Source of the DNA: an uncultured Desulfuromonadales bacterium
GTDB taxonomy: Bacteria; Desulfobacterota; Desulfuromonadia; Geobacterales; Pseudopelobacteraceae
Assembly (NCBI GenBank): GCA_903868145.1
Contig: CAIPTY010000058.1
Coordinates: forward strand, 62,001-126,000
Direction: 5' to 3'
Length of the DNA: 64,000 nt
This document shows, in pieces, positions 1 to 64,000 of the stretch (the stretch's first letter is position 1; every line of letters starts with the position of its first letter). The notes under the pieces were generated by a model. The model saw only the letters and a list, made by a program, of their open reading frames with translations. It ran no database searches and was not told the origin of the DNA. The translations under genes and the position numbers were made by a program.

Positions 1-419
1 TGTCTGTCTGTCTGATGTTGTTGCCATGACGAGAACTCCACGGATGTGCTAATGAGGATCGTAACAATGACAACAATTTTATTGTACACAGAAATTTGAG
101 GAATTCAAGCGAAGGGGATTTTTTTTTAGAAACATCACGGTATAGTATGCCCAGACCCGAATACCCACTCATCTGCCACCAAGAGAGAAGCACAGATTAA
201 GGCTATGAATCGGGCAGACAATATTCTCCTGACATCACAACAATCAACATGACTATTTTTAGGTGTTAAAAGACACGAGTATGAATTAGAGTGTTACCCA
301 CTAACACAGCTCGGTAATGATACATGGCTGTGGTACAAAACTGGTACGAAAAATACAACTTTGCAGTCAAAACTATTTTCTGGATATTTACTATATTTCA
401 ATAACTTATGCACGTATAA
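1..419. other. upstream intergenic region of hemW
   Basis: No convincing gene is seen here. The stretch opens with a short TGTC tandem repeat (1-16). A perfect 6-base inverted repeat with a 5-base spacer lies at 291-307 and could be a small operator. The DNA is AT-rich towards the hemW start, as expected for a promoter region, but no clear -35/-10 pair could be chosen. Confidence 0.4.
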
Positions 420-452
420 ATGAGACCATCTTCGAAAATCATTGCAAACCAA

Positions 453-1601
453 ATGTTTACCCGTATCTACCTGCACATACCCTTCTGTCGTAAGAAATGC
501 CCCTACTGCGCCTTTTTCTCGCAGGAGCCGTCCGCAGGTGACATTGAGCGCTATGTGCGGCTGGTGTGTGAAGAGATGCTGCACCATTCGCACACGGTCA
601 CCGCACACGCAGACGTTGATTCGATCTATTTCGGCGGCGGCACGCCGTCACTTCTGGAGCCGCGACATGTTGGAGAGCTGCTGGAACAGACGGCCGGGCT
701 CTTCCGCCTGGCACCGGAAGTGGAAATCACGCTGGAAACCAACCCCGGCACCGTCGATCTCCGCAAGCTGTCAGGGTTTCGCCAGGCGGGGGTCAACCGT
801 CTCTCCCTTGGCGTACAGTCATTTGATGACCGGATGCTGGCAACTCTGGGGCGCATCCACACCTCCCGGCAGGCACAGGCGGCGTTCGCATCGGCCCGCA
901 AGGCCCGCTTCGACAATATCGGCATCGACCTGATCCATTCGCTACCCGGCCAGACCCCTGAAATGTGGCGAACAGACCTGGAACATGCCATTAAACTGGC
1001 TCCCGAACACCTGTCCGTGTATGGCCTGACCATCGAACCCGAAACACCCTTCGCGGCCCGGTATCCTGAGGAAAATACACAACTGCCCGATCAGGATCTC
1101 TCTGCGGAGATGTTCGAGGCGGCAGACGATCTGCTCACGCTTCAAGGTTACGAGCACTATGAGATTGCCAACTATGCCCTGCCGGGTCGGAGCTCACGCC
1201 ACAACAGCGGCTACTGGCACAGGGACGGCTGCCTGGGGCTGGGAGCAGGCGCCCATTCATTCCTTCGTGATACGGATTTCGGCACACGAAGCTGCAACCC
1301 CGGCAACCTGGCGACATACGCCGCAAGCCTGCGGAATGGAGTATCGGCGAGCGAAGAAGTCGTTGCACTGACACGCGATGATGCCGTGTCTGAATTCATG
1401 TTTCTGGGGCTGAGAATGGCAGATGGTGTAACATTCCCCGCTTTCAGGGAGGCATTCGGAATAGAGCTGAAGGATATGTTCGGTCGTCAGGTGGACGATT
1501 TGATTTCTCAACAACTACTGACAGAACATGCGTCAGGGATACGCCTGACCCGGCGCGGCATGCTGCTGTCAAATCACGTATTCCGGATGTTTCTGACGTA
1601 A
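453..1601 (+). CDS. hemW: HemW-like radical SAM protein (heme chaperone / oxygen-independent coproporphyrinogen III oxidase family)
   Basis: A cytoplasmic radical SAM protein of the HemN/HemW family. The N-terminus reads RIYLHIPFCRKKCPYC, which gives the CX3CX2C cluster cysteines at about residues 12, 16 and 19. It is followed by YFGGGTPS and a GVQSF motif typical of the family. At 382 residues it has the size usual for HemW and lacks the N-terminal extension of true HemN, so a role in heme insertion is more likely than coproporphyrinogen oxidation; this rests on family knowledge. An in-frame start at 420 would add 11 residues. Neither start has a good ribosome site, and 453 was chosen because family members begin just before the RIYLHIPFC motif. 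It stands alone and converges on the minus-strand operon, with 18 bases between stop codons. Confidence 0.88.
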   Translation: MFTRIYLHIPFCRKKCPYCAFFSQEPSAGDIERYVRLVCEEMLHHSHTVTAHADVDSIYFGGGTPSLLEPRHVGELLEQTAGLFRLAPEVEITLETNPGTVDLRKLSGFRQAGVNRLSLGVQSFDDRMLATLGRIHTSRQAQAAFASARKARFDNIGIDLIHSLPGQTPEMWRTDLEHAIKLAPEHLSVYGLTIEPETPFAARYPEENTQLPDQDLSAEMFEAADDLLTLQGYEHYEIANYALPGRSSRHNSGYWHRDGCLGLGAGAHSFLRDTDFGTRSCNPGNLATYAASLRNGVSASEEVVALTRDDAVSEFMFLGLRMADGVTFPAFREAFGIELKDMFGRQVDDLISQQLLTEHASGIRLTRRGMLLSNHVFRMFLT

Positions 1602-1619
1602 ACCGAACCGGACAAACCG

Positions 1620-1799
1620 TCAATGGCGCGGCACGTTTTGATCTTTCCTGTCTGTTTCCCTGGTGGTTTTCTTATCGCCCCGGTCCCCGAGGTCGCATGA
1701 GTCGGACATTCAGGTCTGTATGCCCAGTTTTGGCAAGATCACCTTCTGCAGTAAAATCCAGATGACTATTACGGCAATAACAACAAGAACGTCCTTCAT
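1620..1799 (-). CDS. candidate small membrane selenoprotein (UGA-decoded Sec at residue 30)
   Basis: An ATG at 1799 with an AGG-type ribosome site opens a frame of 29 codons. It encodes MKDVLVVIAVIVIWILLQK, which is one transmembrane helix, then VILPKLGIQT. A TGA follows (1712-1710), and the same frame continues for 29 codons with MSDSCDLGDRGDKK to a second TGA at 1620. Reading the first TGA as selenocysteine gives a 59-residue protein with a T-U-X4-C motif next to the membrane and a hydrophilic basic/acidic tail. A stem-loop fitting a bacterial SECIS lies just after the TGA. The gene follows DUF2892 on the same strand, so a membrane thiol/selenol redox role is a possible inference. The alternative is a 29-residue peptide ending at the TGA, with the ATG right behind it starting a second peptide. 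Function unknown. Confidence 0.62.
1678..1692 (-). promoter_or_regulatory. SECIS-like stem-loop downstream of the in-frame UGA
   Basis: On the minus strand the bases CCTCGG (1692-1687) pair with CCGGGG (1683-1678) around a GGA loop, giving six pairs with one G-U. Two further pairs can form below an A bulge. The loop starts 24 bases after the UGA and has G in its first two positions. Both features match the general bacterial SECIS description (short apical loop with an early G, roughly 16-37 bases from the UGA). The region is GC-rich, so a chance hairpin is possible. Confidence 0.5.
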
Positions 1800-1854
1800 C
1801 TGTCTACCTCACGTGAGCGCTTTTTAGAATGGATAAACCGTATCCTGGTCAGAC

Positions 1855-2079
1855 TTACTTACAGCAACCGCTCTTCGGGAAACGGGGCACACCCATTTTC
1901 TCCAGGACAATAAATGCAGGACAGAATTGGGTGAAGCCGGATTGGAACAGGTTCAGCCCCACAAAACCGGTGAACCAGAGCCAGTTGGGGGAATGGAAGT
2001 GCGCCAGCAGCAGCGAGACGAGAACAAACGATCCGGCCACGATGCGAACGATGCGTTCTACATAGAATTCTTCTTTCAT
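1855..2079 (-). CDS. DUF2892-like small membrane protein
   Basis: A 74-residue protein with two predicted membrane helices (about residues 9-25 and 32-48). The segment between and after them, with G-L-N-L-F-Q-S-G-F and FCPAF, resembles the DUF2892 / YgaP membrane domain. It ends in a vicinal cysteine pair (SGCCK). GGGAG eight bases before the ATG supports the start. It begins 32 bases after the RND pump gene on the same strand and is followed by the candidate selenoprotein, so it is probably the fourth gene of the efflux operon. DUF2892 domains are often linked to rhodaneses, but no rhodanese is nearby. Function unknown. Confidence 0.68.
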
Positions 2080-2111
2080 GAGGTAATCTCCCTGTAGTTT
2101 TTTTGAAGACT

Positions 2112-5100
2112 TCAGTTCAAACGAACTGATTCGATTTTACCATGCCGTTCTTTCCAGCTTTGCACCAGATAATAGAGTATCGGAATAGTCACCCGCGACA
2201 GCGTCGTTGAGGCAATCTCCCCGAACATCATGGCCAGGGCCAGACCCTGGAAGATCGGGTCGAAGACGATCACAAAGCTGCCCGCCACCACAGCCGCCGC
2301 GGTGAGCAGCATGGGGCGGAAGCGCACTGCACCGGCCTCAATAATGGCCTCGTCCAGCGCCATCCCCTCGCGGCGTTTCATTTCAGCGAAGTCAATCAGG
2401 ATGATGGAATTTCGGACGATGATACCGGCCAGGGCAATGAAACCGATCATTGAGGTGGCGGTAAAGAATGCCCCGAACAGGGCATGCCCCGGCAGGATGC
2501 CGATCAGGGTCAGCGGAATCGGCGCCATAATCACCAGCGGTGTGGTGAAGTCCTTGAACCAGGCAACCACCAGGATGTAGATCAGTACCATGACGGCGCC
2601 AAAAGCGATACCCAGGTCCCGGAAGACCTCATAGGTGATATGCCATTCACCGTCCCATTTCATCCCCATCTTCTCTTCCGACCAGGGCTGACGGCTTGCC
2701 AGAACCTCGATCTTCGATCCGTCCGGGTTTGACAGCGCGGCAATCTCCTTCTGCATTTTGAGGATGGCATAGACCGGCGCCTCGATCTGACCTGCCACAT
2801 CACCGATTACATAGACCACGTTTTTCAGGTTCTTGCGATAGAGCGTTTTCTCTTCCCTGCCGGTGGTTGTTCGCACCAGTTGGGAGAGCGGAACGCTACC
2901 CTTCTGACCGGCAACGTAAACCGAAGAGAGATCCGCGACAGAACTTCGCTGTCCGGCAGGCAGGCGGAGATTGATAAAGACCGGTTCTTTCTCTTTGGGC
3001 AGATGCAGCATGCCGGTATTCTGACCACCCAGAGCGATGGCCAGGGTTCGGGCCACGTCCTCCACGGCAATGCCTGAGAGGGCCGCCTTTTCGCTGTCCA
3101 CCGTAAAGGTCACTTTCTTCTGGTCGTCCTCGCGGTACATGTCCACATCCACCACGCCGACCGTTTTTGTGAGGATATCCCTGACCTTTCCCGCAACACC
3201 GGCGCGGCTGGCATCATCCGGGCCATAGACCTCCGCAACCAGCGTTGCCAGTACCGGAGGCCCGGGGGGAATTTCGGCCACCTTCACCCGTGCACCATAC
3301 CTGTCGGCAACGGCCTTGACCAGCGGCCGGACACGTTTGGCGATGGCGTGAGACTGATCCTTGCGTTCATCCTTGGGCAGCAGGTTGACCTGGATGTCGG
3401 CCAGGTTCGACCCCTTGCGCAGATAGTAATGACGGACAAGACCGTTGAAATTGAAGGGGGCGCTGGTGCCTATGTACATCTGGAAATCGGTCACTTCCGG
3501 CACACTGCGCAGGGCGTCACCCATTTCGCGGGTAATGCGGGCGGTCTGCTCCAGTGGTGTTCCGTCCGGCGCATCGATAATTACCTGCAACTCGTTCTTG
3601 TTGTCAAACGGCAGCATCTTTACCGTGACCGCCTTGAGGTAGATCAGGGAGCAGGAGAGCAGCAGCATTACCGCAACTGAAGACAGAAAGCCGTAGCGCA
3701 GATGTTTCTCGTGTATCAGCCTGCCCATCCAGTGACGGTAGAATGAGGTAAGTTTCGAATCCTCCGGCTTCTCATGTGAGCCATGATGAGACTCGCCCTT
3801 CATGAAACGGAAGGCAAAGTAGGGAGTGACGATGAAGGCAATCAACATCGAAAAGAGCATGGCCATGCTGGCGCCGACCGGGATCGGGCGCATGTAGGGA
3901 CCCATCAGTCCGCCCACAAAACCCATGGGGAGGATCGAGGCTATCACAGCAAAGGTGGCCAGCATGGTCGGGTTGCCGATCTCATCCACGGCCTTGATGG
4001 CCGCATCCAGCGGCTTCATGACCGTGGTGGTGAAATAGCGATGGATATTTTCGACCACCACGATGGCATCGTCAACCAGAATGCCTATTGAAAAAATCAG
4101 GGCAAAGAGAGTGATACGATTCAGGGTATAGCCGATCAGGTAGAAGATCAGCATGGTCAAAGCCAGGGTGACCGGGATGGCGATGGCGGCGACTGCACCG
4201 GCCCGCCACCCCATGAATACCGCTATCAGGATGGTTACCGAGATGGCCGCCAGGAACATGTGGAACAGCAGTTCGTTGTTTTTCTCCCTCGCGGTCTCGC
4301 CATAGTTGCGGGTGACCGTGACCTGAACGTCGGAAGGTATCAACTTCCCTTTGAGGGATTCGACCTTTTTGACGAGATCCTCGGCTACCCAGGTGGCATT
4401 GGAACCTGTGCGCTTTGCCACCGATACTGTTACTGCGGCATAATCCTGCCGGGGTTTACCGCTCAATTTTTTATGAGTCGCACCAGGGCCCATTCCCATG
4501 AATACATAATCTTCAGGTTCCTGCACTCCGTCCCGTACCTGGGCCACGTCAGACAGATAGACCGGTTTGCCGCCGTAGACGCAAACGACCAGCCGCTTGA
4601 CCGCATCAGCGCTGTCAAGAAAGCCACTGGTTTCAACGATGGTTTCCCTGTTAGCCCCGGCGAACGAACCTGACGGAAGAGAGGTGTTTCCCTTCCGCAG
4701 AGCCCCGGCCACCTGCAGGGGCGACAGACCGTAGCCTGCAAGGCGGGCAGCGTCCAGCGTCACTCTCACCTGGCGGGGGAGGCCGCCCTTGATCTCGACT
4801 TCAGCGCTGTTCTCGCTCTTCTTCAGCTCATCGGCCACCTCACGGGCCACTGCTCGCAGGGTAGCGTGGTCATAGCGCTCCGACCAGAGTGTCAGGGCCA
4901 GGATAGGTACATCATCGATGGACTTCGGAGCTACCAGCGGTTCACCGGCTCCCGGCGGCAGTACGCCGCGATTGCTCATGACCTTGTTGTAGAGCTTGAC
5001 CAGCGACTCCTCCATGGGTTGCCCCACCAGGAAGCGCACGGTGATGATGCCCATTCCGGGACGGCTCATGGAGTAGAGGTATTCGACCCCCTTGATCTCC

Positions 5101-5333
5101 CACAGCTTGGACTCGAAGGGCTTAACGACGCGTTCCTGAACCTCCTGCGGAGATGAGCCGGGCATGGGGAGGTAGATATCCACCATCGGCACCACGATCT
5201 GTGGCTCTTCCTCACGGGGGGTCATCCTGACCGCAAAGAGGCCAAGCACAAGTGATGCACCCACAATCAAAGGCGTCAGTTTGGAGTTGATAAAGGCACG
5301 GGCTATTTTTCCGGCAAAGCCAAGTTGTTGCAT
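2112..5333 (-). CDS. efflux RND transporter permease subunit
   Basis: A 1073-residue inner-membrane pump of the AcrB/hydrophobe-amphiphile efflux family, the usual length. It has an N-terminal helix, two large periplasmic loops and two sets of membrane helices. The proton-relay acidic pair of TM4 is present in [15 protein letters not shown] (Asp421, Asp422). The second half repeats the pattern with [16 protein letters not shown]. The sequence does not carry the heavy-metal CusA signature, so organic substrates are more likely, but specificity cannot be read. The start lies 2 bases after the stop of the membrane fusion gene, so the pair is translated together. The gene is the core of the tolC-MFP-RND operon. 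Confidence 0.92.
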
Positions 5334-5335
5334 AC

Positions 5336-6478
5336 CTACTCTACCTTTGCCCCTTCAATCACCTTTTCCGCACCAGATGACACCATGCGCTCCCCGTCAG
5401 ACAGTCCCGAGAGAATTTCCACCGTATCGCCGACGCTCTTGCCGACCTTGACCAGCCTCATGCGGGTAAGGCTGCTCTTGTCCACTACCCAGACCGAAGT
5501 CAGAGAGCCTCGTTCAACAATCGCCTTCTTCGGTACCAGCATTCCCTTTACGCTGCTTCCCATGCTTAGTGTGCCGCGACCGAACATGCCGGATTTAAAC
5601 CCTTTTTGTTCCAAAGCTATTTTGGCAATGAACGTACGGCTGGCTGTATCAGCAGCGGGAACAATCTCGGTGATCCTTGCACTGAAGGTGGCATTCACAG
5701 CATCAATCGTAACCTGGACAGCGGTGCCGGGTTTAACAGAAAGCGCAATCGACTCCGGTACCGACAGCTCAAGCTGATAGTTTCCGTCATCCTCGATAGT
5801 CATCAGCGGCTGGGCCGGGAATACCGTAGCTCCCAGATCGGCATGCTTACGGGTAACAACACCTGAAACAGGGGCAACAATCTGCGTGTAGCCGGATACG
5901 GCAGAGGCAGCCCTTGATCCTCCCTGAGACTGCCTGAGACGGGCTTCCGCCCGGCCCACACCTTGAGCAGCCAGATCCCGTTCCGTCTGTTTAATATCAA
6001 ACTCCTGGCGGGTGATCGCCTGTTCGTTCAAGAGTTTCTGATAGCGTTCAAAAGTCGTATCGGCCATCTTCCTTCGGGAGTGAGCCTCCTCAAGCCCGCG
6101 ACGGGCTTCGTCAACACCGGAGATGGCAACTGAAGCGTTCGCCTGGTTTTCCTGGGCATCAAGGCGAACCAGAAGCTGCCCCTTGCTAACCCGATCACCT
6201 TCGCGCACCTTGAAGGCGGTGACGGTGCCGGCGATGCGGGCCGAGACTACAGCGCTGGTGCGAGCCCGGACTGTTCCGGCCAGTTCCACTGTTTCCGGAA
6301 TATCGGCAGTTCTTACCGTTTCCAGGAGAACCCCTTTGATGACAGGGGGTGACTCAGCTTTTTTCCGGCTGTCGTCATCTTTTCCACCACAGCCGCTCAG
6401 GGTGAGAGAAACAGCGACCAGAACGATCATGCTGCCAGCCACGCACATCTGTTTAAAGCCCGATCCCAGGCATGTCAT
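5336..6478 (-). CDS. efflux RND transporter periplasmic adaptor (membrane fusion) lipoprotein
   Basis: A 380-residue HlyD/AcrA-type adaptor linking the RND pump to the outer-membrane channel. The N-terminus is a lipoprotein signal with lipobox LSGC (Cys30). A first lipoyl half (TAVVSARIAGTVTAFKVREG, then DRVSKGQLLVRLDA) is followed by an alpha-hairpin of about 90 residues and the second lipoyl half (IVAPVSGVVTRKHADLGATV), then a beta-barrel and membrane-proximal domain. The ATG overlaps the stop of the TolC-like gene by 4 bases (ATGA), showing translational coupling. Family assignment is firm; the exported substrate is unknown. Confidence 0.9.
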   Translation of the reverse strand: MTCLGSGFKQMCVAGSMIVLVAVSLTLSGCGGKDDDSRKKAESPPVIKGVLLETVRTADIPETVELAGTVRARTSAVVSARIAGTVTAFKVREGDRVSKGQLLVRLDAQENQANASVAISGVDEARRGLEEAHSRRKMADTTFERYQKLLNEQAITRQEFDIKQTERDLAAQGVGRAEARLRQSQGGSRAASAVSGYTQIVAPVSGVVTRKHADLGATVFPAQPLMTIEDDGNYQLELSVPESIALSVKPGTAVQVTIDAVNATFSARITEIVPAADTASRTFIAKIALEQKGFKSGMFGRGTLSMGSSVKGMLVPKKAIVERGSLTSVWVVDKSSLTRMRLVKVGKSVGDTVEILSGLSDGERMVSSGAEKVIEGAKVE

Positions 6479-7818
6479 TTGGTCATCTCCTTGAGAAAAA
6501 TTCCGGCTGAAAAATAGACATATCCGCGAGCCAGGGCAAGATGTGCCTCAGAGTCCACAAGGTCAGCCCTGGTATTGTTCAAGGCTGTCTGGGCATCGAG
6601 AAGCTCGACCATCGTCGCCAGGGAGTTTTCAAAGCGTCTGGAGAGCAGACGCACGGTCTCTTCGGCATCCTGCAGGGCATTGCGTGCGACATCAAGACGC
6701 TTGCCCATCTCTTCACTCCGTAAAAAGCTCTCCCGAACTCTCAGCCCTGCTTCACGTCGCGCATGTTCACGCGACTCGGCTGCAGCAGATTTTTCCGCAA
6801 CGGCCTTGTCCCGTTCACGATAGCGTTTGAAACCATCAAATATCTGCCAGGTAAGGGCGACCCCCGCGTTCCAGGAATCGTTGTCAGCCCTGAATGGCGT
6901 GTCCCGTGAATTTATCTGGTAAGAAGCAGATGCGCCCACAGTCGGAAGATAACTGCTGCGGGCAAGTCTTACGGCAGCATCGGCCTTTTCATACTCCGAC
7001 TGCGAGAGTTTCAGATCATTTTTATTGTCGAGCGCGGAAGCTGCCAGCTCATCGGGACTCTGGGCTATTGGAGCAACAACAATCTTCGATTCCAAAGTCT
7101 CGATACTGTCGCCCTCATTGAGTCCGACGGCAGTAACGAGTTCCATCCGGGCAATGGCGAGTGTGTTCCGGGCGCTGATAAGATTCTGCTCGTTTGCCGA
7201 AAGGTGTGTGCGCGCCCGCAACTGATCGGAGCGCAGGCCGACACCCGCCTGATTGCGAACACCCGCAAGCCTCAGGTGTTCACGTGCCTCACCGGCCGCC
7301 TGCTCTACGGCTCGAAGACGAGCCTGAGCCTTCTGAATATCCAGATACAGCTTGAATACCTTGAAAGCTGTCTCCTGCTTTGAGGCGTCAAAGCGCAGAT
7401 CCTGTATTTCAGATTCCCTGGCGGCAATGTCTCTGGCCGGTGAGATTGAGGGGCTGTAGATGGTCTGCCTGACGGTGAGAGCCGTCCTGAAATCGTGGTG
7501 CGTTCCCGGGTTGTTGAGGTTGTTGATTGCAAAGTCGTTCTGTCCGAACCGCCCTTCATCGAGCTTCATCATAAACGTCTGGGTCGGTGAGTTGGATACG
7601 CTGAAAATCTCGTCGAACGAAAGAGACGGATAGTAGCGCGACATTACGATGGCAGTACCCTGTCTGGCGGCTACCGACGAAAAACCGGCAGCCCGTACCT
7701 GACTGTTTTTATCAATGGCCATGGTTATGGCGTCTTTAAGGCCAAGCCGGTAGGATTCCGCCACCGCAGTACTGCTACACGCTATAGATACATACAACAC
7801 CATTATTAGCCTGAGCAT
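6475..7818 (-). CDS. TolC-family outer membrane efflux protein
   Basis: A 447-residue TolC-like channel, first gene of the efflux operon. It has a signal peptide (cleavage near AVAES, about residue 20) and two repeats with the long alpha-helices of the family. Recognisable pieces are LGLKDAITMAIDKNSQVRAA near the N-terminus, RQTIYSPSISPARDIAARES and, in the second half, WQIFDGFKRYRERDKAVAEK. Together with the next two genes it should form a complete envelope-spanning pump. No operator or regulator is adjacent: the nearest regulator, a LysR gene, lies 0.8 kb upstream on the other strand behind a terminated gene, so a regulatory link is speculative. Confidence 0.88.
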   Translation of the reverse strand: MLRLIMVLYVSIACSSTAVAESYRLGLKDAITMAIDKNSQVRAAGFSSVAARQGTAIVMSRYYPSLSFDEIFSVSNSPTQTFMMKLDEGRFGQNDFAINNLNNPGTHHDFRTALTVRQTIYSPSISPARDIAARESEIQDLRFDASKQETAFKVFKLYLDIQKAQARLRAVEQAAGEAREHLRLAGVRNQAGVGLRSDQLRARTHLSANEQNLISARNTLAIARMELVTAVGLNEGDSIETLESKIVVAPIAQSPDELAASALDNKNDLKLSQSEYEKADAAVRLARSSYLPTVGASASYQINSRDTPFRADNDSWNAGVALTWQIFDGFKRYRERDKAVAEKSAAAESREHARREAGLRVRESFLRSEEMGKRLDVARNALQDAEETVRLLSRRFENSLATMVELLDAQTALNNTRADLVDSEAHLALARGYVYFSAGIFLKEMTK

Positions 7819-7900
7819 TCGGTCTCCTCATATCAATATTGTGATAATTATATATTCAATAAATAATATGTCAAGCAGGTTTTTACCCATCACTCTCTAA

Positions 7901-7938
7901 AAAGCGCAACCCGCCAGGAAATCGTCCTGGCGGGTTGC
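7901..7938 (-). terminator. rho-independent terminator of the Gly-rich gene
   Basis: A perfect 14-bp stem (7906-7919 with 7925-7938) closes a 5-base loop. On the minus strand it is followed by a five-T run (7899-7903 region). It lies 80 bases after the stop of the Gly-rich gene and before the TolC start, so it ends that upstream unit and separates it from the efflux operon. Confidence 0.82.
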
Positions 7939-8019
7939 AGTACGTTGAGCTGCCGAAGACGAGCCAACGAAGATAGAGCCTTGAAATGGAATTGGAATCA
8001 AGCGTCACCGACGGCAGGA

Positions 8020-8310
8020 TCACACCGCACTGACGTGACCACTCGGACACTCACTTTTTGACATCGTATACACCTTGTACCCCAGATAACCGACGGCAGC
8101 AACGAGGGCCAGCGGGAAAAGTCCATGCCCCAGGACTACGCCACAGGCAGCCTTGCAGCCTCCGGCTACGGCGTGAAATCCCATTCCAGCGCCTGTTCCG
8201 CAACCTGCTCCTGCTCCAAAACCGCCACCAGCGCCGTAGCCAGCCCCTGCGCCTTTTCCCCAAGCTACAGCTTTCGTACCGGCAACTAAATTCGGACAAT
8301 TTGCAATCAT
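8020..8310 (-). CDS. small Gly/Ala-rich protein with one membrane helix
   Basis: A 96-residue protein that I do not assign to a family. Residues 18-45 are a Gly/Ala run with regular aromatic spacing (GAGAGYGAGGGFGAGAG). Then comes a Cys/Ala/Gly part and one hydrophobic helix (LFPLALVAAVGYLGYKVY, about 65-82). Five cysteines are spread along the chain. AAAGGAG six bases before the ATG supports the start, and a strong terminator follows the gene, so it appears to be a genuine monocistronic unit. Gly-rich membrane peptides of this shape can be structural, magnetosome-like or bacteriocin-like; nothing in the sequence decides. It is divergent from a LysR gene. Confidence 0.6.
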   Translation of the reverse strand: MIANCPNLVAGTKAVAWGKGAGAGYGAGGGFGAGAGCGTGAGMGFHAVAGGCKAACGVVLGHGLFPLALVAAVGYLGYKVYTMSKSECPSGHVSAV

Positions 8311-8563
8311 GGCAATCTCCTTTATTTGTTTGATCGTACGCTATTATCACACCGAACAGTAAAACAAACTTCTTCTATCACATGATATTCCTGTCATCAA
8401 GCCATAGTTTCATACTTTCGCTGCGTCCCATGTACAATGATCTCATCCGTCCAGCATGACTCCAGAGAGTATCTCCCCTCATCCGGATCATTTTTTTTGC
8501 CTCTCGAGCTTTTTTGCACTATAGTCGCATCATAGACATATGGAAACCGAAATATATTCATGG

Positions 8564-8586
8564 GGTCATGCGCGTTGCGCATGACC
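8564..8586. promoter_or_regulatory. perfect palindrome upstream of the LysR gene
   Basis: Two 10-base arms (8564-8573 and 8577-8586) are perfect inverted repeats around GTT, ending 25 bases before the GTG start of the LysR gene. It could be an autoregulatory operator or a leader hairpin. No T-run follows, so it is not a terminator. Confidence 0.5.
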
Positions 8587-8611
8587 ATCACAGGTAAGCA
8601 GGAGAGTAACC

Positions 8612-9523
8612 GTGAAATCAGCCTATTTGCAGACATTTGTAGTTTCAATAACCATGGGAAGTTTTTCCAGGGCTGCCGAAAACCTCAATATCACCCAGTC
8701 CGCCGTTTCCCGCCGCATACAGCACCTGGAGGAGCAGTATGGTTATCCGCTGGTTGACCGGAGCGGACCGGTACTCGTCCCGACCGAGGCGGGCAGGATT
8801 GTTCTGGAAAAAGCACACAGGATGCTCGAAATCGAGAAGGATCTTATACAGGACCTGCGCGTGCTTGAGCGGAGAAAGGGGGTTGGTTTCGGCTGCAGCC
8901 CCGCATTCGGAATTGCCTATCTTCCCGAGATAATGAAAGCCTTCATGCTGTCACATTCGACGGTCTCCGAGATGAACTTTTCCTTTGAACTGCCGGACAA
9001 AGTTGTCGAAGGCTTGCGCGAGGGAAACTACCAGGCCGGTGTGATCGAACATTTCGAGGATTTTGACCTTAATGGCTTCGAGATCATTTCACTGCCGGAT
9101 GACGATGTGGTATTCGTCAGTTCATCCCGCCTCAAAATTGATGACGGCGTGACCATCGACCAGTTGATCGCGTTCGATATTTACATGCGGAAAGAGGGGT
9201 GCTGTTCCACCAAGCTGCTGGCGTACAACATGGTAAATACAGGCAGAAATTCCAGCGAGTTCGCACGTACGATCGTCTGCGATGATCTGCATCTCATCAT
9301 CAGCACGGTATGCGAGGGGAGCGGCATAACCTTTGTTTCACGCTCTCTTGTGGATCATCACATCCGGCAGGGCACACTCAGGGAACATCGTCTGCCCTCT
9401 TTTCAGCATTCCCAGCACCGGACACTCATTGTAAAAAGGACCGTTCCGGCGGATCTGCTTCTGTCCGATTTTATCGAATGCGTCCTTGCGGCGTTCTCTC
9501 CCAGGACGACTCCTGCTCCATGA
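8612..9523 (+). CDS. LysR-family transcriptional regulator
   Basis: A 303-residue LysR-type regulator. The N-terminal winged helix is typical: TFVVSITMGSFSRAAENLN, then ITQSAVSRRIQHLEEQYGYPL, then VPTEAGRIVLEKA. A substrate-binding domain of the periplasmic-binding fold follows from about residue 90. The GTG start at 8612 is preceded by AGGAGAG, which decides it. A perfect palindrome lies just upstream. LysR regulators usually control a divergent neighbour, which here would be the Gly-rich gene; that is inference. The effector cannot be told from sequence. Confidence 0.88.
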   Translation: MKSAYLQTFVVSITMGSFSRAAENLNITQSAVSRRIQHLEEQYGYPLVDRSGPVLVPTEAGRIVLEKAHRMLEIEKDLIQDLRVLERRKGVGFGCSPAFGIAYLPEIMKAFMLSHSTVSEMNFSFELPDKVVEGLREGNYQAGVIEHFEDFDLNGFEIISLPDDDVVFVSSSRLKIDDGVTIDQLIAFDIYMRKEGCCSTKLLAYNMVNTGRNSSEFARTIVCDDLHLIISTVCEGSGITFVSRSLVDHHIRQGTLREHRLPSFQHSQHRTLIVKRTVPADLLLSDFIECVLAAFSPRTTPAP

Positions 9524-9756
9524 TACTTTTTTGATATGTGCCAGACCTCCATAAACGGCTACCGCAGCCTCTCAACTCTCTTCCAATGCGCTTATTCTTC
9601 AGGATCTGGTTCTCCGGTTCAAGTTGGCCTGACAGGAGAATACCTGTTTACAGTAAAACGACCTCTGTGGTACTATGCGCGGGGCTTTTTTGCGATGACG
9701 CGGCGTAAATGAAAATCTGAACGGATAAAATCTGTTACCTTAACCTGGGAGGTTAC

Positions 9757-10149
9757 ATGAGTATAAAAACGCTGATTGTGGAAGACGATTTCATGAGCCG
9801 CAAGGTCATGCTTGCCTACATGTCACCTCTGGGCGAGTGCGACATCGCCGCCAACGGCTCCGAGGCCATTGAGGCCTTCATGATGGCTCACGCTGCGGGC
9901 AATCCATATCATTTAATCGCCCTCGACATTATGATGCCGGAGATGAGTGGGCAGGAAGTTCTCAGACGCATCCGGCAGGTGGAAACGGATCAGGGGCTTG
10001 CCGCAGTAAAAATTGTCATGACAACTGCACTGGATGATGCCAAGAATATCATGGATGCCTTCAAAAACCAGTGCGAGGGTTACCTGGTCAAACCGATCAT
10101 GTATGAGACGCTGATGGAGATGTTGCGCGACCTCAAACTGCTGGCCTGA
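9757..10149 (+). CDS. single-domain CheY-like response regulator
   Basis: A 130-residue stand-alone receiver domain with no output domain. The acidic pocket is Asp11-Asp12 (VEDDF), the phospho-acceptor is Asp57 (ALDIMMPEMSG), the switch Thr is in MTTALD (about 89-90) and the conserved Lys is in LVKP (Lys112). GGAGG before the ATG supports the start. It lies 108 bases before the CheB/CheR/kinase fusion and probably receives phosphate from it or from the HDOD kinase; this is inferred from gene order only. Confidence 0.87.
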   Translation: MSIKTLIVEDDFMSRKVMLAYMSPLGECDIAANGSEAIEAFMMAHAAGNPYHLIALDIMMPEMSGQEVLRRIRQVETDQGLAAVKIVMTTALDDAKNIMDAFKNQCEGYLVKPIMYETLMEMLRDLKLLA

Positions 10150-10257
10150 AACGATCACATCATGGCGGTGCCACACCGCCCTGGCAGCCACTTTTCTATC
10201 CTTGCTCGCAGCAATCGCCTGCACTCAACGTCGACCTTTTTGCCAAGGAGATACGAG

Positions 10258-13200
10258 ATGACCAGTACAACCGGCTCTTCCGATGTGTCCAAAATAAAGC
10301 CTTCCCACATTGTGGGCATCGGCGCATCCGCCGGAGGCCTGAGCGCTCTGGAGCAGTTCTTTGACAACATGCCCCCGGACACCGGCATGGCCTTTGTCGT
10401 CATCCAGCACCTCTCCCCCGACTTCAAGAGCCTCATGGACGACCTGCTGTCCCGTCACACCTCCATGCCCATCCATCGGGTCACCAGCGGTATAGAGCTG
10501 CAGCCTGACAGCATCTATCTGATTCCTCCCAAAACCCATATGACTATCCGGGAAGAAAAGCTCTACCTGACCGAAAAGACCATCAGTCCGCACACCGAGC
10601 TTCCGATTGATATTTTCTTCAACTCGCTGGCAGAGGACGCCGGAGACCGCGCCATCGGGGTTGTCCTCTCCGGAACCGGCTCCGACGGTTCACGGGGGAT
10701 AGCATCCATCAACAAAAACGGCGGGCTGGTGCTTGTCCAGTCACCCGAATCGGCACAATTCGACGGTATGCCGCGTAACGCCATCGCCACCGGCCTCTGC
10801 GACTTCATCCTCCCCCCTAACCGGATACCACGCATCCTGATCGAATACGCAATCAGCCCCCTCGCAGTACGCACCAGAATGCATCATGAACTGGAAGTAT
10901 TTGAAGATGAAGGAGAATACGCCGGCATATTCGCCCTGCTGCGCCGCGGCTATAACCTCGATTTTTCCAAATACAAGGGTTCCACCGTCGGCCGCCGTAT
11001 CCGCAGGCGCATGGAATTTCGCCAGATATCCGAAGTAGCCGACTATGCCACCATCGTCTCCGGCGACCAGGGAGAACTGGAACTGCTCTACAAAGACCTG
11101 CTCATCGGCGTAACCGAATTTTTCCGCGACAAGCAGGCATTCGACTTTCTGGAAGAGGAGATCATCCCCCGGCTCTTTGCAAACCTGCATCGGGGCGATG
11201 ACCTGCGTGTCTGGTCCGCGGCCTGCGCCACCGGCGAAGAAGCCTATTCAATTGCGATCCTGCTGGCTGAGAAGGCTGAAGAGATCGGTTTCATGGGAAA
11301 GATCACCGTATTTGCCACCGATGTCCACAAAACCTCCCTGGACTTCGCCTCTCAGGGTCTGTATGACCGGGCCCGGCTCACCAACGTAAGCCCGGAACGC
11401 ATGGACAGATTTTTCAAAAAAGAGGGCGGCGACCTGTTCCGTGTTACATCCGAACTGCGCAAACTCGTCGTCTTCGCGCCCCACAACCTGCTCAACGATC
11501 CCCCCTTTACCAGGCTGGATCTGGTCTGCTGCCGCAACCTCCTGATCTACTTCCAGAGTGACGTCCAGGAAAAAGTCATATCACTGTTCCACTTTGCCTT
11601 GAAGATAGACAGCATCCTCTTCCTTGGCAGCAGCGAAGGCCTGGGGGCATTTGCCGGCGAGTTCGAAGTCATCGCCAACCAGCACAAGCTGTTCCGCAAG
11701 ATCCGTGACCTCAAGCTGGCGATCAACCTGGACGCCAATCGTATCGATCGCAAACCGAACATCCCGGTAACCATGTTCCAGCCGGGAAGCAGCCGCACAA
11801 TCGGCATTGATCGTCAGGTACTCTCCGATTACGACACCCTGCTGCGCAGACATATACCACCCGGCGTCCTGATCGACGAGAATCGAAACATAATCCACTA
11901 CTTCGGCAACGTCGCAGAATATCTGAAAATGCCCGAAGGGAGAGCCGAGCAGAACATCCTGGCACTTGTGGAAGACAACCTCCACATTGCCCTCACCACC
12001 TCACTGCAACGCGCCGACTCCACCCGGCAGTTCATCGTCACCCGCAATGTCAGGATCAAGCGCGGCACCACAGAATTTCTGATCGACCTGAATGTATCTC
12101 CTCTGCCGGATGAAAAAAGCCACACAACCCATTATCACGTCTATTTCGAGCGGGTACGCCAGACGGATCAACCGGCCCCCCCGGAAATATCCGAAGATGC
12201 GGACTCGACAAACTTCGACGTGGAAAACCATTTCCGCCAGCACGTCGCCGATCTCGAGATGGAACTGCAATCCACCCGCGAGAACCTGCAGAGTACCGTC
12301 GAAGAGCTGCAGACCAGCAACGAAGAGCTGCAGGCCACCAACGAAGAACTGCTCGCCTCCAACGAAGAGCTGCAGAGCACCAATGAAGAGCTGCACTCCG
12401 TCAACGAAGAGCTCTACTCGGTCAACTCCGAATTCGAACGTAAAAACCTGGAGTTGAAACAGCTCAACAACGACCATGAAAACCTGCTGGCCAGCACCGA
12501 CATCGGCACCGTATTCCTCGACCGCCAGCTCCGTATCCGCAAATACAACCCAGCCATCGCCTCGTTCTTCAAACTTCTGCCCCAGGACATCGGCCGTCCC
12601 ATCGACCACATCGCCTACCACCTCTCCCAGCAGGAAGAGATGCTGGCCGACATCAACCGCGTCCTGGGCAACGGCATTCCCGTTGAGCAGGAAGAAGAGA
12701 CCCGGGATGAACGATGGCTTCTCAGGCGGATCATGCCGTTTCGCACCGAGACCGGCCAGGTGGAGGGTGTGGTCATAACGTTCACCGACATCACCACCAT
12801 CAAGGCGGCCGAACTGAAGGTGCTGTCTCTCAACGAAGAGCTTGAGCATAAGGTTGAGGAGCGCACGCAGGAACTGCAACTGGAGGTTCAGGAACGTCGT
12901 CGGGCTGAGCTGACGCTGCGCAAACTGTCGCGGGCTGTCGAACAGAGTCCGGCCACGATCGTGATCACCGACACCCAGGGTACGATAGAATTTGTCAACC
13001 CCAAGTTTACCGAACTTACCGGATATACCCCCGAAGAAGCTATTGGCCAGAATCCCCGCCTGCTCAAGTCGGGCAAGACACCGCCCGAGACACACACGGA
13101 ACTGTGGGAGACCATATCTGCGGGGAAAACCTGGGAAGGGGATTTTCTGAACAAGAGCAAGGACGGCACGTTGTTCTGGGAGCATGCCACGATCTCTGCG

Positions 13201-14484
13201 CTGCGCGATGACAGCGGAGTGGTCACACACTACCTGGCCGTCAAGGAAGACGTTACCGAAAAGAAAAACATCGTACAGCAGCTCATCGCCGCAAAGGAGC
13301 ACGCCGAAGATGCCAACCGGGCCAAGAGCGAATTTCTGGCCAACATGAGCCACGAGATTCGAACCCCCATGGACGGAATTATGGGGATGTCCCAGTTATT
13401 GGGGTTCTCGGAGTTGAACGAAGAGCAGCGGGAGTATCTGAGTGCAATTCGCAGCTCTTCAGGCAACCTGCTCTCTCTTATCAACAATATTCTTGATCTC
13501 TCCAAAATCGAGGCAGGCAGGATTGAGCTTGAGGCCAGAGATTTCAGCCTGAGAAGCAGCATTGACGATGTGACAAAAACCCAGATAGCAAGTTTCCGCA
13601 TGAAAGGCATTGAATTACACACGAAAATATCCGCCGATATTCCCGACTTGCTGAACGGCGACCAACTCCGGTTGAAGCAGATACTTATGAACATTCTGGG
13701 CAATGCAGTCAAGTTTACCAATAAGGGCAGTGTTACGATTTCGGCAACACTTGACCGGCAAATGGATGATATCCTCTTCGTGAAGCTGAGCATCCTCGAC
13801 ACCGGCATCGGCATAGCCCCCGATGCTCTGGAGAATGTCTTCAACCCTTTCTGCCAGGAAGACTCGTCCACCACGAGGAGATACGGCGGAACCGGACTCG
13901 GACTCTCCATCAGCAAAAAACTGGCGGGGGTTATGGGAGGGGAAATCTGGGCAGAGAGCGAGAAAGGGACCGGGAGCACGTTCACGGTCGTCCTCCCCCT
14001 CCGGGAGGCCCTTGATGCTGAGAGCACTCTCGATACCGATACTGCCGCTGCCGATTTCAAAATTGATCAGGAGGCACTCTGGAAAGGGAAACCCATCCAT
14101 TTTCTCGTGGTTGACGATCAGGAGATCAACCTTACGGTCACGACCAAACTTCTTGAAAAGATCGGCCAGACCTTTGAAACAGCCGAGGGGGGAAGTGAAG
14201 CGCTTGAAAAATGGAAGAACGGTCGCTTCGATATTATCCTGATGGATATAGAGATGCCCGAAATGGACGGCGTTGCCGCTGCCCGCTTTATCCGGAACGC
14301 CGAAAAGGACACGGACCGGGAGACCCCCATCATTGCCCTCACTGCACATGCCCTGAAAAATGACCGGCAATATTTTCTGGATTTGGGATTTCACGGCTAT
14401 GCGTCCAAGCCGATTGACATGGACTGCCTGCTTGGAGAGATCAGACACTGCCTGAAGATGCCGCCGGAGACAGCTTCTCTCTAA
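10258..14484 (+). CDS. CheB-CheR-PAS-histidine kinase-REC fusion protein
   Basis: A 1408-residue signalling fusion. In order: a CheB-type methylesterase ([16 protein letters not shown] with Ser24, His51 in VIQHLSPD, Asp143 in SGTGSDG); a CheR methyltransferase ([14 protein letters not shown] motif [13 protein letters not shown]); a long coiled coil of ELQ(S/A)TNEEL heptads at about 660-720; two PAS domains, the second in [20 protein letters not shown]; a HisKA domain with His1032 in [12 protein letters not shown]; an HATPase with [13 protein letters not shown]; and a C-terminal receiver with Asp1330 ([11 protein letters not shown]). The upstream in-frame ATG at 10162 lacks a ribosome site, whereas 10258 has AAGGAG, so 10258 is used. 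No transmembrane segment is seen. Such CheB/CheR/PAS proteins are thought to sense through the methylation pair rather than by serving chemoreceptors. Confidence 0.9.
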
Positions 14485-14509
14485 TCAGGGTTGTGGATAC
14501 GCGGGAGCT

Positions 14510-16687
14510 ATGATGCAGCAGATACCCATAACGATTCGGAATGAAATCGAGTCGATCAATTTACCGCCGATCCCGCAGGTGCTGCTGCGGTTTTTAAGGG
14601 TGGCGGAAGATGATCGGGTATCGATCGCAGAACTGGCAGTTCTGGTCGGCCATGATCCTGCCCTGAGCGCCCGTTTTCTCACGATCGCCAATTCAGCAGC
14701 ACTACGTCGCGACAGGGAAATAACGAGCCTTGAGCAGTGTATCATTGCCTTGGGAACCCGGTTGGCGCGAACCCTTGCGGCGTGTCTTGCAATCCAGAAC
14801 GTCTTCGCCCGCGCTGCCGGAGAAATCCAGTACGATTTCAGAGGGTTTTGGGGACATTCCCTGAAAGTTGCCGAAATGTCCCGCGCCATGGCACTCAACA
14901 AAAACTACCCTGACACCGAAGAGGCCTTTCTGGCCGGGCTCATGCACGATGTCGGCCTGCTGCTCCTGCTGGGAAGCGAGGGGGATCGCTATGGTGAGCT
15001 TCTGCGAAAAAGCATCGATGAATCCGTATTGAACGACATGGAAAAACCGATGATCGGAACAGATCACGCCGCTGTCGGGGCATGGCTGGTCGATCACTGG
15101 AAACTGCCATCTTTCATGTCGGACGCGATCCTCTTCCACCACAAAGCGCCAGGCGAGATTATGGATGCGGATACGCTGAGCAAATTCGTCTGGTCCTCCC
15201 ACATCATCAGCACCTATAATGAAAAACTCGACCTCACGCACATATCACACCTGCCCGATCTGGTTGCCGTCACGACCATACTGGGAATTGACATAGCCGA
15301 TGTGGCGGCCATCCGGGATCAGGCGGCCGCGCAGGTTGCCATGCTTGCCGATGCCCTTGGTGTCGCCGGGTCAGCCGATGCGAGGACACTCCCGTCCCCG
15401 CTCACTCCGCAGGATAGCTGCAAATTACGCCGCACCGATGCCGACCCTGTCCTGTCACAGATAGATGACATGGTTCGGGATATGGCCCTGATTCACTCAC
15501 TGCAGCAGGATCTTTCGGCGCTGTGCAGTGAGGAAGAGATATTTCTTGCCATACGGGAGTCGGCCAAAATTCTTTTTGGTCTCGGTAAGATCGCCTTCCT
15601 GTCAGTCAACCCGGAAAGAACATTCCTTTCCGGCGCCGGATTTGCGGGGCAATCCGCTTTACTGCAGCGCCTGGAAATCAGGCTCGATCGCCCCACAAGC
15701 CTGGTTGCGGCAGTCGCTCTGGGCGAACGTCCATACGCCACATTCGACAGGGATCGACCGGTTGACGTCTCGCTGGTTGATACTCAAATAGCCCACATAC
15801 TTGACAGCGAAGGTCTCCTCTATGTCCCGATGCGTATTGGTGACCGGCATATCGGGGTCATGGCCTACGGGATTACCGTATTACAGCACGCCCGCATCCA
15901 GAAACGTCTCGACTGGATGACCCGTTTTGCCGGTCTGGCATCTGCCAGCATTGAAGCATTGCGAGAAATCCGCGCTCATGAGAAAACCATTGAGGCAGAT
16001 CTGACGAGCCGCTTTGAAATGCAGGCACGCAGGGTTGTGCATGAGGCGGGCAACCCACTCAGCGTCATCAAAAACTATCTGAAGATCGTAACGCTCAAGA
16101 TCCCGGGTGAAAGCGGTGTTCAGCAGGAGCTGGATATTCTCGAAGAGGAAATCGACCGGGTTTCCCTCATCCTGCAGCGTTTGAATTCCGTACATGACAC
16201 ACCTCTCATTGCAGGCTCCGTTGATCTGCACGGCATCATTGACGGAATGCTCTCGCTGTACGGCGACTCGCTTTTTGCGAGTCGAGGCATTTCCGTTGAA
16301 AAAGCAGACTATGCTCCGATCCCCCCGATTGCGGCTGATCGGGACAGCATCAAACAGATTCTTCTGAATATCTGGAAGAATGCCTCCGAAGCCATGACAG
16401 AGGGGGGCCGCATTGTAATCTCCACTAAGGACGACAGTGTGGAAAACGGGAAACACTGTGTAGAACTCCGTTTAAGCGACTCCGGTCCCGGTCTGCCGCC
16501 TGATGTTGCGACGAAGCTTTTTCAGCCGCTGGAACCCGACCGGCGCCCCGGTCATTCGGGTATAGGCCTCTCCATCGTTGCTTCTCTGGTGGAGCGTCTG
16601 CACGGTCGTATCACCTGCCGGAGCGAGGCGGGGCTCGGCACCTGTTTCACCATTCTGCTGCCATGCACCACCCTGAGAAACTCATGA
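14510..16687 (+). CDS. HDOD-GAF-histidine kinase fusion
   Basis: A 725-residue cytoplasmic protein. The N-terminal HDOD domain spans about residues 8-210 (LPPIPQVLLRFLRVAEDD, LVGHDPALSARFLTIANSA, AGLMHDVGLLLLLG). A GAF-like domain lies at about 335-480. A dimerisation/phospho-acceptor helix has His511 in VVHEAGNPLSVIKNYL, and the HATPase domain has N-box ILLNIWKNASEAM and G-boxes DSGPGLPP and HSGIGLSIV. HDOD joined to a complete kinase is an uncommon architecture; HDOD proteins often link to c-di-GMP or motility signalling. GGGAG precedes the ATG pair at 14510/14513. The stop overlaps the ATG of the REC-PAS-GGDEF-EAL gene by 4 bases, which suggests that gene as its phosphotransfer partner. 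Confidence 0.87.
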   Translation: MMQQIPITIRNEIESINLPPIPQVLLRFLRVAEDDRVSIAELAVLVGHDPALSARFLTIANSAALRRDREITSLEQCIIALGTRLARTLAACLAIQNVFARAAGEIQYDFRGFWGHSLKVAEMSRAMALNKNYPDTEEAFLAGLMHDVGLLLLLGSEGDRYGELLRKSIDESVLNDMEKPMIGTDHAAVGAWLVDHWKLPSFMSDAILFHHKAPGEIMDADTLSKFVWSSHIISTYNEKLDLTHISHLPDLVAVTTILGIDIADVAAIRDQAAAQVAMLADALGVAGSADARTLPSPLTPQDSCKLRRTDADPVLSQIDDMVRDMALIHSLQQDLSALCSEEEIFLAIRESAKILFGLGKIAFLSVNPERTFLSGAGFAGQSALLQRLEIRLDRPTSLVAAVALGERPYATFDRDRPVDVSLVDTQIAHILDSEGLLYVPMRIGDRHIGVMAYGITVLQHARIQKRLDWMTRFAGLASASIEALREIRAHEKTIEADLTSRFEMQARRVVHEAGNPLSVIKNYLKIVTLKIPGESGVQQELDILEEEIDRVSLILQRLNSVHDTPLIAGSVDLHGIIDGMLSLYGDSLFASRGISVEKADYAPIPPIAADRDSIKQILLNIWKNASEAMTEGGRIVISTKDDSVENGKHCVELRLSDSGPGLPPDVATKLFQPLEPDRRPGHSGIGLSIVASLVERLHGRITCRSEAGLGTCFTILLPCTTLRNS

Positions 16688-18912
16688 TAAATCTGGGTAT
16701 AACATACTCGAACCCTTCGTTTGAGTGGCTCGAAGAAGTGCAGCGCATACTCATCGTTGACGACGAATCACGAATGCGCGACAGTCTGCGGCTGCTTCTG
16801 GAGGGTACGGGGCGGGAAATACTGGAGTGCAGCACCGGTAACAGGGCACTAACGATCCTCAAGAGCCAGGAGATTGATCTCGTACTGCTCGACATCAATC
16901 TTCCGGACATTTCCGGCCTGGAAGTGATGGAGTGGATTGCCGCCAACCATATTCCGTCCAGCGTGATAATGGTCAGCGCCGATGTGCATATTGACTCCGC
17001 AATACGGGCGTTGCGCTGCGGCGCTGTCGAGTTTGTACGCAAACCGCATGAACTGGGAGCCATCCAGCACAAAGTGGACAACGTCCTTCAGCGGCGAATA
17101 CTTGAGCGTAATCAGGTACTCATGACGGCGCAGCTTGAACAGTCGGAGCGCCTCCACCGGTTTCTTGTGGAAACTTCTCCCGATATCATCTATACGCTCG
17201 ACCAGGAAGGGCGTTTCATATTCATCAATGCCCGGATAGAGTCACTGCTTGGCTATTCACGCGAGGAACTGATCGGAAAGCATTACACTACAATTGTCCT
17301 TGAAGATGACCTGAAACAGGCAACCTACGCGTTTACCGAGCGACGCAACGACGACCGCGCCACTTCCAATTTTGAAGTCCGTCTTGCATGCAAAAACAAC
17401 AGTTCCCAGCATGCGGGACGTCCCCACATTGTTGCCATGCTGAGTTCGGTCGGCATTTACGACACCTGGCAGGAAAACCAGCAAGAGCCGGCAAGGCGTT
17501 TTCTGGGAACATATGGCGTGGCTCGCGACGTCACCGAGTTTAAAATTGCCGAGGAAACCATCCATTTTCAGGCGATGCATGATCACCTCACCAGCTTGCC
17601 CAACCGGAGGCTTTTCAAAGACCGCCTGGAATTTTCAATGGCCCAGTCCAGACGCCACGGCGGCGCTGTCGGGATCATGTTCATCGATCTCGACCGTTTC
17701 AAACTGGTAAACGATACGTATGGGCACGCCGAAGGTGACGAACTGCTTAAGGATGTCGCCAGGAGAATTTCAGGCTGCGTGCGTTCCAGTGACACTCTGG
17801 CCCGTCAGGGGGGGGATGAATTCACGGTTTTGCTACCGGATTTGCATAACCCTGAGGAAGCCTCCCTCATCGCAGAAAAAATCCAGGAAGAGCTCAAGAA
17901 TCCTTTCACCGTCTCCGGGCTGACTTTCCGTGCGACCGCAAGTATCGGGATATCAATCTTTCCCCGTGATGGAGACAACGCTGATCTCCTGCTGAAGAAT
18001 GCCGACATCGCCATGTACAAGGTCAAGGCCAGCGGCAAGAATGGATATATGTTTTTCGCAAAGGAAATGAACTCCTGCTATCACGAGCGCATAAGTCTTG
18101 AAAACGAGTTGCGCCAGGCCATACAGAATTCAGAGTTTGAACTGTATTATCAGCCTCAGATACACGTGAAAAGCAGAAAAATCGTGGGGCTGGAATCCCT
18201 GATACGCTGGCAGCATCCTCAACACGGTCTTCTGAGTCCAAACGGCTTTATTGATATGGCGGAAGAGACCGGACTCATAAGCGCCATAACCGACTGGGTA
18301 CTGAATGAGGCGTGCAGACAGATTGTCCTCTGGCGGGCCATGGGAATGGAAGATCTCCGCGTTGCGGTCAATGTTTCTCCCCATGAGTTTAACAATGACG
18401 CCGTGGTTGACCGTATCATCTCCAGCCTGGCGAAACACAACCTCCCCGGTCATGTTCTCGGCATCGAAATTACGGAAAATCTTCTTTTACATGATGTTGC
18501 GGGGGTGATCGACAAGATCCGGCAATTGCGCGAACAGGGGATACATATTTCAATTGATGATTTCGGAACCCGCTACTCCTCACTGAACTACCTGCGGAAG
18601 TTCCCTATCAACACAATTAAGATAGACAAGTCGTTTGTCCGTGATCTTGATGAACATCACAATTCGTCTGCAATCATCCTCGCCATAATAGGCATAGCTC
18701 GCGGCTTCGGATTGCGCGTCATGGCAGAGGGGATTGAAACTAAATTTCAGATGCGGGCCTTACAGGCACTGGGATGTGAAGAGATGCAGGGGTATTTTTT
18801 CAGCAGGCCGCTTCCCGCCGCGGAGCTGCAACAGCTGTTGTTTGATCCGAACGGAAGAGATAAACTTTGTGCGGACATCGCCTCGGCTATGGCAAAAAAT
18901 CCTTCGTCATAA
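16684..18912 (+). CDS. REC-PAS-GGDEF-EAL response regulator (c-di-GMP turnover)
   Basis: A 742-residue protein with a receiver domain (LIVDDESRMRDS, phospho-acceptor Asp70 in LLDINLPD), a PAS domain (ETSPDIIYTLDQEGRFIFIN), a GGDEF domain with intact GGDEF at 376-380 and an RSSD inhibitory I-site five residues earlier, and an EAL domain with Glu504 (GLESLIRW), EITENLLL, SIDDFGTRYSSL and KIDKSFVRD. Both cyclase and phosphodiesterase motifs look intact, so the net activity cannot be predicted. The start at 16684 forms an ATGA overlap with the kinase stop; an in-frame ATG at 16663 would add seven residues. Phosphorylation by the upstream HDOD kinase is inferred from the coupling. The 3' end overlaps the convergent gene by 26 bases. 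Confidence 0.9.
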   Translation: MINLGITYSNPSFEWLEEVQRILIVDDESRMRDSLRLLLEGTGREILECSTGNRALTILKSQEIDLVLLDINLPDISGLEVMEWIAANHIPSSVIMVSADVHIDSAIRALRCGAVEFVRKPHELGAIQHKVDNVLQRRILERNQVLMTAQLEQSERLHRFLVETSPDIIYTLDQEGRFIFINARIESLLGYSREELIGKHYTTIVLEDDLKQATYAFTERRNDDRATSNFEVRLACKNNSSQHAGRPHIVAMLSSVGIYDTWQENQQEPARRFLGTYGVARDVTEFKIAEETIHFQAMHDHLTSLPNRRLFKDRLEFSMAQSRRHGGAVGIMFIDLDRFKLVNDTYGHAEGDELLKDVARRISGCVRSSDTLARQGGDEFTVLLPDLHNPEEASLIAEKIQEELKNPFTVSGLTFRATASIGISIFPRDGDNADLLLKNADIAMYKVKASGKNGYMFFAKEMNSCYHERISLENELRQAIQNSEFELYYQPQIHVKSRKIVGLESLIRWQHPQHGLLSPNGFIDMAEETGLISAITDWVLNEACRQIVLWRAMGMEDLRVAVNVSPHEFNNDAVVDRIISSLAKHNLPGHVLGIEITENLLLHDVAGVIDKIRQLREQGIHISIDDFGTRYSSLNYLRKFPINTIKIDKSFVRDLDEHHNSSAIILAIIGIARGFGLRVMAEGIETKFQMRALQALGCEEMQGYFFSRPLPAAELQQLLFDPNGRDKLCADIASAMAKNPSS

Positions 18913-20182
18913 CAACCTCGGTTCCCCCCTTGCCGTCAGCTTTCAGAAGGCACAAGGCATTATGCGCCGGCAAAGGGATATTAGTCGTAAGCTGTCTGCC
19001 GCTCTTTTTATATGCCTGATTCAGAACCTCGATAATCTCAACATCCGATATGCTTTCCAGGGTTTTTTTGGTGTAAACAAACCAGTCACCGGTCTCTTTC
19101 CTGATCAACTTCATCTCCGGCACACCATTTCTCAACCTGTTTAATTTTACACGCACAGACGCGGCGTCAGGCGCACCTGTTTCACCGCCTCCCGCTGCAT
19201 CATGACCGGTCTTTTCAGCCGATGCCCCATTCTGCTGGGCATGCTGCTGATGATTGGCCGCCTCCACAGCCTTGGTGAGATTTTTATCGTAGTCCGCCAT
19301 TTTTTTGGCAATGGCGTTCAGATTTCCCAGAAGTGACGCGCCTGCCGCGTTCTGCACCCGCTGAACATCAAGCAGGGAAACAAACATATACATCTGGGCG
19401 GCAGCCAGCAGAGCCACGAGCACAGATGAAAGTATCAGAAAGGTCTTCGAGAGGACATTTTTCGTTCCGACGCCCGAAGCAAAAGCCTCCAGTTCGGCAG
19501 CCAGAAAATCATGCTTGTTCGACAGGCTGTTAAGCTGCTGTATAAGACAGGCTGTATCGTTCGAGACCACCTGGATACCAGACGAAAGAGCCTGTGTCTG
19601 AGCCAGTGAATCTTTCTGGGACTGCAGGAGGGCTGCGAGTTCCACCTCCACTCCATGGTTTTCCGCAGCGCTGCTCACGGGCTCCCCGGCCATGGCCGAT
19701 GCCCCCTTTTCGGCAGGTGGCTCCGGGACAATTTCCTGCTTTTCGCTCTCGTCGACAGCACTCCCGCCCAGAAGAGCCGGAACTTCATCACTCGAATCGG
19801 GTACCGTAACCTTCGGAGCACCCTCAGACTCACCATCTGTCGCATCCAGTGCCTCACCCGAACGGGGATTCCCAACGGGTGCCGACCCGTCCACACGAGC
19901 GCCTTCATCATTTTCGAGGACATCCGTACCGGGGTGATCAGGCGTATTTTCCCTGTCAGCATCATCCGTCGGAGCCGGCGTTTCGATAACCGCATCATCC
20001 GCCCTGGCAACAGGAACTGCAGCCTCGTCTTCCACAGACACGCCCGCAGCCTTGACGGCATCGTCCGCCGCTTTCCCCTCAGCGGTCAAATCCTGCGGAA
20101 CAGGTGCAACATCAGCATCGGCAGCCTTCTGCCCGGGTGCGATCAGATCTTTTTCGCTGTGATCATCAGGTGCATTTGCCAT
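18887..20182 (-). CDS. acidic single-pass membrane protein, function unknown
   Basis: A 431-residue protein I do not recognise. Residues 1-185 are low-complexity, acidic and Ala/Pro-rich (many D, E, A, P), probably disordered. A helical segment follows (VELAALLQSQKDSLAQTQAL), then one membrane helix (FLILSSVLVALLAAAQMYMF, about 250-270), a linker rich in Gln and Ala, and a compact C-terminal domain of about 85 residues (VKLNRLRNGVPEMKL to the end). The layout suggests a cytoplasmic disordered tail and a periplasmic C-terminal domain. GGAGG lies nine bases before the ATG at 20182, which decides the start over upstream ATGs at 20191 and 20320. It overlaps the convergent c-di-GMP gene by 26 bases. 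Confidence 0.7.
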   Translation of the reverse strand: MANAPDDHSEKDLIAPGQKAADADVAPVPQDLTAEGKAADDAVKAAGVSVEDEAAVPVARADDAVIETPAPTDDADRENTPDHPGTDVLENDEGARVDGSAPVGNPRSGEALDATDGESEGAPKVTVPDSSDEVPALLGGSAVDESEKQEIVPEPPAEKGASAMAGEPVSSAAENHGVEVELAALLQSQKDSLAQTQALSSGIQVVSNDTACLIQQLNSLSNKHDFLAAELEAFASGVGTKNVLSKTFLILSSVLVALLAAAQMYMFVSLLDVQRVQNAAGASLLGNLNAIAKKMADYDKNLTKAVEAANHQQHAQQNGASAEKTGHDAAGGGETGAPDAASVRVKLNRLRNGVPEMKLIRKETGDWFVYTKKTLESISDVEIIEVLNQAYKKSGRQLTTNIPLPAHNALCLLKADGKGGTEVVMTKDFLP

Positions 20183-20297
20183 GGGACTCATCCTCCGGCC
20201 TAATGAGGCTATCGCTTGTAAAAGTCTGTTTTTCTTTGCGAACCTTGCAACTTTGCGTGAGTGGCTGCTTTTATAAAAGCTCTTCCGCACCCGCAAT

Positions 20298-20333
20298 AAA
20301 ACGAGGCAGCCATCGTTCACTCATGGCTGCCTC
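20298..20333 (-). terminator. rho-independent terminator of the thymidylate-kinase-like gene
   Basis: A perfect 11-bp stem (20303-20313 with 20323-20333) with a 9-base loop. On the minus strand it is followed by GTTTTA. It lies 46 bases after the stop of the kinase-like gene, so the acidic protein gene further on must have its own promoter between about 20190 and 20300. Confidence 0.78.
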
Positions 20334-20378
20334 CAGAATTCAGGGGATATGCGATACTGCCGGGCGCCTGTTTCAAGC

Positions 20379-21011
20379 CTATTTTATAATGGATTGAATA
20401 GCAGAAAGCGTCTCCGAAAAGACCACATCCTCATGACGGGATGCATCAATAATCCTGTATCTGCTGTCCGGCATTTTGGAAAACTCTTCCAGGTAAAAGC
20501 TCTTCTGGCTTACCAGGTCGGACGGTTTGAACAGGTCGTCCATCTTTTCACCCAGCTCCTGAGCGGCCTTTTCCGGCGGAAAATCAATAAAAACCGTTAA
20601 ATCAGGCGCAACCTCACCGCCAAACTGCAATCCGCGAGCCCGGGCCTCCAGACAGTTCAAATCCTCACGGAACCAGTCGTGCCCCTTCAGCCTCGCATGG
20701 ACAATGGAAGAAACCGTAAAGCTCTTGCAGAGAACAATCTTTCCGTGTTTCAACTCTTCCCGCGTAACCGAGCAGACACGGGCCCTGGAAGCAAGTTCAA
20801 AGAAAAAGTCCGGCTTGAACATACCGTAACGCCAGCCGCTGGTAAGCTCCTGGGCTCCCATGAGCTGGGCGCGACCGGTATCGGGGCTGTCTATTTCATA
20901 GACATCCTTTCCCTCTGCAACCAATGACCTGCGCAATCTTTCAACAAGATCCACAATGAGTCTGCCCGAACCGTAAATCCCCTCAATAACAACAAACTTC
21001 CCCTTTGTCAT
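20379..21011 (-). CDS. thymidylate kinase-like protein with a degenerate P-loop
   Basis: A 210-residue protein of dTMP kinase shape and length. The N-terminus KFVVIEGIYGSG aligns with the P-loop of thymidylate kinases, but the usual GSGKST/GSGKTT continues here as GSGRLIV: the catalytic Lys is Arg and the Ser/Thr is Leu. The DR(Y/F) motif expected after the kinase core is also not visible; KSFTVSSIVHARLKG stands in its place. The later VFIDFPPEKAAQ matches the D-hydrophobic-P region of the family. It is therefore probably not a normal dTMP kinase. GGGGAG before the ATG at 21011 chooses this start over 21092. Alternatives are a nucleotide-binding regulator or a kinase of altered specificity. 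Confidence 0.72.
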   Translation of the reverse strand: MTKGKFVVIEGIYGSGRLIVDLVERLRRSLVAEGKDVYEIDSPDTGRAQLMGAQELTSGWRYGMFKPDFFFELASRARVCSVTREELKHGKIVLCKSFTVSSIVHARLKGHDWFREDLNCLEARARGLQFGGEVAPDLTVFIDFPPEKAAQELGEKMDDLFKPSDLVSQKSFYLEEFSKMPDSRYRIIDASRHEDVVFSETLSAIQSIIK

Positions 21012-21178
21012 CCCTATCTCCCCGTAACAGATGTTGTCTATGCAGAATGGTCTTTTGCGTATCGTTCTCAAGGTAAGCGGTATTTTCTCCACCCGGGGTA
21101 GTATCCTACCATGAGCCCTGCCGAAGCATCAAGGGAATTTGACAGGGATGTTGCAATTTATGCTTTACAAACATTAAC

Positions 21179-21208
21179 TTGAATTATAGGATACTGATCT
21201 GATATAGA
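21179..21208 (+). promoter_or_regulatory. possible sigma70 promoter of the exopolysaccharide operon
   Basis: TTGAAT (21179-21184) and TATAGA (21203-21208) are separated by 18 bases and lie 55 bases before the prsT start. The match is fair but AT-rich chance matches are common. Confidence 0.4.
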
Positions 21209-21263
21209 ACTACATCTTTACCGTACAGACCATGAAATATTTATACGATTTGGAGAAGGCATC

Positions 21264-23912
21264 ATGCGAATACATTTATTAGTGCTGATCGTTACCCTGT
21301 TCATCTTATCCGCATGCGGCAGCAAGTCGAAAAATGAGCTGTACGCCGACGGGCTCAAGCAGATGGAGGCATCAAATCCGGGCGCGGCGGTCGTCCTGTT
21401 CAAAAATGCCCTGGAGAAGGACGAAAATTTCCTGGATGCACGCTTTCAGCTGGCCAAAGCCTACGCCAGACTCGGGAAGCACGAACAGGCGGAGAAGGAA
21501 TTCAATAAAGTTCTGAAGCAGAATCCGGCCCGTGACGAGGCATTGCTGGAACTGGCCGGCAGCTACAACGCCCTGAAAAAAGCGGACGAAGCCTTCAAGC
21601 TGGGAGAACAGTATCTGGCCAAACACCCCGACACTGTGGAAGGTCTTGAGGTGCTGGGGATTGCCAGCGCCATAAAGAACCGCCCTGAGGACGCCGAGCG
21701 GTATCTTCAAAAGGCCGTCACCATTGACCCGGCCCGTGTAAAAACAAAAATGGAGCTGGCCGCAGTGTACGTCTCCGTCGGCAAGGAACCGCAGGCCAAA
21801 ACCCTTCTGGATGAACTCAGCCGGACAGACCCGAAGAATGTGCGGCCCCTGTACATGCTTGCGGCCATAGAAATGCGATCCGGCAATAAAGACAAGGCCC
21901 TGGAGATATACAACAGAATTATTGCCGGCAGCGACACCGAAACACTCGCCGCATACAAGTCGGGGATCATTCATATCGAGAAGGGAGACCTGGACAAGGC
22001 GGACCGGATTGCCGATGACCTGCTGAAACGTTTTCCCAAGCGTGCGGATGGATATCGATTGAAGGGGCTGGTCAGTTATCAGCGTAAAAACTATGCGGAT
22101 GCTCTGAACAATCTGCAGAACTCCATCAAGATTGCGCCGACCCTCGAAGCGTTCCATTTTCTGGGTCTCTGCCATTACAGCCGCGGAGAGCTCGAGAGCG
22201 CTCTCAGCCAGTTCCGCAAGATCCTCGACAACGTCCCCGACTCACGGCAGGCCCGCCTGATGATCGGGACGATCCTCCTTGCCCAGAAGCGGGTGGATGA
22301 TGCCATAGCCGAGATCCAGAAGGTGCTGCACAAGGATGACAACGATGCCATAGCCCACAACCTGCTGGGTAACGCATATATGGCAAAAGGCATGTTCGAG
22401 GACGGCATGCGGGAGTTCAACAAGGCGACAAAGATCAATCCCAAGATCGTGGACGCATATCTGAAAAAGGGATATTTCTATTTCAGCCGCGGCCAAAACG
22501 CCGAAGGCGAGACCGAACTTGCAACTGCGGTGCAGGCGGCGCCGGACGCACTGAACAGCAGACTGCTGCTTGCATCATACAACCTCAGGTCAGGCAAGGC
22601 CGACAAGGCTCTGTCCATTCTCAAGTCCGGTCTGACCGGGAAGAAGGGTGACGCATTCCTGTTAAACAGCATCGCGGGGGTTTATTTCTCACTGAACAAA
22701 CCTGACGAGGGGCTCAAAAGCATTCAAAAAGCCAAAGAGGCAGATCCGGCTTTCCCCACCTCCTATCAGAACCTGGCCACCTATTTTGCCGCAACGGGTA
22801 AATACGATAAGGCAATCGAGGAGTATACGGCTCTGCTGCAAAACGACCCCAAGAACGTTCAGGCCATGCTGGGACTGGCGGGTCTGAATGAAATCAAGGG
22901 CAAAGAGAGTGAAGCGCTGGCGTATTACCAGAAGGCCACGGAAACAAAGCAGCCGAACGCCTTTATTGCAAAGGCAGGCTATCACCTGAAAAAACGGGAA
23001 GCATCCAAGGCGCTCAGCGTGCTGGATGAGGCGTTGAAAATAGATGCACGGAATATGGCGGCTCTTGAAATGAAGGGGCGTCTACTCGTCGGTGAAAAAA
23101 AGTTCAAGGAGGCGATCAAGGTATTTGAAGAGATCGAACTCCTCAATCCCGAGGCCGGGGTGGCTCTGAAAATAGGCGCATATGTGACAATGAAGGACAC
23201 GAAGAAGGCGGTGGAACAGGCACAGAGGATCATAGAGAAATTTCCCGGTTCGGCACGGGGATATATTGTTCTCGGCTCGATCTACGAAAATCAGAAAGAT
23301 TATGCCCGCGCAATCACGGAGCTGAAAAACGGCATCCGGGTTGACAGCACCAACGCCCAGGCCATGGTCTATCTGGGCAGCCTCTATGAGGCAACCAGGG
23401 ATTACACGCAAGCAATGACGGCATATGAAGAGGCCACCCGGAAGAAGGCTGATTTTCTGCCGGGGCTCTTTGCCCAGGGAACGCTTCTCGATCACACCGG
23501 GAAGAAGAAAGAAGCGGTGGCCAAATACAGAGCGGTACTGGAAAAATCTGACAGCTATGTACCGGCGATGAATAATCTGTCGTATCTCTGTTCTCTGGGG
23601 TACTGCAGCAAGGAAGAGGCCCTCCGCCTCGCAATTACCGCGTTCAAGCGGGATACGGGAAATGCCGGTGTTATGGACACACTCGGTTTTGCGCTGCTCA
23701 AGAACAATCGCCTGGAAGACGCCAGGAAGGTGCTGGAAAAGACTGTCAGCATGCTGCCGAATAACCCGACCGTGACGTATCACCTGGCTCTTGCCTACAA
23801 GGAATCAGGTGACAAGGCCAACGCACTGAAAACAGTTCAAAAGGCCCTGACCCTGGGCGAGTTTGCCGAGTCGAAAGAGGCCGCGGCTCTTGTAACAGAA
23901 CTGAAGAGATAG
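21264..23912 (+). CDS. prsT: PrsT-like TPR-repeat lipoprotein of exosortase A exopolysaccharide loci
   Basis: An 882-residue lipoprotein (lipobox LSAC, Cys18) made almost wholly of tetratricopeptide repeats, about twenty, with the recurring pattern A.Y...G.Y..A...Y...L...P. This size and position, directly before the priming sugar transferase, match the PrsT (PEP-CTERM system TPR) family. These lipoproteins are placed with exopolysaccharide export genes and may scaffold the outer-membrane part of the machinery. GGAG before the ATG supports the start, and 15 bases separate it from the next gene. It is the first gene of a seven-gene operon. Confidence 0.85.
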   Translation: MRIHLLVLIVTLFILSACGSKSKNELYADGLKQMEASNPGAAVVLFKNALEKDENFLDARFQLAKAYARLGKHEQAEKEFNKVLKQNPARDEALLELAGSYNALKKADEAFKLGEQYLAKHPDTVEGLEVLGIASAIKNRPEDAERYLQKAVTIDPARVKTKMELAAVYVSVGKEPQAKTLLDELSRTDPKNVRPLYMLAAIEMRSGNKDKALEIYNRIIAGSDTETLAAYKSGIIHIEKGDLDKADRIADDLLKRFPKRADGYRLKGLVSYQRKNYADALNNLQNSIKIAPTLEAFHFLGLCHYSRGELESALSQFRKILDNVPDSRQARLMIGTILLAQKRVDDAIAEIQKVLHKDDNDAIAHNLLGNAYMAKGMFEDGMREFNKATKINPKIVDAYLKKGYFYFSRGQNAEGETELATAVQAAPDALNSRLLLASYNLRSGKADKALSILKSGLTGKKGDAFLLNSIAGVYFSLNKPDEGLKSIQKAKEADPAFPTSYQNLATYFAATGKYDKAIEEYTALLQNDPKNVQAMLGLAGLNEIKGKESEALAYYQKATETKQPNAFIAKAGYHLKKREASKALSVLDEALKIDARNMAALEMKGRLLVGEKKFKEAIKVFEEIELLNPEAGVALKIGAYVTMKDTKKAVEQAQRIIEKFPGSARGYIVLGSIYENQKDYARAITELKNGIRVDSTNAQAMVYLGSLYEATRDYTQAMTAYEEATRKKADFLPGLFAQGTLLDHTGKKKEAVAKYRAVLEKSDSYVPAMNNLSYLCSLGYCSKEEALRLAITAFKRDTGNAGVMDTLGFALLKNNRLEDARKVLEKTVSMLPNNPTVTYHLALAYKESGDKANALKTVQKALTLGEFAESKEAAALVTELKR

Positions 23913-23927
23913 CCGGGAAGAGCTGCA

Positions 23928-25316
23928 ATGTCCAAAGTGATTTACAGCATGTTATTTGACGCCGTTCTGGCGGTTGCGGCGCTTTTGGCCGCAATCGCGG
24001 TACGGTTCGGCAATGCTGACATCGGCGGGAAGCTTTCAGATTCCGTCACACTCGTGACAATAGTCATTTTTGTTGTTGCCGTAATATTCTCCTCGCATCT
24101 GATGGAAGTCTACGACGAGTCCAAAAATCTCAAAAAACGTGAAGTTGTCGTCAACGTGCTGTTCGGAGCGGCAACCTCGTTCTCCCTGATCTCGGTGGCC
24201 TATTATCTGGGCGCTGACGCAATGCTGGGACGGGGAATACTCTTTATCGCACTCTGTATGTTTGTGCCGCTGCAGCTTATATCCCAGACTCTGCAGTTGA
24301 TAGGGAAGAGACAATCCCGTTTCTCCCGGCGGGTTCTGGTGTTGGGAACCGGTGATCTGGCCCTCCAGATCGGCGAGATGATCTCCTCCAGGATTCATAA
24401 CTTCACCTTGGTCGGGTATGCATTCTGTGATACGGATTCGGGTGAAAAAACCGTGGATACTGTTTCGCCGATTGTCCCGCAGGACAGGATTATGGGCAGT
24501 TGTGACGACCTGCTCGGCATGGCGAAGTTGAACAGGGTCGACCTGATTGTGATGGCACTCTCCGAGCGGAGGGGCGTATTTCCGCTCAGGGATGTACTCC
24601 GCTGCAAACTGAACGGCATCCAGATCATGGACGCCCCGTCCCTGTACGAAATGGCCCAGGGCAAACTCATGCTGGAATCCATTACGCCCAGCTGGTTCAT
24701 CTTTTCCGACGGTTTCCGCAGGAACACGATCTTGAACACCTGCAAGCGCGCCATCGACGTTGCCCTGTCCGGTTTCGGCCTCCTGATGACCCTGCCGTTC
24801 TTTCCGCTGATCGCTCTGGCAATCAAACTCGATTCTCCCGGGCCGGTGCTGTTCAGACAGGAGCGGGTCGGCAACCACGAACGGCTGTTCGTACTCTACA
24901 AGTTCAGGACCATGGGACAGGATGCGGAGAAAGCGTCCGGCGCGGTCTGGGCCGAGAAGAACGACCCGCGCGTGACCAGACTCGGGAAATTTTTCAGAGG
25001 TTCGCGGATCGATGAAATTCCGCAGCTGATCAACGTGCTGAAGGGGGACATGAGCTTTATCGGGCCCCGTCCCGAGCGCCTCGAGTTCGTGGAGAAGCTG
25101 AAGCTGGTTATCCCGTTTTATTCGAAGCGCCACTTTATCAAGCCCGGTTTGACCGGGTGGGCGCAGGTGCGGTACCCCTATGGCGCATCCGTCGAAGACG
25201 CCTTTGAAAAATTGCGCTACGATCTGTACTACATCAAGAACATGGGTCCCAATCTGGATACGCTCATTTTCTTTGAAACCATAAAGGTGGTTCTGTTCGG
25301 ATACGGCGGGCGATAA
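23928..25316 (+). CDS. XrtA-system undecaprenyl-phosphate sugar phosphotransferase (priming glycosyltransferase)
   Basis: A 462-residue polyprenyl-phosphate hexose-1-phosphate transferase of the EpsB-like type found in exosortase A loci. Four N-terminal membrane helices lead into a nucleotide-binding-like domain (RRVLVLGTGDLALQIGEM). The catalytic transferase domain has KRAIDVALSGFGLL with a membrane helix, GPVLFRQERVG, LYKFRTM, GPRPER and KPGLTGWAQVRYPYG. It should load the first sugar phosphate onto undecaprenyl phosphate at the cytoplasmic face. It lies between the TPR lipoprotein and the export protein in the standard order. Confidence 0.9.
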   Translation: MSKVIYSMLFDAVLAVAALLAAIAVRFGNADIGGKLSDSVTLVTIVIFVVAVIFSSHLMEVYDESKNLKKREVVVNVLFGAATSFSLISVAYYLGADAMLGRGILFIALCMFVPLQLISQTLQLIGKRQSRFSRRVLVLGTGDLALQIGEMISSRIHNFTLVGYAFCDTDSGEKTVDTVSPIVPQDRIMGSCDDLLGMAKLNRVDLIVMALSERRGVFPLRDVLRCKLNGIQIMDAPSLYEMAQGKLMLESITPSWFIFSDGFRRNTILNTCKRAIDVALSGFGLLMTLPFFPLIALAIKLDSPGPVLFRQERVGNHERLFVLYKFRTMGQDAEKASGAVWAEKNDPRVTRLGKFFRGSRIDEIPQLINVLKGDMSFIGPRPERLEFVEKLKLVIPFYSKRHFIKPGLTGWAQVRYPYGASVEDAFEKLRYDLYYIKNMGPNLDTLIFFETIKVVLFGYGGR

Positions 25317-25399
25317 CCGGTTCCGCCAACCGACCCGGATCTTACCTGTCGAACCTTATTTTTGATTGTACCCAAATTTTTTGTACCGCGAGGAGAAAG

Positions 25400-26281
25400 A
25401 TGATCATGAAACAGATACTCTGTGCACTTGTCCTGCTGTTGATTCCGTTCTGCGCATTCGCCGGTGACTACGTGATCGGCGAAGGTGACGGACTTGAAGT
25501 CGCTGTCTGGGGGGTAAAGGAACTCTCCTTTCCCGCCAAGGTGCGACCGGACGGCAAGATAACGGTTCCCGGCCTGGGGGACGTTGCCGCCGCCGGCCAG
25601 ACCCCCGCCGCCCTGCAGGCCTCACTGACCATCAAGCTGAAAGAGCTGGTGAAAAATCCGATCATAACCGTTGCGGTCACCGGGATCACCAACAGCAAGG
25701 TCTATATCTTCGGGAGCGGCATCAACTCGGGCGTCTATGATCTCAACCGGCGTACGACACTGCTCCAGCTGCTCTGTGCGATCGGCAGCCCTGCCGGCGG
25801 CGAAGGCAAAGCGGCGGGCGGCGCTGCCGGAGCCGGTGCCGGAGGCGGAGCATCGGCGGGGGGTGCAACCAAAGCGGCAGACTACAAGCGCGCCTACGTC
25901 CTGCGCAATGGTGTCAAGTTCAAGGAAAACTTCTACAAGCTCTTCATCAATGGCGATACCGCCGAGGATGTGGTCATAGAGTCCAATGACTCCATCTTTA
26001 TCCCGCAGCTGCTCGACCGCAACATCTATGTCCTCGGCGCAGTCGCCACGCCCAAATCCATCGAATACCGGGAGGGGATGACCGTTATGGAAGCGATACT
26101 TGAATCGGGGGGCTTCACAAAATTTGCCAGCCAGAACGACACCCAGATTCGCAGAAGGGAAAACGAGGCCGATGTTTCAATCCCCGTGAGGGCGAAGGAG
26201 ATCATCCAGGACGGGAACATGGCAGAAAATGTCAAGCTCAGGCCGGGCGATTACATCATCATCAGGGAAAGCCTCTTCTGA
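25400..26281 (+). CDS. polysaccharide export protein, Wza-like (XrtA system)
   Basis: A 293-residue exported protein with a signal peptide ending near FCAFAGDY. The Poly_export domain begins YVIGEGDGLEVAVWG, with VRPDGKITVPGLGDVAAAG, and is followed by SLBB-type beta-grasp segments (VYIFGSGINSGVYDL and IYVLGAVATPKSIEY). An unusual Gly/Ala-rich insert (about residues 132-156, GGAAGAGAGGGASAGGATKA) interrupts the first SLBB domain. It should form the outer-membrane export channel or its periplasmic ring. An ATG at 25406 is an equally possible start; GAGGAG serves either. Confidence 0.87.
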   Translation: MIMKQILCALVLLLIPFCAFAGDYVIGEGDGLEVAVWGVKELSFPAKVRPDGKITVPGLGDVAAAGQTPAALQASLTIKLKELVKNPIITVAVTGITNSKVYIFGSGINSGVYDLNRRTTLLQLLCAIGSPAGGEGKAAGGAAGAGAGGGASAGGATKAADYKRAYVLRNGVKFKENFYKLFINGDTAEDVVIESNDSIFIPQLLDRNIYVLGAVATPKSIEYREGMTVMEAILESGGFTKFASQNDTQIRRRENEADVSIPVRAKEIIQDGNMAENVKLRPGDYIIIRESLF

Positions 26282-26330
26282 TTGGCAACCATCACGCATT
26301 ACCCGAAACAGATTACTCATGGAGAAACCG

Positions 26331-27788
26331 ATGGCATCCAGCGAATTTGACTACGCGCACTATATAAGCCTGATCAAAAAGAACAAAGCTCTGAGCATCA
26401 TTTCGGCGCTGGCGATCATGACCGTCATAACGGCGGCAAGCTATCTGATGCCGATTAAATACGAGGCAAAGAGTACTGTTTTTATTGAGAAAAGCGTCAT
26501 AACAGAGCTCTTGAAAGGTCTCACATTCACCTCTTCCGCCGAAGACAAGATAAAGGGCCTTTTATATGCGTTAAACAGCCGGACCCTGATAATCAAGGTG
26601 CTGGATGAACTTGATCTCAAAAAGGGGGGCGATGAAAAGCTGGAGAAAATGATCAAAAAATTTCAGGACAGCACGGAGATCAAGATCAAGGACAGGGAGG
26701 GGCTTTTCATTATATCGTTCAGGCACGGGAGCGCCAAGCTGGCCCGCGATTATGTCAATGCCCTTGTCCGGCGCTACATAGATGAAAACACCTCGAAAAA
26801 ACGGGAGGAATCCTACGGGGCGTCAAGTTTCGTATCCGAACAGCTGGCCGCCCTCAAGGAGAAGCTGGATAAGGCCGATGCAGCCGCCAAAGCGCTGAAA
26901 ATCGATCCGGGGCCCGGTATCAGCGGGGATGGCCCGTCAGCGCCGGCGTTCAGCGGTGACACACTGGTCAGGCTGGATGAACTGAAAACGCGCAGGAGCT
27001 CAGTGGAAGCGGCAATGGCCGGCCTGAATAAATCGGGTTCGGTTCAGGCGAATCTGCACGCCTCCCAGAGGCGGCTTCAGGAGCTGCAGACGCAGTATAC
27101 CGAAAGCTATCCGGAGATCCAGCGGGTAAAAGAACAGATCCAGGCATTGGAAGGTCAGTTGAGGAGTGCTCAGGCTTCCGAAAGCTCCCCGGAGTACCTC
27201 AGACTGGCTGCCGAGCTCAGGCAAATCAGGCTCGCTGAAGCAAAACTCGGCAAGGTCGGAGGCGGCTCAGGCCGCCGCCGGTCAGGCGGAGGGGGCGGGT
27301 TTGCGGCAGAGGATAAATATGCGAGCATCATTCAGGAGAGGTCGTCGCTGAAGGCGCTCTACGACTCCATGCTTGCGCGTCAGAACCAGTCCGAGGTCTC
27401 AAAGCAGATGGAGGTGCAGGACAAGGCCACCGTCTTCCGGATTGTGGACCCGGCGGTGATACCATTCAAGCCGGTCAGTCCCAATCGGGTAAAGATCATC
27501 CTGCTTGGTATAGTGGCAGGGATCGCCGGGGGCCTGGGAGCCGCTCTGCTGAAGGATCAGCTTGACGGAACCGTCAAGGGGCTGGATATGGTCAAGAAAC
27601 TCGGACTGCCTGTCCTGGCAGTCATCCCCCGGGTCGAAGACCCGCAGCAGGTGCTGCTCCAGTCAAAGCGCGACCGCACGCTGTACATCGCCTCCGGCGC
27701 CTACTTCATGCTTATTCTCGTCGTGCTGGCAGTCGAGGCGGTAGAAGGCTCACTGATATCAGGAGTCATCAGCAGGTTGACCAGTTAG
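26331..27788 (+). CDS. XrtA-system polysaccharide chain-length determinant (Wzz-like)
   Basis: A 485-residue inner-membrane polysaccharide co-polymerase. An N-terminal cytoplasmic stub is followed by a membrane helix (ALSIISALAIMTVITAASYL), a long periplasmic coiled-coil domain with a basic/Gly-rich break (SGRRRSGGGGGF) and the Pro-rich C-terminal helix (DPAVIPFKPVSPNRVKIILL). A further hydrophobic segment lies near the C-terminus (FMLILVVLAVEAV). GGAG six bases before the ATG at 26331 picks this start over 26319 and 26229, the last of which would overlap the export gene. It should control polymer length together with the tyrosine kinase that follows. Confidence 0.88.
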   Translation: MASSEFDYAHYISLIKKNKALSIISALAIMTVITAASYLMPIKYEAKSTVFIEKSVITELLKGLTFTSSAEDKIKGLLYALNSRTLIIKVLDELDLKKGGDEKLEKMIKKFQDSTEIKIKDREGLFIISFRHGSAKLARDYVNALVRRYIDENTSKKREESYGASSFVSEQLAALKEKLDKADAAAKALKIDPGPGISGDGPSAPAFSGDTLVRLDELKTRRSSVEAAMAGLNKSGSVQANLHASQRRLQELQTQYTESYPEIQRVKEQIQALEGQLRSAQASESSPEYLRLAAELRQIRLAEAKLGKVGGGSGRRRSGGGGGFAAEDKYASIIQERSSLKALYDSMLARQNQSEVSKQMEVQDKATVFRIVDPAVIPFKPVSPNRVKIILLGIVAGIAGGLGAALLKDQLDGTVKGLDMVKKLGLPVLAVIPRVEDPQQVLLQSKRDRTLYIASGAYFMLILVVLAVEAVEGSLISGVISRLTS

Positions 27789-27836
27789 AGATCTCCCCGG
27801 CACCATAACCATTCGACAACAGACAGGACTGCACAC

Positions 27837-28670
27837 ATGAGCAGAATAGAAAAAGCCTTGGAAAAAGCAGCACAGATGCGAAACAGCACGCCGGCTGCTC
27901 CCCCTGCCCCCCCTGCAGCAGAAAAATCCCGGGGCGCCGAGGAGGCTCCGCTCATTAAACTGGGCACCTACCGGACGATTACCATTAACCCCGATAACCG
28001 GATGCTGCCGACTCTTGCCGATCCGCATTCGGCGATTTCCGAACAGTACCGCAAGCTGAAGAGCAGTCTGGTGCGCCTGACAAACGAAGACAGGTTTCGC
28101 AACCTCCTGATGGTGACCAGCGCCATAGCGGGCGAGGGCAAAAGCATGACCGCCGCCAACCTTGCCATCTCCATGGCCCAGGAATACGACCTGACGGTCC
28201 TGCTGATAGACGCAGACCTGCGCAGGCCCAGTATTCACACCTATCTGGGTTTTGAGCAGACCATCGGTCTGTCTGACTGTCTGGTGGACGGTATCGACAT
28301 CAGCGACGCGATCATCAAGACCGACATCAGCAAACTGTCGGTGATCTCGGCGGGCCGGGAGGTCGAGAAACCGCTGGAGCTGTTTGCATCCAAAAAGATG
28401 AAGGACATGATGACGGAGATAAAAAACCGCTACAATGACCGCTATGTGATCATTGACACGCCCCCCCTGCTGCTCTTTGCCGAGGCACGCTCCCTGGCCC
28501 ATATAGTGGACGGCATCGTGCTGGTTATCCACGAAGGGGAGGTCAAGCAGGAAAGCGTTCTGGAGGCCAAGGAGATCCTGGCGGGCTGTCCGGTACTGGG
28601 TGTGGTGCTCAACGACTCGACAGAGGTCAATACCGTAAGCTCAGGGTACGCCAGATACTATTCCAGGTAA
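27837..28670 (+). CDS. XrtA-associated tyrosine autokinase (BY-kinase)
   Basis: A 277-residue CpsD/CapB-like bacterial tyrosine kinase without the membrane part, which is supplied by the upstream chain-length protein. It starts MSRIEKALEKAAQ, as is usual for the exosortase-linked subfamily. It has Walker A (AIAGEGKSMTAANLA), Walker A' (VLLIDADLRRPS) and Walker B (YVIIDTPPLLLF) motifs. The C-terminal tyrosine tail is short (YARYYSR), with three Tyr as likely autophosphorylation sites. Phospho-cycling would control export through the co-polymerase; that is family knowledge. Confidence 0.9.
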   Translation: MSRIEKALEKAAQMRNSTPAAPPAPPAAEKSRGAEEAPLIKLGTYRTITINPDNRMLPTLADPHSAISEQYRKLKSSLVRLTNEDRFRNLLMVTSAIAGEGKSMTAANLAISMAQEYDLTVLLIDADLRRPSIHTYLGFEQTIGLSDCLVDGIDISDAIIKTDISKLSVISAGREVEKPLELFASKKMKDMMTEIKNRYNDRYVIIDTPPLLLFAEARSLAHIVDGIVLVIHEGEVKQESVLEAKEILAGCPVLGVVLNDSTEVNTVSSGYARYYSR

Positions 28671-28706
28671 TACCTCTCGTACCATCTACAGCCGGAGCGC
28701 TAGCTA

Positions 28707-29879
28707 ATGTATCGATCGTTTTTTAATCTGACATGCAAACCGTTCGACCTGATGCCGAATCCGGAATTCATGTTTCTCAGCAAAACCCATAAAAAGGCCA
28801 TAACCTACCTGGATTACGGCATCCGGGAACGGGCCGGGTTTGTGTTGCTGACGGGCGAGGTGGGCTCCGGGAAAACCACCATCATCAGGGAGCTGATCGA
28901 CAAATACCTGGAGCGGGTAGTGCTCGCCAAGGTTTTTAACACCAACGTAAACTCGCTGCAGCTTTTGTCCATGATCAATGAGGATTTTGACCTGCCGGTG
29001 CAGGGCAAGGACAAGATCGAGCTGCTGCGCGATCTCAATCACTTTCTGGTGGAACAGTACGCCAAGGGTAACCAGCCGCTGCTCATCATCGATGAAGCGC
29101 AGAACCTCAGCCTGGATACCCTGGAAGAGATCCGGATGCTCTCAAACCTTGAGACATCCGACTCAAAGCTGCTGCAGATCATCCTGGTGGGGCAGCCCGA
29201 GCTGCGGGAGCTGCTGGCCAAGCCGGAGCTCCGCCAGCTGCGGCAGCGGATCAGTGTCCAATGCAACCTTCAGCCGCTCAACCGCCAGGAGGTGGAGGAA
29301 TATATCTACCACCGCCTGCAGGTGGCCGGGAATCGCGACGCACTCCGCTTTTCCCCGCAGGCCTTCGACCTGATCTACGCCTACTGCAACGGTATACCCA
29401 GGCTGATAAACATAATCAGTGATTTCCTGCTGCTGGCGGCCTTTGCCGAAGAGCTGCGGGACATCAACGAGAGTATGATTCACGATATTGCCACCGACCT
29501 TGATTTCGACAGTCACTACTGGGCCGGTGAGCAGCCGGCGGCTGTCAAGGAGATGTCCGCCCCCCCCCTTGCGATCCCCCGCTCCGCTTCGTTCTGGACA
29601 GACGGGCGAATCGAGGAGCTGTTTTCAAAACTGAACCAGCGTCTGGAAAACCACGAAAAGGTTACCCTGTCCACCGCCCAGGCACCCCTGACAGAGCTCA
29701 CGCAGCGCTTGGAACAGATGCAGAATGCATTTGCACATCAGCTCAGCAGCACCAACAAAGCCATAGCACATTTGAATATGAAAATTGCCGAGCAGGCCGA
29801 ACCGGTATCAGTGCGACAGGAACCACCCGTAACTGAGACCGAGCCGAAGCCGGGCTTGATGCGGAGGATCTTCGGATAA
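28707..29879 (+). CDS. XrtA-associated AAA ATPase (ExeA/GspA-like)
   Basis: A 390-residue cytoplasmic ATPase. Family opening MYRSFFNLTCKPFDLMPNPEF is followed by Walker A (LTGEVGSGKTTIIREL), Walker B (PLLIIDEAQNLS) and QLRQRISVQCNLQPL of the AAA_22/ExeA group. After about residue 260 the chain becomes a predicted coiled coil and Pro/Glu-rich tail. This protein is a standard member of exosortase A exopolysaccharide loci, but its exact job is not established. The stop shares one base with the start of the next gene (TAATG). Confidence 0.87.
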   Translation: MYRSFFNLTCKPFDLMPNPEFMFLSKTHKKAITYLDYGIRERAGFVLLTGEVGSGKTTIIRELIDKYLERVVLAKVFNTNVNSLQLLSMINEDFDLPVQGKDKIELLRDLNHFLVEQYAKGNQPLLIIDEAQNLSLDTLEEIRMLSNLETSDSKLLQIILVGQPELRELLAKPELRQLRQRISVQCNLQPLNRQEVEEYIYHRLQVAGNRDALRFSPQAFDLIYAYCNGIPRLINIISDFLLLAAFAEELRDINESMIHDIATDLDFDSHYWAGEQPAAVKEMSAPPLAIPRSASFWTDGRIEELFSKLNQRLENHEKVTLSTAQAPLTELTQRLEQMQNAFAHQLSSTNKAIAHLNMKIAEQAEPVSVRQEPPVTETEPKPGLMRRIFG

Positions 29880-31123
29880 TGCATTCTATCAAGAAAACCA
29901 GCAGTCGATGGATGGTATGCACGGGAATTGCCTGCGTGGCTCTGCTGGCATCAGCGGTACCACAGGTACGGGCAGCCGATTTCAGCATCAAGCCGTCAAT
30001 CACGATCGGTGAGGAATTTACCGACAACGTCTTTGAGACCAACACCAATGTCAAATCCGACTTCATCACCCGCACACAGCCCGGTTTCGTACTCAGTTAC
30101 AAAGCCCCGGTCTGGGACTGGGATCTCAACTATACCTTCGACTACCGCTACTATGTGAACGGAAGCCGTAAAGACGACATGACCCACGATGGCAACCTCA
30201 AGGGGCTGGTGAGACTGATTGACGAGAAGGTATTTCTTGAGGTGAGCGACAGCTACAAGCGGGTCTCTCTCGATGTAAACCGTGATACAACCAAGGAGAG
30301 CCTTTTTCTCAACCAGTCCGACCAGAATATTGCGACCATCTCTCCGTACGTCATGCTGCGCCCCCTTCCGCAGATGACCCTCAAGAGCGGGTACCGGTAC
30401 GCCAACACCTGGTACAAAGACCCGCTGGGGGACAACAAGCAGGATCACATCGGGTTTGTGAACATCAGCTACGAGCTGACCCCCAAACTCTTCCTGACCG
30501 GCGACTATACCTACACATGGGAACTGCCTGAAAGAAACAGCAGCTTCAAACGCCACGAGGCCTATGTCGGTCCGCGCTACGAATATGCGGATAAATCGTT
30601 CATCTATGCCCAGGGCGGGGTCATTTCCACCAGCTACGACAAGGGAAACAACGCGCTCGATCCCGTATGGAACGCCGGCCTGACCCACACCTTCGACACC
30701 GCCGTCGCAACGATCACCGCCGGTATGAAATATGCCGATGATCCTCTCGGCCGGTCCATCCTCCAGACCTTCTACAACGGTTCGCTGACCAAGACCTTCC
30801 CGCGCGGCAGCCTTACCCTCAAGGGCTCATATATCGAGTCTTCGGGCACCGCGGACAGCAGCAAAACCTATTCGGGGGGCTTCAGCGGCACCTACGAGGT
30901 GATGCAGGATCTGAACGGCACACTGGGATTCACATACGAAAACTACAATGTGCCCAGCGGCACCACCGACAGATATCTGGTGGACTGCGGTCTGGTCTAC
31001 TCATTCGCAAAAGAGCTCACCCTGGGGCTCTCCTATAAATTCATCGACTTCCAGTCTGATACGATCGCCACGGACAACAAACAGGTCAACCGCGTGATTC
31101 TGGAAGTGAAGAAGATCTTCTAA
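29879..31123 (+). CDS. XrtA-locus outer membrane beta-barrel protein
   Basis: A 414-residue exported protein with a signal peptide cleaved near VRAADF. The mature part is rich in alternating aromatic/polar strands and ends in Phe (VILEVKKIF), as outer-membrane barrels do. The opening FSIKPSITIGEEFTDNVFET matches the uncharacterised outer-membrane protein that ends the export block of exosortase A loci. It may form the exit pore with the Wza-like protein. It is the last gene of the operon here; the genes normally expected next (deacetylase, FemAB-like protein, exosortase) do not follow. Confidence 0.84.
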   Translation: MHSIKKTSSRWMVCTGIACVALLASAVPQVRAADFSIKPSITIGEEFTDNVFETNTNVKSDFITRTQPGFVLSYKAPVWDWDLNYTFDYRYYVNGSRKDDMTHDGNLKGLVRLIDEKVFLEVSDSYKRVSLDVNRDTTKESLFLNQSDQNIATISPYVMLRPLPQMTLKSGYRYANTWYKDPLGDNKQDHIGFVNISYELTPKLFLTGDYTYTWELPERNSSFKRHEAYVGPRYEYADKSFIYAQGGVISTSYDKGNNALDPVWNAGLTHTFDTAVATITAGMKYADDPLGRSILQTFYNGSLTKTFPRGSLTLKGSYIESSGTADSSKTYSGGFSGTYEVMQDLNGTLGFTYENYNVPSGTTDRYLVDCGLVYSFAKELTLGLSYKFIDFQSDTIATDNKQVNRVILEVKKIF

Positions 31124-31197
31124 ACATGACCCTCCTCTTTTAGGCAGCGTTGTTGCTGATAGAATCTACGTATGCCGGCCAGACAAAGGAATGTTTC

Positions 31198-31488
31198 ATG
31201 CGTATCCACCCGGAAGAGCAGGCAGCAATTGTTTCTACGATTACCGGTTTTGATAATGAATCGGAAATCTTTCTCTTCGGTTCCCGTCTTGATGACACAA
31301 AACGTGGCGGGGATATAGATATCCTCGTAAAGTCAGATGTCATCTGCCGCAGCATGCTGGCTTGCATAGAAGACGAACTCTTCAGAAAGATCGATGAACA
31401 GAAAATTGATTTTGTACTGACCCTGAAGAACGAACTTAGTTCTTTTGCAGGAATGGTGCTTGCCAAAGGAGCGATACAGCTGTGGTGA
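31198..31488 (+). CDS. MNT-type nucleotidyltransferase (antitoxin-like, MntA)
   Basis: A 96-residue minimal nucleotidyltransferase. The active site reads IFLFGSRLDDTKRGGDIDIL, a GS-X9-DXD motif, and a second acidic position lies in KIDFVL. It overlaps the following HEPN gene by 7 bases. In such pairs the nucleotidyltransferase neutralises the HEPN toxin, in known cases by adding AMP to it. The start at 31198 has AAGGA upstream; an earlier in-frame ATG at 31150 adds 16 unlikely residues. Confidence 0.8.
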   Translation: MRIHPEEQAAIVSTITGFDNESEIFLFGSRLDDTKRGGDIDILVKSDVICRSMLACIEDELFRKIDEQKIDFVLTLKNELSSFAGMVLAKGAIQLW

Positions 31489-31949
31489 ATGAAGAGCTCA
31501 TCTATCTTCAGGAACTACTTGGGCGCCTGCAAAAGGCCGCCGGTACGCTCAACTATTCCTACACAATATGTGAGGCTATCGGTATCAAGGAAGCATACGA
31601 AGCAGAAGAACAGGACCGGTTTGAATCATTGACAGCCAAATTTGCCAGGTTGTCGGATTTGATTATCAAACAGGCCATCAAATTGATTGATATTCTTGAT
31701 CTTGACGAACCTCCCGAAACTGTCCGTGATTCAATCAACCGTGCCGAAAAGAAAGGTCTCATTGAATCAGGAATAAGATTTGTGGAGATCAGAAAATTGC
31801 GCAACAGAATTGCTCATGAATATGCCGAATCAGATGAAGATATTGTGGAAATTTATATGGAAGTGTTGCGGAGCACGCCACTGCTGTTTGATAGTGTGAA
31901 TCGAATCCTGGGCTACTGCCGAAAGTATACAGACCGGCAATGCTGCTAA
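31482..31949 (+). CDS. HEPN-domain protein (HepT-like toxin)
   Basis: A 155-residue all-helical HEPN protein. The diagnostic RX4HXY motif is present as RNRIAHEYA near residue 108, so the predicted RNase centre is intact. It starts with GTG (31482 or 31485) inside the last codons of the nucleotidyltransferase gene, a coupling typical for HepT-MntA pairs. It is probably a toxin that cuts RNA, held in check by its partner. It lies directly after the exopolysaccharide export operon and before the first copy of the dispersed repeat. Confidence 0.82.
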   Translation: MVNEELIYLQELLGRLQKAAGTLNYSYTICEAIGIKEAYEAEEQDRFESLTAKFARLSDLIIKQAIKLIDILDLDEPPETVRDSINRAEKKGLIESGIRFVEIRKLRNRIAHEYAESDEDIVEIYMEVLRSTPLLFDSVNRILGYCRKYTDRQCC

Positions 31950-31954
31950 AAACC

Positions 31955-32069
31955 TGATATTTCTCAGGATTATTCGGGATTCAGGGCTTTTAGACTCTGA
32001 AAGACTTTTGGAACCGCAGATTCACGCAGATGAACTCAGAGTTAGAACCACAAGCAAGAATTGTTTCTG
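31955..32069 (+). repeat. dispersed repeat, copy 1
   Basis: About 115 bases, shared with copy 2 at 32821-32936. Both contain the string GAAAGACTTTTGGAACCGCA and then the same CACGCAGATGAAC.CAGAG and CAAGCAAGAATT segments. Copy 1 lacks the matching right arm (CTCTGCG...ATCTGCGG) seen in copies 2 and 3. It sits between the HepT pair and the VapBC-like pair. Confidence 0.75.
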
Positions 32070-32136
32070 TTTAACGCATTATTTTTAATAAGTTGTAATG
32101 TTTCTAACTCACAATTTAACGGACAGGAAATTTACC

Positions 32137-32373
32137 ATGCCGACAACATATAAACAAAAATTATTTGGAGAATTAAACGCCATTCCGGAAGAAATGATTC
32201 CTCGCTTTTACCGAATTATACATGCGCTGTGTTCGGAGTTCACTCATACCGCAGTGGAGACGAAATCACGCGGATCGCTAAAAGGTATCTGGGGGGATAT
32301 AAAAATTGAAGAATCTTTGATAAAAGAAGCACGGAATTCGCTCTTTACGTATGAACGGGAAATAAAGGGATGA
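32137..32373 (+). CDS. antitoxin-like protein paired with a PIN toxin
   Basis: A 78-residue protein. The C-terminal half (RGSLKGIWGDIKIEESLIKE) has the G-x-L-K-G pattern followed by an acidic segment common in antitoxins of PIN toxins (VapB/DUF2281 type). The N-terminal part is helical without a clear DNA-binding motif. It overlaps the PIN gene by 4 bases (ATGA). The start at 32137 has GGAAA upstream; an earlier ATG at 32098 falls just behind the repeat. Assignment rests mainly on the partner. Confidence 0.62.
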   Translation: MPTTYKQKLFGELNAIPEEMIPRFYRIIHALCSEFTHTAVETKSRGSLKGIWGDIKIEESLIKEARNSLFTYEREIKG

Positions 32374-32756
32374 CGTATATTACGGATACGCACTCGCTGG
32401 TATGGTACTTTACCAACGATCAACGCCTTGGTAAAAAAGCACTCAAAGCGTTTGAAAGCACGGTACAGTCAGGTCGAATAATCGTACCTACTGTTGTATT
32501 GGCTGAGATTATGTTTATAGCAAATAAGGGACGACTCCTCATCGGCTTTACTGAAACGGTGGCTAAAATAGAATCAATGGCAAACTTTGAAATTGCAGTA
32601 CTTGACTTGGATGTACTTAGATTATCAGAAAAAACAAGTGTATCATTGGAGATGCATGACAAAATAATTGTCGCAACTGCAATGTGTTATGACGGTGTCC
32701 TGATTACAAAAGATGAACAGATAACAAAATCAAAAGTTGTTAAAACGGTCTGGTGA
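32370..32756 (+). CDS. PIN-domain ribonuclease (VapC-like toxin)
   Basis: A 128-residue PIN-domain protein with the acidic active site spread as usual: Asp6 in YITDTHSLVWYF, Glu46 in VVLAEIM, Asp97 in EMHDKIIVATA and the terminal Asp in LITKDEQI. It is of normal length, and all catalytic acids are present. As a VapC-type toxin it should cut tRNA or mRNA when freed from the upstream antitoxin. A second repeat copy follows it directly. Confidence 0.84.
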   Translation: MTYITDTHSLVWYFTNDQRLGKKALKAFESTVQSGRIIVPTVVLAEIMFIANKGRLLIGFTETVAKIESMANFEIAVLDLDVLRLSEKTSVSLEMHDKIIVATAMCYDGVLITKDEQITKSKVVKTVW

Positions 32757-32820
32757 TTTTATGCGAAGTTAAAATCCAGAGTAATCGCAGTAATCCCGAG
32801 ACTAAGAAAATATTTTAGCT

Positions 32821-33027
32821 TCAGGATTTCTCAGAATTACCCAGGATTCAAGGTTTTAACTACCTGAAAGACTTTTGGAACCGCAGATCCACGCAGATGA
32901 ACGCAGAGTTAGAACCACAAGCAAGAATTGATTCTGATTTACCCCAAAGCATAATGATTTTGACATACCCAAAAAGACTGTTAGATTTTGACTTTCTCTG
33001 CGTGCATCCGCCTTTATCTGCGGTTAA
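32821..33027 (+). repeat. dispersed repeat, copy 2 (complete, palindromic)
   Basis: The left part repeats copy 1. The left arm (about 32879-32908) and right arm (about 32996-33025, CTCTGCGTGCATCCGCCTTT...) are inverted repeats matching at 25 of 30 positions around a spacer of about 90 bases. The element fills the gap between the PIN toxin and the chimeric glycosyltransferase and ends 24 bases before the latter. Confidence 0.75.
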
Positions 33028-33051
33028 CTGTTTTATTCTAGAGACCAACCA

Positions 33052-33933
33052 ATGACTCAACAAACCAAGCCTGTTTCACAGCATATTCACGGCCTGGATG
33101 GTATTCGCGCCGTATCAATTCCGTCAATCTCATTTATAATACTGACCTGGAACTCGGAAGGGTATCTGAGGCGCTGCTTCGACTCACTTATCCGCACGTG
33201 TACGGCCGAGGATATCTCCTTTGAAGTCATTGTTATCGACAACGGCTCTCATGACGCTTCCTGCGATATTGTTGAAGGGTATAATAAAGATTCTTCCGAT
33301 ACCTTTCATCTTATCTCGCTGGAGTGCAACCGGGGTACGACCTATACACGCAATCTCGGATTGAAACAGGCACGGGGTGAATATTTGTGCATCCTCGATT
33401 CGGATACGGAAATGGGCGAGGGGAGTTTGACAGCGGTTATGAATCGCCTGAATTCAGATAGAAAAATCGGCATGCTTGTGCCGCGTTTGTTATTGCCGGA
33501 TGGTTCAGTTCAGAATTCAGTCAAGCGTTTTCCGACCATGCTCAACAAGCTGATGAAAATCCCCCGAATTGTTTTTGGTGTCAGCACAAAGAACAGCGAT
33601 TTTTACGAAAACTTCCCGTTTATCAAAGAATGTGAGGTTGATACGGCCATTTCTGCCTGCTGGTTTCTCAGAAGAGATGTCATGGAGAAGGTGGGATATC
33701 TGGATGAAAATATTTTCTACGCCCCGGAAGATATAGATTATTCACTGCGTGTCTGGCTGGCCGGATTCCGTATTCTTTATTATCCCGCTTATACGGTCCT
33801 GCATCACACCCAGCAGATAACCCACAAGAAACCCCTTTCAAAAACGTCGCTGAGTCACTTCGGCGGGCTGCTGTATTACTACCGGAAGCATGGTGGCTGG
33901 CTGGTGCGGCCGCGTGCTTCAAAGGCTCTTTGA
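33052..33933 (+). CDS. family 2 glycosyltransferase with an acyltransferase-derived N-terminus (chimera)
   Basis: A 293-residue GT2 enzyme. From residue 26 it is a normal GT-A fold: SISFIILTWNSEGYL, VIVIDNGSHDAS, the DXD motif in CILDSDTEMGEG, and EDIDYSLRVWLAGF near the end. Residues 1-23 (MTQQTKPVSQHIHGLDGIRA...) do not belong to GT2 enzymes. They match the first 23 residues of the acyltransferase fragment at 35780 at 18 positions, and the DNA is similar from about 6 bases before the ATG. The gene therefore looks like a fusion that gave the transferase a new start. The C-terminus is a little short for the family. Substrate unknown. Confidence 0.82.
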   Translation: MTQQTKPVSQHIHGLDGIRAVSIPSISFIILTWNSEGYLRRCFDSLIRTCTAEDISFEVIVIDNGSHDASCDIVEGYNKDSSDTFHLISLECNRGTTYTRNLGLKQARGEYLCILDSDTEMGEGSLTAVMNRLNSDRKIGMLVPRLLLPDGSVQNSVKRFPTMLNKLMKIPRIVFGVSTKNSDFYENFPFIKECEVDTAISACWFLRRDVMEKVGYLDENIFYAPEDIDYSLRVWLAGFRILYYPAYTVLHHTQQITHKKPLSKTSLSHFGGLLYYYRKHGGWLVRPRASKAL

Positions 33934-34052
33934 ACCGTAGATTCAGGCTGATAAACGCAGAGTAATCACAAGCACAACGAATGATTCCGGTTTCCCCAAA
34001 GCTTATTAATTTTGACGTGCTCCGCGTGTATCTGCGTTCATCTGCGGTTAAT
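33931..34052 (+). repeat. dispersed repeat, copy 3 (palindromic)
   Basis: Left arm TGAACCGTAGATTCAGGCTG... and right arm CTCCGCGTGTATCTGCGTTC... (34019-34052) are inverted repeats matching at 23 of 30 positions. The left arm touches the stop of the glycosyltransferase gene, and the right arm ends 14 bases before the next gene. It is shorter than copy 2. Confidence 0.72.
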
Positions 34053-34065
34053 AAAGATTCTAAGA

Positions 34066-35130
34066 ATGGATCGGTGCATGCTCGACAAGATAGCCGCAAC
34101 ATTACAATGGCTTCCCTCCTACTTTTCCCGCGAAATCGCTAGAACTCTCAATGGTGAGCGCGTCACCCCGAAACATATCTATTTCTGTATCTGCGATCAT
34201 TATGAGCCGTACTGGAACGGTGCTGACAAGACAACTGCCCGCACGCGCATCCAACGCTGGCTGAACGAATATCCAAAAATTGCCGACACATACCGTGATT
34301 CGGATGGTAATCGCCTCAAATACAGCTTTTTCTATCCGGAGGAGGAGTATCAGGTAGATGATCTGAATGCCCTGGCGGAGTTATGTCACGCCGGTTACGG
34401 CGAGGTGGAGATTCACCTGCACCACGACAATGACACCCCGGAGAATCTCCGGCGCACCTTGATTGACTTCAAGCATCGACTGCATGAACAGCACGGCCTG
34501 CTGTCGGTTGATAAGGTGACCGGCGAGATTGTCTACGGTTTCATTCACGGCAACTGGTCGCTCTGCAATTCCAGAAAAGACGGGCGCTGGTGTGGTGTCA
34601 ATGATGAGATAACGATCCTTCTGGAAACCGGCTGTTATGCCGACTTTACCCTGCCGTCAGCGCCCAGTGATACGCAGACCCGCAAGGTGAACAGCATCTA
34701 TTACGGGGTTGATAAGCCGGGCATGCCCAAATCACACGATTGGGGTGTGGATGCGGAGGTTGGCAAGCGTGGTGAAGGGTTATTGATGGTGCAGGGACCG
34801 TTGGCGCTCGATTGGGGACGGCGCAAGTTTGGAGTGGTTCCGCGCCTTGAATATAGCGGTTTATTGGGTAATTTCCCGCCATCAGCTGAACGGGTGAAGT
34901 TGTGGATTGATGCGGGGATATCGGTCAAAGGCTCACCGGAACACGTTTTTGTGAAGTTGTACACCCATGGCACGCAGGAAGGTGTCATGAAGATGCTGTT
35001 TGACGATGGCGGCTGGCAGCGTTTTTTTGATGGTATTGAGAAGTATGGCAATGATAATAAGGTAATGGTTCATTTTGTGAGTGCCAGAGAGCTAGTTAAC
35101 AAAATTGAAACCGTTTGCGCTATGAGATAG
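34066..35130 (+). CDS. polysaccharide deacetylase-like or hydrolase-like protein, unassigned
   Basis: A 354-residue cytoplasmic protein without signal peptide, not firmly recognised. It opens near HIYFCICDHYEPYW with a Cys/Asp/His cluster, and has EIHLHHDNDTPENLRRTL and FIHGNWSLCNSRKDGRWCG. Runs of His and Asp at these positions recall the metal site of NodB-type carbohydrate esterases, and its place among sugar genes fits. This remains inference. The start at 34066 or 34078 is chosen because the earlier in-frame ATG at 34012 lies inside the repeat. Confidence 0.62.
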   Translation: MDRCMLDKIAATLQWLPSYFSREIARTLNGERVTPKHIYFCICDHYEPYWNGADKTTARTRIQRWLNEYPKIADTYRDSDGNRLKYSFFYPEEEYQVDDLNALAELCHAGYGEVEIHLHHDNDTPENLRRTLIDFKHRLHEQHGLLSVDKVTGEIVYGFIHGNWSLCNSRKDGRWCGVNDEITILLETGCYADFTLPSAPSDTQTRKVNSIYYGVDKPGMPKSHDWGVDAEVGKRGEGLLMVQGPLALDWGRRKFGVVPRLEYSGLLGNFPPSAERVKLWIDAGISVKGSPEHVFVKLYTHGTQEGVMKMLFDDGGWQRFFDGIEKYGNDNKVMVHFVSARELVNKIETVCAMR

Positions 35131-35186
35131 CTGTTGGAATTCTCGGTGGGATTGTCGGTCATAAATTTCATGATTTCTCTTTAAAT

Positions 35187-35283
35187 GCCTGAAAGACCTT
35201 TGTAACCGAAGATTTACGCAGATGAACGTAGAAATGAAGATTTTGTAGCACCCCAAAAAAGATTTGTCTTTATCCGAGGTTTC
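35187..35283 (+). repeat. dispersed repeat, copy 4 (degenerate)
   Basis: CTGAAAGACC, TAACCGAAGATTTACGCAGA and TGAACGTAGA repeat the left part of copies 1 and 2 with several changes. A short right arm (TTGTCTTTATCCGAGGTTT, 35265-35283) is all that remains of the other side. It ends right before the second nucleotidyltransferase gene and may supply its ribosome site. Confidence 0.62.
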
Positions 35284-35284
35284 C

Positions 35285-35608
35285 ATGACTGTAACAGGAG
35301 CAAATGAATCATTGATGGAGGGAGCCCGTCGAATTTCCATCGCATTAAATCCTGAAAAAATTTATCTTTTTGGATCTCATGCATGGGGAATCCCGACGCC
35401 TGATAGTGACATTGATCTTTTTGTAATTGTCAAAGAGTCGGCGCAACCCGCATACCGGCGCTCTCGTGATGCATATCATTCATTACGAGGCCTCAGGGAA
35501 CCTTTTGAAGTAATAGTAAGAACCATTTCAGAGGTTGAGAAAAGCAGAACCGTTGCGTCGTCTTTTGTGAAAAAAGTTCTTGATCAAGGAAAATTATTAT
35601 ATGGATGA
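35285..35608 (+). CDS. MNT-type nucleotidyltransferase (second copy)
   Basis: A 107-residue minimal nucleotidyltransferase with IYLFGSHAWGIPTPDSDIDL, a GS-X10-DXD motif, and a second strand EVIVRTISEVE. It is not closely similar to the copy at 31198. The start at 35285 has GAGG nearby. It overlaps the HEPN gene by 8 bases, as in antitoxin-toxin pairs, but that partner is truncated. Confidence 0.78.
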   Translation: MTVTGANESLMEGARRISIALNPEKIYLFGSHAWGIPTPDSDIDLFVIVKESAQPAYRRSRDAYHSLRGLREPFEVIVRTISEVEKSRTVASSFVKKVLDQGKLLYG

Positions 35609-35783
35609 GGCGACAACTCATGAGGTAAGACAGTGGCTTCATAAATCAGACCATGATCTGCGTTCTGCAGCACGACTTATGTCTGGTGATGAGGAACCTC
35701 TGCTTGATACTGCCGTGTATCATTGCCAGCAGGCAGCAGAGAAAGCTCTAATAGCTTACCTTATTCAAGGGATCAACCCATGA
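35601..35783 (+). pseudogene. HEPN-domain protein, truncated
   Basis: Sixty residues of a HEPN protein (VRQWLHKSDHDLRSAARLMS, AVYHCQQAAEKALIAYLI). HEPN proteins of this type usually have about 120-130 residues, with the RX4-6H catalytic motif in the second half. Here the frame ends as QGINP at the point where the acyltransferase sequence begins (ATGA overlap). The catalytic half is missing, so it is read as inactive, cut by a recombination event. AAGGA lies upstream of the ATG at 35601. Confidence 0.7.
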
Positions 35784-36088
35784 CTCAACAAACCAAGCCG
35801 GTCTCGAAGCGTATTCCCTGCCTTGATGGTATTCGCGCCATATCGATTTCGCTTGTTTTGCTTGCTCACTTTATCGGAACCGTCGGTCAGGATGTACCAA
35901 AATGGATTCTGCCGTTTACCAAAATGGGTAACCTGGGTGTACGGATCTTTTTCGTCATCTCCGGATTTTTGATTACCACTCTGCTCATCTCCGAGTACAA
36001 AAAAACCGGCACCATCGCTCTCTTAAAATTCTATTTCAACCGTACGTTTCGTATTTTTCCTGTCTTCTATGCGTTTAGGCTAAATTAG
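35780..36088 (+). pseudogene. OafA/YrhL-type acyltransferase, N-terminal fragment
   Basis: A 102-residue remnant of an acyltransferase-3 membrane protein. LDGIRAISISLVLLAHFIG and GVRIFFVISGFLITTLLI are the first two helices with the family motifs, and NRTFRIFPVFY is the next conserved part. Normal members have about 350 residues; this one ends in AFRLN followed by a stop 3 bases before the flippase start. It must be non-functional as an acyltransferase. The 5' end is the source or sister of the chimeric start at 33052. Confidence 0.8.
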
Positions 36089-36091
36089 TAC

Positions 36092-37543
36092 ATGGCACAG
36101 TCACTAAAAAGTACGACATTCAAGAATATAAGCTACAACGCCATAGGTAAGGTTGTAGCTTTTGGTTTTCAATCGGTTGCTAATATCATTCTTAGCCGTG
36201 AATTGATTGCGGCTGATTATGGCGTCGCTGGTTTTGCCATGATCTGTGTTGCGTTTATGAAGAATTTTTCCGGTTTTGGAATTAACAGGGCTGCTGTGCA
36301 TGCTGCGGATTTTGATGAAAAGGCAATGGCTACAGCCTTTACATTACGGCAGATAATAGGCGTTATTGCATTCGGCATTACAATAGCGTTTTCCGGACTG
36401 GCGGAGCATTTTATTGATCATAAAGCAATTACATCAGTTATCAGGGTACTCGCGTTTGCTATCTTGATTGATAATTTTAGCCTGGTTTCTTCGATACAGC
36501 TTGAAAGGAATCTGAAGTTCTCAGTGATCTCACTTGCAGAGACAGGTCTGACGGCAGCGAGCTCTATAATCGCAATTATTCTGGCACTAAACGGATTTAA
36601 ATATTGGAGCATTGTCTATGCCTTTTTGGCGGCAAATACCGTTTTTGTAGCTATTACATACTGGTACGCGCCATACCGGTTTAAATTTTCCATAGACACT
36701 GTGATTGCCAAACAATATCTGAGTTTTGGTTCAACCGTTTTTTTAACAGGGCTTCTCTCTTTTGCCGTATTTAACATGGATAATTTTATCGTCGGTTCAG
36801 TTGCGGGCGTGTCGCAGCTTGGTTATTATGCAATAGCTTTTAACTGGGGCGCGATGGTCTGTTCGATCATGGGAGCGGTGGTTTTGGGTGTACTCTTTCC
36901 AACGTTTTCGCGTATGCAGGGTGATCTGGAACGGATGAAACAGGCGTATCTTAAGATCATTCAGTATACTGCGCTTTTTAGTGTGTTATGCAATGTTGGC
37001 CTGTTTTGTGTGGCGGATAATTTTCTGATTACTGTCCTCGGTAAAGGTACAGATAAGTGGCTTCCCTCGCTCATGACATTGCGGATTCTTTGCCTGTATG
37101 GAATAGTTCGCTCACTTATCGAACCGGCTTCATCTCTTCTTATGGCACAAGGAAAAGCACATATAGCGCTCAAGGCAAGCCTGCTGGTCGCTCTCGTTGA
37201 GCTTGCATTGGTGTATCCGGCTATTAAATATGGCGGGATTGAAGTTGTGGGTATAGCAGTGCTGTTTGCGTACGTCTGTCAGTTGGCTATCTATCTGCCA
37301 GCATTGAAAAAAACAAACGATATTAGACTGATAGAAATTGTGAAGATAACGTGGCCTGCCTTGGTGGCTGGTGGCATAACGCTGCTTGGTTATTTTTCAC
37401 TGAATGGTCTTTTTACTCCCGGACTCCTGAAACTGGTGGTGAGTATGTTTCTTCTTACATCAGTGTACCTTTTGTTTTATGGACTGCTGACTCGATGGCG
37501 CGTGTTTCTTCAATTAAGGGATTTATTACCAGCAAGAAGTTGA
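36092..37543 (+). CDS. lipid-linked oligosaccharide flippase (Wzx-like)
   Basis: A 483-residue membrane protein with about 12-14 helices, of the polysaccharide transporter (PST/MOP) family. It begins TTFKNISYNAIGKVVAFGFQ and contains LSRELIAADYGVAGFAMI, a hallmark opening of the WzxC-like lipopolysaccharide biosynthesis group, and a C-terminal PST domain. It should move undecaprenyl-linked repeat units across the inner membrane. It is the first intact gene of the AT-richer cluster; codons are richer in A/T than in the exopolysaccharide operon, suggesting transfer. Confidence 0.86.
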   Translation: MAQSLKSTTFKNISYNAIGKVVAFGFQSVANIILSRELIAADYGVAGFAMICVAFMKNFSGFGINRAAVHAADFDEKAMATAFTLRQIIGVIAFGITIAFSGLAEHFIDHKAITSVIRVLAFAILIDNFSLVSSIQLERNLKFSVISLAETGLTAASSIIAIILALNGFKYWSIVYAFLAANTVFVAITYWYAPYRFKFSIDTVIAKQYLSFGSTVFLTGLLSFAVFNMDNFIVGSVAGVSQLGYYAIAFNWGAMVCSIMGAVVLGVLFPTFSRMQGDLERMKQAYLKIIQYTALFSVLCNVGLFCVADNFLITVLGKGTDKWLPSLMTLRILCLYGIVRSLIEPASSLLMAQGKAHIALKASLLVALVELALVYPAIKYGGIEVVGIAVLFAYVCQLAIYLPALKKTNDIRLIEIVKITWPALVAGGITLLGYFSLNGLFTPGLLKLVVSMFLLTSVYLLFYGLLTRWRVFLQLRDLLPARS

Positions 37544-37567
37544 AACCGGAGAGGAGTCTTTACAAAA

Positions 37568-38854
37568 GTGTTATCTTTTCTCGTTTTTATATATTTGACG
37601 ATTTATTATATACGGCCGACTGAATGGGTTCCCGGGATTATTGGGCTTCCCTTTTTGATGGTGGCAGGTGTCCTCTCGCTGCTGTTTTTGGGAGCATCTG
37701 TAATAATGAAGAGATTCCCAAATATGCTTACCGGCCGGGCAGAGCGAATGATGTTTGGCTTTGCAGCAGCTATCGTATTGTCTCACGTAAGTCATGTTTA
37801 TGTAGGCGGTGCGATTAATTCTATAAACTTGTTTCTACCTTCTATTACAGGATTTTTCCTTATTATTTGTTTTGTGGACAGCCGAAAACGGACGAATACA
37901 TTAATACTGCTTCTAATAATTTTAACAACATTTTTGGCGTATGAAGGCTGGCTGCAATCTACGACCGGATTCTCGCACGGTGGATTGGAGCCCATTTTTG
38001 AAAATAAAACCACCGTAGATGATGAATCTGTCAAAATGCCTCGAATTCGTTGGTATGGTGTATTTAACGATCCAAATGACCTCGGTCTGGCATTGGTACT
38101 TGCAGTGCCATTCCTGCTCAATATGCTCTTACAACGTCGATTCATCCTGCCATTGGTTACGTTACCCGTTATAAGTATTTCCATGTATTACACCAATTCT
38201 CGGGGGACAGTCTTAGCCGGACTTGTGGCTATCGGCAGTTATTTGGTAGTTCGATATCGCAGTGTGTACGGGGCTCTTGCCGGTGGTTCTTTCGCAATTA
38301 TTCTCTTTTTGTTTGGCCCGAGCCGAATGTCTTCTGTTTCTGCTTCTGAAGAGTCTGCTTATGGTCGCATTGAAGCATGGTATGCGGCCTATCAGATGTT
38401 TAAGGCAAATCCTTTATTTGGTGCCGGTCAAGGTTCGTTTCTTGATTTTCATCACTTAACCGCACACAACTCGTTTGTGTTAGTGATGGCGGAGCTTGGC
38501 TTTACAGGGCTCTTTTTTTTTACGGGGTTGTTCTACTTCCCATACTACTGGTTGTGGAACAATATCTTAAAGAAAGGCGGTATGCAGTTAGTACCTGAAG
38601 ATATTGGTTTAGTCTGCGCTGTTTTTTCCAGCTTAACTGGTATGCTTGCCTCTATGTTTTTTATTAGTCGATCATATATACTGCTTCCTTTTATGCTGGT
38701 TGCCCTTGTTACAGGTGTTACGAGAGTTATTGACCTTGGTGTGCAAAATGTTGCTGCTCAATCAGCAGAAAAACCTAAACACTTTAGGAATATATTCATT
38801 TTAACAATACTTCAGATAGTCGGCATAAATATTGTTGTAAAGTTGCTAATATGA
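37568..38854 (+). CDS. O-antigen ligase/polymerase family membrane protein (Wzy-like)
   Basis: A 428-residue protein with about ten membrane helices. The conserved central segment VFNDPNDLGLALVLAVPFLL and the large-loop motif GAGQGSFLDFHHLTAHNSFV belong to the Wzy_C / O-antigen ligase family, and LVMAELGFTGLFFF is the usual helix after it. The start is GTG at 37568. It lies directly behind the flippase and would polymerise the repeat units or ligate the polymer; the two activities cannot be told apart by sequence. Confidence 0.83.
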   Translation: MLSFLVFIYLTIYYIRPTEWVPGIIGLPFLMVAGVLSLLFLGASVIMKRFPNMLTGRAERMMFGFAAAIVLSHVSHVYVGGAINSINLFLPSITGFFLIICFVDSRKRTNTLILLLIILTTFLAYEGWLQSTTGFSHGGLEPIFENKTTVDDESVKMPRIRWYGVFNDPNDLGLALVLAVPFLLNMLLQRRFILPLVTLPVISISMYYTNSRGTVLAGLVAIGSYLVVRYRSVYGALAGGSFAIILFLFGPSRMSSVSASEESAYGRIEAWYAAYQMFKANPLFGAGQGSFLDFHHLTAHNSFVLVMAELGFTGLFFFTGLFYFPYYWLWNNILKKGGMQLVPEDIGLVCAVFSSLTGMLASMFFISRSYILLPFMLVALVTGVTRVIDLGVQNVAAQSAEKPKHFRNIFILTILQIVGINIVVKLLI

Positions 38855-38922
38855 TTCGTCCGTTTTTCGAAATAACGCCAACGAGTTAAGGCAGTTATAA
38901 TACTACGGTGGAGGTTGTATAA

Positions 38923-39600
38923 ATGCTTATTCTCCAAATAACAAGGTATTTAAAACATAGAATTAAGCAAATTAGGGTGCAAAACTGTTTAAATAACTTC
39001 CAGAAAAATGCTTTGATTGGAACAGATTTCATGACCGAACTCGGTGCTGGTATTCAAAACGAGTCTGGTGAAAAATGGAGGATAAATATAGGTAACAATA
39101 CTAAAATTATGGGGCATTTAGTCTGCAAAAAATCAGGTCTAATTTCAATTGGTGATTATACATGGATAGAAGAGCAAGTTTCTATTCAATGCTTAACTAA
39201 CATAACTATTGGGAGATTTTGTGGAATAGCCGCAGGATGTTTAATTACAGATAACAATAATCATCCAGTAGGTGTTGAAGATAGAATCGCACATCGCATC
39301 AGAGTTGCACCATGTGGGCCTGGATACCCTGGGTCAGGTAATGGGTGGGAAATATCAGATTCAGCTCCAGTTGTAATTGGTGATGCAGTTTGGATTTGTG
39401 GTAATAGTACCATCTTAAAAGGGGTAACAATAGGCGATGGTGCAATCGTTGCCAGAGGTTCAGTCGTGACAAAAGATGTAGAACCGTACACTATTGTTGC
39501 TGGAAATCCTGCAAAAAAAGTAAAGGACTTATCTAAGCCACTGGAAAGTATCCACAATATAGCAGAGAAAATAATTGAAAACGTGGGCAGTCGCTTATAG
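38923..39600 (+). CDS. left-handed beta-helix (hexapeptide) acyltransferase
   Basis: A 225-residue acyltransferase with hexapeptide repeats ([41 protein letters not shown]) and the C-terminal active part with [39 protein letters not shown] and VAGNPAKKV. The histidine in TDNNNHPVG matches the site used by Wcm/WbbJ-type O-acetyltransferases. It probably acetylates a sugar of the surface polymer. GGAGG before the ATG supports the start. Confidence 0.83.
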
Positions 39601-39784
39601 TGCCCCAACACCAGTTTTCAATTTAAAAACAGATTATGATAGCAATGATGTTGCAGTGTGCATCGAAATTGTTGATGTTTTATTTGAATAATCGCCCATA
39701 ATGTTGGATAAACGCTTCAAATGAGCCAATAATCGACTCCCTTTTATCTGATTTATAAAACAGATTTTAAAACGGAAAAACAAA

Positions 39785-40894
39785 GTGAATACCAACCATA
39801 CACTGAATGTTTTACATCTTCTCATAAGCTTCAAAACCGGTGGATTGGAACGGTTTGTTTTAGATTTGATAGATTCAAATAACAATAAGTTTAATCAAAG
39901 TGTTGTATGTCTTGAGCATGCGGGAGAGTTGGCTGGTCAATGCAAAGTTGAGGTTATCTCGCTGAATATGCCACGCGGATTGCATGTAGGTGTTGCGTGG
40001 GATCTTGCCAAAATTGTCCGAGAAAAAAAGATCGATATTATTCAAACGCATAACGAAAAAGCACAACTCTACGGCTGTCTTGCAGGATTACTAACTAAAG
40101 TTCCTGTTGTGCATACTAAACATGGCAAAAACAATCTGGATTGGTGGTCAATAACACGCAACAATATTGAAGCCAGATTGTGCAGAAAAATAGTAGCTGT
40201 ATCTCGTGATGCTGCGTTAGAGTGTGTGCGTGATGAAAAAATACCTTCTGATAAAGTGCTTACAATCTTAAACGGTATCGATACGGAGCGTTATTTCCCA
40301 GGTGACAACAAATATGAATTCAAGAAAGGTCTCGGCTTTAGTGAAGAGACGCTGGCGATTGGTATTGTGGCACGTCTTGCACAGGTTAAAGACCATGAAA
40401 CTCTTTTAAAAGCTTGTAAGATTTTATTTGAGTCTGATCAGAGTTTAAAACTCTTGGTCGTGGGTGATGGTCAGTTACGAGGCAGTTTGGAACAACTCGC
40501 ACAATCATTGGGGATAAGCAAACAGGTTATTTTTACCGGAATGCGGGAAGATATTCCTGATTTAATGCGAGCTATGGATATCTTTGTACTTTCATCAGTG
40601 AGTGAGGGCATCTCTTTGACGTTGCTTGAAGCAATGGCTTGCTGTTTACCGGTAGTTGCAACAGAAGTTGGGGGAAACCCTGAGGTTTTAGTCGATGGAG
40701 TGACCGGTTTCCTTGTGCCGTCGCAACAACCGGAGCTTTTAGCAAGTAAAGTGCACACACTGATTATTGACCCTGAGTTACGGAAACAAATGGGAGAAGC
40801 AGGGCGGCAGAGAGTTTTGGACTGTTTCAGCCTATCAACAACTGCTGAAAAATATCGTGATATGTATTTTAATTTAGTAGGATTTCCTTTATGA
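39785..40894 (+). CDS. family 4 glycosyltransferase
   Basis: A 369-residue GT-B enzyme. N-terminal LLISFKTGGLERFVLDLI and THNEKAQLYGCLAGLL are followed by VARLAQVKDHETLLKA, LVVGDGQLRGSLEQLA and the sugar-nucleotide motif SSVSEGISLTLLEAMACCLP, with the E-X7-E pair. It resembles the stp2-type transferases of exosortase A loci, but the match is not firm. GTG start. The stop overlaps the next gene by 4 bases. Confidence 0.86.
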   Translation: MNTNHTLNVLHLLISFKTGGLERFVLDLIDSNNNKFNQSVVCLEHAGELAGQCKVEVISLNMPRGLHVGVAWDLAKIVREKKIDIIQTHNEKAQLYGCLAGLLTKVPVVHTKHGKNNLDWWSITRNNIEARLCRKIVAVSRDAALECVRDEKIPSDKVLTILNGIDTERYFPGDNKYEFKKGLGFSEETLAIGIVARLAQVKDHETLLKACKILFESDQSLKLLVVGDGQLRGSLEQLAQSLGISKQVIFTGMREDIPDLMRAMDIFVLSSVSEGISLTLLEAMACCLPVVATEVGGNPEVLVDGVTGFLVPSQQPELLASKVHTLIIDPELRKQMGEAGRQRVLDCFSLSTTAEKYRDMYFNLVGFPL

Positions 40895-42054
40895 AACGAA
40901 AGAATCTATTATTTATTTCAGCATTCTTTCCGTATCCAACAGCACCGAATATTGCAACGTACAATCGTCAGGAGTTATTGGCATTGACAGACTACTACAA
41001 TATTGATGCAATTGTTCCGATCCCATGGACTCACGCGCTCCGACATAAAGGTGCACCTCAGGAAGGAACGCTCGGGAAAATTAATATTAAATATCCAACG
41101 TATTATTACAGTCCATACATTTTACGCAATTTTTATGGACTTTATTATTATTATTCAATAAAAAAAGCAGTTTCAGAGCTTACAGCACGTAAGACGTATG
41201 ACATAATATATTCATCATGGTTATACCCTGACGCCTGGGTGGCAGCAAAAATAGCAAAACTACTTAAACTCCCATTGTTTGTCTCCGTACTTGGTACCGA
41301 TGTAAATCGTTTACGCGACGATACCTATCTGTCTCGTAAAGCAATAGAATTGTCTGAATATGCTACACAGATAAAATGTGTCAGTGATTCATTGAGAGCG
41401 AACCTTATTTCCATAGGATGCGGCCAGGATAAGTTGTCTGTTCTGCAAAATGGTATGGATAAAAATGTATTTCGTCCAATGGATAAATTTTCGGTCAGAA
41501 AAGAACTTGGCATACGTATAAAGGATAAAGTTATATTATTTGTCGGCAACCTGAAAAAAGAAAAAGGGCTTGGAGAACTTTGTCACGCATTTTCTCAGTT
41601 GCTGAATACTCATTTATTACAAGATTGCAGACTTGTTGTTATCGGTGGTGGTGGATTCAGGCCTTTACTGGAAAAGCTTCTTGCTGAACTCAATATGTCA
41701 AACAAAACTGAAATATTAGGTGAACGTCCGTTGGAAGTAATTGCTCAATATATGAACGCCTGTGACGTTTTATGCTTGCCCAGCTATTCTGAAGGTCAAC
41801 CGAATGTTGTAATGGAGGCTATGGCTTGTCATACACGCGTAGTTGCGACATCTGTAGGTGGAACGCCGGATCTGGATTTGGGTTATGGGAATATAAAGTT
41901 GATTCCACCAAAAAATGTGCTTGAGTTGACGGCAGCGCTTTATGAAGTTCTCACTGACGGAGTAGAATGCGAGCAGTGGTATCAATTTAATTCCTGGGCA
42001 GACAATGCAGCATACCTGTATAAGCTTTTTGAGTCTGCCAAGTGTGAGGTTTAG
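40891..42054 (+). CDS. family 4 glycosyltransferase
   Basis: A 387-residue GT-B enzyme. It has a Tyr-rich N-terminal half (YPTYYYSPYILRNFYGLYYY), SVLGTDVNRL, a donor domain with LFVGNLKKEKGLGELCHAFS, VVIGGGGFRPLLEKLL and LPSYSEGQPNVVMEAMACHT. It overlaps the previous transferase by 4 bases, and its stop is followed at once by the ATG of the dehydrogenase, so the genes are co-translated. Linkage and donor are unknown. Confidence 0.86.
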   Translation: MKRKNLLFISAFFPYPTAPNIATYNRQELLALTDYYNIDAIVPIPWTHALRHKGAPQEGTLGKINIKYPTYYYSPYILRNFYGLYYYYSIKKAVSELTARKTYDIIYSSWLYPDAWVAAKIAKLLKLPLFVSVLGTDVNRLRDDTYLSRKAIELSEYATQIKCVSDSLRANLISIGCGQDKLSVLQNGMDKNVFRPMDKFSVRKELGIRIKDKVILFVGNLKKEKGLGELCHAFSQLLNTHLLQDCRLVVIGGGGFRPLLEKLLAELNMSNKTEILGERPLEVIAQYMNACDVLCLPSYSEGQPNVVMEAMACHTRVVATSVGGTPDLDLGYGNIKLIPPKNVLELTAALYEVLTDGVECEQWYQFNSWADNAAYLYKLFESAKCEV

Positions 42055-43143
42055 ATGGACAAATTGAAAGTTGGAGTTGTTGGGTGTGGCCAGATTGCAG
42101 ACGGCCATGTTACTGAGATTCAAAAGCTCAATTCGGCAACTGTATTGGCAGTCTGTGATGCTGAGATCATTATCGCCGAACAACTTGCTATGCGATATGG
42201 AGTAGCTAACTATTATTCATCGTTAGAAGATATGTTGAAAATTGAAAAGCTGGATGTCCTTCATATTTGTACCCCACCTGGCTCACATCTCGTTCTTACC
42301 AAAATGGCTGTTGACGCGGGTTGTCATGTGTATGTGGAAAAACCTCTCGCGCTCAATTACGCTGACACCGTCGAATTGATAGACTATGTCATTAAGGCAG
42401 GAAAAAAACTTACTATCGGACATAATAGTGAATTTGATCCACCCAGCTTGGAGTTGCGCGAATTGATAAGTAAAGGTGTGCTAGGTGAACCGGTACATAT
42501 TGAAAGCTGGTATGGCTACAACCTTGGTGGCTCGTTCGGCAAAGCTATTCTTGCTTCGCCGGATCATTGGGTGCACAAATTGCCAGGTAAGTTGTTTCAT
42601 AATAATCTTAACCATTTGCTTAATAAAATAACTGAATTTCTTGACGACGAAAAACCACAGGTGCATGCGATGGCGTGGCGGAGTTGTAATAAAGGTGGCT
42701 ATGGCGACGTTCGCGACAATTTATTTGATGAATTGAGAACAGTAATCAAAGGCAACAAGGTTTCTGCGTATGGTACTTTTTCATCAAGCGTTCGACCCGT
42801 TGGTCATTATCTAAGGGTATATGGTACCAAAAGTATTGTCGATCTTGATTATACGTCTCGATCTGTCGCAATTGACAGGGGTGCCAATTATCCAAGTGCA
42901 CTGGGTCGATTGATTGCCGGGTACGATAAAGCATGGCAGTACACAAAATCCGCACTCAGAAACACTAACAAGTTTCGTCGCTATGATTATCATTATTTTA
43001 GTGGCATGGGGTTACTTATTGAAAAATTCTATGACAGCATCTTGTACGATAAACCTTTGCCTGTATCTACGGATAGCATCTTGAGGATAGCCTGGATTAT
43101 GGATGATATTTTTAACCAGATCAACAACCCGGTGCAGTCATGA
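42055..43143 (+). CDS. Gfo/Idh/MocA-family oxidoreductase
   Basis: A 362-residue NAD(P)-dependent sugar dehydrogenase. Rossmann motif VGVVGCGQIADGHVTEI, THE pocket LHICTPPGSHLVL and the catalytic-lysine signature VYVEKPLAL (Lys near residue 95) are present; GHNSEF follows. Such enzymes oxidise nucleotide sugars or inositol-like compounds. Next to an SDR epimerase it probably makes a modified sugar for the polymer, but no product can be named. Confidence 0.85.
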   Translation: MDKLKVGVVGCGQIADGHVTEIQKLNSATVLAVCDAEIIIAEQLAMRYGVANYYSSLEDMLKIEKLDVLHICTPPGSHLVLTKMAVDAGCHVYVEKPLALNYADTVELIDYVIKAGKKLTIGHNSEFDPPSLELRELISKGVLGEPVHIESWYGYNLGGSFGKAILASPDHWVHKLPGKLFHNNLNHLLNKITEFLDDEKPQVHAMAWRSCNKGGYGDVRDNLFDELRTVIKGNKVSAYGTFSSSVRPVGHYLRVYGTKSIVDLDYTSRSVAIDRGANYPSALGRLIAGYDKAWQYTKSALRNTNKFRRYDYHYFSGMGLLIEKFYDSILYDKPLPVSTDSILRIAWIMDDIFNQINNPVQS

Positions 43144-44141
43144 AAGTACTTGTAACAGGGGCAAATGGTTTTCTTGGATCAGCCGTTGTTGAACGCTTGT
43201 TATTCTCTACGGATTATTTTGTGCGCTGTCTGGTGCGGCCTGGTAGTCCCCACTTCAATATTGACGCTCTTCTTTACAAATATCCTACAAGATGCGAAAT
43301 AGTGTACGGTTCGCTCAACAACCTTGAGACGTGCAGCACGTGTATACTCGACATAGGAATTGTCTTTCATCTTGCCTCTGCTAAAGGTGGCGCGCCTGCT
43401 GAGATGTTTCAGGGATCATCGGTGGCGACGAAGCAATTACTTGAAGCAATCAAATCAAGCACTCAAAAAATCAAGCTGCTTCATTGCAGTTCATTTTCAG
43501 TTTACGGTGTAGCTGAGTTACCAAAAGGTACGACTGTTGATGAAAATACACCCCTTGAAACAGTACCCCACAGGCGAGATGTCTACGCCTACTCAAAATG
43601 GCATCAAGAAAAACTGGTTCGGCAGTATGCAGAGCAGTTTGGTATTCCAACAGTTATTTTACGACCTGGTGTGATCTATGGACCTGGTGGCAGCCCGATG
43701 ACTCCGAGGGTGGGTCTCAGTTTATTTGGTGTTTTTCTATTTATGGGTGGTAACAATATCATACCGTTAACACACGCAATGAACTGTGCTGATGCTTTTG
43801 TTGTCGCTGCTGAACATGCAGATTTTAACGGTGGTGCTTATAACGTAGTTGATGATAACTTGCTTACAGCCAGAGAATATCTGAAATTATACAGAATGAA
43901 GGTTGAGCGACTGCGAAGCATACGTGTTCCGTACGGTTTATTGATGAAAATATCATCGATTTGTGAGTGGTATTTTGCGAAATCAAAAGGCCAACTACCC
44001 GAAATTTTTACAAAGTATAAAACAGCCAATATGTGGAAGGGTAATAAATTCAATAATAGTAAATTAAAGAATATCGGGTGGATACCCGCAATTAATACGG
44101 AGACGGGAGTCAATGAGTATTTTGCATCTCTAAAAAAATAG
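43140..44141 (+). CDS. NAD-dependent epimerase/dehydratase (extended SDR)
   Basis: A 333-residue extended SDR. It has the N-terminal VLVTGANGFLGSAVVERLL nucleotide motif, LLHCSSFSVYG and the catalytic YAYSKWHQE (YXXXK). ILRPGVIYGPGG and DNLLTAREYLKLY follow. It overlaps the Gfo/Idh gene by 4 bases. The active-site Ser-Tyr-Lys are in place. Typical jobs are nucleotide-sugar 4-epimerisation or dehydration; the substrate is not readable. Confidence 0.85.
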   Translation: MKVLVTGANGFLGSAVVERLLFSTDYFVRCLVRPGSPHFNIDALLYKYPTRCEIVYGSLNNLETCSTCILDIGIVFHLASAKGGAPAEMFQGSSVATKQLLEAIKSSTQKIKLLHCSSFSVYGVAELPKGTTVDENTPLETVPHRRDVYAYSKWHQEKLVRQYAEQFGIPTVILRPGVIYGPGGSPMTPRVGLSLFGVFLFMGGNNIIPLTHAMNCADAFVVAAEHADFNGGAYNVVDDNLLTAREYLKLYRMKVERLRSIRVPYGLLMKISSICEWYFAKSKGQLPEIFTKYKTANMWKGNKFNNSKLKNIGWIPAINTETGVNEYFASLKK

Positions 44142-44157
44142 AACTTGGAGGTGATTC

Positions 44158-44688
44158 ATGATTGTTGCTGATATTTATGTAAAAGCAGAGTGGCTTTATG
44201 GTGACAGGTCGTTAAAAAAAGTGATTCGCGCTGCCATGAGTGACGCTACCCTTTGCATGCTGATTTACAGATCAATGTCATGGTGTGATAAATTTGCACT
44301 TACCAAAATTTTTGCAATGATACTTTGTAAGGTGAATGCCATTTTATGCGGTGCTGTTATTGGAAAAAGTGCTCAGTTTGGCAGTGGTTTTGTCATACTT
44401 CACAGTGTCGGGGTCGTCGTAAATACTCGTGTACGGGGCGGGCAAAATATCTATGTGGAAAGCGGCGTTGTCATTGGTGAAACAAAAAAAGGATGTCCTG
44501 TTCTGGGTAACAATATTTTTATCGGTTCCGGTGCCAAGGTCGTTGGAGATATAACCATTGGCGATAACGTTACAATTGGTGCTAATGCTGTTGTTAATAA
44601 AAGCTTTCCTGATAATGTTGTTGTTGGCGGGGTACCTGCGAAAATTATCAGATATAAAAATGAATCAGAGACATCACTCGTCGGATAA
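44158..44688 (+). CDS. serine acetyltransferase-like hexapeptide acyltransferase
   Basis: A 176-residue left-handed beta-helix protein. A helical N-terminal part is followed by GKSAQFGSGFVILHSVGVVV, with the catalytic His in ILHSVGVV, then SGVVIGETKKGCPVLGNNIF, GSGAKVVGDITIGDNVTIGA and VVVGGVPAKII. This is the CysE-like fold used by sugar O-acetyltransferases in surface polymer loci. GGAGG precedes the ATG. Its role as a sugar rather than a serine acetyltransferase is inferred from context. Confidence 0.83.
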   Translation: MIVADIYVKAEWLYGDRSLKKVIRAAMSDATLCMLIYRSMSWCDKFALTKIFAMILCKVNAILCGAVIGKSAQFGSGFVILHSVGVVVNTRVRGGQNIYVESGVVIGETKKGCPVLGNNIFIGSGAKVVGDITIGDNVTIGANAVVNKSFPDNVVVGGVPAKIIRYKNESETSLVG

Positions 44689-44702
44689 ACGGAGAAAATA
44701 CC

Positions 44703-45878
44703 ATGAATATTATTTACCACTTTCGCGTGAAGGGTGTGGGGCCAGAACGGGTTCATATTTCCGGGATAGCGGGGGCTTTCGAAAATCTGGGACACAAGGT
44801 GTCGTTTGTTTCGCCAACCGATATAAATCCACTTAAAACGGGTGATGTTGCAGCACCAAAAGGCGGATTACGTAATGTGTTGTATTTTCTTGCGGACAAG
44901 ATGCCTCAAGTTTTTTTCGAATTTATGGAGATATTTTACAACGTGATGGCCATTAAAAAATTAAAGCTGAAGATCGCTGAGACCAAGCCCCAGCTAATAT
45001 ACGAACGATATGCTTTTTTTTGTTTTGCTGGAATATTTATATCTCGTAAAGCAAATATACCGATCGTATTGGAGGTAAATGAAGTTGGAGGATTTGATCG
45101 CGTCCGTCCGCAGAAGCTCGTAAAACTTTCGAAACTGTTTGAAAATTATATTTTTTCAAATGCTGATGTAATAATTACTGTATCCGAATTTCTTAAGGAG
45201 CAGATCGTACAAAGAGGAGGTAAAAGGGACTCCATTTTAATTGTTTCAAACGGGATTGATGTTAAATTGTTCGATAAGCAAATTAACCCAGATGTTTTGA
45301 AACAGAAATATGAAATCTCGGGCTCAAAAATAGTTGGCTTCGTAGGATATCTAGTCCACTGGCATTGTCTTGATATGTTAATTGAAGTGTTTGCAAAAAT
45401 CAGGTTAAAACATCCAGAGTCTAAACTAATATTTGTTGGCGATGGTGTTCTTCGAGACGATCTTGAGAAACTTGCCAAATCGTTAGGTATTGAGTCTGAT
45501 TTTATTATTACCGGTCGTGTTGACCATTCAGAAGTTCCTGATTACATAAATTTATTTGACGTAGCAATAATTCCTAATTCCAATGAATATCGATCGCCCA
45601 TCAAACTTTTTGAATACATGGCAATGGGAAGGGTGATTGTTGCGCCGGATCAACCACCGGTATTAAGCGTGCTTGAGGATGGTAAAACAGGCTTCATTTT
45701 CAAAAATGGAGATGCAGACGATCTCTATAGCAAAATTAATGCTGCGCTGGTTTCTGATATAGTTAGCCAAGAAATCGGAGTTAATGCCCGAAAAACTGTA
45801 TTAGAAAAATATACTTGGGACATTCACGCAACCAGTATTTTGCAGTTTATAGAAAAAAAACATGGCAGGCTTGCCTGA
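44703..45878 (+). CDS. family 4 glycosyltransferase
   Basis: A 391-residue GT-B transferase with YERYAFFCFAGIFISRKANI in the N-terminal half, a linker with IVLEVNEVGGFDRV, and the donor domain: GFVGYLVHWHCLDMLIEVFA, LIFVGDGVLRDDLEKLAKSL and IPNSNEYRSPIKLFEYMAMG (E-X7-E type). GGAG before the ATG. It lies 14 bases behind the acetyltransferase gene. Donor and acceptor are unknown. Confidence 0.86.
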   Translation: MNIIYHFRVKGVGPERVHISGIAGAFENLGHKVSFVSPTDINPLKTGDVAAPKGGLRNVLYFLADKMPQVFFEFMEIFYNVMAIKKLKLKIAETKPQLIYERYAFFCFAGIFISRKANIPIVLEVNEVGGFDRVRPQKLVKLSKLFENYIFSNADVIITVSEFLKEQIVQRGGKRDSILIVSNGIDVKLFDKQINPDVLKQKYEISGSKIVGFVGYLVHWHCLDMLIEVFAKIRLKHPESKLIFVGDGVLRDDLEKLAKSLGIESDFIITGRVDHSEVPDYINLFDVAIIPNSNEYRSPIKLFEYMAMGRVIVAPDQPPVLSVLEDGKTGFIFKNGDADDLYSKINAALVSDIVSQEIGVNARKTVLEKYTWDIHATSILQFIEKKHGRLA

Positions 45879-45910
45879 TTTTTGAGTAATTAGAGGAGGT
45901 AATAAACAAT

Positions 45911-47107
45911 ATGAATGACAATTGCGATACAAATATTCCAGCGCGTATAGCTTATATTTGTGAAGGTGACGCAGAAAAAGACGCTTTTTCTGGTACCGCA
46001 AAAAGTATGGTAGATCATCTGCGTGCACTTGGACATACCATATATACAATCGATGTTAGACCACCCAAATTTTGGCGGATTCTCATAGCTATTAAAGAAT
46101 TCTCTCTTGATCGAAACAGATGGCGTGCTCGTTTCAGATATGGGAATTTCGCTTATCAAGTACGTTCAGCGATAGCCCGTGAAAAACTCGCGGCATTAAG
46201 TGAAAAAGTTGACCTTATGTTTCAAGTTGGTGCGACGTTCACCCCACCAGGAAGTGGCCAGATACCCTACGTGGTGTATTGCGATTGGAACATGGCTCTT
46301 TCAATTCAACAAAGCACGAATAAGCTTTCAGCGTCAGGAGGATTGCCAGCAACCGTGGCAGAGCAGATCAACGACAGGCAGAAAATAATATATAAGAATG
46401 CGTCTAGGATATTTGCTATATGTGAACATTTACGCGAGTCATTCATCGCTGATTACCATATTCCATCTGAGCTTGTTGTAAGGGCTTATGCCGGTCCAAA
46501 TATGGACTTTAAATCTATCCGCACACGTATACTTGAAACCAAAAAAAATAATTCGACTATATTGTTTATAGGTAAGGAATTTCATCGAAAAGGAGGCGAA
46601 ATTCTAATTAAGGCATTTAAGCTAGTCCGACAGAAGATACCAAAGGCACGACTGATTATAATTGGTACTTCAAGTGAAGAACATTGTGATGATGGAGTAG
46701 AGTTTTTGGGTAAGTTGAGTAAGGCTGTTCCAGAAGAGTATAATAAGATGATTCGGGCATTTATTGAATCTGATGTCTTTTGTTTTCCCACACGCCTTGA
46801 GCCATTTGGAATTGTTGTGCCAGAAGCAATGTACTTTGGCCTCCCATGCGTTACAAGCGACATTTGGGCGATGACAGAAATGGTTGTTGAGGGAGAAACG
46901 GGTTTCACAGTTGCGGCTGATGATTACGAAGCTTTGTCAAAACGTCTTATTGAGATTTTATCGGACAGTGCATTAGCTAGCCGTTTGGGCTCAGCCGGTC
47001 GAGTAAGAGCAGAAAAATTGTTCTCTTGGTCTTCAACTGCTCAAATCATGCATGACCATATTCAAAGCGTCGTATATGGTTTGCATTCACCCGAAAGATT
47101 GAATTAA
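45911..47107 (+). CDS. family 4 glycosyltransferase
   Basis: A 398-residue GT-B transferase. The N-terminus has IAYICEGDAEKDAFSGTAKS, and later VVYCDWNMALS. The donor domain has ILFIGKEFHRKGGEILIKAF, ARLIIIGTSSEEH and CFPTRLEPFGIVVPEAMYFG, the E-X7-E signature. GGAGG lies upstream of the ATG. The following gene starts 16 bases after its stop. Specificity unknown. Confidence 0.86.
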   Translation: MNDNCDTNIPARIAYICEGDAEKDAFSGTAKSMVDHLRALGHTIYTIDVRPPKFWRILIAIKEFSLDRNRWRARFRYGNFAYQVRSAIAREKLAALSEKVDLMFQVGATFTPPGSGQIPYVVYCDWNMALSIQQSTNKLSASGGLPATVAEQINDRQKIIYKNASRIFAICEHLRESFIADYHIPSELVVRAYAGPNMDFKSIRTRILETKKNNSTILFIGKEFHRKGGEILIKAFKLVRQKIPKARLIIIGTSSEEHCDDGVEFLGKLSKAVPEEYNKMIRAFIESDVFCFPTRLEPFGIVVPEAMYFGLPCVTSDIWAMTEMVVEGETGFTVAADDYEALSKRLIEILSDSALASRLGSAGRVRAEKLFSWSSTAQIMHDHIQSVVYGLHSPERLN

Positions 47108-47123
47108 TTGGTACAATTAATTT

Positions 47124-47915
47124 ATGAATATCTTTAATCTGCCAGACCCTAGATATGAACAACTTATACCGGTTACACTTAATACTATGGAGATTCCTAG
47201 GATCATTCACCAAGCGTATTTTGTCAGAAAAGGTGACAATCTGCCGGATGAATTAGCAAACAACATTGCTTCTCTGAAAGCGCTGAACCCCGACTGGGAA
47301 TATAGATATTATGACGATAATGATATGCGGAGTTTTATTCAAAAAGAATATCCAGGAATCCTAGTATACTATGACAGAATTACAGAAGGCTATGGCGCAG
47401 CTAGAGCTGATCTTTTTCGATATCTTTTGTTGTTTCAGTGTGGTGGTGTCTATCTCGACATCAAGAGCACGATCCTAAGACCACTTTCGAGTACGATTTC
47501 GCAGGTAGACGGTTTTTTGTTATCAAATTGGAGCGAATGGAATGAGGGCTGTCCTCTGGACGACTATTGTGGTCAACACCGCGAATTATCTAAGATCTCT
47601 GGAGGAGAATATCTGCAGTGGTTTATCGTAGCTGCTCCAGGTCATCCATACCTCAAGGCCGTCATCACACAAGTATTAAAAAACATAGATAACTACCAGC
47701 CTGATTTGGACGGGGTTGGGAAGATGGGAGTTTTACGAGTCACCGGTCCTATCGCTTTTACCTTGGCAATCGAGCCGTGTAGGAAGAAGTATCCCGTTCA
47801 ACTGAGAAGATGTCGGGAGGAGTTCGGTTTTGAATACAGCATCTTCGGACGTGAATTTAGTCATAAAAATTTATTCAAAACCATACCCGTCCAAGACAGG
47901 TTTTTGAAATATTGA
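47124..47915 (+). CDS. family 32 glycosyltransferase (DXD sugar-binding), 3' end altered by IS
   Basis: A 263-residue protein of the OCH1/capsular transferase type (GT32). It has IPRIIHQAYFVRKGDN at residue 23, YDDNDMRSFI, and RADLFRYLLLFQCGGVYLDI with the DXD site (YLDIKS). The last eight or nine codons (VQDRFLKY) come from the left end of the IS element, so the native C-terminus is lost; the core is nearly full length, so activity may be kept. ATGs at 47124 and 47187 are both possible, neither with a good ribosome site. Confidence 0.78.
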   Translation: MNIFNLPDPRYEQLIPVTLNTMEIPRIIHQAYFVRKGDNLPDELANNIASLKALNPDWEYRYYDDNDMRSFIQKEYPGILVYYDRITEGYGAARADLFRYLLLFQCGGVYLDIKSTILRPLSSTISQVDGFLLSNWSEWNEGCPLDDYCGQHRELSKISGGEYLQWFIVAAPGHPYLKAVITQVLKNIDNYQPDLDGVGKMGVLRVTGPIAFTLAIEPCRKKYPVQLRRCREEFGFEYSIFGREFSHKNLFKTIPVQDRFLKY

Positions 47916-49257
47916 AGGGGAATGCCCTTCTGCGGTAGTTTAGGTTTGCCGACCAAAAACAAGCCACAGAAAGGATTCCCCATGAACAAGTTTAGCAGTA
48001 TCTTCGGCCAGATTCTACAGATCTTTGACAAGCGCGATTTCTTGCAAGCAGTACGTGACACCAGATCCGAGCATGCCGCCAAAGGTTTCACTTGCTGGGA
48101 CCAGTTCGTTGCAATGCTCTTTTGCCAACTCGGTCAGGCTCAATCTCTGCGTGAGATCTGCGGTGGCCTCGCTACCTGTCTTGGTAAGTTAAAACACCTT
48201 GGGATTGACGATGCCCCCAAGCGTTCCACGCTGTCATACGCCAATGAACACCGGCCATGGCAGTTGTATCAGTTGATGTTCTACCGGCTTCTGGAGAAGT
48301 GTCAAACAATGGCACGGTTTCAGAAGCGGAAGTTTCGGTTCAAGAACAAGCTGTTCAGCCTGGACGCATCAGTCATCGAACTCTGCCTGTCCCTGTTCGA
48401 TTGGGCCTCGTTCCGGCAGACCAAGGGTGCGGTAAAACTCCATCTGCTTTTGGACCATGACGGTTATCTTCCAACGTTTGCCACTGTGACTGAAGGCGAT
48501 GTCCATGAAGTCAAGGTTGCATGGGAACTCAAACTTCCCAAGGGCTCCCTACTGGCTGTTGACATGGGATATACCGACTATGCCCTGTTTGCAAAATGGA
48601 TTCTCGAAGGCATTTTCTTCGTCACCCGACAAAAAGGTAATGCGGCTTATCGTGTGGTTGAGGAGCGCAAGGTTCCCCAAAACCGGAATATTCTCAAAGA
48701 CCAGATTATCGAGTTTACGGGTTACTACGCCAAGAAGGACTGTCTTCATCTACTTCGCAGGATCGAAGTGTGGGACGAGGAATTCAATCGGATCCTGGTT
48801 CTTCTCACCAATCACCTGAAGTTCGGAGCGACCACTGTGTCCGCCATATACAAGGAGCGTTGGCAGATCGAGATATTCTTCAAGGCGATCAAGCAGAACC
48901 TGAAGATAAAGACCTTTGTCGGAACCAGCAAGAACGCGCTCCTCATCCAGATTTGGACAGCACTGACGGTGATCCTGCTCCTGAAGTATCTCAAGTTCCG
49001 GTCGAGTATGAGCTGGTCGTTGTCGAATCTGGTAGCAATGCTCAGATATAACCTCTTCACCTACCGGGATTTATGGCTATGGCTCGATAATCCGTTCGAG
49101 GTGCCAGCAATTGTACCGGGTGAACATCAGCTGGCACTGGCTTTCAGGTAATTGGACAGCATCTTGAAAATGGTAACCTGAATTTACAAAGAACGATTTA
49201 CGCGTCCAACATCTTGAAATATAAACACCGGAATCTCAGTTCCGGATTATCTTGGAC
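47889..49257 (+). mobile_element. IS4-type insertion sequence
   Basis: One transposase gene with short outer inverted repeats: GTCCAAGA at 47889-47896 and its complement TCTTGGAC at 49250-49257. A second TTGGACAGCATCTTGAAAAT copy at 49153-49172 makes the right end ambiguous. No clear target duplication was found. The element is about 1.37 kb, normal for the family. It sits in the 3' end of the GT32 gene. Confidence 0.72.
47982..49151 (+). CDS. IS4-family transposase
   Basis: A 389-residue DDE transposase that looks intact. It begins FSSIFGQILQIFDKRDF (the DUF4372-type N-terminal domain), followed by the DDE domain: first Asp in LFSLDASVIELCL, second in LLAVDMGYTDYALF, and the Glu in the YKERWQIEIFFKAIKQNLKI box (Y-2-R-3-E-6-K), placing it in the IS4 family. 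The start at 47982 has AAAGGA upstream; an in-frame ATG at 47922 is less likely. No frameshift or stop is seen, so the element could be active. Confidence 0.88.
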   Translation: MNKFSSIFGQILQIFDKRDFLQAVRDTRSEHAAKGFTCWDQFVAMLFCQLGQAQSLREICGGLATCLGKLKHLGIDDAPKRSTLSYANEHRPWQLYQLMFYRLLEKCQTMARFQKRKFRFKNKLFSLDASVIELCLSLFDWASFRQTKGAVKLHLLLDHDGYLPTFATVTEGDVHEVKVAWELKLPKGSLLAVDMGYTDYALFAKWILEGIFFVTRQKGNAAYRVVEERKVPQNRNILKDQIIEFTGYYAKKDCLHLLRRIEVWDEEFNRILVLLTNHLKFGATTVSAIYKERWQIEIFFKAIKQNLKIKTFVGTSKNALLIQIWTALTVILLLKYLKFRSSMSWSLSNLVAMLRYNLFTYRDLWLWLDNPFEVPAIVPGEHQLALAFR

Positions 49258-49530
49258 AGCAATGATCGTACCCAAAAGCGGAAGCTTCCGATGATTGCGG
49301 TCCGCAGTGTAAAAGCTTCTCAAATTTTTCTGTACGAATCACAATTACCAAGCTATCATTGAGGCCAGCAGCACGGCTCACATCCTCGCTTGTATGTAAC
49401 AGAATCGGACTCCAATCGAACACAGATTCCCCCCCGGTCTGCATGACAGAGGCCGGATCAGAGAAACTGGACGCACCAATATGCCTCCATCTGCTTTTTC
49501 ATCACCACTCAGTGTTGGTACAACCAAGGC
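49258..49530. other. degenerate region between the IS and the flippase fragment
   Basis: No convincing gene. On the minus strand a frame of 65 codons (about 49444-49247) runs into the IS end and could be the remnant of a gene cut by the IS, but I do not recognise it. The stretch is likely debris of the same rearrangements that truncated the flippase. Confidence 0.35.
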
Positions 49531-49878
49531 TTGAGCACATTCTGGATTAAATACCTGCCGGATTTCATCAAGGAGAAAGTCGAAGGGCGGCATGAACTGC
49601 AGAAGGCCATCGGCAATACCGGTTGGCTCTTTGCTGATAATATCCTCCGCATGGGTGTCGGCCTGCTCGTTAGTGTGTGGGTCACCCGCTACCTTGGCCC
49701 GGAGCAGTTTGGTGCTTTAAGTTACGCCACCGCTTTCGTTTTTGTTTTTTCATCCATTTCCATGCTGGGACTGGATTGGATTGTCGTACGTAACATTGCC
49801 GCTCTTCAGTACCGGAACCATGCTGACCAGAGCTCTATTATATCCACGATTCTGGTGAAAGAGGATACTACACAATGA
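49531..49878 (+). pseudogene. Wzx-type flippase, N-terminal fragment fused to a foreign tail
   Basis: Residues 1-91 are the start of a polysaccharide flippase (GRHELQKAIGNTGWLFADNI, RMGVGLLVSVWVTRYLGPEQ, FGALSYATAFVFVFSSIS), of a different subtype from the one at 36092. From about VVRNIA the similarity stops, and LQYRNHADQSSIISTILVKE leads to a stop that overlaps the cupin ATG by 4 bases. That tail probably belonged to another gene upstream of the cupin, so a deletion has joined the two in frame. At 115 residues, against about 420-480 normally, it cannot be a working flippase. TTG start. Confidence 0.75.
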
Positions 49879-50306
49879 TAGATACCATTACCAAAGACAA
49901 CCAGCTTCTTGCCATTATTATTTCGCACACATTCAGCGAACCGGGCATCCACTTTTTCACCCCTGGCGAACTTTCCCAGCAGTTGGCGTATATGCACCAT
50001 CCTGCAGGAAAGGAAATTCCGCCTCATGTTCACAATCCGGTACCTCGGGAAGTTCATTTTACCCAGGAAGTACTTTTTATAAAAAAAGGTAAATTGCGGG
50101 TTGATTTCTACGATGATGACCGTGTCTACCTGGAAAGCCGCACTTTGGTAGCTGGCGATACGATTCTTCTGGCCACCGGTGGTCACGGCTTTGAGGTACT
50201 TGAAGAGCTGGAAATGATCGAGGTCAAGCAGGGACCATACGCAGGAGATCATGATAAGACGCGGTTTGAGGCCGTTGATAAAATCTTGTTAAAGGCCAAA
50301 TTATGA
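49875..50306 (+). CDS. cupin-fold protein
   Basis: A 143-residue single-domain cupin. The first motif region IPPHVHNPVPREVHFTQEVL holds His residues and a Glu for metal binding, and the second, LVAGDTILLATGGHGFEVLE, ends the barrel. It overlaps the upstream fragment and the DegT aminotransferase by 4 bases each. Cupins beside such aminotransferases are often nucleotide-sugar isomerases or accessory factors; this one is shorter and not clearly of the FdtA type, so its activity is open. Confidence 0.75.
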   Translation: MIDTITKDNQLLAIIISHTFSEPGIHFFTPGELSQQLAYMHHPAGKEIPPHVHNPVPREVHFTQEVLFIKKGKLRVDFYDDDRVYLESRTLVAGDTILLATGGHGFEVLEELEMIEVKQGPYAGDHDKTRFEAVDKILLKAKL

Positions 50307-51427
50307 TCCCCGTTAACGAACCCCTTTTAAACGGTAACGAGAAGAAATACTTGAATGAATGCATAGACACCGGTTGGATTTCATCTGAAGGGCCCTTTGT
50401 ACAAAGCTTTGAACAGCAGATGGCTGCGGCGGTCGGCCGGCGCCACGGCATTGCGGTCTGTAATGGCACCGCTGCACTTGAGACTGCCGTGGCAGCATTG
50501 GAGTTGAAACCGGGGGATGAGGTAATACTGCCGACTTTCACCATTATCTCCTGTGCCGCAGCGGTTGTACGGCAGGGGTGTGTACCGGTGCTGCTGGACA
50601 GCGATCCGGAGACCTGGAATATGGATGTGGACCAGATCGAGGCAAAGCTTACCTCCCGCACCAAGGCGATTATGGTGGTGCATATCTATGGCCTTCCGGT
50701 TGATATGGATCCGGTTATTGCGCTGGCAAAAAAGTATGACCTCAAGATCATAGAGGATGCCGCCGAGATGCACGGTCAGACCTACAAGGGGCAACCCTGC
50801 GGCAGCTTTGGTGATATCAGTACCTTCAGCTTCTATCCCAACAAGCATATCACCACCGGAGAAGGTGGAATGGTGTTGACCGATGACGATCAGCTGGCCG
50901 AACGCTGTCGCTCGCTGCGGAACCTCTGCTTTCAGCCACACAAACGGTTCGTTCATGAAGAACTCGGCTACAATTTTCGTATGACGAACCTGCAGGCGGC
51001 GCTTGGAATCGCTCAAATAGAGAGGCTGGCAGAATTTGTGGAGCGCAAGCGCAGTATGGGGCTACGCTATACGGAAATGCTGGCGGGCGTTGAAGGCTTA
51101 GAAATGATGCCGGTCCATACAGAGTATGCAAAAAACATCTACTGGGTATTCGGTATGGTGTTGAAGGACGAGGTCTCATTCAACGCCGAAGAGGCGATGC
51201 GGCGTCTGGGAGAGAAGGGGATCGGAACCCGCCCATTTTTCTGGCCGATGCACGAGCAGCCGGTGTTCCAGAAGATGGGACTTTTCAAAGAGGAATGCTA
51301 TCCGGTTGCCGAACGTCTGGCACGCCGGGGTTTTTATATCCCAAGCGGCATGGCGTTGTCTGACGGGCAGATAGGTGAAGTAGCGAAAGCGGTTACTGAA
51401 GTGATGAAGGATTTGATATCTAACTGA
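50303..51427 (+). CDS. DegT/DnrJ/EryC1/StrS-family aminotransferase
   Basis: A 374-residue PLP enzyme for nucleotide-sugar amination. It has GWISSEGPFVQSFEQQMA and NGTAALETAVAALELKPGDE, with the PLP lysine in SFYPNKHITTGEGGM. The usual FNFRMT-like element is LGYNFRMTNLQAALGIAQ. It is full length and coupled to the cupin by a 4-base overlap. It probably makes an amino sugar for the surface polymer; the keto-sugar substrate is not identified. Confidence 0.88.
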   Translation: MIPVNEPLLNGNEKKYLNECIDTGWISSEGPFVQSFEQQMAAAVGRRHGIAVCNGTAALETAVAALELKPGDEVILPTFTIISCAAAVVRQGCVPVLLDSDPETWNMDVDQIEAKLTSRTKAIMVVHIYGLPVDMDPVIALAKKYDLKIIEDAAEMHGQTYKGQPCGSFGDISTFSFYPNKHITTGEGGMVLTDDDQLAERCRSLRNLCFQPHKRFVHEELGYNFRMTNLQAALGIAQIERLAEFVERKRSMGLRYTEMLAGVEGLEMMPVHTEYAKNIYWVFGMVLKDEVSFNAEEAMRRLGEKGIGTRPFFWPMHEQPVFQKMGLFKEECYPVAERLARRGFYIPSGMALSDGQIGEVAKAVTEVMKDLISN

Positions 51428-51469
51428 AGTGGCCTGATTCCACTCATAAATATGAAAATGGAGTTGATA

Positions 51470-52213
51470 ATGCACGTTTTTGGTAATTATTCGCATTATT
51501 ACAACCTGCTCTACAAGGACAAGGATTATGCCGGCGAGGCCGAGTATATCCGGCGTTTGATCTCCTGCCACCGACCGGGGGCGGAAACGGTGCTTGACCT
51601 TGGTTGTGGTACCGGGCGGCATGACCTTCTTCTGGCGGGAATGGGTTACACAGTAAGCGGCGTTGATCAGTCAGAGGAGATGCTTGCCGTTGCCAGCGCT
51701 CATGATTCTGTATGTCGCTTCCATCACGGTGATATCAGGTCGGTGCGCCTGGAGGAAAAATTCGACGTCGTCGTATCGCTCTTTCATGTCATGAGCTACC
51801 AGGTCAACACGGAAGACCTCCGAGCCGCCCTGACCACAGCCGAAGCCCATCTTAACCCGAATGGAATTTTTATTTTCGACTTCTGGTATGGTCCGGCTGT
51901 GCTGACTGATCGACCTGTCGTGCGCGTCAAGCGCCTGGAGGACGAGGCGATTGCTGTGACACGGATCGCCGAACCGGTCATGTTCCCGAATGATAACTGC
52001 GTCGATGTAAATTATCAGGTATTTATCCGAAGTAAAGCAGGCGGCCAGACTGAAGAACTGTGCGAGACACACCGCATGCGCTATCTGTTCAGGCCCGAGA
52101 TTGATCTTCTGCTTAAGGAGTCCGGCCTGAAGATCGTTGAAATAGCGGAATGGCTGACCGGGAAAAAACCCGGGTTCGACACGTGGGGTGTCTATTGCGT
52201 GGTGCGCAGGTGA
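51470..52213 (+). CDS. class I SAM-dependent methyltransferase
   Basis: A 247-residue methyltransferase. It has YYNLLYKDKDYAGEAEYI near the start, motif I VLDLGCGTGRHDLLLAGMG, the acidic post-I residue in VSGVDQSEEML, and FDVVVSLFHVMSYQ and LNPNGIFIFDFWYGP for motifs II and III. GGAG six bases before the ATG at 51470 favours it over 51452. As the last gene of the sugar cluster it may methylate a sugar or the polymer end. Confidence 0.84.
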   Translation: MHVFGNYSHYYNLLYKDKDYAGEAEYIRRLISCHRPGAETVLDLGCGTGRHDLLLAGMGYTVSGVDQSEEMLAVASAHDSVCRFHHGDIRSVRLEEKFDVVVSLFHVMSYQVNTEDLRAALTTAEAHLNPNGIFIFDFWYGPAVLTDRPVVRVKRLEDEAIAVTRIAEPVMFPNDNCVDVNYQVFIRSKAGGQTEELCETHRMRYLFRPEIDLLLKESGLKIVEIAEWLTGKKPGFDTWGVYCVVRR

Positions 52214-52345
52214 AGAAGATCGGGCTATTTCTATGGATTCGGCTGCTACAGATAGTTATTGCAAAAAATGTTCAAGACAGAGGCACAGAGATCACAGAGA
52301 AAAACGATGCATTCAAGTACACATTGGAGGATACGACTTCGAAGC

Positions 52346-52726
52346 TTATTCCTCCGATGACCCTCTGTTGCGCCGCCCCTTTCGCGTGGCCTGTGGTGGC
52401 GGAGTTTGCTGTGGCGGCGGCGCACTGACGGCTGGTATGGACTTGGCCGGTTGTTCAGGCTTTGCTTGCGGAACTGCAGGCTTTGCTTCCGGAACCGCTG
52501 CCGTTGGCGGAAGGCTTGGGGAAGGAGTCTGGAAGTTCTGTTGCGGAGCGGCCGTATCCGTCTGCTCCGGATAGCGGGCCTTTACTCTGGCACGATAGCG
52601 TGCAGGAATCTCGTACTCCTTGTTTGTAAAATGGGTTATACCCGCGGAATCAGTCCAGGTGTAAACCATTCCGTATGCGGGTGCCGATACCATCATCAGC
52701 AGCAATAGCACATACTTTTTCATCAT
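52346..52726 (-). CDS. DUF4124-domain exported protein
   Basis: A 126-residue exported protein with a signal peptide (MKKYVLLLLMMVSAPAYG). The DUF4124 core is VYTWTDSAGITHFTNKEYEI, a small domain of unknown function in periplasmic proteins of proteobacteria. The remaining 75 residues are a Pro/Ala/Gln-rich tail. It converges on the methyltransferase gene. No ribosome site stands out; ATG at 52726 or 52723. Confidence 0.78.
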   Translation of the reverse strand: MMKKYVLLLLMMVSAPAYGMVYTWTDSAGITHFTNKEYEIPARYRARVKARYPEQTDTAAPQQNFQTPSPSLPPTAAVPEAKPAVPQAKPEQPAKSIPAVSAPPPQQTPPPQATRKGRRNRGSSEE

Positions 52727-52763
52727 TTGCAGTTCCAGTCTTTCCGGTATATCTTCCCGAACG

Positions 52764-52800
52764 GATTTAAAAAAGCCCCTGTAGACATCCAGGGGCTTTT
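52764..52800 (-). terminator. rho-independent terminator of the cytochrome operon
   Basis: An 11-bp stem (52771-52781 with 52790-52800, AAAAGCCCCTG) closes an 8-base loop. On the minus strand it ends in a run of T. It lies 28 bases after the stop of the six-haem cytochrome gene and ends the barrel-cytochrome operon. Confidence 0.85.
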
Positions 52801-52828
52801 ATCTTGTTTCATTATAAAAATCGTTGTG

Positions 52829-53431
52829 TTAGAAGTGGCATTTTTTGCAGCTCGGACCGCTCAGAAAGACACCTTCTCCCTGTGTCCCGTGGCAGACTGC
52901 ATTGAAACATGAGGCGGTACCGTTGGCAACAACGTAGGCCGTGTGTGCCGATACTGCTGTCGGAATTGCCCAGTCAGTGGGATGAATTGAGCTTACACCC
53001 CCCAGATGACAACTGATGCACGACGGACCGGAACCCGCTACGCCTCTCAAATCAACCCCGTGACAATTGACATTGGCACAGGATGCACTGGTATTCTGCT
53101 TGACATAACTTGGATGCAACGCATATGCATAGCTTCCCCATGCCGTATTCCATACGAGGGGGTGAGGTGAAAGAGCATTTCCCAGATGGCACTGTGTGCA
53201 GGCCACCTTGGAGATGCCGCCGCTGAAGTCACTGCCGTGGCAGGTTGCACAGCTGGTCAGATTGGCTTTGGCCGCAGTCGTATGACCGGCAGGAAGCCAG
53301 GTGGCGGGGTGCGTGCCGGTAACCGGGTTAAGCACCGCCTGAGAGTTGCTGTCTCCACACCCCGAAAGCGCCATGAGAAGCAGGGAGAGCATAAAAAGGG
53401 AGATTAGAGATGAAGATCTTACCGGTGACAT
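52829..53431 (-). CDS. six-haem c-type cytochrome lipoprotein with CX4CH motifs
   Basis: A 200-residue lipoprotein (lipobox LSGC, Cys25) with four CX2CH sites (CATCH, CTQCH, CISCH, CKKCH) and two CX4CH sites (CANVNCH, CFNAVCH), each a possible covalent haem site. The pairing of CX4CH and CX2CH is a hallmark of a cytochrome family known mainly from Geobacter. It is likely on the outer membrane as part of the electron conduit with the barrel and the five-haem protein. The ATG at 53431 lies inside the last haem codons of the upstream gene (13-base overlap), with GAGAGG as ribosome site. Confidence 0.86.
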   Translation of the reverse strand: MSPVRSSSLISLFMLSLLLMALSGCGDSNSQAVLNPVTGTHPATWLPAGHTTAAKANLTSCATCHGSDFSGGISKVACTQCHLGNALSPHPLVWNTAWGSYAYALHPSYVKQNTSASCANVNCHGVDLRGVAGSGPSCISCHLGGVSSIHPTDWAIPTAVSAHTAYVVANGTASCFNAVCHGTQGEGVFLSGPSCKKCHF

Positions 53432-53856
53432 GATTTGCACCTCTCATTATTCTGCCGTCCGTGACAGGCGACACAGGACGCAGGGTTGACTCTGCCATCG
53501 ATCTTGTGCTGGCTCAGATAATCGCCCCGGTGCGGCAGATAGCGATCCGGAGACGTGGAATACTTGCTGCTCGGCTTGATCTCTTCCCGGTGTGCGTGAC
53601 AATCGGAGCAGAAAGACTCCTGATGGCAGGTGGCGCAGGCGTATCTCGATCCGGCATAAATTTTGTGTTTGAGAAGGAAATCCGGTGCCTTGTGGTTAAG
53701 AGCGCCCCAGGAGTTGGTATGACATTCGGTACAGTTGGGCATGGTCTTGACCGCCTCGGGGTGAATCCGGGGGACACTCGCGGTGTTCGCGCAGGCATAC
53801 AGGATACTTGCGAACAGCGGAACCATCAGAATCAGTAAACGTTTGCGATTTATCAC
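53419..53856 (-). CDS. five-haem c-type cytochrome lipoprotein
   Basis: A 145-residue lipoprotein (signal ending LYAC, Cys22) with five CX2CH haem sites: CTECH, CATCH, CSDCH, CVACH and CKSCH, the last ending one residue before the stop. Scattered His residues (NHKAPDF, LKHKIY, LPHRGDY, SQHKID) can serve as distal ligands. GTG start with GGGAGGAG upstream, overlapping the stop of the barrel gene (GTGA). It probably carries electrons through or beside the barrel protein. Confidence 0.88.
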   Translation of the reverse strand: MINRKRLLILMVPLFASILYACANTASVPRIHPEAVKTMPNCTECHTNSWGALNHKAPDFLLKHKIYAGSRYACATCHQESFCSDCHAHREEIKPSSKYSTSPDRYLPHRGDYLSQHKIDGRVNPASCVACHGRQNNERCKSCHR

Positions 53857-55196
53857 TTTTTATCTCCTCCCGCCGCGCCGAACTTCGTCTCGAACAGGTA
53901 CGTCAGTTTAAGCAGACCCTTTACTTCGTTGTTGAAAAACGGATTTTTGGAATACTCGACATTTGCGCCGATTTTCAGGCTCTCGTTTATTTCATACGAT
54001 GATGCGGTAAGTACAGTTATGGCATTGTGCTGGCTGTACATATTCCGGGAGTTGTCGTAGTAGAGATCGATCACATCCAGCGTCAGATCCAGCTTGCCCA
54101 TTTTTTTGGAGGCGAACAGCCGAAACTCGGAATATTGCAGCCTGTCGATGGAGCCGTCCATTCGGTGGACGGAAGCGCCGGCCATATACGCATCCGGCTT
54201 CGTATAGGTGAGCTTGCCGCCGAAATAATTGGCCGACTTGGCCACATCATATTTATAATGCTTGTAGTCGCCGACAAGCGTGAACTCGCTGTTTATGGAG
54301 TATGCAGCGCTTCCGCCGAAAGTCAGCACCTTCTCGTTGGGATCGATCCCGTTGGTCAGCGGATTGAAGACCAGTGCGCTGGTGGTGACCTTGTAGAAGA
54401 AGTCATGATAATTGATATTCGACATATCGACGTTGAGCTTCAGGCTGTCAAGGGGGGTGTAGGAGAGTGCGTAGGCGTGTTCCATCCAGCCGCCGGTAAT
54501 TGAATTGTAGGATGAACGCCCGGTCAGATCGATCTGTTTGATCGGGCGCACCCAGATGTCAAGCCCCTCTTCCTCACGGTAGCGGGCGCTGTCGGCGTAT
54601 GATTTCAGGGCGCTGACGCCGAGGGTGTAATACTTCTCGTTGCTCTGGGTCACCCGGCCGCCGAAAACCAGATTATCCGCCTTGATGTTCGGCTCAGTAA
54701 CGACCGGCGAACCCACATAAGCGGCGGCTGCGAAACCGGCCGCAAAATCGGAGCGGACGTATGCGCCGTCGAGCCGCTGCGCAGCAACCCCTTCGGTGAC
54801 AAACTGTCGCCCGGCGTTGATGACGAAATTGTTTTTTGCGCCCTGATAGCTCAGGTAGCCGTACTGCAGATCGCCATCCACGTTTCTGTCCCGGAAGGAT
54901 TTATCGCCAAAGTCAACCCGGCCCCAACTGCCGATGTGCAGCGATATGGCGTTACCGTCCTTGTCGGTGTTGACCAGTGACAGGCGCAGGTACTCCGTTG
55001 CCGGAAAGAGGTTTCTGCTGCCGTCGTAGTTGGTGCGGCCCATGCGCATGACGGTGTCAGACTGGCCGGAAATCACGGTTTCCGCCATGACAGGTGCAGC
55101 GGCGAATAATGCCGTGCAGACCATAGCAACTACAGCAGTTGTTCTCACGGTGCCTTGAAATTCAGGCCATGATGTACGAGATGGATCCGTCTTCAA
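53853..55196 (-). CDS. outer membrane beta-barrel protein of a porin-cytochrome-like complex
   Basis: A 447-residue exported protein with a signal peptide ending near APVMAETV and about 20 amphipathic strands of aromatic/polar alternation (for example YLRLSLVNTDKDGNAISLHI, YALSYTPLDSLKLNVDMSNI). It carries no haem motif. Position and size fit the barrel partner of Geobacter outer-membrane cytochrome conduits. The start is TTG at 55196, seven bases after a full AAGGAGG, and no ATG fits better. It is the first gene of the barrel/five-haem/six-haem operon. Confidence 0.8.
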   Translation of the reverse strand: MKTDPSRTSWPEFQGTVRTTAVVAMVCTALFAAAPVMAETVISGQSDTVMRMGRTNYDGSRNLFPATEYLRLSLVNTDKDGNAISLHIGSWGRVDFGDKSFRDRNVDGDLQYGYLSYQGAKNNFVINAGRQFVTEGVAAQRLDGAYVRSDFAAGFAAAAYVGSPVVTEPNIKADNLVFGGRVTQSNEKYYTLGVSALKSYADSARYREEEGLDIWVRPIKQIDLTGRSSYNSITGGWMEHAYALSYTPLDSLKLNVDMSNINYHDFFYKVTTSALVFNPLTNGIDPNEKVLTFGGSAAYSINSEFTLVGDYKHYKYDVAKSANYFGGKLTYTKPDAYMAGASVHRMDGSIDRLQYSEFRLFASKKMGKLDLTLDVIDLYYDNSRNMYSQHNAITVLTASSYEINESLKIGANVEYSKNPFFNNEVKGLLKLTYLFETKFGAAGGDKK

Positions 55197-55348
55197 AGCG
55201 CTACCTCCTTGCTGCCTGTCGATGTCTGGTTTTATTGGGTAGTTGGAACGTATTGCGCAGCAACATTAAATCAACGTGGATCTTATTGCAACAGTAAAAG
55301 CGCTATAACGGCAATGTCCGTGTGATAGTTTGAGGCGTTGTTAACCGG

Positions 55349-56059
55349 TTATTTTCCCTTTCGAACCAGCCATACAGCGCAGCTCCCGTCTGTGTTAACA
55401 TTGGCCTCTTTGCCGTCAACCATGCTTACCGTCCAGGCGTAACCCTTGGCTTCCTTATTGAGCTCGGAGGTCCAGTAGCACGTGGGCTTGACATTGATGA
55501 ACGCATCTTTGTTGAGTGCGTCAGCAGGGCTGGAACCACCGTACATGGCAACGGTTTTCAGTTCGAATCGTGTAGGTAATCTCCAGTCTGAAAATCCGCC
55601 ATCCGTGCTCTTTTTTGCATGCATCAGTGCTGCATCCCAGCTCATTTTACCTTCTTTACCGGCATCACGTATCCATATCTGCTCAAATGCGGGACAGTTA
55701 ACAAACAAACCGTCTTTTGACAAAGCAAAGAATACGACCAGTTCCTTCTCCAGTTTGAGCGTTTCTCCGCCGGACAGAGTCTCAATTTTCAGCGAGTGTG
55801 ACCTTGTTTTATCATCCAGATACGGGGTTACTTCATACTCGGTCTTGGCGGAAAGGTTACTTATTTTGAACACTCCATCCGCTCCCGTAGTTGCCTCTGC
55901 CTGATTACTCCCATGAGTCTGCTTGGCAACAACCTTAAGTCCGACAATGGGCTTCCCCTTGCCGTCCACCAGTTTACCCTCCAGATCCGATTTTTTTCCG
56001 CATCCCCACAGACATGTTAACAGCATGATTCCTGTCAGTAAAACTCTCGCCACTTTCAT
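55349..56059 (-). CDS. DUF1566 lipoprotein with an N-terminal carboxypeptidase-regulatory-like domain
   Basis: A 236-residue putative lipoprotein (LWGC, Cys20, a slightly unusual lipobox). Residues 28-100 are a carboxypeptidase regulatory-like beta-sandwich (GKLVDGKGKPIVGLKVVAKQ). The C-terminal part is a DUF1566/Lcl domain with WDAALMHAKKSTDGGFSDWR, LPTRFEL and CYWTSE. Such C-type-lectin-like domains occur in surface proteins. It lies between the decahaem cytochrome and the barrel operon, separated from the former by two terminators, so it has its own promoter. ATG at 56059 with GGAG 11 bases upstream. Confidence 0.76.
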   Translation of the reverse strand: MKVARVLLTGIMLLTCLWGCGKKSDLEGKLVDGKGKPIVGLKVVAKQTHGSNQAEATTGADGVFKISNLSAKTEYEVTPYLDDKTRSHSLKIETLSGGETLKLEKELVVFFALSKDGLFVNCPAFEQIWIRDAGKEGKMSWDAALMHAKKSTDGGFSDWRLPTRFELKTVAMYGGSSPADALNKDAFINVKPTCYWTSELNKEAKGYAWTVSMVDGKEANVNTDGSCAVWLVRKGK

Positions 56060-56110
56060 GTGTCTCACCACTCCTTTGTTGTTTGACTATAGCCGTAAGA
56101 AAATTGTACC

Positions 56111-56137
56111 AAAAAAAACCGCCTTGTTGAGAGGCGG
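56111..56137 (-). terminator. rho-independent terminator, second of a tandem pair
   Basis: A 6-bp stem (CCGCCT 56119-56124 with 56132-56137) closes a 7-base loop. On the minus strand it is followed by eight T. It lies 74 bases beyond the stop of the decahaem gene. Confidence 0.82.
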
Positions 56138-56147
56138 AAGGTTGTCT

Positions 56148-56175
56148 AAAAACGAGCGGGCCGTGAGGCCCGCTC
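56148..56175 (-). terminator. rho-independent terminator of the decahaem cytochrome gene
   Basis: A 9-bp GC-rich stem (56154-56162 with 56167-56175) has a GTGA loop and five T following on the minus strand. It is the first of two tandem terminators behind this gene. Confidence 0.85.
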
Positions 56176-56210
56176 TATGTTACTGCCGATACTACTGTTT
56201 ACAATTCAGA

Positions 56211-58967
56211 CTAAATGCCACCATTTTGCTTGAAGTGATTCAGCACTCCAGTTTTGGATACATGGCAGCCACTGCAGGTATTCTGTGAAATACTTGTTTT
56301 CCATGCGATACCGGTTCCTGATGTGCCGGTATGGCAGCCTATGCAACGTGGTGCACCCGCTACAGTCTGGACTCTGCCAGTGGAGTAGACTGAGAATGTG
56401 GGTGTGGTTGTACCAGGTGCGACAAACGATGGCGTACCCTGCGGGTAGGTTACTTCACCCCAGTTCAGTCCCAGCGCGTCGCCAGTCGGAGAAGCGGAGT
56501 GAATCGCGTGTACGCGGTTGTTAATCGGATTAGCATGGTTGCCGGACTTGTCATGGCATGTATTGCATGAATCCGTATCAAACGGTACCGAGTGACGCGC
56601 GTCGTGTGCTCCAAGTGTTCCCGTACCATGGCAATCAACACAGGTAGCGCCGGCAATTTTCTGCTCAACGGTAGCTGTACCGATCTGGATGAGGGCCTGA
56701 GCGGTCGAGTCAATTTTGTAGTTCGTATCAGAAACATACCCATAATTCTGTGCAATAAAACGAACTACGTATGTACCAGGTGTCGCATTTGCCGGAATCG
56801 CATTCAGCTTGTAACTGAAACCGGATGTTGTGGTTTTGATATTGGCATCCGTAGCATCAGGGAACAGGCTCTGAGACTGACCTGGAAGATTTGTAGTCGG
56901 GCTCAGCGTGATCGCTGCTTTGGTCAACACAGGAATTGCGTTGGCACGCGGACCGGCTACGGCAAGGGTTGCCTTGGAAAGAACGCCGGCGACGGTTGTT
57001 CCGGCAGCATGTTTCGTTGTGGTGTAGATTGTTGATGGGACAGCACTGCCATCGGCATTTTTCAGGGTTACCGTGACGGTTGGTGTTTCACCGGCTTTGT
57101 AGTACGTTCCACTTGCCGGAGCAGAGATGGTCATTGTAGCGATGTATTCCGGTACATTTTTGGCTGCGGTGGCAACAGTATGCACAGACGTGACGTTTGC
57201 CGCAGTATGGCAAACAACGCAACCCGAACCGGGGATACCAACGGTGTGAGAGTTCGGTGCAGGCGCGCCCTTGACGTTGCCCGTGTGGCAGCCGAGACAT
57301 GCTTCAGGGGTAGCATTATTCTTCCAGTTGGCAAGCTTATCGCCAGTGCCAAGAGTTACAGCGTTAGGATTGGAATGACATGTTGTGCAGTTCGTGAGAG
57401 GCTGCGGATAGGTAATTTCAGACATATCATACGGCTTGCTCTGGCCCGAGTGAATCTGATGGATAAATGAGGTCAGAGGGTATGCGCTTCCGCCACCGGT
57501 ATATAACTGTGAGTGACAGAACACACAGGCAAGCGTGTCTTTGCGGCTGCTGGCATGAGCAGCGCCAGCCATCGGATAGCCGTGGCATTTCTGGCAGGCG
57601 CCGATTGTAACGATCTGATTCTGCGGTGCGTCTTTCAGTACTGCAGCGTTGGCACCACCTGCGGCGCCCCAGGTGAAATCAGTAATGGAGTTACCTGCAC
57701 CGACTGTAACCGCATCTGAACCGGCAGGCATGCCGGCGACGGTCGGGCTGACCTGCAGCCACAGACGCTGTGTGCTGGTTGCACGGGTACCAAAATCGGC
57801 AGCCGAAAAGGCGGTGGAAGCTGCACCGGCGTTGGCTGCTACGGCTACTTTAGACGGGAAGGTTAATTTGTAAACGCCGGTCGCATTAACAGGCAGAACC
57901 GGGGTTCCCTGGAAAACCTCAACATTATTCTGGTACAAGTGTGCGGTACCCAGTGCTCCTGCGCTGTTACCTTTGGCCTGTCCCCACATTTCCAACAGGT
58001 CAGTTGCAAGTGTCTGGCCCGCGAGAACCAGGCCGGTATTGGTGGAATTTCCTGCCCGTGCAATTACGGTCCCTTTAGGAACAAGGGTTCCCAAATAGGC
58101 TGTAACTTCAGACGGCTGAAGGGTGGTCCAGGCAGCAGTGCCATTTTTTACCGTGAATGTAATAACCGGATAATCAGTCGCATCTGTCGCTACTGTAACA
58201 CCCGATATTGCAAGGTTGGACTCCAGATATCTCGGTTTCAGCGTACGTGTGCCCGATGCTGCATCATATTGATACTGGTGCATGCCAACCTGGTCTGTAA
58301 CGTCATTTGCGCTGTGACAGACAAGGCAGGATTCCTGACTCACGGTAACAGCAGTTGCAGTCACCAGAGCGAGTCCGGAAGTGGTGTACTTCAGAACGGC
58401 GCCGCCGCTTGCAATTACAGCACTGCTTGCATCAGCAAAGGTCTTGGCGGCAGGAATCGGCGCGGTCACCGAAGCACCCAACAGTGTCAGGGCAGCTTTG
58501 GCAGCGGCATCGGATGTCCGGTTGATATTGATCAACACCAGGTTGCCGTTGGTCAGCACTGCCGGGGGGTTGTTAATATCGATCGGGGTGAGAGTGTAGA
58601 GAATAATCCCGGTGGTGAGCGTAGCCTTGAACAGGATTACGGATTGTTTTGCCGGCAGTGTAAAGGACAGGCCGGAGTAGGTTCCGTCTGCCTGAATATC
58701 GGCAGTACCCAGTGCAGCACTACCAGCTTTGGCATATGCATCGAATGCCTCAACCTTGCCCAGGGTCGCAGCGGCCCTTTGAGCAACAGGAACCTCTGCT
58801 GCTGCTTTGGGAGCAGGTGCAACGGCATCAAGTACCGTACCGGAGACCGTAGCCTTCATGCTTGTGGTATCAATGGCAGTCGCACCGCCACCACCACTGC
58901 AACCCGCAAGCGGAAGCATCGCGAGTACAACCAGTGCAAAAAAATAAGACAGATTCCATTTCTTCAT
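56211..58967 (-). CDS. OmcA/MtrC-family decahaem c-type cytochrome lipoprotein
   Basis: A 918-residue outer-surface cytochrome. The lipobox PLAGC (Cys23) is followed by a long non-haem region up to the first site. Ten CX2CH sites were counted: CLVCH, CQKCH, CVFCH, CTTCH, CLGCH, CVVCH, CVDCH, CNTCH, CIGCH and CSGCH. Their arrangement, with a beta-sandwich domain between the sixth and seventh sites, resembles the OmcA/MtrC group that carries electrons to extracellular acceptors. GGAGG nine bases before the ATG at 58967 chooses it over 58982. It is transcribed alone, ended by two terminators. The acceptor (metal oxide, electrode, partner cell) is unknown. Confidence 0.9.
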   Translation of the reverse strand: MKKWNLSYFFALVVLAMLPLAGCSGGGGATAIDTTSMKATVSGTVLDAVAPAPKAAAEVPVAQRAAATLGKVEAFDAYAKAGSAALGTADIQADGTYSGLSFTLPAKQSVILFKATLTTGIILYTLTPIDINNPPAVLTNGNLVLININRTSDAAAKAALTLLGASVTAPIPAAKTFADASSAVIASGGAVLKYTTSGLALVTATAVTVSQESCLVCHSANDVTDQVGMHQYQYDAASGTRTLKPRYLESNLAISGVTVATDATDYPVITFTVKNGTAAWTTLQPSEVTAYLGTLVPKGTVIARAGNSTNTGLVLAGQTLATDLLEMWGQAKGNSAGALGTAHLYQNNVEVFQGTPVLPVNATGVYKLTFPSKVAVAANAGAASTAFSAADFGTRATSTQRLWLQVSPTVAGMPAGSDAVTVGAGNSITDFTWGAAGGANAAVLKDAPQNQIVTIGACQKCHGYPMAGAAHASSRKDTLACVFCHSQLYTGGGSAYPLTSFIHQIHSGQSKPYDMSEITYPQPLTNCTTCHSNPNAVTLGTGDKLANWKNNATPEACLGCHTGNVKGAPAPNSHTVGIPGSGCVVCHTAANVTSVHTVATAAKNVPEYIATMTISAPASGTYYKAGETPTVTVTLKNADGSAVPSTIYTTTKHAAGTTVAGVLSKATLAVAGPRANAIPVLTKAAITLSPTTNLPGQSQSLFPDATDANIKTTTSGFSYKLNAIPANATPGTYVVRFIAQNYGYVSDTNYKIDSTAQALIQIGTATVEQKIAGATCVDCHGTGTLGAHDARHSVPFDTDSCNTCHDKSGNHANPINNRVHAIHSASPTGDALGLNWGEVTYPQGTPSFVAPGTTTPTFSVYSTGRVQTVAGAPRCIGCHTGTSGTGIAWKTSISQNTCSGCHVSKTGVLNHFKQNGGI

Positions 58968-58982
58968 ACATTTTCCTCCCAT

Positions 58983-59508
58983 GAGTTTTGTTACAATAGG
59001 TTAGTTCTAAAAACGATCTCTGTTGCTAAGTTGTCACAAAAAGTCTTTTCATGCCTCCTTTCGCATAAATTGTTTACCGCCAGTGTTAATCGAGAAGTAC
59101 ATCATCAACTTGCGTACCTGCTTGAGTCGAACACCGTATGTTTAATACCTCCTTGTATCCGGTTTAAAAACATGCACCCGCACCGCATCAACCGCAGCCG
59201 ATCTGGACAGGTACATAGGGTAACTTCAACTATAAAAAATCACAGGCACAGGAACGCCTGAATTTTAGATTTGTGGAGTTATAAAACCTTCTGAATCAAT
59301 TTGCAACTATTTTTACGAAAAAATTTAAATTAGCTGTTTCGCCAGCCATGTTTGCTCCGGGTGAACAGAGGTAACCATGCGTAATTTGCTACATCCATGA
59401 GGCTCGTGCCATAGGAGAAAACAGGGACATTCTTCCCCATATAAACCAGTTAAGACCTCCGAGGTTTCAAAACCCTCGTAGAGTTTACCTCCAGACAATC
59501 AAGATGAT
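58983..59508 (-). promoter_or_regulatory. long leader/promoter region of the decahaem cytochrome gene
   Basis: 526 bases without a convincing gene. On the minus strand a hairpin (CAGGC 59241-59245 with GCCTG 59254-59258) is followed by TGATTTTTT; it could end the upstream HTH gene or act as an attenuator. Two Shine-Dalgarno-like strings, AAGGAGG and AAAGGAGG, occur further on without a long frame; the latter precedes an 8-codon frame, MKRLFVTT. I looked for a cyclic dinucleotide (GEMM) riboswitch and found no matching core. Confidence 0.4.
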
Positions 59509-59715
59509 CTACGCCGCCAATCGCACCGTTGCGGTAAACTCATCCCACGGCACGCAGTATTTACCCGCCTCTGTCTTTTCCACCAGACCGGCAGTCTCCA
59601 GTGTTTTTACATCATGGAATACATTCTTGTAGTGGCGGTGGAGATGTTTGGCAAGGGCGTTAATGCTGGTGCTGCCGACCTTGTGAAGTTCCTGCCCATT
59701 AGATACCTCTCCCAC
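59509..59715 (-). CDS. short winged-HTH DNA-binding protein
   Basis: A 68-residue protein whose core SINALAKHLHRHYKNVFHDV, then KTLETAGLVEK, is a winged helix like that of small HVO_A0114-type or antitoxin-like regulators. Related proteins usually have 30-50 more residues at the N-terminus, so this one may be shortened; an in-frame stop lies only four codons before the GTG start. GAGAGG precedes the GTG. No toxin partner is adjacent. It lies upstream of the decahaem cytochrome gene on the same strand and could regulate it, which is speculative. Confidence 0.66.
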   Translation of the reverse strand: MGEVSNGQELHKVGSTSINALAKHLHRHYKNVFHDVKTLETAGLVEKTEAGKYCVPWDEFTATVRLAA

Positions 59716-60360
59716 ATTTTCCTCTCAATCATAGATATGGCTTTTTATGCCACAGCCGAGTTTTATTGTCAACGATGGCTCCTGCAAAAGTAAAAAAGTC
59801 CCCTCCCCCTTGGCGCATGAGCGCTAACTTAGAGCTTTTCGTCCCTTCCCCTTCAAGGGGAAGGTTAGGATGGGGATGGGATTGTTTTTGGTAACTTGCC
59901 GAAATCATGGAGTTTACCCCAGCCCCTCCCCGACCCTCCCCTTGAAAGGGAGGGGGAAAATCAAGGGCATTTCTGCTTATAGTTAGCGCATATACCCGTC
60001 AAGGGAGGGGAGGCTTGACGTAAGAGCAAAAACAGACACAAAAACCTGCCGTATCCCCTCACCCGGCCTTCGGCCACCCTCTCCCGGTGGGAGAGGGGAT
60101 AAGATTTCCCTTCTCCCGCCGGGAGAAGGTGGCCGACAGGGCGGATGAGGGGTGACTTTGTGGGTGTTGCAATACCCTGCATATCATAGGCCGGGGCTCC
60201 CGTTTGTCGAGTGCACAGACACACGGGCGGAATCAGCCTGCCTGACGGCGGAAGTCGATCTTTGTACCTGACGAACCCCCGCCTCAAATCGCATTGTCAG
60301 AATTATTCTTATGTGATACCGTGCGCTTCGCTAACTTCACACATTGAGGGAATTTCTGAC
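59716..60360. repeat. intergenic repeat-rich region before hisC
   Basis: No gene is seen. The stretch 59801-60152 is full of C/T- and G/A-rich inverted repeats of the kind scattered through many proteobacterial genomes. One pair of about 31 bases (60055-60085 with 60121-60152) is imperfectly inverted, each arm also holding its own small hairpin. A second pair, GCGCTAAC near 59822 and GTTAGCGC near 59981, is inverted around about 150 bases. It may work as a boundary or transcription terminator ahead of hisC. Confidence 0.6.
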
Positions 60361-61416
60361 GTGACACCCTATCTTCGCCCCAATATCGCTGCCATGCAAG
60401 GCTACGTCCCCGGCTATCAGCCGCCGGACATAGCCACGTGGATCAAACTGAATACCAACGAAAATTCCTATCCCCCGTCGCCGAAGGTCAGAGAGGCCAT
60501 CCTGGCGGAACTCGGCAGCGATGGAGCCCGCCTGCACACTTATCCTTCGCCCTCCAGCCAGCATTTGAGGGAGGTGGCCGGAGAACTGTACGGCTTTGAT
60601 CCCGCCTGGATCATCATGGCAAACGGCTCGGACGAGCTGCTCAACAACCTTATCCGGGCCTGTGCCGCAGAGGGGGATGAGGTGGGTTTCGTCCATCCCT
60701 CATACTCCTACTATGCGACACTGGCGGAGGTTCAGGGTGCGCGTGTGCGGACCTTCGGCCTGACGGATGATTTCCGCATCGCCGGATTTCCGGAGCGCTA
60801 CGAAGGGAAAATCTTTTTCCTCACGACCCCCAATGCCCCGCTCGGCCCCGCCTTTCCGATGGAGTACATAGCGGAGCTGGCTGAACGCTGTGCCGGGATG
60901 CTGGTGGTGGATGAGGCCTACGTTGACTTTGCGTGCTTCAATGTGCTGGAGCTGGTGAAGCGCTACGAAAACGTGGTCGTTACCCGCACCCTCTCGAAGA
61001 GTTATGCCCTGGCCGGCATGCGGCTCGGACTTGCCATCGGTCGGCCGGGGATTATCTCGGCCCTGGACAAGATCCGCGACCATTACAATCTGGATCGTCT
61101 GGCTCAGGCGGCCTGCGTGGCGGCGCTCAAGGATCAGGCGTATCTGCTCGACTGCTGCGACCGGATCCGGGATACACGGGAATGGTTCTCCTCGAAACTG
61201 CGATTGATCGGCTACGAGGTTATTCCGTCCCAGGCAAATTTCGTCTTTGCCTCCCCCCCGGATCGCAACGGTAAACGGGTTTATGACGGTCTTTACGACA
61301 GGCGGATTCTGGTGCGTCATTTTACGGACCCGCTGCTGTGCCATGGCCTGAGAATTTCCATCGGAACCCGGCCGGAGATGGAAACGACTCTGACGGCCAT
61401 CAGGGATATTGGATAG
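60361..61416 (+). CDS. hisC: histidinol-phosphate aminotransferase
   Basis: A 351-residue class I/II PLP aminotransferase of the histidine pathway, converting imidazole acetol phosphate to histidinol phosphate. It starts [14 protein letters not shown], as HisC proteins do, with [50 protein letters not shown] and the PLP lysine in [14 protein letters not shown]. The GTG at 60361 with GAGGG upstream agrees with the usual N-terminus; the open frame reaches back to 60211, but those residues are not HisC-like. It is followed by a zinc-ribbon gene and hisB. Confidence 0.92.
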
Positions 61417-61425
61417 GGAGGTTGT

Positions 61426-61827
61426 ATGCCGCTCAAGGATATGTTCGAGGCCTGTGTGCAGTGCGGATTCGATTATGCCCGTGTGGATACCGAGGCCTGG
61501 GGCAAGGACAGCGCCCGGCGTCTGATGTGTCCCGTGTGCGGCTGGACCGCCTACGAGGAACTGCGGTGGGAAGGCAGCCGCCCCCAGATGATAAAACGGA
61601 GTGAAGCAAAGGGGTACGGCGCCTTTCGCCTGATTCCTCCCGGCGGCTACTCCGGTTACAATGCGTTCCATGAACCGCCGTCAGCCGACGTGATGTATGC
61701 GCTCAAGGAACTGTTGATCGACAAGGGGTGGAAGGGGTATATCTCCGTATGGGACGATGCGGAAGGCAAGGCATTCCTGCTGCTGGGAAGTCCGCTGGAC
61801 AAATTTGACGTTATCACCAAAAAATAG
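61426..61827 (+). CDS. zinc-ribbon protein between hisC and hisB, function unknown
   Basis: A 133-residue protein with an N-terminal zinc ribbon ([11 protein letters not shown] and MCPVCGW, two CXXC pairs about 22 residues apart) and a C-terminal alpha/beta part with [17 protein letters not shown] and [17 protein letters not shown] do not recognise a named family. GGGAGG precedes the ATG. The spacing (9 bases after hisC, 40 before hisB) shows it is an operon member, so a link to histidine synthesis is possible but not shown. Confidence 0.74.
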
Positions 61828-61867
61828 TCTGACAGCCGCCGGACGGGGGCTGCGAGAGGAGCAGAAT

Positions 61868-62455
61868 ATGTCCCGAACTGCAATTATCGAGCGGGTGACA
61901 AATGAAACCAGGATCCGGCTGGAGCTGAACGTGGATGGTTCGGGAAAGGCGAAGGTGTGTACTTCCGTGCCGTTTCTGGACCACATGCTCAACCTGTTTG
62001 CCCGCCATGGCCTGTTCGACCTCGATGTGGAGGCATCCGGAGATATCGATATCGACTTTCACCATACGGTCGAGGATATCGGCATCGTTCTGGGTGAGGC
62101 TTTCAAAAAGGCCCTGGGAGAGAAGAAGGGAATCCGCAGATACGGACAGGCCTCGGTGCCGATGGACGAAACCCTTGGGGCGGTTTCTATCGATATTTCG
62201 GGACGTCCCTATCTGGTGTACAACGTCCGCCTGCCCAAGGTGAAGATCGGTGAATTCGATGTGGAGCTGGCAAGGGAGTTTTTCCAGGCCTTCGTCAATC
62301 ACTGCGGCCTCAACCTGCATATCAACGTCATGTACGGCGAAAACGTTCACCACATCATCGAGGCCTGTTTCAAGGCGGTGGCCCGGGCGATGGATGTTGC
62401 CACCCAACTTGATACGCGGGTGGACGGGGTGTTATCAACCAAGGGTGTGCTGTAG
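61868..62455 (+). CDS. hisB: imidazoleglycerol-phosphate dehydratase
   Basis: A 195-residue monofunctional HisB, the usual length. It shows [17 protein letters not shown], the metal-binding [33 protein letters not shown] and the second metal site [16 protein letters not shown]. It dehydrates imidazole glycerol phosphate, the step before HisC. GAGGAG precedes the ATG at 61868. Gene order hisC-x-hisB is a partial his operon; no further his gene follows because the next gene is on the other strand. Confidence 0.94.
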
Positions 62456-62487
62456 CAGTTCAGGAGCGGTTAATCAGTCGAATCTGC

Positions 62488-63321
62488 CTATTTGATCTCC
62501 CTCAGCATCTCCTTGGCTTTTTTTGACTCGTCACTCTTGGGGAAGCTTGTCGTCAGTTTCTTCAGCACATACCGTGCGCTTTTTTTATCGCCGAGAGCGT
62601 TGAACGCCATGGCCTGCTTGAGCATTGCGGCGGGAACCTTCTCCTTCCGGGGATACTTCTCAATAACCTCCTGAAAAGCCAGGATGGCCGGTTCATAACT
62701 CTTCTCGCTGTAGTGGGTCTCGCCGATCCAGTAATGGGCATTGGCTACCAGCTCGTGTTGCGGATTCTGTTCGATAAACCGGGTGAAGATGTCACGTGCG
62801 GCAGGGGTGTCACCGGCCTTGAAGGTATCAAGCGCCTTCACGTAAAGATTATCGGTCGATGCTGCCCCCTCTCTTTTTGCCGGATCCGCACCCCCGGACA
62901 GTTTCATGTTCAGCTCATCCAGCATCGCCTGCTGTTTGAGAATGCGGTCTTCCAGAGCGATGATCCGTCTGTCGGCGTCCGAGCGGTAGCGATCCAGATC
63001 TTCCGCAGGTTTTTTGACGCTGATGCTTACATCATCAAGCCGGCCGTTCAGAGCCTGCATATCGGTTTTTGTGCTGTCAATCGTTGCCTGAATATCTGCG
63101 GAAAGTTTGCGCACAGCGGCAACGTCAGCGTGGAAGGTCTTTTCCAGAACGCCCATCCCTTCTTTGGATTCGTTGCGGATGCCGGCCAGATCTTTTTCAA
63201 GCGTAAAAAGCCTCATTTTGGCAGAATCAATATCATCCCTCGCGGCGTCGAGAGAGCTTATGGATGCGCAACCGGCAAGACCGGCCATGACGGCCAACAA
63301 TACTATCGGTGCTGATTTCAT
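62488..63321 (-). CDS. ybgF: YbgF/CpoB-like TPR lipoprotein of the Tol-Pal system
   Basis: A 277-residue lipoprotein (lipobox LAGC, Cys18). Residues 25-150 form a long coiled coil, and residues 155-277 hold three TPR-like repeats (YVKALDTFKAGDTPAARDIF, HYWIGETHYSEKSYEPAILA, AMAFNALGDKKSARYVLKKL), the layout of YbgF. AAGGAG six bases before the ATG at 63321 decides the start over 63438. CpoB/YbgF coordinates outer-membrane constriction with cell-wall synthesis; the other tol-pal genes would be upstream on the same strand but are not in the window. Confidence 0.84.
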   Translation of the reverse strand: MKSAPIVLLAVMAGLAGCASISSLDAARDDIDSAKMRLFTLEKDLAGIRNESKEGMGVLEKTFHADVAAVRKLSADIQATIDSTKTDMQALNGRLDDVSISVKKPAEDLDRYRSDADRRIIALEDRILKQQAMLDELNMKLSGGADPAKREGAASTDNLYVKALDTFKAGDTPAARDIFTRFIEQNPQHELVANAHYWIGETHYSEKSYEPAILAFQEVIEKYPRKEKVPAAMLKQAMAFNALGDKKSARYVLKKLTTSFPKSDESKKAKEMLREIK

Positions 63322-63444
63322 TGAGAACTCCTTTATCGGGGTAGTGCCTTCGGAACTGTATATACCATGCAGGGCGCATCTTGACAAGAATAACGGGTCA
63401 GTGCGGACGGGATCGATGCTGTTCCGTGAAACGCACATTTATGC

Positions 63445-63473
63445 TTGACAGATACGACACTCTTAACTATATT
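63445..63473 (+). promoter_or_regulatory. strong sigma70-type promoter of rplU-rpmA
   Basis: A perfect -35 TTGACA (63445-63450) and -10 TATATT (63468-63473) with the ideal 17-base spacer lie 38 bases before the rplU start. This fits a highly expressed ribosomal protein operon. Confidence 0.8.
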
Positions 63474-63511
63474 CCAAAACTCTTTAAAAAATGATGTAAA
63501 TGGAGATGGTC

Positions 63512-63820
63512 ATGTACGCAGTTATCAAAACAGGTGGAAAACAATACAAGGTGGCTGAAGGCGAGTATCTCAAGGTGGAAAAACTTGTTGGTGAAATCGG
63601 CCAGGAGGTCGAATTTGCCGAGGTGCTGATGATCGGGGGCGAAACGATTTCCGTAGGCGTTCCGGTAGTCGCCGGCGCAACGGTTACTGCCAGGATAGCG
63701 GCTCAGGGCAAGGACAAGAAGATTCTGGTGTTCAAGTCGAAGCGTCGCAAGGGCACCCGTAAACTGCGCGGACATCGTCAACACAAGACCGTCCTCAAGA
63801 TTGAAAAGATCAGCGCATAA
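63512..63820 (+). CDS. rplU: 50S ribosomal protein L21
   Basis: A 102-residue L21, the usual length. It starts MYAVIKTGGKQYKVAEGEYL and ends with the basic RRKGTRKLRGHRQHKT region that binds 23S rRNA. GGAG six bases before the ATG at 63512 is preferred over 63500. It is followed after 36 bases by rpmA, the standard pair. Confidence 0.96.
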   Translation: MYAVIKTGGKQYKVAEGEYLKVEKLVGEIGQEVEFAEVLMIGGETISVGVPVVAGATVTARIAAQGKDKKILVFKSKRRKGTRKLRGHRQHKTVLKIEKISA

Positions 63821-63856
63821 TTGTTAAAGACCTAATTATTCCCGAGGAGACAGGAA

Positions 63857-64000
63857 ATGGCACATAAAAAAGCTGGGGGTAGCTCACGTAACGGCCGGGA
63901 TTCTGATGGTCAGAGGCTTGGCTGCAAGAAATTCGGTGGAGAGATCGTAAAATCCGGTAACATTCTCTACCGCCAGCGCGGTACGCAGATTCACCCGGGC
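63857..64000 (+). CDS. rpmA: 50S ribosomal protein L27, 5' part
   Basis: The first 48 residues of L27 ([20 protein letters not shown] onwards, with [19 protein letters not shown]). The frame is open at the window end; complete L27 has about 85 residues. GGA before the ATG. The N-terminus starts directly with MAHKKAGG and has no extra cleavable leader of the Firmicutes kind. Confidence 0.96.

Follow-up and report, generated by a model that had tools for sequence, protein, structure and literature searches.

Could a haem-free outer-membrane barrel and three multihaem lipoproteins, encoded side by side in an uncultured Desulfuromonadales bacterium, form a complete electron conduit, and would an OmcA/MtrC-type decahaem protein be its surface terminal? 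The window, by which we mean the whole 64,000-nucleotide stretch of DNA that was analysed, holds a single copy of the barrel conduit cluster, and its features are as follows.

56211..58982, minus strand: decahaem lipoprotein, OmcA/MtrC type; ten CXXCH motifs; likely start ATG 58967 after GGAGG
58353..58982, minus strand: N-terminal domain, part of the decahaem gene (about residues 1–206), common to decahaems beside clade-A barrels (defined below)
56119..56175, minus strand: two terminator-like hairpins with T tails (56175–56154 and 56137–56119), directly 3' of the decahaem gene; pattern match only
55349..56071, minus strand: small lipoprotein of 240 aa with CarboxypepD_reg and Lcl_C domains, between decahaem and barrel
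53853..55196, minus strand: haem-free barrel protein, 447 aa; TTG start after AAGGAGG; no haem motif
53419..53856, minus strand: pentahaem lipoprotein; five CXXCH; lipobox LYAC, by reading
52829..53440, minus strand: six-haem lipoprotein; four CXXCH plus CANVNCH and CFNAVCH (CX4CH); lipobox LSGC, by reading
52771..52800, no strand assigned: terminator-like hairpin 3' of the six-haem gene; scored on the plus strand, symmetrical
52346..52726, minus strand: DUF4124 protein with signal peptide, 3' of the six-haem gene

All four genes of the original prediction lie where it had placed them, on the minus strand, with 21 haem motifs (19 CXXCH and 2 CX4CH) over three proteins next to the haem-free barrel. 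This number is far beyond chance, because all other called ORFs of the window contain no CXXCH in 17,718 aa; at least two CXXCH occur in just three called ORFs, those of the 10-, 5- and 6-haem proteins. The barrel and pentahaem genes overlap by 4 nt and the pentahaem and six-haem genes by 22 nt, as in an operon. Since a 240-aa gene, two gaps (139 and 152 nt) and the terminators part the decahaem from the barrel, their partnership is one that we infer. The two terminator-like hairpins behind the decahaem gene make it plausible that this gene is transcribed separately. A promoter scan found 8 candidates where 6.1 were expected, and the pattern GGAGGN6ATG was not used, as its frequency was at chance level. 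The outer neighbours are surface-polysaccharide genes and the DUF4124 gene on one side and hisC/hisB-like genes on the other (all but DUF4124 recognised by reading).

We consider it probable (about 0.77) that the locus encodes a porin-cytochrome (Pcc) conduit of the 5-haem/6-haem type, related to ExtEFG as a sister group, in which the decahaem is the surface terminal. The support lies in the gene order, the overlaps, the haem counts, the lipoboxes read in the pentahaem, six-haem and decahaem proteins, the relationship of barrel and pentahaem to OmbB- and OmaB-type proteins, and the genes being found together almost without exception in the fetched relatives.

How common is the arrangement? Clade A, defined as barrels of at least 43% identity, had members in 48 of 147 genomes, our own included, with 66 barrel rows in all. 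The order barrel, pentahaem, six-haem type was nearly invariant in the fetched relatives, usually with an OmcA/MtrC-type decahaem alongside. Counted over the 47 fetched clade-A barrels (the window not counted), the pentahaem gene came next in 44 of 44 loci with at least 500 nt downstream, and the six-haem type was present in 42 of 43 with at least 1,200 nt. A large cytochrome (at least 8 haems) lay on the same strand within 6 kb of the barrel in 24 of the 28 loci with enough flank; among the remaining four, L040 and L066 contain frames with 5 haems that look split or truncated, and L048 and L111 contain none. Of 37 large cytochromes that were examined, the one of the window included, 34 match PF22113 and 24 TIGR03507 at E 1e-3. 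Furthermore, a pentahaem gene adjoined the barrel in 23 of 23 other barrel loci with enough sequence, a set that includes L090 and L094, which fall outside both clades (A, and B below) in the tree.

The genes co-occur in other genomes, and the barrel has remote homology to a conduit barrel type, so that neither of the two conditions named as refuting the original prediction applies. The predicted conduit of barrel and cytochromes, with a surface decahaem of OmcA/MtrC type, is thus supported. An unusual combination by the standards of Geobacter is not supported, given the frequency of large cytochromes beside clade-A barrels and the description of the type by Shi et al. 2014 (PMC4245776). Because the kind was already described there, the window conduit is no new class: its type has been on record since 2014 and is common among relatives. 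The window copy is marked by an unusual, apparently hybrid decahaem, by the terminator-like hairpins behind that gene, and by OmbB- and OmaB-type profiles that match nothing else in the genome.

The decahaem, whose lipobox reads LAGC, is a putative surface cytochrome. Its predicted "OmcA/MtrC-type" character was borne out by Pfam PF22113 (MtrC/MtrF-like domain II/IV; 94.3 bits, cut-off 30), whereas its score against NCBIfam TIGR03507, 178.3 bits, is below the cut-off of 209.3. Its sole PDB sequence match was an MtrC (E 4.5e-8). Proteins of the OmcA/MtrC family typically carry ten haems, arranged 5+5 in domains II and IV; the window decahaem, in contrast, has a 1+5+4 layout, identical to that of relatives in genomes G115 and G062. 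Its body is 54% identical to the decahaems of these two genomes, in both of which an Lcl_C gene likewise lies 3' of the decahaem body. The N-termini of the two relatives are collagen-like. On the other hand, the N-terminal domain of the window decahaem has 19 of its 25 strong matches within 10 kb of a clade-A barrel (its own included). Judged from these sequence comparisons, the decahaem looks like a hybrid of a clade-A-associated N-terminal domain and the body of Lcl_C-paired decahaems, although the window form could also be ancestral, in which case the N-termini of the two relatives would be the replacements.

A more far-reaching version, which we put forward tentatively, is that the decahaem is a natural hybrid of a ~206-residue domain docking to clade-A barrels and a 1+5+4 OmcA/MtrC-type body, that the N-terminal domain picks the conduit while the caps are exchangeable, and that this re-capped conduit is the sole one of its superfamily in the genome. 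The OmbB- and OmaB-type profiles gave no other match in the genome. If the hybrid reading is true, surface cytochromes would be exchangeable caps, with the N-terminal domain deciding which conduit they serve; outer-surface lipoproteins are described as the part typically replaced among conduits (PMC6148476). To our knowledge, it is not settled how Geobacter-like bacteria match their surface cytochromes to the barrels, and the locus offers a testable candidate in a domain that mostly accompanies one conduit clade but is joined here to a decahaem body known elsewhere from the vicinity of ExtEFG-type genes. We also observed a weak sRNA model (Rfam, E 0.26) inside the decahaem gene; nothing in the Rfam search exceeded the gathering score, and the low E-values came from miRNA models that hit palindromes around 60 kb.

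Could the decahaem and the Lcl_C protein instead form a surface module of their own, as a reductase or adhesin unit, and be chance neighbours of a self-sufficient barrel, pentahaem and six-haem operon? The decahaem body and Lcl pair also adjoins ExtEFG-type genes in G115 (L067) and, in G062 (L097), lies near an ExtG-like gene, whose identity to its L074 counterpart is 43%, with a pentahaem gene end at the contig end. The terminator-like hairpins separate the decahaem from the operon, and an MtrAB pair can function with no surface cytochrome (PMC4245776). However, the N-terminal domain is of the type found next to clade-A barrels, and it is at these barrels that large, mostly OmcA/MtrC-type cytochromes are so regular, so that we regard this explanation as unlikely.

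In the preferred reading, that of a conduit with a surface decahaem, PpcA-like periplasmic trihaem cytochromes, three homologues of which (56–68% identity) are encoded in the genome, would hand electrons to the pentahaem lipoprotein, which would act as a shortened OmaB-like wire at or inside the barrel. The six-haem lipoprotein would add further haems to the chain on one face of the membrane; because the pentahaem is short for a wire, spanning the membrane may need it. The surface decahaem would then reduce Fe(III)/Mn(IV) minerals or humics, or pass the electrons on to an electrode or a partner cell. Complex formation, topology, the direction of electron flow, the acceptor and the separate regulation of the decahaem are what we infer from the features above. 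OmcA/MtrC-type decahaems are best known as mineral and electrode reductases. Somewhat less likely still than the independent module is a conduit dedicated not to Fe(III) or electrode respiration but to a donor or acceptor of a soluble or special kind (selenite, tellurite, arsenate, DIET, electron uptake). The acceptor is not readable from sequence, and in G. sulfurreducens it differs from conduit to conduit, with ExtI tied to selenite/tellurite (PMC6148476). A mineral/electrode reductase role has, however, been proposed for OmcA/MtrC-type decahaems of Desulfobacterota (PMC12133095), and no oxyanion genes were recognised on reading the ORF lists of the window.

To which known barrels is the window barrel related? 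The barrel profile aligned with that of three OmbB-type barrels at an hhalign E of 1.7e-17 over 367 columns (reversed control 0.18), and the pentahaem profile with that of four OmaB-type proteins at 2.9e-21 over 136 columns; with haem Cys/His masked, the latter remained at 5.6e-8 over 85 columns (reversed control 0.16). The names OmbB-type and OmaB-type were set here from gene layout and haem number, not from named sequences. These profile comparisons show remote homology between the barrel and OmbB-type barrels, and homology of the pentahaem to haems 1–5 of the OmaB-type octahaem; the pentahaem is also homologous to ExtF-type pentahaems. This suggests that ExtE/ExtF and OmbB/OmaB may share ancestry, and therefore the pentahaem would take the OmaB role. 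Segment L074:1129-1524 was rejected as an ExtC-like gene, being part of an OmaB-type octahaem. A heuristic count of amphipathic strands gave 16 strong segments in the barrel compared with 7.9 in shuffles (23 vs 17.8 at a laxer threshold); an AlphaFold2 model from a two-row alignment was discarded (pLDDT 27). That the barrel is an ordinary substrate porin with unrelated cytochromes as neighbours, for which one could cite that it matched no Pfam or NCBIfam family and had no meaningful sequence match in the PDB, is very improbable and already contradicted by the conserved linkage with the pentahaem in clade-A and other loci, as well as by the homology to a conduit barrel type, which argues against the unrelated function that the original prediction had considered. 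PDB searches with profiles of the barrel, the pentahaem and the OmaB-type proteins likewise gave no meaningful match.

The nearest named relative is ExtEFG (GSU2726-2724), and not ExtABCD, as far as the latter can be compared by description; OmbB, the other family with which a comparison was originally proposed, is a remote relative. In a quick tree with the OmbB-type outgroup on a long branch, the barrel and pentahaem appear sister to ExtE/ExtF, forming their own clade A. A PpcA sequence reached at most 86% identity in 141 genomes of the order, and clade B was therefore identified as ExtEFG by synteny: the genes downstream in L074 encode a molybdopterin oxidoreductase and a thioredoxin-like 2Fe-2S protein, as is described for extEFG (PMC6148476). 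Members of clade B stand in for ExtE/ExtF of G. sulfurreducens. Against these stand-ins, the barrel was 27–33% identical (11 aligned), below the 40% identity to ExtE that defines the family in PMC6148476, whereas the pentahaem, at 46–50% (4 aligned), exceeded the 40% asked of ExtF. Both systems have a barrel, a pentahaem lipoprotein and a further cytochrome in like order, a decahaem lipoprotein lies upstream of extE in some genomes (PMC6148476, Fig. 9 legend), and GSU_2724 bears atypical haem motifs (PMC4245776). They differ in the last protein, which has six haems in the window compared with ~12 in the ExtG type; the 203-aa six-haem protein is similar to just parts of ExtG-like cytochromes. 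No YedY-like or Hox-type genes were recognised next to the window cluster.

The other systems are further away. ExtABCD, as described in PMC6148476, also combines a barrel, a 5-haem lipoprotein and a second lipoprotein cytochrome, but the window lacks an ExtA-like dodecahaem, and its last cytochrome has 6 and not 12 haems. OmbB-OmaB-OmcB shares the remote homologies above, its types being named from layout; the window has a pentahaem lipoprotein in place of the octahaem, and no OmcB-type gene was recognised in the cluster. With MtrCAB of Shewanella, the locus shares the MtrC/OmcA surface cytochrome family (PF22113), but the cluster is without an MtrA-like gene, and the barrel did not match TIGR03509 (MtrB/PioB barrel) at E 0.1; this model gave no match in the whole genome, nor did a positive control match. 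The available parts of PMC11389400, PMC11475568, PMC11434368 and PMC12307469 make no mention of clade A.

The closest described counterparts are the 5-haem/6-haem Pcc clusters of Geobacter sp. M18 (GM18_3461-3463 and GM18_3467-3469; Shi et al. 2014, PMC4245776), each with a porin-like protein, a 5-haem c-Cyt and a ~6-haem c-Cyt with CX3-4CH motifs. A 10-haem gene, GM18_3465, is associated with these duplicated clusters and numbered between them, and a similar tandem layout was found in loci L052 and L053. Unlike M18, the window has a single copy, with the decahaem upstream and not downstream and with additional Lcl_C and DUF4124 genes; of the haem motifs of GM18_3461, one is typical and five are atypical, compared with four and two in the window six-haem protein. 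GM18_3465 was read as a porin-like cytochrome in PMC4245776. By its layout, it would correspond to a gene of L052 (G106) that matches PF22113, which suggests that this "porin-like 10-haem" protein may be an OmcA/MtrC-type surface cytochrome.

The Lcl_C lipoprotein (55349–56071) and the DUF4124 protein (52346–52726) had not been part of the original prediction. DUF4124 homologues (42–50%) occur at five further loci among those fetched: in two of them an Lcl_C gene is adjacent, in two a barrel lies within 1 kb, and in one the homologue follows a decahaem.

We read the minus-strand locus at 52829–58967 as a porin-cytochrome conduit (Pcc) of the 5-haem/6-haem kind, sister to ExtEFG, with an OmcA/MtrC-type decahaem cytochrome as its surface terminal. 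We give this reading a probability of about 0.77, lowered slightly from 0.78 because the names OmbB and OmaB rest on layout. The genes, in transcription order, are as follows:

58982–56211 (probable start 58967), minus: decahaem lipoprotein, 10 CXXCH
56071–55349, minus: Lcl_C/CarboxypepD_reg lipoprotein, 0 haem motifs
55196–53853, minus: barrel, haem-free
53856–53419, minus: pentahaem lipoprotein, 5 CXXCH
53440–52829, minus: six-haem lipoprotein, 4 CXXCH and 2 CX4CH
52726–52346, minus: DUF4124 protein, without haem motifs by reading of the sequence

The barrel and pentahaem genes overlap by 4 nt and the pentahaem and six-haem genes by 22 nt, and the window's remaining called ORFs (17,718 aa) contain no CXXCH. 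A pattern scan placed two terminator-like hairpins directly 3' of the decahaem gene and one 3' of the six-haem gene, with 15 such sites in the whole stretch against 8.5 expected from shuffles; promoter-like sites in the stretch were no more numerous than chance.

How widespread is this arrangement? The barrel had no match in Pfam or NCBIfam and no meaningful match among PDB sequences. Relatives (E 1e-3) occurred in 106 of 147 genomes, its own included, among the matches listed. A quick tree of 77 barrels gave a clade A of 51 rows, which holds the window barrel, and a sister clade B of 21 rows (SH-aLRT 99 each); the L090 and L094 barrels fell outside both, and three OmbB-type barrels sat on a long branch. 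Clade A membership was set for counting at an identity of at least 43%, which gave 66 rows in 48 of the 147 genomes, own included, among the matches listed. Across a phylum-wide sample, 36 of 395 genomes had barrel matches at E 1e-10, and identities of 40% or more outside the order to which the window belongs were confined to G517 (49%) and G384 (40%). The window's genus is represented by three further genomes, whose barrel rows are only 30–35% identical, among the matches listed.

Among 47 fetched clade-A barrels, the window excluded, a pentahaem gene follows in all 44 loci with at least 500 nt downstream, and a six-haem/ExtG-like gene in 42 of 43 with at least 1,200 nt (missing in L017). Of the 28 loci with sufficient flank, 24 have a large cytochrome (same strand, at least 8 haems and 450 aa) within 6 kb of the barrel. 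One genus supplies many loci, so these counts are not independent. The large cytochrome is missing from L040, L048, L066 and L111, with 5-haem frames instead in L040 and L066. A pentahaem also follows all 23 non-clade-A barrels; the large-cytochrome rule picked out 8 of 18 of these, four via 13–15-haem proteins. We compared 37 large cytochromes (the window's and 36 of 38 listed, two 5-haem frames dropped and two ExtG-like cytochromes set aside beforehand) with the OmcA/MtrC-type models at E 1e-3: 34 matched PF22113 and 24 TIGR03507, one of the 37 (L067:2350-4515) being located closer to a clade-B barrel. An OmcA/MtrC-type terminal is usual for clade A. Between the six-haem gene and a downstream decahaem gene, two clade-A loci carry fn3 and RGI_lyase-like domain proteins (L047:3531-5675, L055:4480-6060), and some others have haem-free genes of similar size there; the window has no such gene.

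The original prediction had taken the locus for a variant conduit; it is an ordinary, complete-looking member of a kind already listed in 2014. According to that paper (PMC4245776), Geobacter sp. M18 carries in duplicate a cluster encoding a porin, a 5-haem cytochrome and an approximately 6-haem one (with CX3-4CH motifs), and 5 + 6 haems are argued to suffice for crossing the membrane. The paper interprets GM18_3465, which is associated with the two clusters and has a locus number between theirs, as a 10-haem protein of porin-like nature. L052 and L053 have a tandem layout like that of M18, and the L052 decahaem (1,049-aa frame), between two barrels, matches PF22113 at G106:C10:26414-27088 (E 6.0e-27). 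Judged by this layout, GM18_3465 would likewise be a cytochrome of the OmcA/MtrC type; a literature search for its locus tag found only PMC4245776. PMC12133095 covers MtrCAB in Desulfobacterota, which is another conduit.

Clade B is ExtEFG, named by gene layout. In L074, a clade-B barrel is followed by a pentahaem, a 13-haem protein, a molybdopterin oxidoreductase (PF00174) and a 2Fe-2S thioredoxin-like protein (PF01257), which agrees with the extEFG context in a passage of PMC6148476, namely a YedY family protein and then a Hox-type hydrogenase. Upstream, L074 carries a barrel, an octahaem protein and a 9-haem lipoprotein. In G. sulfurreducens, omcBC lies near extEFG, judged by locus tags. 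For this reason, and because a Pcc complex is described in part of PMC4245776 as a porin with 8-haem and 12-haem proteins, the upstream barrel and octahaem are probably OmbB- and OmaB-type, names that rest on layout. L105:5706-11757 holds, one after another, an OmbB-type barrel, an OmaB-type 9-haem protein, a ten-haem protein with PF22113 matches (G118:C107:8291-9958) and a further multihaem cytochrome; OmbB-type conduits thus also seem to be joined by OmcA/MtrC-type cytochromes.

Are the two conduit types related? A profile of 36 barrels from both clades matched three OmbB-type barrels at E 1.7e-17 over 367 columns (reversed control 0.18). Similarly, the pentahaem profile matched four OmaB-type proteins at E 2.9e-21 over 136 columns spanning haems 1–5, and at 5.6e-8 over 85 columns with haem Cys/His masked (reversed control 0.16); as a caution, it also matched decahaems at 2.2e-8 unmasked and, confined to the signal-peptide region, at 6.7e-5 masked. 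Passages of PMC6148476 report no homology between Ext and OmcB components, and those of PMC4245776 give common trees for such porins and for 5- to 14-haem cytochromes; on shared ancestry, our profile results agree with the latter, not the former. This comparison suggests that the pentahaem may take OmaB's part in the conduit. The prediction of ExtF as an outer-membrane lipoprotein (in PMC6148476) is reconcilable with this, because the inner leaflet may hold a lipoprotein, the topology being inferred.

The assembly that holds the window comprises 3.8 Mb and is 97% complete; in it, the OmaB-type profile found only the window pentahaem (E 8.4e-17) and the OmbB-type profile only the window barrel (E 7.6e-8). 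PF22113 gave two matches within the decahaem and a weak one on contig C21, and there are three PpcA-like trihaems at 56–68% identity plus one weak. The region of the weak match, G000:C21:1-20000 (L080), holds a further multihaem gene group with a PpcA-like gene nearby; tblastn of the window barrel found no match there.

Worth following are the decahaem, which looks like a hybrid from its alignments, and its Lcl_C and DUF4124 companions. The N-terminus of the decahaem (residues ~6–16 to 203–208) is 34–44% identical to the corresponding ends of other proteins. With a cut-off of E 1e-10 there were 25 such matches, own included, a count that omits nine weaker ones (E 1e-10 to 1e-3); of these nine, only G074:C298 has a clade-A barrel on its contig among the barrel matches listed. 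Nineteen of the 25 are no further than 10 kb from a clade-A barrel (13 from a single genus). One more, in G024, is separated by 3.4 kb from a barrel that is 33% identical, and the contigs of the other five carry no barrel among those listed. The remainder is 54% identical to the decahaems of G062 (374/690) and G115 (352/649), with all ten haems aligned in a 1+5+4 layout; these two have collagen-like N-termini in place of the window's.

An Lcl_C gene directly follows the decahaem in all three genomes. The pair is convergent with a clade-B conduit in G115 and, at a contig end in G062, with an ExtG-like gene (43% to L074's) preceded by the end of a pentahaem gene. On a 7.4-kb contig of G068 (L098), with neither barrel nor pentahaem, a decahaem of lower similarity (195/640) begins a row that continues with an ExtG-like gene (50% to L103's), Lcl_C, DUF4124 and a gene for a trihaem cytochrome, and in G118 (L103) Lcl_C is immediately upstream of a clade-B barrel. 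DUF4124 homologues (42–50%) adjoin Lcl_C in L097 and L098, lie less than 1 kb from the barrel in L060 and L093, and follow the decahaem in L055.

Long imperfect, MITE/REP-like palindromes (60044–60165 and 59844–59953) lie between the decahaem and hisC-like genes; their matches to Rfam miRNA models are apparently owed to hairpin shape alone. Upstream of the decahaem gene, 59510–59720 (minus) holds a relic, without a complete ORF, resembling the end of a helix-turn-helix regulator. An ORF at 47922–49151, by reading an IS4-like transposase, lies inside a surface-polysaccharide gene region, some 3.2 kb away from the DUF4124 gene.
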